Assembly: GCA_003135995.1 (NCBI GenBank)
Contig: PNBM01000337.1
Span: 1 to 11,971 of the forward strand
Reading direction: 5' to 3'
Length of the DNA: 11,971 nt
Source: Ignavibacteriota bacterium
GTDB taxonomy: Bacteria > Bacteroidota > Ignavibacteria > Tepidaquicellales > Tepidaquicellaceae
Shown here: piece by piece, positions 1-11,971 of the stretch
Numbering within the stretch: position 1 is the stretch's first letter
How the letters are laid out: every line of letters begins with the position of its first letter
The notes under the pieces: model-generated
Told to the model about the DNA's origin: nothing
What the model saw: only the letters and a program-made list of their open reading frames with translations
The model's database searches: none
Position numbers and translations under genes: made by a program

Positions 1-2
1 AC

Positions 3-40
3 CTTACCGGTAAGTTACCATCTGCAAGATGGTAACTTAC
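3..40. repeat. Nested perfect palindromes at left edge
   Basis: Two overlapping inverted repeats are visible. Bases 3-14 form a perfect 12-base palindrome (CTTACCGGTAAG). Bases 10-23 and 27-40 form a perfect 14-base inverted repeat around a three-base loop (GCA). Neither strand has a T-run after the stem, so it is not an intrinsic terminator. The motif GTAAG/CTTAC recurs at 3-7, 10-14, 36-40 and 53-57. It lies outside any convincing gene, beyond the terminator of the minus-strand gene run. It could be a dispersed intergenic repeat, a REP-like unit, a protein-binding site or the end of a small mobile element; one window cannot decide. The structure is certain, the function unknown. Confidence 0.75.
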
Positions 41-90
41 ATGCGATTTGGTGTAAGTATTGTATAATATTTTTCAGCTCCGGTCGACAT

Positions 91-126
91 AAAAAAGCCC
101 GAAACTTATTTCAAGTTTCGGGCTTT
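91..126 (-). terminator. Intrinsic terminator of the sucD-folB-folK-kinase run
   Basis: The arms 94-107 and 113-126 are perfectly complementary over 14 bases, with a five-base loop (108-112) and a GC-rich core (GCCCG/CGGGC). Read on the minus strand, the stem is followed directly by six T residues (complement of A91-A96) and more T-rich sequence, the standard rho-independent layout. It starts 17 bases past the stop codon of the small membrane protein gene, so it closes the minus-strand run. On the plus strand the stem is followed by G-rich sequence, so it is not bidirectional. Confidence 0.9.
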
Positions 127-142
127 GGGGGTTAAATATTTG

Positions 143-325
143 CTATTTTACTTCTTCAAAGTCGGCATCAACTACTTTGCTTTTATCTATATATTGCTCC
201 GGCTTTTTAACTGTGCTGGTTTCTTTATTTTGAGGTTTGTTTTTCAAACGCACATATTTTAAAATAAGCTTTAAAATAAAGTATATAAAATATGTCAGAA
301 TAAGATATAAGAAAAATCTATACAT
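143..325 (-). CDS. Small single-pass membrane protein, function unknown
   Basis: This 60-residue protein has a strongly hydrophobic N-terminal segment (about residues 3-25, rich in Phe, Leu, Ile and Tyr) followed by a hydrophilic Lys-rich part (26-60) that ends in the acidic motif DADFEEVK. The layout suggests one membrane helix with a short, positively flanked tail, probably cytoplasmic. Small Bacteroidota proteins of this build with a C-terminal acidic patch exist (DUF4834-like), but I cannot claim membership. It starts at ATG 12 bases after the kinase stop and is the last gene before the terminator at 91-126, so it is very likely co-transcribed with the folate/kinase genes. No Shine-Dalgarno sequence is visible. 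Confidence 0.7.
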   Translation of the reverse strand: MYRFFLYLILTYFIYFILKLILKYVRLKNKPQNKETSTVKKPEQYIDKSKVVDADFEEVK

Positions 326-337
326 AATTTTATTTCA

Positions 338-997
338 TTAACCCGCCGACTTTTTTGTCCCGGGGTTAAAATATTCTATTGGAGAATGTTCCTGTTTTAA
401 AATTTCATTTACGAGGTTATTAAAATCCTCTTCATTGTTAACAAAATCTATGTCTGTTGCATTCACTATCATCACCTTGGAAGCTTTATACCTGAAAAAG
501 AAATAATTGTAACCTTCATTCAAATCTTTGATATATTCTTCCTTTATTGGTTTCTCCGAATGCCTGTTCCTGTGCCTGATATTAAACATAAGTCTTTCGA
601 CAGTAGACTGAAGATATATGATTAAATCCGGAACAGGTACTCCCTTTTCGATTGTGGCTGCAATTTTTTCATATAACACCAGTTCATCGTCCTGCAGATT
701 CAGGTAAGCAAAAATTTTATCTTTCTCGAAAATATAATCCGAAATCACATAGTTATGAAAAAGGTCTTCATGCCTTAGTTCCTGAAGTTGTTTATACCTT
801 GTAAGAAGAAAATAAATTTGTGTATGAAAAGCATAACGGGAAGGATTTTTATAGAACTTTTCAAGAAATGGATTATCTTCGAAATTTTCAAGAACGAGTT
901 TAGCATTTAATTTCTCCGAAAGCCGTTTAGCAAGAGAGGTTTTGCCCGCTCCTATAACTCCTTCTATTGCAATATATCTTATTTTTTTTTCTTCCAA
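338..997 (-). CDS. Deoxynucleoside kinase (dNK/dGK/dAK family)
   Basis: This enzyme phosphorylates deoxynucleosides to their 5'-monophosphates with ATP, in the cytoplasm, for dNTP salvage. The 219-residue length is normal for the family. Residues 13-21 (GVIGAGKTS) are the P-loop. E37 in the LENF segment is placed like the catalytic/base-contacting Glu. FHTQIYFLLTRYKQ (57-70) is the usual substrate-side helix. The lid carries several Arg (R135, R141, R143, R145). The common DRS motif is replaced by SDY (86-88), leading into FEKDKIFA, which suggests the bacterial subgroup rather than the animal-type enzymes; base preference cannot be read. The only workable start is TTG at 995-997, because no ATG precedes the P-loop in frame. 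It begins four bases after the folK stop, with no Shine-Dalgarno sequence, consistent with translational coupling. Confidence 0.9.
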   Translation of the reverse strand: MEEKKIRYIAIEGVIGAGKTSLAKRLSEKLNAKLVLENFEDNPFLEKFYKNPSRYAFHTQIYFLLTRYKQLQELRHEDLFHNYVISDYIFEKDKIFAYLNLQDDELVLYEKIAATIEKGVPVPDLIIYLQSTVERLMFNIRHRNRHSEKPIKEEYIKDLNEGYNYFFFRYKASKVMIVNATDIDFVNNEEDFNNLVNEILKQEHSPIEYFNPGTKKSAG

Positions 998-1001
998 GTT
1001 T

Positions 1002-1496
1002 TTATATTTTATCTTTATACAGCTTAACTTCCGATTTATCTATACCTGTTTCGAGTAAAGTTCGCATATTTACATTTAACAAAGGATGTATAAAATCAGG
1101 TTCAATTTCATTCAACGGAACGAGTACAAACCTGCGATTTTGCATCTGCGGATGCGGAATCTCGAGAAGTTCCGATTTCAAAATAATATCATCAAAGAAC
1201 AGAATGTCAATATCAATTTCTCTTTCAAACCATTTATCTCTTTTTATTCTTCCGCATTTTATTTCAATATCTTTTAATTCAGCTATCAGACTCAAGGGAC
1301 TGAAAGATGTTTCAATTAATACAACCAGGTTTAAAAAAGAATTTTGTTCTTTATGCCCCCACGGTTCAGTTTCATATATGGAAGAACTTTTAAGAATCTT
1401 TGTATCTTTCAAATCTTCGATTTCATCTAATGCCTGCTTTAGGTAACCTATTCTATCGTTTATATTCGAACCTAATCCTAAATACACTCTTGCCAT
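1002..1496 (-). CDS. folK: 2-amino-4-hydroxy-6-hydroxymethyldihydropteridine diphosphokinase
   Basis: HPPK transfers pyrophosphate from ATP to 6-hydroxymethyl-7,8-dihydropterin, the step before dihydropteroate synthase in folate synthesis. The 164-residue protein has all the family landmarks: GLGSN (7-11), ETEPWG (42-47), FLN (54-56), the Mg-binding Asp pair in IDIDILFFDD (D95, D97), and HPQMQNRRFVLVPL (115-128). Its ATG shares one base with the folB TAA (TAATG), a classic coupled junction, so FolB and FolK, which act consecutively, are made together. The kinase gene follows four bases after the stop. A weak purine run (GGA followed by A residues) precedes the ATG. No fusion to FolB or FolP is present. 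Confidence 0.95.
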   Translation of the reverse strand: MARVYLGLGSNINDRIGYLKQALDEIEDLKDTKILKSSSIYETEPWGHKEQNSFLNLVVLIETSFSPLSLIAELKDIEIKCGRIKRDKWFEREIDIDILFFDDIILKSELLEIPHPQMQNRRFVLVPLNEIEPDFIHPLLNVNMRTLLETGIDKSEVKLYKDKI

Positions 1497-1861
1497 TATT
1501 TTTTTTCCATAGTATTTATTATTTCTATGGAGTCTATAATTCCTAACGGAGCGTTTGGTTTTCTCACGCTAACTTTAACTTTTTTAACCTGGTCGAATTT
1601 ACTGATAATCTCCTCACAAATTCTAAGATTTAACGTTTCAATCAGGTTGAATTTTTGTTTGCTGAAAATGTCGCTGACAAGATTATAGACGGAGAGATAG
1701 TCAACCGTTTTACTTAATTTATCAGTTTTATTGAGTTCAGTCAAATCGCATTTCATTTCAATATCAACTTCGAACTGGTTACCATACTTTTTTTCATACG
1801 CCAAATCACCGTGATACGCATAAAACTTAGCATTATTTATTTTTATTGTTGTGTAGTGCAA
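1496..1861 (-). CDS. folB: Dihydroneopterin aldolase
   Basis: FolB cleaves 7,8-dihydroneopterin to 6-hydroxymethyl-7,8-dihydropterin and glycolaldehyde, producing the FolK substrate. The 121-residue length is typical. Visible landmarks are FYAYHG (13-18), E23, the VDY.SVY segment (53-59), LIETL with the pterin-anchoring Glu (E75), and VRKPNAPLG with the catalytic Lys (K101). The start is TTG at 1859-1861: upstream only TAT, TTC and CTG codons remain before an in-frame TAA (1871-1873), and the first internal ATG (M36) would delete the YHG motif. It lies 58 bases after sucD in a very AT-rich spacer where I see no convincing promoter, and overlaps folK by one base. The gene looks intact. Confidence 0.93.
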   Translation of the reverse strand: MHYTTIKINNAKFYAYHGDLAYEKKYGNQFEVDIEMKCDLTELNKTDKLSKTVDYLSVYNLVSDIFSKQKFNLIETLNLRICEEIISKFDQVKKVKVSVRKPNAPLGIIDSIEIINTMEKK

Positions 1862-1919
1862 ATAGAACAGTTATTAGTTATTAATTAATATTTATTAGTT
1901 TTTTGTCTTTTGTTTTCTG

Positions 1920-2939
1920 TTATTTCTTTTTTTTCTTGTCTTTTTTTAACTTCTTATTTCCTTTTTTCTTCTTAACTTCTTTTAACTTCTTTAACTTCTT
2001 AACTTCTTTTAACTTCTTAACTTCTTTTTTCTTCTTTGCTTTTGCCTTAAATTTTTCAAGAACATTTTTTACTGTGATACCAATATCGGCAGGAGATTCG
2101 GCAACTACTATTCCGCATTCATTCATTACTTTAATTTTTTCCTCTGCAGTTCCTTTTCCGCCTGAAATAATAGCACCTGCATGTCCCATTCTTCTTCCCG
2201 GAGGAGCGGTTTTTCCAGCGATAAATCCGATTACGGGTTTCTTAACATGTTTTTTTATAAAATATGCGGCTTCTTCCTCAGCATTTCCGCCGATTTCACC
2301 AATCATTAAAATTGCTTCTGTATTTTTATCATTATTAAATAATTTTATAGCATCGAGGAATCTTGTACCGATAACGGGGTCGCCGCCAATTCCGATGCAG
2401 GTTGATTGCCCGATTCCGAGTTTAGTAAGCTGGTCAACTGCTTCATATGTTAAAGTTCCGCTTCTTGAAATTACGCCGACTTTTCCTTTCAGGTGAATAA
2501 ATCCCGGCATTATTCCTACTTTGCATTCTCCCGGAGAAATTATTCCGGGACAGTTCGGTCCTATAAATCTCATCGTGTGTCCATGAGTATTTTTGCTCTG
2601 AACGTAATCATATACTTTTATCATATCCTTAGTCGGAATACCTTCTGTTATGCAGACAACAAGATTAACGTCCGCATCCGTTGCCTCAATAATTGCGTCA
2701 GCAGAGAAAGCAGAAGGAACAAAGATAATTGAAACATTTGCTTTTGTAGCCTCAACAGCTTCGCGGACAGAATTAAAAACGGGAATTTTATTTTGAAAAA
2801 GAGTACCGCCTTTACCCGGAGTGACACCCGCTACCACATTAGAACCATATTCAATCATTTGCGTTGTATGGAAAGTCCCTTCGGAACCGGTTATTCCCTG
2901 CACAACAATTTTTGATTTTTTATTAACAAGTATGCTCAT
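1920..2939 (-). CDS. sucD: Succinate-CoA ligase (ADP/GDP-forming) alpha subunit with Lys-rich tail
   Basis: The alpha subunit binds CoA and carries the phosphohistidine in the TCA-cycle conversion of succinyl-CoA to succinate with nucleotide phosphorylation; it works with SucC, which is not in this window. The CoA-binding Rossmann part has [11 protein letters not shown] (15-25) and GKGGT (42-46). Further landmarks are [20 protein letters not shown] (127-146), SRSGTLTYE (159-167), [10 protein letters not shown] (183-192) and the active-site His in GHAGAI (H253). The core ends near F297, matching the usual length of about 290-300. Residues 298-339 are an extra tail in which 27 of 42 residues are Lys, built from KEVKKL and KKL units encoded by tandem repeats. 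The ATG lies 15 bases after the lipoprotein stop, so the two genes probably share a transcript. No Shine-Dalgarno sequence is visible. Confidence 0.95.
1948..2024 (-). repeat. Tandem GAAGTT-containing repeats encoding the SucD tail
   Basis: The hexamer AACTTC (GAAGTT on the coding strand) occurs seven times, starting at 1948, 1974, 1984, 1993, 2001, 2011 and 2019. From the coding-strand 5' end the spacings are 8, 10, 8, 9, 10 and then 26 bases. 8+10=18 and 8+9+10=27, so the copies form two in-frame blocks that alternate the EV and KL readings. A run of pure 8-base units would rotate the frame into AGT-TAA, a stop. The tract is almost purely purine on the coding strand. This is the pattern expected from slipped-strand expansion constrained to keep the frame. 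Confidence 0.85.
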
Positions 2940-2954
2940 TTATTTTAAATTAAT

Positions 2955-3644
2955 TTATTTAACTATATTATTTTTAATTTTCCAGTTCCCGTTATCATCA
3001 GCGACGAGATTATAAATTACGGTAACTTCTTTATCTTCGTCCTTTCCGTTTTTAGTCGAGGTTTGTTTAATTTTCACTTTTACGCTGGCTTCCTTACCCT
3101 TTTGAGAAACCAAATCAGGTTCGTTTTCGATAACAAATTTCGAAACTCCTTTATAGCTTTTTTTGAAACTTTCTGCGTTGCGGGATTCCCACATTTCGCT
3201 GGCTTTTTTCATATTGGCGTCAAAGTTCTTAGTATCCGATATTCCGCGCTGAATTAGCTCGAGGTAGTCGTGTACGGCTGTTTTCGGATTTCCGAATTTT
3301 TTGTTCAGTTCTTTTTCCTTTTCAGCCATTATTTCTTTTTTTGTCTTTGTTTTTACTTTACTTGTATCTTTTGCTGTCTTAATACTGTCTTTAATTTCTT
3401 TTTTATCTTTCGTTCCTTTAATTCCCAATGAATCCCGTTTATTTAACCTATCCTCCCAGGCTTTGAGCTCCTGTTCTTTCAGTTTTAAAAATTCTTCTTT
3501 ATCTTTTAATTCCTTATCTTTGTCTGAAGAAAGTTCTTTTGGGGGCGTGATTTGCGGACTTGAGTCGTCTTTTTTCTGACAGGAATATAAAAGTGTAATT
3601 ACGAAAAAGAATATTATGTAAATTGAAAATTTATAAGTGTTCAT
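2955..3644 (-). CDS. Lipoprotein with Lys/Glu-rich coiled stretch and NTF2-like tail
   Basis: The 229-residue protein starts with a signal sequence (hydrophobic residues 8-19) ending in the lipobox LYSC, with the lipidated Cys at C22, so it is an exported lipoprotein anchored by its N-terminus. Residues 38-115 are highly charged, alternating Lys with Glu/Asp (for example KDKEEFLKLKEQELKAWEDR), and probably form an extended or coiled-coil spacer. Residues 118-229 look like a compact alpha+beta domain: TAVHDYLELIQRG, a Trp at 152, then beta-strand-like segments ending in WKIKNNIVK. This resembles the NTF2-like/DUF4878-type domains common in small bacterial lipoproteins; the fold is an inference. 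It is the first gene of the minus-strand run, divergent from lepB, with sucD 15 bases downstream. The function is unknown and no link to SucD is evident. Confidence 0.8.
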   Translation of the reverse strand: MNTYKFSIYIIFFFVITLLYSCQKKDDSSPQITPPKELSSDKDKELKDKEEFLKLKEQELKAWEDRLNKRDSLGIKGTKDKKEIKDSIKTAKDTSKVKTKTKKEIMAEKEKELNKKFGNPKTAVHDYLELIQRGISDTKNFDANMKKASEMWESRNAESFKKSYKGVSKFVIENEPDLVSQKGKEASVKVKIKQTSTKNGKDEDKEVTVIYNLVADDNGNWKIKNNIVK

Positions 3645-3787
3645 TATGTTTTATATTTTTTTTAAAAATACCTCATTTCATTTATATATTCAATTGATAA
3701 TTTAAATTTAACAGGTTTAAATTTTCAATATCTATTGTCTCTAAACATTAATATTTAAAGGAAAATGATTATATGAACAGGATTATT

Positions 3788-3870
3788 GTATTTTGACAAT
3801 ATATGGTAAATTATTGAAATGAATGAAAAACAAAGCCGGAAAGCAATTTTACACGTATTTTGACTATATA
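3788..3870. repeat. 16-base direct repeat pair in the divergent region
   Basis: The element GTATTTTGAC(A/T)ATATA occurs at 3788-3803 and 3855-3870 with one mismatch and a 67-base offset. The shared core includes TTTTGAC, which resembles a -35/-33 promoter element, so the two copies may be tandem promoter halves or binding sites for one regulator. The high AT content makes chance partial matches likely, but ten consecutive identical bases followed by five more are noticeable. Confidence 0.45.
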
Positions 3871-3998
3871 CAGATTTGCATTTTGGAAGATATAAAAATT
3901 ATTTAAGTTAAGTTATTAATTCATTTTTGTTTACAGGCAGAACAGATTTTTCACAGAAATTATTATAGTTCGATTGTATGGAGTAAATTATTTTAAGG

Positions 3999-4041
3999 AT
4001 AAAAACACTATTTTTCTGTCCTTATAAAATAAAAACAGTAT
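3999..4041. repeat. 13-base direct repeat upstream of lepB
   Basis: ATAAAAACA(C/G)TAT occurs at 3999-4011 and 4029-4041, 30 bases apart, with one mismatch. The second copy ends 18 bases before the lepB ATG. The spacing of about three helical turns would suit two copies of a regulator on one DNA face, but this is inference. No Shine-Dalgarno sequence is present between the second copy and the start codon. Confidence 0.4.
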
Positions 4042-4059
4042 ATCACATAACTCCTTATT

Positions 4060-5295
4060 ATGGATAAAGAAGAAAAAAATAATATTGGTATTTGCAGAGA
4101 TTGCAAATGCGAAGTTATTTTAGACAAAGAAGAAATTGCACTCGGACGTTTCATATGCCCCTCGTGCGGGAAAGAAAATGTTTTTAAAGCGAAAGGAAAA
4201 ATCGATTCTACAAATAAAAGAGTCCCGTTTATTGCGGCTTTTCTAAGCTTATTCTGCCCGGGGCTTGGGCATATATACTGCGGGGAATTTCGAAAAGGAA
4301 TTACTTTATATATTCTCGCATACATAGCTACAGTACTTCTTCTGTTCATGAGTATGTTATTTTCTGCATATTTTTTTATTCCTGTAATAATTTTATATAT
4401 ATCCGTAATTGTAAGTTCCGTTCAATCTGCGAAAAGGAAACTCGAATATAGTCTGAAATTTTACAATAAATGGATAATATATATTGTAATAATTGCTCTG
4501 AATATTTATATATTCTCTCCGTTTATCAAATCTGAATTTATAGAATCTTACGAACTCCCTACCTCTTCAATGGAAAACGCTGTTCTAAAGGGAGATTACA
4601 TATTAGTCAGTAAATTGTTTTATGGATTTCATTTGCCTTTTACTAATAAGTATTTATATAAGCTAAGCAAACCCGGCTATAATGATTTAGTTGTTTACAT
4701 TTCAGATGATATTTCTTCGCCTGGAAATATTCGCGAAGACATAAAATATATTAAAAGATGCATAGCTTTGCCGGGCGACACGATAAGCATTGTCGACAGA
4801 AATGTTAATATCAATAATAAAATCCAGCCTAACCCTTATACTTTAAAATTCAGTTCGACTTTGCATCAAAAAGGTTTTATTGATCCGAAAATTTATCCGA
4901 AAGGTTCAGGATGGAATGAAGATAATTACGGACCACTACGGGTTCCGAAATCGGGAGATATTATCAGAATAGATTCTGCAAATTATTCAATCTGGGAAAA
5001 TATAATAAATAAAGACCGGCATAAATGCAGGATTTCAAACGATAACAAAGTTTATGTCGATGATATAGAATTAAAAGATAATATTTATCGAGTAGAAAAG
5101 GATTATATTTTCGTGATGGGAGATAACCGAAACAACTCTTTAGACAGCAGGTTTATGGGTTTCGTTTCTACAGACGATATCTTAGGAAAAGCTTATTCAG
5201 TATATTTTTCTCTCAATGATAATGATTCCATTACCTACAATACAGGATTGTTAAAGTCGGTACGGTGGAATAGAATCAGTTTTAAATTAAAATAA
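4060..5295 (+). CDS. lepB: Signal peptidase I with N-terminal zinc ribbon and extra membrane segments
   Basis: This membrane-bound S26 serine protease should remove signal peptides from exported proteins. The peptidase part has PTSSMENAVLKGDYILVSK (167-185) with Ser170 as nucleophile, IKRCIALPGDTI (231-242) with Lys232 as the general base, GPLRVPKSGDII (291-302), and the box GDNRNNSLDSR (354-364). Ahead of it is an unusual N-terminus: a CxxC...CxxC zinc ribbon (C12, C15, C33, C36), then a hydrophobic region starting with the motif PGLGHIYCGEFRKG (67-80). Two or three membrane segments lie at about 55-73 and 82-120, and the usual anchor helix at 139-156 precedes the active site. At 411 residues it is long for a LepB. 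ATG start, no Shine-Dalgarno sequence. It is the only plus-strand gene here and stops one base before the uppP stop codon on the other strand. Confidence 0.9.
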   Translation: MDKEEKNNIGICRDCKCEVILDKEEIALGRFICPSCGKENVFKAKGKIDSTNKRVPFIAAFLSLFCPGLGHIYCGEFRKGITLYILAYIATVLLLFMSMLFSAYFFIPVIILYISVIVSSVQSAKRKLEYSLKFYNKWIIYIVIIALNIYIFSPFIKSEFIESYELPTSSMENAVLKGDYILVSKLFYGFHLPFTNKYLYKLSKPGYNDLVVYISDDISSPGNIREDIKYIKRCIALPGDTISIVDRNVNINNKIQPNPYTLKFSSTLHQKGFIDPKIYPKGSGWNEDNYGPLRVPKSGDIIRIDSANYSIWENIINKDRHKCRISNDNKVYVDDIELKDNIYRVEKDYIFVMGDNRNNSLDSRFMGFVSTDDILGKAYSVYFSLNDNDSITYNTGLLKSVRWNRISFKLK

Positions 5296-5296
5296 A

Positions 5297-6124
5297 TTAT
5301 AAATTGTGTAATATTCCCGCCGAAAGAAGTATTAGAATCAGAATTCCCAGTGCCAGCCTGTAAATTACGAATAATAAGTTAGTCCTTGTTTTCAAATAAT
5401 TGATTAAGAAAGCAATTGCGAAATAGCCAACGATTCCCGACACGACCGTAGCAATTATTAATTCTAATGTGTTTTCATTCAGAAGCTCTTTTCTTTCGCT
5501 GTAGAGTTCATACAACCCGCTTAAACCCACTGCAGGCAGGCTTAACAAGAAAGAATATCTTGCCGTAGTTTCTCTTTTTAGTCCGCAAAAAAGTCCTGCC
5601 GTAATTGTAACGCCGCTTCTCGAACTTCCGGGAATCAGGGCGAGAGTTTGCGCAAGACCGATAATAATACCATCTTTAACGGTAATTTCGCTCAGGTCTT
5701 TTTTCTTTGAAGAAATTTTTTCCGCGATAAACAAAACGATTGCGAGCAGAATCAAAGAACAACTCACGACGTATAAGCCTCTTGCACCGCCCTCAATGAA
5801 TCTCTTAAATGCCAGACCGAAAATCGAAATCGGAATAGTGCCGACAATAATCAGAATTAATAATCTTGAATACGGGTCCTCTAAAAATTTCCTGGTTTTG
5901 AAAGCATTTAAAAAACCTGTTATCATAAGCCCTATATCAACTCTGAAATAAATCAATGTAGCTATAAGTGTTCCGATTTGAATAACCGCGGTAAATGCTG
6001 CACCGGGGTCGCTCCAGCCAAGTAAAGCGGGCACTACTCTTATATGAGCCGTACTGCTGATTGGTATAAATTCAGTTAATCCCTGAATTATCCCGTAAAC
6101 AATTGCTTTGATAATGTTTTCCAT
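5297..6124 (-). CDS. uppP: Undecaprenyl-diphosphate phosphatase (UppP/BacA)
   Basis: This integral membrane enzyme dephosphorylates undecaprenyl pyrophosphate to regenerate the lipid carrier for peptidoglycan and other surface polymers. The 275-residue, mostly hydrophobic protein has the two family signatures. The first is QGLTEFIPISSTAH (14-27), where most relatives have G instead of A26; it is followed by GAAFTAVIQIGTL (41-53). The second is PGSSRSG (165-171), leading into TARYSFLLSLP. The catalytic candidates E18, H27 and R169 are present. The ATG start is supported by the conserved N-terminus. It lies 144 bases after the barrel protein gene, with a plausible promoter at 6171-6199, and converges on lepB with one intervening base and no terminator. 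Overexpression of this family is associated with bacitracin resistance. Confidence 0.96.
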   Translation of the reverse strand: MENIIKAIVYGIIQGLTEFIPISSTAHIRVVPALLGWSDPGAAFTAVIQIGTLIATLIYFRVDIGLMITGFLNAFKTRKFLEDPYSRLLILIIVGTIPISIFGLAFKRFIEGGARGLYVVSCSLILLAIVLFIAEKISSKKKDLSEITVKDGIIIGLAQTLALIPGSSRSGVTITAGLFCGLKRETTARYSFLLSLPAVGLSGLYELYSERKELLNENTLELIIATVVSGIVGYFAIAFLINYLKTRTNLLFVIYRLALGILILILLSAGILHNL

Positions 6125-6170
6125 AAATTAAACTCGAAAATATTTTTTGATTTATTAATAAAAGCAGGAC

Positions 6171-6199
6171 ATTGTATTTTATTAACTACGAATGTTCAA
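6171..6199 (-). promoter_or_regulatory. Candidate sigma-70-type promoter for uppP
   Basis: On the minus strand, TTGAAC (complement of 6194-6199) is followed after exactly 17 bases by TACAAT (complement of 6171-6176). Each hexamer differs from consensus at one position. Transcription would start near 6164, giving a leader of about 40 bases before the uppP ATG at 6124. The 144-base gap is the longest within this minus-strand run, which fits a separate promoter. Bacteroidota-type sigma factors prefer other motifs, so recognition depends on the true lineage. Confidence 0.45.
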
Positions 6200-6268
6200 T
6201 TTCATTTTAAAAAATTACAACCACTCCACTTTTTATCCCCTATAAGGAGAGGCAAATTAGAATTAAAA

Positions 6269-6997
6269 CTAAAATATATAGATTTCAACGCCAAGTCTCA
6301 AACCTGCGCCGAAGCTGCTTAAATTTATTTTATCGTTTGAACTTGTTGTTAAATCAAGACCGCTGCTATCTTTCAGGTTCTGCATAATTGTGTTTGTAAT
6401 AAAACCGCTTAAATAAACTGTAACACTTTTGCTAACCTGAGCATTAATTACCGATTCGATTTTCATGCCTACACCGGATGACGAGTAAGTAATTTCACCA
6501 CCGTGTTGTTTAACAGTTAATTCGGATAGTATATAACCTGCTCCTGCACCTATTTTTATAAAAAAATATTCAAACGGAATTATATAATTTGCAATTAAAT
6601 ATGGCTGATGATTTCTGTAAGTAAAATCATAATCAGGTCTCGCGGATACATTGTATGATTTTAAAAAATAAGAATATTCTGCTTTTATTGAAAATTTCTT
6701 AGATATTTGCTTTTCGACTCCAACGAAAAATTCAAGACCCGAAGCAAAATCGGATAACTGATCCGAAGGTGTCAGAGAATTATAATCAGGGATTAAATAT
6801 TGAACGTATTTTTTTAAAGACGGATTATTGCTGTAATCCACTCCCATTCCGAAAGAAAGAGAAGTAAAAAAATGATTTTTGCTTTGTGACAAAAGAGAGA
6901 CCCTTGTAGTATCACCAGCAAAAAGAGAATTAATATTAAACGAAATAAAAATTACAAAACATATTAAGAAAAATTTAAAGTACCGGAATTTTTTCAT
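6269..6997 (-). CDS. Secreted outer-membrane beta-barrel protein, function unknown
   Basis: This 242-residue protein begins with a clear signal peptide (Lys/Arg-rich start, hydrophobic 9-23, likely cleavage after SLFA at 27). The rest alternates polar and hydrophobic residues in many short strands (for example KFSIKAEYSYFLKSY, PYLIANYIIPFEYFFIKIGAGAGY, SSFGAGLRLGVEIYIF) and ends in Phe, as outer-membrane barrels recognised by BamA usually do. Length and strand count suggest a small OmpA/OmpW-like barrel of about 8-10 strands, without an OmpA peptidoglycan-binding domain. The specific role is unknown. It starts at ATG 56 bases after gyrB and is followed after 144 bases by uppP; no Shine-Dalgarno sequence. 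It may read through from gyrB or have its own promoter, which I could not identify. Confidence 0.8.
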   Translation of the reverse strand: MKKFRYFKFFLICFVIFISFNINSLFAGDTTRVSLLSQSKNHFFTSLSFGMGVDYSNNPSLKKYVQYLIPDYNSLTPSDQLSDFASGLEFFVGVEKQISKKFSIKAEYSYFLKSYNVSARPDYDFTYRNHQPYLIANYIIPFEYFFIKIGAGAGYILSELTVKQHGGEITYSSSGVGMKIESVINAQVSKSVTVYLSGFITNTIMQNLKDSSGLDLTTSSNDKINLSSFGAGLRLGVEIYIF

Positions 6998-7053
6998 AAT
7001 CTATTTTTTAATTAAATAATTAAGCAGAATTAATTTGTAAATTATTCGGTATT

Positions 7054-9060
<2,007 letters not shown>

Positions 9061-9393
9061 TTATATAAATACTATTTCTTTAATTATTTTTACTTTCTTT
9101 TTTGAATTTAATTTTTCATTCAGCCTGTCAAGAATTTCATTTTTCTTGGTAGATAATTCATAGCGCCAGACCGCATTTTCAACACTCACAAACAGTTTAT
9201 TCCTTCTGATTTCCACAGGTGTTGAATAAAGTGAAATTGCATCCCCTACACATTCTTTCCAGAGTTCGAGAATCCTCAGAACCTGCATACGGCTATCCAG
9301 CCCTATATAATTAATAAAGTTGTCCAGTTCATCTTTCATGCAAACAACCCGGTTCATTCTGGTGCGCGTATCAATTCTCTTTTGGTTCTGCAT
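9061..9393 (-). CDS. dciA: DUF721/DciA-family protein, probable replicative helicase loader
   Basis: This 110-residue protein has the DUF721 pattern: an N-terminal helix (20-32), then LRILELWKECVGDAISLYSTP (39-59) with Trp45, a basic hairpin, LFVSVENAVWRYELSTKKNEILDRLNEKL (67-95) with Trp76, and a Lys-rich end. DciA proteins of this family act as loaders or partners of DnaB in bacteria lacking DnaC/DnaI; assignment here rests on the domain and on its place between recF and gyrB, its usual location in many phyla. The chosen ATG overlaps the recF 3' end by 23 bases. M13 or M20 are alternative starts that still keep the conserved core. gyrB follows after 15 bases, so this is an internal gene of the replication run. 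Confidence 0.82.
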   Translation of the reverse strand: MQNQKRIDTRTRMNRVVCMKDELDNFINYIGLDSRMQVLRILELWKECVGDAISLYSTPVEIRRNKLFVSVENAVWRYELSTKKNEILDRLNEKLNSKKKVKIIKEIVFI

Positions 9394-10570
9394 TTCCGTT
9401 CTCTATTTTATATAATGAAATTTCATTACTCTTATAAAGTTTCTTCAGTTCATCAAAATAATTTCTTTCGGTCGATGTTAAAAATATCTGACCAAAATCA
9501 TTCAAATGCAACATAATTTTTAAAACTCTCGATGAATCAAGTTCTGATAAAATATCGTCGAGCAATAAAACCGGGCTTGTTGATACCTTATCTTTAATAT
9601 AATAATACTCAGCGAGTTTCAAAGCAAGGACGAAAGTTTTATGTTCACCCTGCGATGCAAAATTTTTCATCTCGAAATTTGCTTTATCGGACAATTCCCT
9701 TTTATTCAGTATAAAAATATAATCGTCACGCTGCGGACCGATTAGGGAAATTCCTCTCATAATTTCATCTCTCTGTTTTTCTTCAAAGCATTTTTTCGTT
9801 TTTAAAAGAACATCTTCTCTTTTGAAACTATTGATTTCGGAAGATTCAATTCCGTTGAACATTTCAGAAAAATAATTTATAACAGGAAGTGATTCACCGG
9901 AAATCAAATTTGAAAAATTATGTTCAAAATATGTTTTAAATTCATTTAAAAAAGCCAGCCTTCTGAAAATAATCTCCGCAGAAATATCAATCAGACTTTC
10001 ATTATAACTGTTCAGAAGGTTTAAAAAGTCCGAATCAGAATAATTCCTGTTCTGTAAGTTGTTTTTGAGCAGCGCATTTTTTTGTTTCAGCAGCCTGTTC
10101 AAATCCTTCAGATAATCAAGATAAAGCCTGCTTGTCTGCGAAATCAGAATATCAAAGAACCTTCTTCTTTCAGACGGATTCCCATAAGTAATATTCAAAC
10201 TGTGCGGTGAAAAAAAGACTACCGGAAACTTTCCAAAGACTTCAGAGGAAAAGCGGGAAACTTTTTCTTTATTTAACTGATATGATTTCTTTTTTAATTC
10301 CGAGCTATAATTTAACGATATATCGAAACTACTTTCAATTTCATTCTCAAAATTCCCGTCAACCTGAAATTCAATGTTTCCGAACTTAACGCAGTCCTGT
10401 TCCGTCGAGCCTAAAAAACTTTTTCCAAATGTTATAAATGATATTGCTTCCAGTATGTTCGTTTTGCCCTGACCATTATCACCGAAAATGAAATTAAATC
10501 TTTTACTGAAATTTAGTTCCTGATGTTCGTAATTTCTGAAATTTCTTAATTTTAATTTATTAAGCTGCAC
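9371..10570 (-). CDS. recF: DNA replication and repair protein RecF
   Basis: RecF is an SMC/ABC-like ATPase that binds gapped DNA and, with RecO and RecR, helps load RecA. The 399-residue protein shows the P-loop GDNGQGKTN (30-38), the GNPSERRRFFD segment (130-140), GPQRDD (278-283), the ABC signature FASQGEH (304-310) and Walker B with D-loop LLLDDILSELD (335-345). The start is GTG at 10568-10570: MQLNKLKLRNFRNY is the conserved beginning and an in-frame TGA lies at 10589-10591, leaving no ATG option. Upstream AAAGGTAAAGGGA is the only passable Shine-Dalgarno-like sequence in the window. It lies 26 bases after dnaN and overlaps the DUF721 gene by 23 bases, so it is translated from the same message. 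Confidence 0.96.
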   Translation of the reverse strand: MQLNKLKLRNFRNYEHQELNFSKRFNFIFGDNGQGKTNILEAISFITFGKSFLGSTEQDCVKFGNIEFQVDGNFENEIESSFDISLNYSSELKKKSYQLNKEKVSRFSSEVFGKFPVVFFSPHSLNITYGNPSERRRFFDILISQTSRLYLDYLKDLNRLLKQKNALLKNNLQNRNYSDSDFLNLLNSYNESLIDISAEIIFRRLAFLNEFKTYFEHNFSNLISGESLPVINYFSEMFNGIESSEINSFKREDVLLKTKKCFEEKQRDEIMRGISLIGPQRDDYIFILNKRELSDKANFEMKNFASQGEHKTFVLALKLAEYYYIKDKVSTSPVLLLDDILSELDSSRVLKIMLHLNDFGQIFLTSTERNYFDELKKLYKSNEISLYKIENGNAEPKEN

Positions 10571-10596
10571 TCCCTTTACCTTTTGCTTTCAGTATT

Positions 10597-11971
10597 TTAG
10601 ATTACCCTGACCGGCATAATCAATTCCATGAAATCTTCATTCTGTAACTGCTCAGTAGGCTTTGCAATCGAAGCTTTCGAAGGAGTTAAAAAAGAAAATA
10701 TCACATCCGAAGTTTCAATCTGCGCAAGGCAATCGAGCAGGTAACTGATGTTGAATGCAACATTAAAAGATTCTTTATCGAAATCAACTTCTTTCTCCTC
10801 GCTTATAAAAGAACAATCAAGTGTTTCTTCTCCTTCCGCTCCTATTTCTGGGTTATCAGCCATTATAACCATCGAATCGCTTTTAATCTCACATTTTACA
10901 CGTTTAGTAATCACATCAGCGAATATCAAAGCTCTTCTCAGAGAATTTTGAAATTCGATTTTACTTACTTTAAGGATTTTATCATTATCTTTCGGGATAA
11001 CCGTTTCATAATTCGGGAATGTGTCATCTATGAGTTTCGAAAATATTACAACATTACCGAATGAAATTTTAATCAAAGTATTATCGAACTCGACAAGCGC
11101 GGGTTCATTGTTATTCAGTCTTATAACCATTTCGCAGGTTTTAAGCGGAACTATGAAATGGTCATCGGTCGGGTTTTTATGCGAAAAATTCTTTGCTATA
11201 ATTTTACTCAGTCTGAAACCATCGGTTGCGACAAATCTCAGTTCGTCTTTTCTGATATCAAAAAACACGCCTGCCATATTTCTCCTGATTTCGTCATACT
11301 TTACGGAATGTCTGACTTTCGAAAGAAATCTTTTAAGAATTGCAGGACCTATTTCAAATTTATTCAATTCGTTTTTCTCTTCCGGTAACGGAAAATCTTC
11401 AACGCTTTCACCGAAAAGCGAATATTTGTTTTTATGTTTACCTCTTATAAAATGGACAGTTACTTTATTTTTTGAATCTGCTTCTATTTTTAATTTAATT
11501 CCGCTTCCTGTTAAATAATCAACATGTTTCTTGTAAAGTTCATTTATAGAATCTTTCAAATATTTCAGTGATGATTCCGATTTTTCTTCTATGGTTTCTT
11601 CAATATATATTAATCCCTTGTCAATCAGGACTTCAAGTTCATTCTTTAAATCCAGACCTAAATATTCTTTAAAATATAAAATTCGTTTATCCGCATCATA
11701 TTGAAGTTTGCTGATAAAATAATTCACGCGTGCTTCTTCATTATCCTGTTTAGATACCAGTGCTTTGTTAAAATCTATTGCAACATCGGCAAAATCCACT
11801 TTAGTAACGAGAGATTTTACCAAATCCAGGAGTCTTTTTCCCGGAATCGCAATTTCACCATCTTCACTCCCTTCCACCTTGATTGAAGTTTTGATAAAAA
11901 TTTCAAGGTCGGAAGCCACCATATTGAGTTCATTCTTTTTCAGTTCAAACATGATATTATCCAATATTGGT
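10597..11971 (-). CDS. dnaN: DNA polymerase III sliding clamp (beta subunit), 5'-truncated by window, with a large insertion
   Basis: DnaN is the ring-shaped processivity clamp. The frame is open through the right edge: 11965-11970 reads Pro-Ile, so the visible start is ...P-I-L-D-N-I-M-F-E-L, the family's usual LPIL.N segment, and TTG at 11962-11964 is an internal Leu. About 25-30 N-terminal codons are outside. Counting that Leu as 1, landmarks are ASDLEI (17-22), IPGKRLLDLVKSL (40-52), VEDFPLPE (188-195), FVATDGFRLS (244-253), FSKLIDDTFPNYETVIP (308-324), FNVAFNISYLLDCL (400-413) and the C-terminal MPVRV (450-454). The visible part alone is 455 residues, whereas whole clamps are about 366-380. 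The excess is an insertion of about 100 residues (roughly 53-154, bases 11503-11808) in domain I. recF follows after 26 bases. Confidence 0.93.
   Translation of the reverse strand, partial: PILDNIMFELKKNELNMVASDLEIFIKTSIKVEGSEDGEIAIPGKRLLDLVKSLVTKVDFADVAIDFNKALVSKQDNEEARVNYFISKLQYDADKRILYFKEYLGLDLKNELEVLIDKGLIYIEETIEEKSESSLKYLKDSINELYKKHVDYLTGSGIKLKIEADSKNKVTVHFIRGKHKNKYSLFGESVEDFPLPEEKNELNKFEIGPAILKRFLSKVRHSVKYDEIRRNMAGVFFDIRKDELRFVATDGFRLSKIIAKNFSHKNPTDDHFIVPLKTCEMVIRLNNNEPALVEFDNTLIKISFGNVVIFSKLIDDTFPNYETVIPKDNDKILKVSKIEFQNSLRRALIFADVITKRVKCEIKSDSMVIMADNPEIGAEGEETLDCSFISEEKEVDFDKESFNVAFNISYLLDCLAQIETSDVIFSFLTPSKASIAKPTEQLQNEDFMELIMPVRVI

What the first reader, a model, noticed from the sequence alone, without database searches (positions are those of the whole stretch)
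11503..11808. Roughly 100-residue insertion in domain I of the DnaN sliding clamp
Between GKRLLDLVKSL and the strand pair IKLKIEADSKNKVTVHFIRG, ordinary clamps have only a short turn. Here about 100 highly charged, probably helical residues intervene (for example KLQYDADKRILYFKEYLGLD and SSLKYLKDSINELYKKHVDY). The frame stays open and conserved clamp sequence resumes on both sides, so it is a real in-frame insertion, not an assembly break. It has no intein-like Cys/His splice residues. An added module on the clamp rim could bind a lineage-specific replication partner or alter ring packing. I do not recognise the domain.
Basis: partly seen in the sequence, partly recalled or inferred. Interest (0 to 1): 0.7.

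Follow-up and report, generated by a model that had tools for sequence, protein, structure and literature searches.

The report
Extra folded domain in DNA clamp
Some Ignavibacteria have a small extra domain built into the ring that holds DNA polymerase on DNA; it resembles a module found in unrelated bacterial proteins and should sit on the ring face where finished DNA leaves, but what it does there is not yet known.

Summary
The insertion is real: 101 residues (window 11497-11799, minus strand) between helix alpha2 and the next strand of DnaN domain I, where E. coli has a 5-residue turn. Of 29 genomes held for this family (mostly named Ignavibacteria), 15 carry it, in 7 of 16 genera. In a model of a close relative the clamp core is intact (rmsd 1.6 over 368 residues against a solved clamp); a relative's insert modelled alone folds confidently (pLDDT 87), with no significant match to solved or viral structures.

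Its core (short helix, YD...L-x-x-K-G hairpin, two helices) resembles a module inside unrelated proteins: binding-protein lipoproteins, type III restriction helicases, an ABC-toxin-like giant. A profile of non-clamp copies alone ranks six clamp inserts first among 29 whole genomes (not the window's own, linked through them); the reversed profile finds none. Pfam, NCBIfam and PHROGs do not name it.

By ring symmetry with E. coli C333 the site lies on the N-terminal (DNA-exit) face. Two sister lineages have shorter, different insertions at the equivalent turns of domains II and III. The insert is under purifying selection but changes fast and has a patchy history. Best reading: an N-face docking appendage; the function is inferred, not shown.

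The parts
10597..11970 (-). dnaN, beta sliding clamp, 457 residues read; about 27 N-terminal residues lie beyond a scaffold gap
   Evidence: open frame; Pfam PF00712/PF02767/PF02768; 'nn' at L001 2873-2874; closest complete relative P0039, 484 aa
11806..11841 (-). helix alpha2 of domain I, after which the insert leaves the clamp core
   Evidence: helix 71-82 in the model of P0039, offset 27 from the window read
11497..11799 (-). the insert, 101 residues; 79-104 in the relatives seen
   Evidence: alignments, coordinates; the insert of relative L002 modelled alone: pLDDT 86.6, pTM 0.79
11674..11703 (-). beta-hairpin of the recurring module (QYDADKRILY)
   Evidence: strands 117-119 and 124-126 of P0039; Y118 in 37 of 40, L125 in 33 of 40 and G129 in 36 of 40 non-redundant carriers; the four rows of this lineage have E at G129
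11605..11655 (-). first long helix of the module
   Evidence: helix 133-149 of P0039, low confidence from 147 on
11506..11589 (-). last helix of the insert, leading back to the clamp strand
   Evidence: helix 155-182 of P0039, low confidence up to 157
11479..11496 (-). clamp strand that resumes after the insert (KLKIEA)
   Evidence: strand 186-191 of P0039; aligned with E. coli E87-L92
11011..11346 (-). clamp domain II
   Evidence: PF02767, residues 209-320, E 5.4e-23
10606..11004 (-). clamp domain III
   Evidence: PF02768, residues 323-455, E 1.5e-17

Best explanation
SHOWN or strongly supported: many clamps of one Ignavibacteria family carry a folded domain in the alpha2-to-strand turn of domain I, and the rest of the clamp is ordinary. 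The core of the domain resembles a small module (short helix, beta-hairpin with YD....L..KG, two helices) seen in lipoproteins, type III restriction helicases and a very large ORF, so it most likely came by domain shuffling. INFERRED from ring pseudo-symmetry: the module stands on the N-terminal (DNA-exit) face, two copies per dimer, away from the polymerase and loader face. INFERRED mechanism: it is a permanent docking appendage that lets a protein ride behind the polymerase on the newly made duplex, a built-in counterpart of the modified N-face of PCNA. In most carriers a basic neck would lie near the channel exit while the insert as a whole is acidic. Rough odds: inserted member of a recurring module 0.85; N-face position 0.8; docking role 0.4.
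For: Distribution and homology of the inserts. Clamp core: rmsd 1.6 over 368 residues to 8dt6. Insert of L002 alone: pLDDT 86.6, pTM 0.79. Module elsewhere. Profile A10, made only of non-clamp copies, against 29 family genomes: the six best of 32 listed matches are clamp inserts (E 7.2e-9 to 0.015), the first other match is 0.018; the reversed profile's best is 0.24, none in DnaN. hhalign probability 97.7, E 1.4e-12 for that one comparison. Site next to the equivalent of E. coli C333, which PMC4320747 puts on the N-terminal face (passages). Other insertions at the equivalent turns of domain II (11 clamps) and domain III (3 clamps). Insert dN/dS 0.05-0.17 in the four pairs with usable dS. Neck net charge mean +3.5 over 18 residues in 40 carriers; -0.3 over the 8 residues of the turn in 23 non-carriers.
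Against: No partner was found; three replisome families show no covarying change. The insert evolves much faster than the rest (mean identity 0.26 against 0.57), and unrelated stretches fill the equivalent turns in sister lineages, so the turn may simply tolerate insertions. A10 finds the clamp insert in only 7 of 15 carriers at E 1 or better and not in the window's genome, whose insert is linked only through related clamps (25-29 bits). The window's lineage lacks the conserved G129 and has a less basic neck. The non-clamp copies were picked with profiles that held clamp inserts, which is partly circular; the first two finds were E 1.6e-6 and 2.7e-4 per genome in 395 genomes, so the second alone is not significant. 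No model of a non-clamp copy was made.
Confidence: 0.5

Rival explanations
1. Tolerated passenger: the N-face turn touches neither polymerase nor loader, so insertions there cost little. The module stays folded but has no specific partner, and drifts, is lost and regained.
For: Lineages have different insertions at the three pseudo-symmetric turns, never two in one of the 51 clamps aligned. Fast evolution. A tree of neighbouring genes needs at least 3 changes and rejects one clade of carriers, p-AU 0.0008. No covarying partner.
Against: dN/dS 0.05-0.17 in four pairs and conserved core positions. Length is 100-104 in 85 of 87 carrier rows, where a neutral stretch would be expected to vary.
Confidence: 0.3
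2. Electrostatic guard: acidic appendages on the N-face keep the ring oriented or stop non-productive contacts of that face with DNA, while the basic neck steers the exiting duplex.
For: Whole insert net charge mean -4.6 (range -8 to -2) with a neck at +3.5 in 40 carriers. The domain II and III insertions of sister lineages look rich in D and E by eye.
Against: Sliding clamps are negatively charged anyway (section 1.2 of PMC9690074). The window's lineage has a weaker neck. No DNA-binding test was possible.
Confidence: 0.15
3. Shield against phage or plasmid proteins that bind the clamp, which would explain the fast change of the insert.
For: Amino-acid identity of insert against rest in same-genus pairs, at the extreme 0.48 against 0.97 for L006/L009. 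Excess synonymous difference in the insert in 2 of 6 tested pairs (uncorrected p 4e-6 and 6e-4) suggests exchange of the cassette.
Against: dN/dS is well below 1 where it could be measured, four of the six pairs show no synonymous excess, no site test for positive selection was run, and known inhibitors bind the other face (recalled).
Confidence: 0.1
4. Intein, assembly chimera, or merely a divergent part of domain I.
For: The window ends at a scaffold gap just upstream.
Against: 15 of 29 genomes carry it. No Cys, one His. The core of a close relative aligns fully with solved clamps without it.
Confidence: 0.01

Closest known systems
Bacterial beta sliding clamp (DnaN), solved examples 8dt6, 7rzm, 1mmi
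   Same: All three domains and the complete core fold; a dnaN-recF-DUF721-gyrB order (gene names recalled) is kept in the related loci that reach that far
   Different: A 101-residue insert where E. coli has a 5-residue turn; the solved clamps shown match on both sides of it only
N-face of PCNA as a site of protein modification (section 1.2 of PMC9690074; ubiquitin and SUMO there are recalled)
   Same: Works like: an extra small domain presented on the face away from the polymerase (inferred)
   Different: Here the domain is part of the chain and permanent; fold searches with the insert gave no significant match
The same module in PBP_like_2 lipoproteins (L120, L138, L139 and others) and type III restriction helicases (L110, L118 and others)
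   Same: Profile similarity, hhalign probability 97.7; by alignment the same order of short helix, YD hairpin and two helices
   Different: There about 60 residues, in the clamp 79-104 with longer helices and a variable loop; the hosts share no function; no structure of the non-clamp copies was made

Membership tests
Bacterial beta sliding clamp | Three Pfam clamp domains in order | tested here: met
   49.7, 81.9 and 63.9 bits, all over the cut-offs
Bacterial beta sliding clamp | Clamp fold over the whole chain apart from the insert | tested here: met
Bacterial beta sliding clamp | Forms a head-to-tail dimer ring around DNA | not testable with these tools
   no prediction of complexes was on hand
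Recurring YD-hairpin module | Found by a profile made from non-clamp copies only | tested here: met
   for the clamps of relatives: six inserts rank first in 29 genomes, 7 of 15 carriers hit at E 1 or better, reversed control none
Recurring YD-hairpin module | The window's own insert found by that same profile | tested here: not met
   no DnaN match in G000 at E 1 or better; it is joined only through related clamp inserts
Recurring YD-hairpin module | Same three-dimensional fold in clamp and non-clamp copies | not tested
Intein | Cys or Ser nucleophile at the start, His-Asn type end, splicing domain (features recalled) | tested here: not met
   0 Cys, 1 His, begins V and ends I; no splicing family among the Pfam hits at E 1
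A catalogued family for the insert (Pfam, NCBIfam, PHROGs) | One family matched by most of 15 inserts | tested here: not met
   no family matches more than 3 of 15; best E 0.0006 (TrsD, 2 of 15), 0.0043, 0.0015

The most novel reading that the evidence does not exclude
A bacterial sliding clamp has captured a roving, unnamed module and uses it as a permanent recruitment domain on the DNA-exit face, a bacterial solution to what eukaryotes do by modifying the same face of PCNA; the alpha2-to-strand turns of all three domains are a general insertion point where lineages of this order have each built an N-face appendage.
Probability: 0.3. Interest if true: 0.8.

Novelty: new variant of a known kind. 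Interest (0 to 1): 0.6.

Why it matters
Sliding clamps are among the most size-constrained replication proteins, and the C-face is their main hub for partners (PMC9690074 section 1.2). A folded domain on the N-face would show that this face can be used in bacteria and gives a handle (pull-downs, deletion) to find what rides there. The module itself, seen in unrelated hosts without a name in the libraries searched, would be a new entry for domain catalogues, and the insertion suggests that it can move as a unit.

Tried and rejected

Bad runs: one search used wrong strands, replaced; one search stopped at L119; one search picked some wrong frames, replaced. Rows dropped: L003 (cut end), L091 (stop), L056, L059 and L064 (partial); 55 of 63 non-redundant rows went into the structure alignment. 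That the module occurs in other phyla is only my recollection and was not tested.

Full report
WHAT IS THERE. The minus-strand frame 11970-10597 is dnaN: all three Pfam clamp domains are present, and the best solved clamp matches residues 1-54 and 165-454 with a gap between. The gap is the finding. Against E. coli DnaN (MG1655) the turn after helix alpha2 of domain I is 5 residues (P83-E87) in E. coli and 105 here. The insert proper is residues 58-158 of the read, window 11497-11799, with no Cys and one His. The window stops at an 'nn' gap in the contig, so about 27 N-terminal residues are missing; beyond the gap the contig continues with the start of the gene.

IT IS SHARED. Of 29 genomes of the same family, 15 carry a homologous insert of 79-103 residues and 14 do not; by genus 7 of 16. 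Of the 120 listed relatives in the large protein collection, 72 carry it, a list ranked by similarity to carriers. Inserts differ strongly (mean pairwise identity 0.26, against 0.57 for the rest of the clamp, 40 non-redundant carriers), yet profiles trained without one lineage find that lineage above the best of 1000 shuffles in four of four tests: for the window's lineage E 5e-8 to 6e-7, best shuffle 0.12.

THE MODULE OCCURS ELSEWHERE. A profile of 26 inserts searched in 395 genomes of the phylum hit 6 at E 1e-3: two DnaN, a 2427-aa ORF (E 1.6e-6), an 897-aa helicase (E 2.7e-4), and two ORFs of 1126-1129 aa that I judge chance. With the two new copies added, 9 of 395 genomes were hit, among them another helicase and three lipoproteins. 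A mixed profile hit 36 of 395 genomes at E 0.01; 30 of these at E 1e-4 or better, one of them DnaN of G015, and six only at 0.002-0.009, probably noise. I looked at 18 of these loci (with 84 and 93): seven look like type III restriction helicases (one tested: PADLOC REase_III E 3.9e-137); nine look like lipoproteins with the module close behind the lipobox (by eye; three tested: PF12849 E 1.1e-18 or better; two judged only by likeness to a third); one is the large ORF (ABC_toxin_N E 2.2e-27); one has no Pfam hit at 0.01. Roughly the module reads L-P-x..-K-[VLIF]-x-[YF]-D-x5-L-x-x-K-G-x-[ML]-T-x-x-E-[KR]-x-x-L, with many exceptions.

A CLEANER TEST. The copies were picked with profiles containing clamp inserts, so I made a profile of 13 non-clamp copies only and searched all six frames of the 29 family genomes. 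Of 32 listed matches at E 1 or better, the best six are the clamp inserts of G014, G007, G020, G015, G005 and G018 (E 7.2e-9, 3.9e-6, 3.8e-4, 8.9e-4, 0.003, 0.015); the first other match is 0.018; a seventh clamp is at 0.56, and eight of 15 carriers, the window's genome included, are not hit in DnaN. The reversed profile gives 5 matches, best E 0.24, none in DnaN. Profile-profile comparison gives probability 97.7. With profiles of one class at a time, the lipoproteins find 34 and the helicases 50 of 86 clamp inserts above the best of 2000 shuffles; the clamp profile finds 5 of 7 lipoproteins and 5 of 5 helicases. Selection of the copies inflates these counts. Pfam, NCBIfam and PHROGs give no family for the inserts, nor do Pfam and NCBIfam for the non-clamp pieces scanned.

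WHERE IT SITS. The insertion point lies between E. coli A86 and E87. The equivalent turn in domain III holds C333 (L331-K-C333-E-N). [quoted passage not shown] The six domains of the ring are pseudo-symmetric (PMC9690074 section 1.2), so the insert should stand on the N-face. This is inference from symmetry, not from coordinates. The strand that follows leads to E93, which with L98 forms the rim contact of Pol IV (PMC4564189, passages).

THREE TURNS, THREE LINEAGES. In 51 clamps aligned with E. coli, the turn is long in domain I in 15 (83-107 residues), in domain II in 11 (16-27; L030 of family f2 and the L075-L084 loci, called f2-type by me), and in domain III in 3 (34-35, genus g2); none has two. 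The domain II and III stretches look acidic and unstructured by eye. So the N-face turn looks like a preferred place for insertion in this order.

EVOLUTION. On the clamp tree without the insert columns, carriers need 2 changes and one clade is not rejected (p-AU 0.26). On a tree of the neighbouring genes RecF, GyrB and DUF721 (30 rows) they need 3, and one clade is rejected (p-AU 0.0008). Either an early gain was followed by clean losses, or the insert moved between lineages. In four pairs with usable dS, insert dN/dS is 0.165, 0.052, 0.131 and 0.054, core 0.023-0.037; in the other four pairs insert dS could not be estimated. In 2 of 6 pairs tested, the insert also differs more at synonymous positions (uncorrected p 4e-6 and 6e-4), which hints at exchange of the cassette; four pairs show none.

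MECHANISM. The domain is kept under purifying selection in an essential protein, at a surface inferred to be away from polymerase and loader, with a neck of net charge +3.5 (18 residues; the 8-residue turn of non-carriers has -0.3) and a whole-insert charge of -4.6. The reading that fits most of this is a docking or guarding appendage behind the polymerase. Against it: no partner was found. Y-family polymerases occur in 28 of 29 genomes, DnaE in 26, delta in 27; the misses fall on carriers and non-carriers, and the open-frame lengths overlap. The passenger reading keeps real weight.

NOVELTY. Searches of open-access papers (listings only, 12 of 210 in the last) showed no report of a folded insertion in a bacterial clamp; this does not cover subscription journals. 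I class it as a new variant of a known kind: the clamp is ordinary, the built-in domain and the recurring module are not.

Noticed in passing
window 1920-2939 (-), tail coded at about 1920-2037: The SucD-like protein (name recalled) ends in about 45 lysine-rich residues ([23 protein letters not shown]...), coded by imperfect repeats of 18, 36 and 45 bp.
   Followed up: partly
L030 and L075-L084, DnaN domain II: f2-type Ignavibacteria clamps have 16-27 residues in the alpha2-to-strand turn of domain II, 9 in E. coli.
   Followed up: yes
L025, L026, L027, DnaN domain III: Clamps of genus g2 have 34-35 residues at the same turn of domain III, beside the C333 equivalent; 5 in E. coli.
   Followed up: yes
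L120-L149, outside DnaN: The module lies close behind the lipobox of PBP_like_2 lipoproteins and inside type III restriction helicases, and the pieces scanned have no Pfam family.
   Followed up: partly
L006 and L009, DnaN insert: Two same-genus clamps are 97% identical outside and 48% inside the insert, with excess synonymous difference, as if the insert had been swapped.
   Followed up: partly
contig C123 just beyond window 11971 (L001 2873-2874): A two-base 'nn' scaffold join cuts the N-terminal part of dnaN; two more such joins follow within 1.4 kb.
   Followed up: yes
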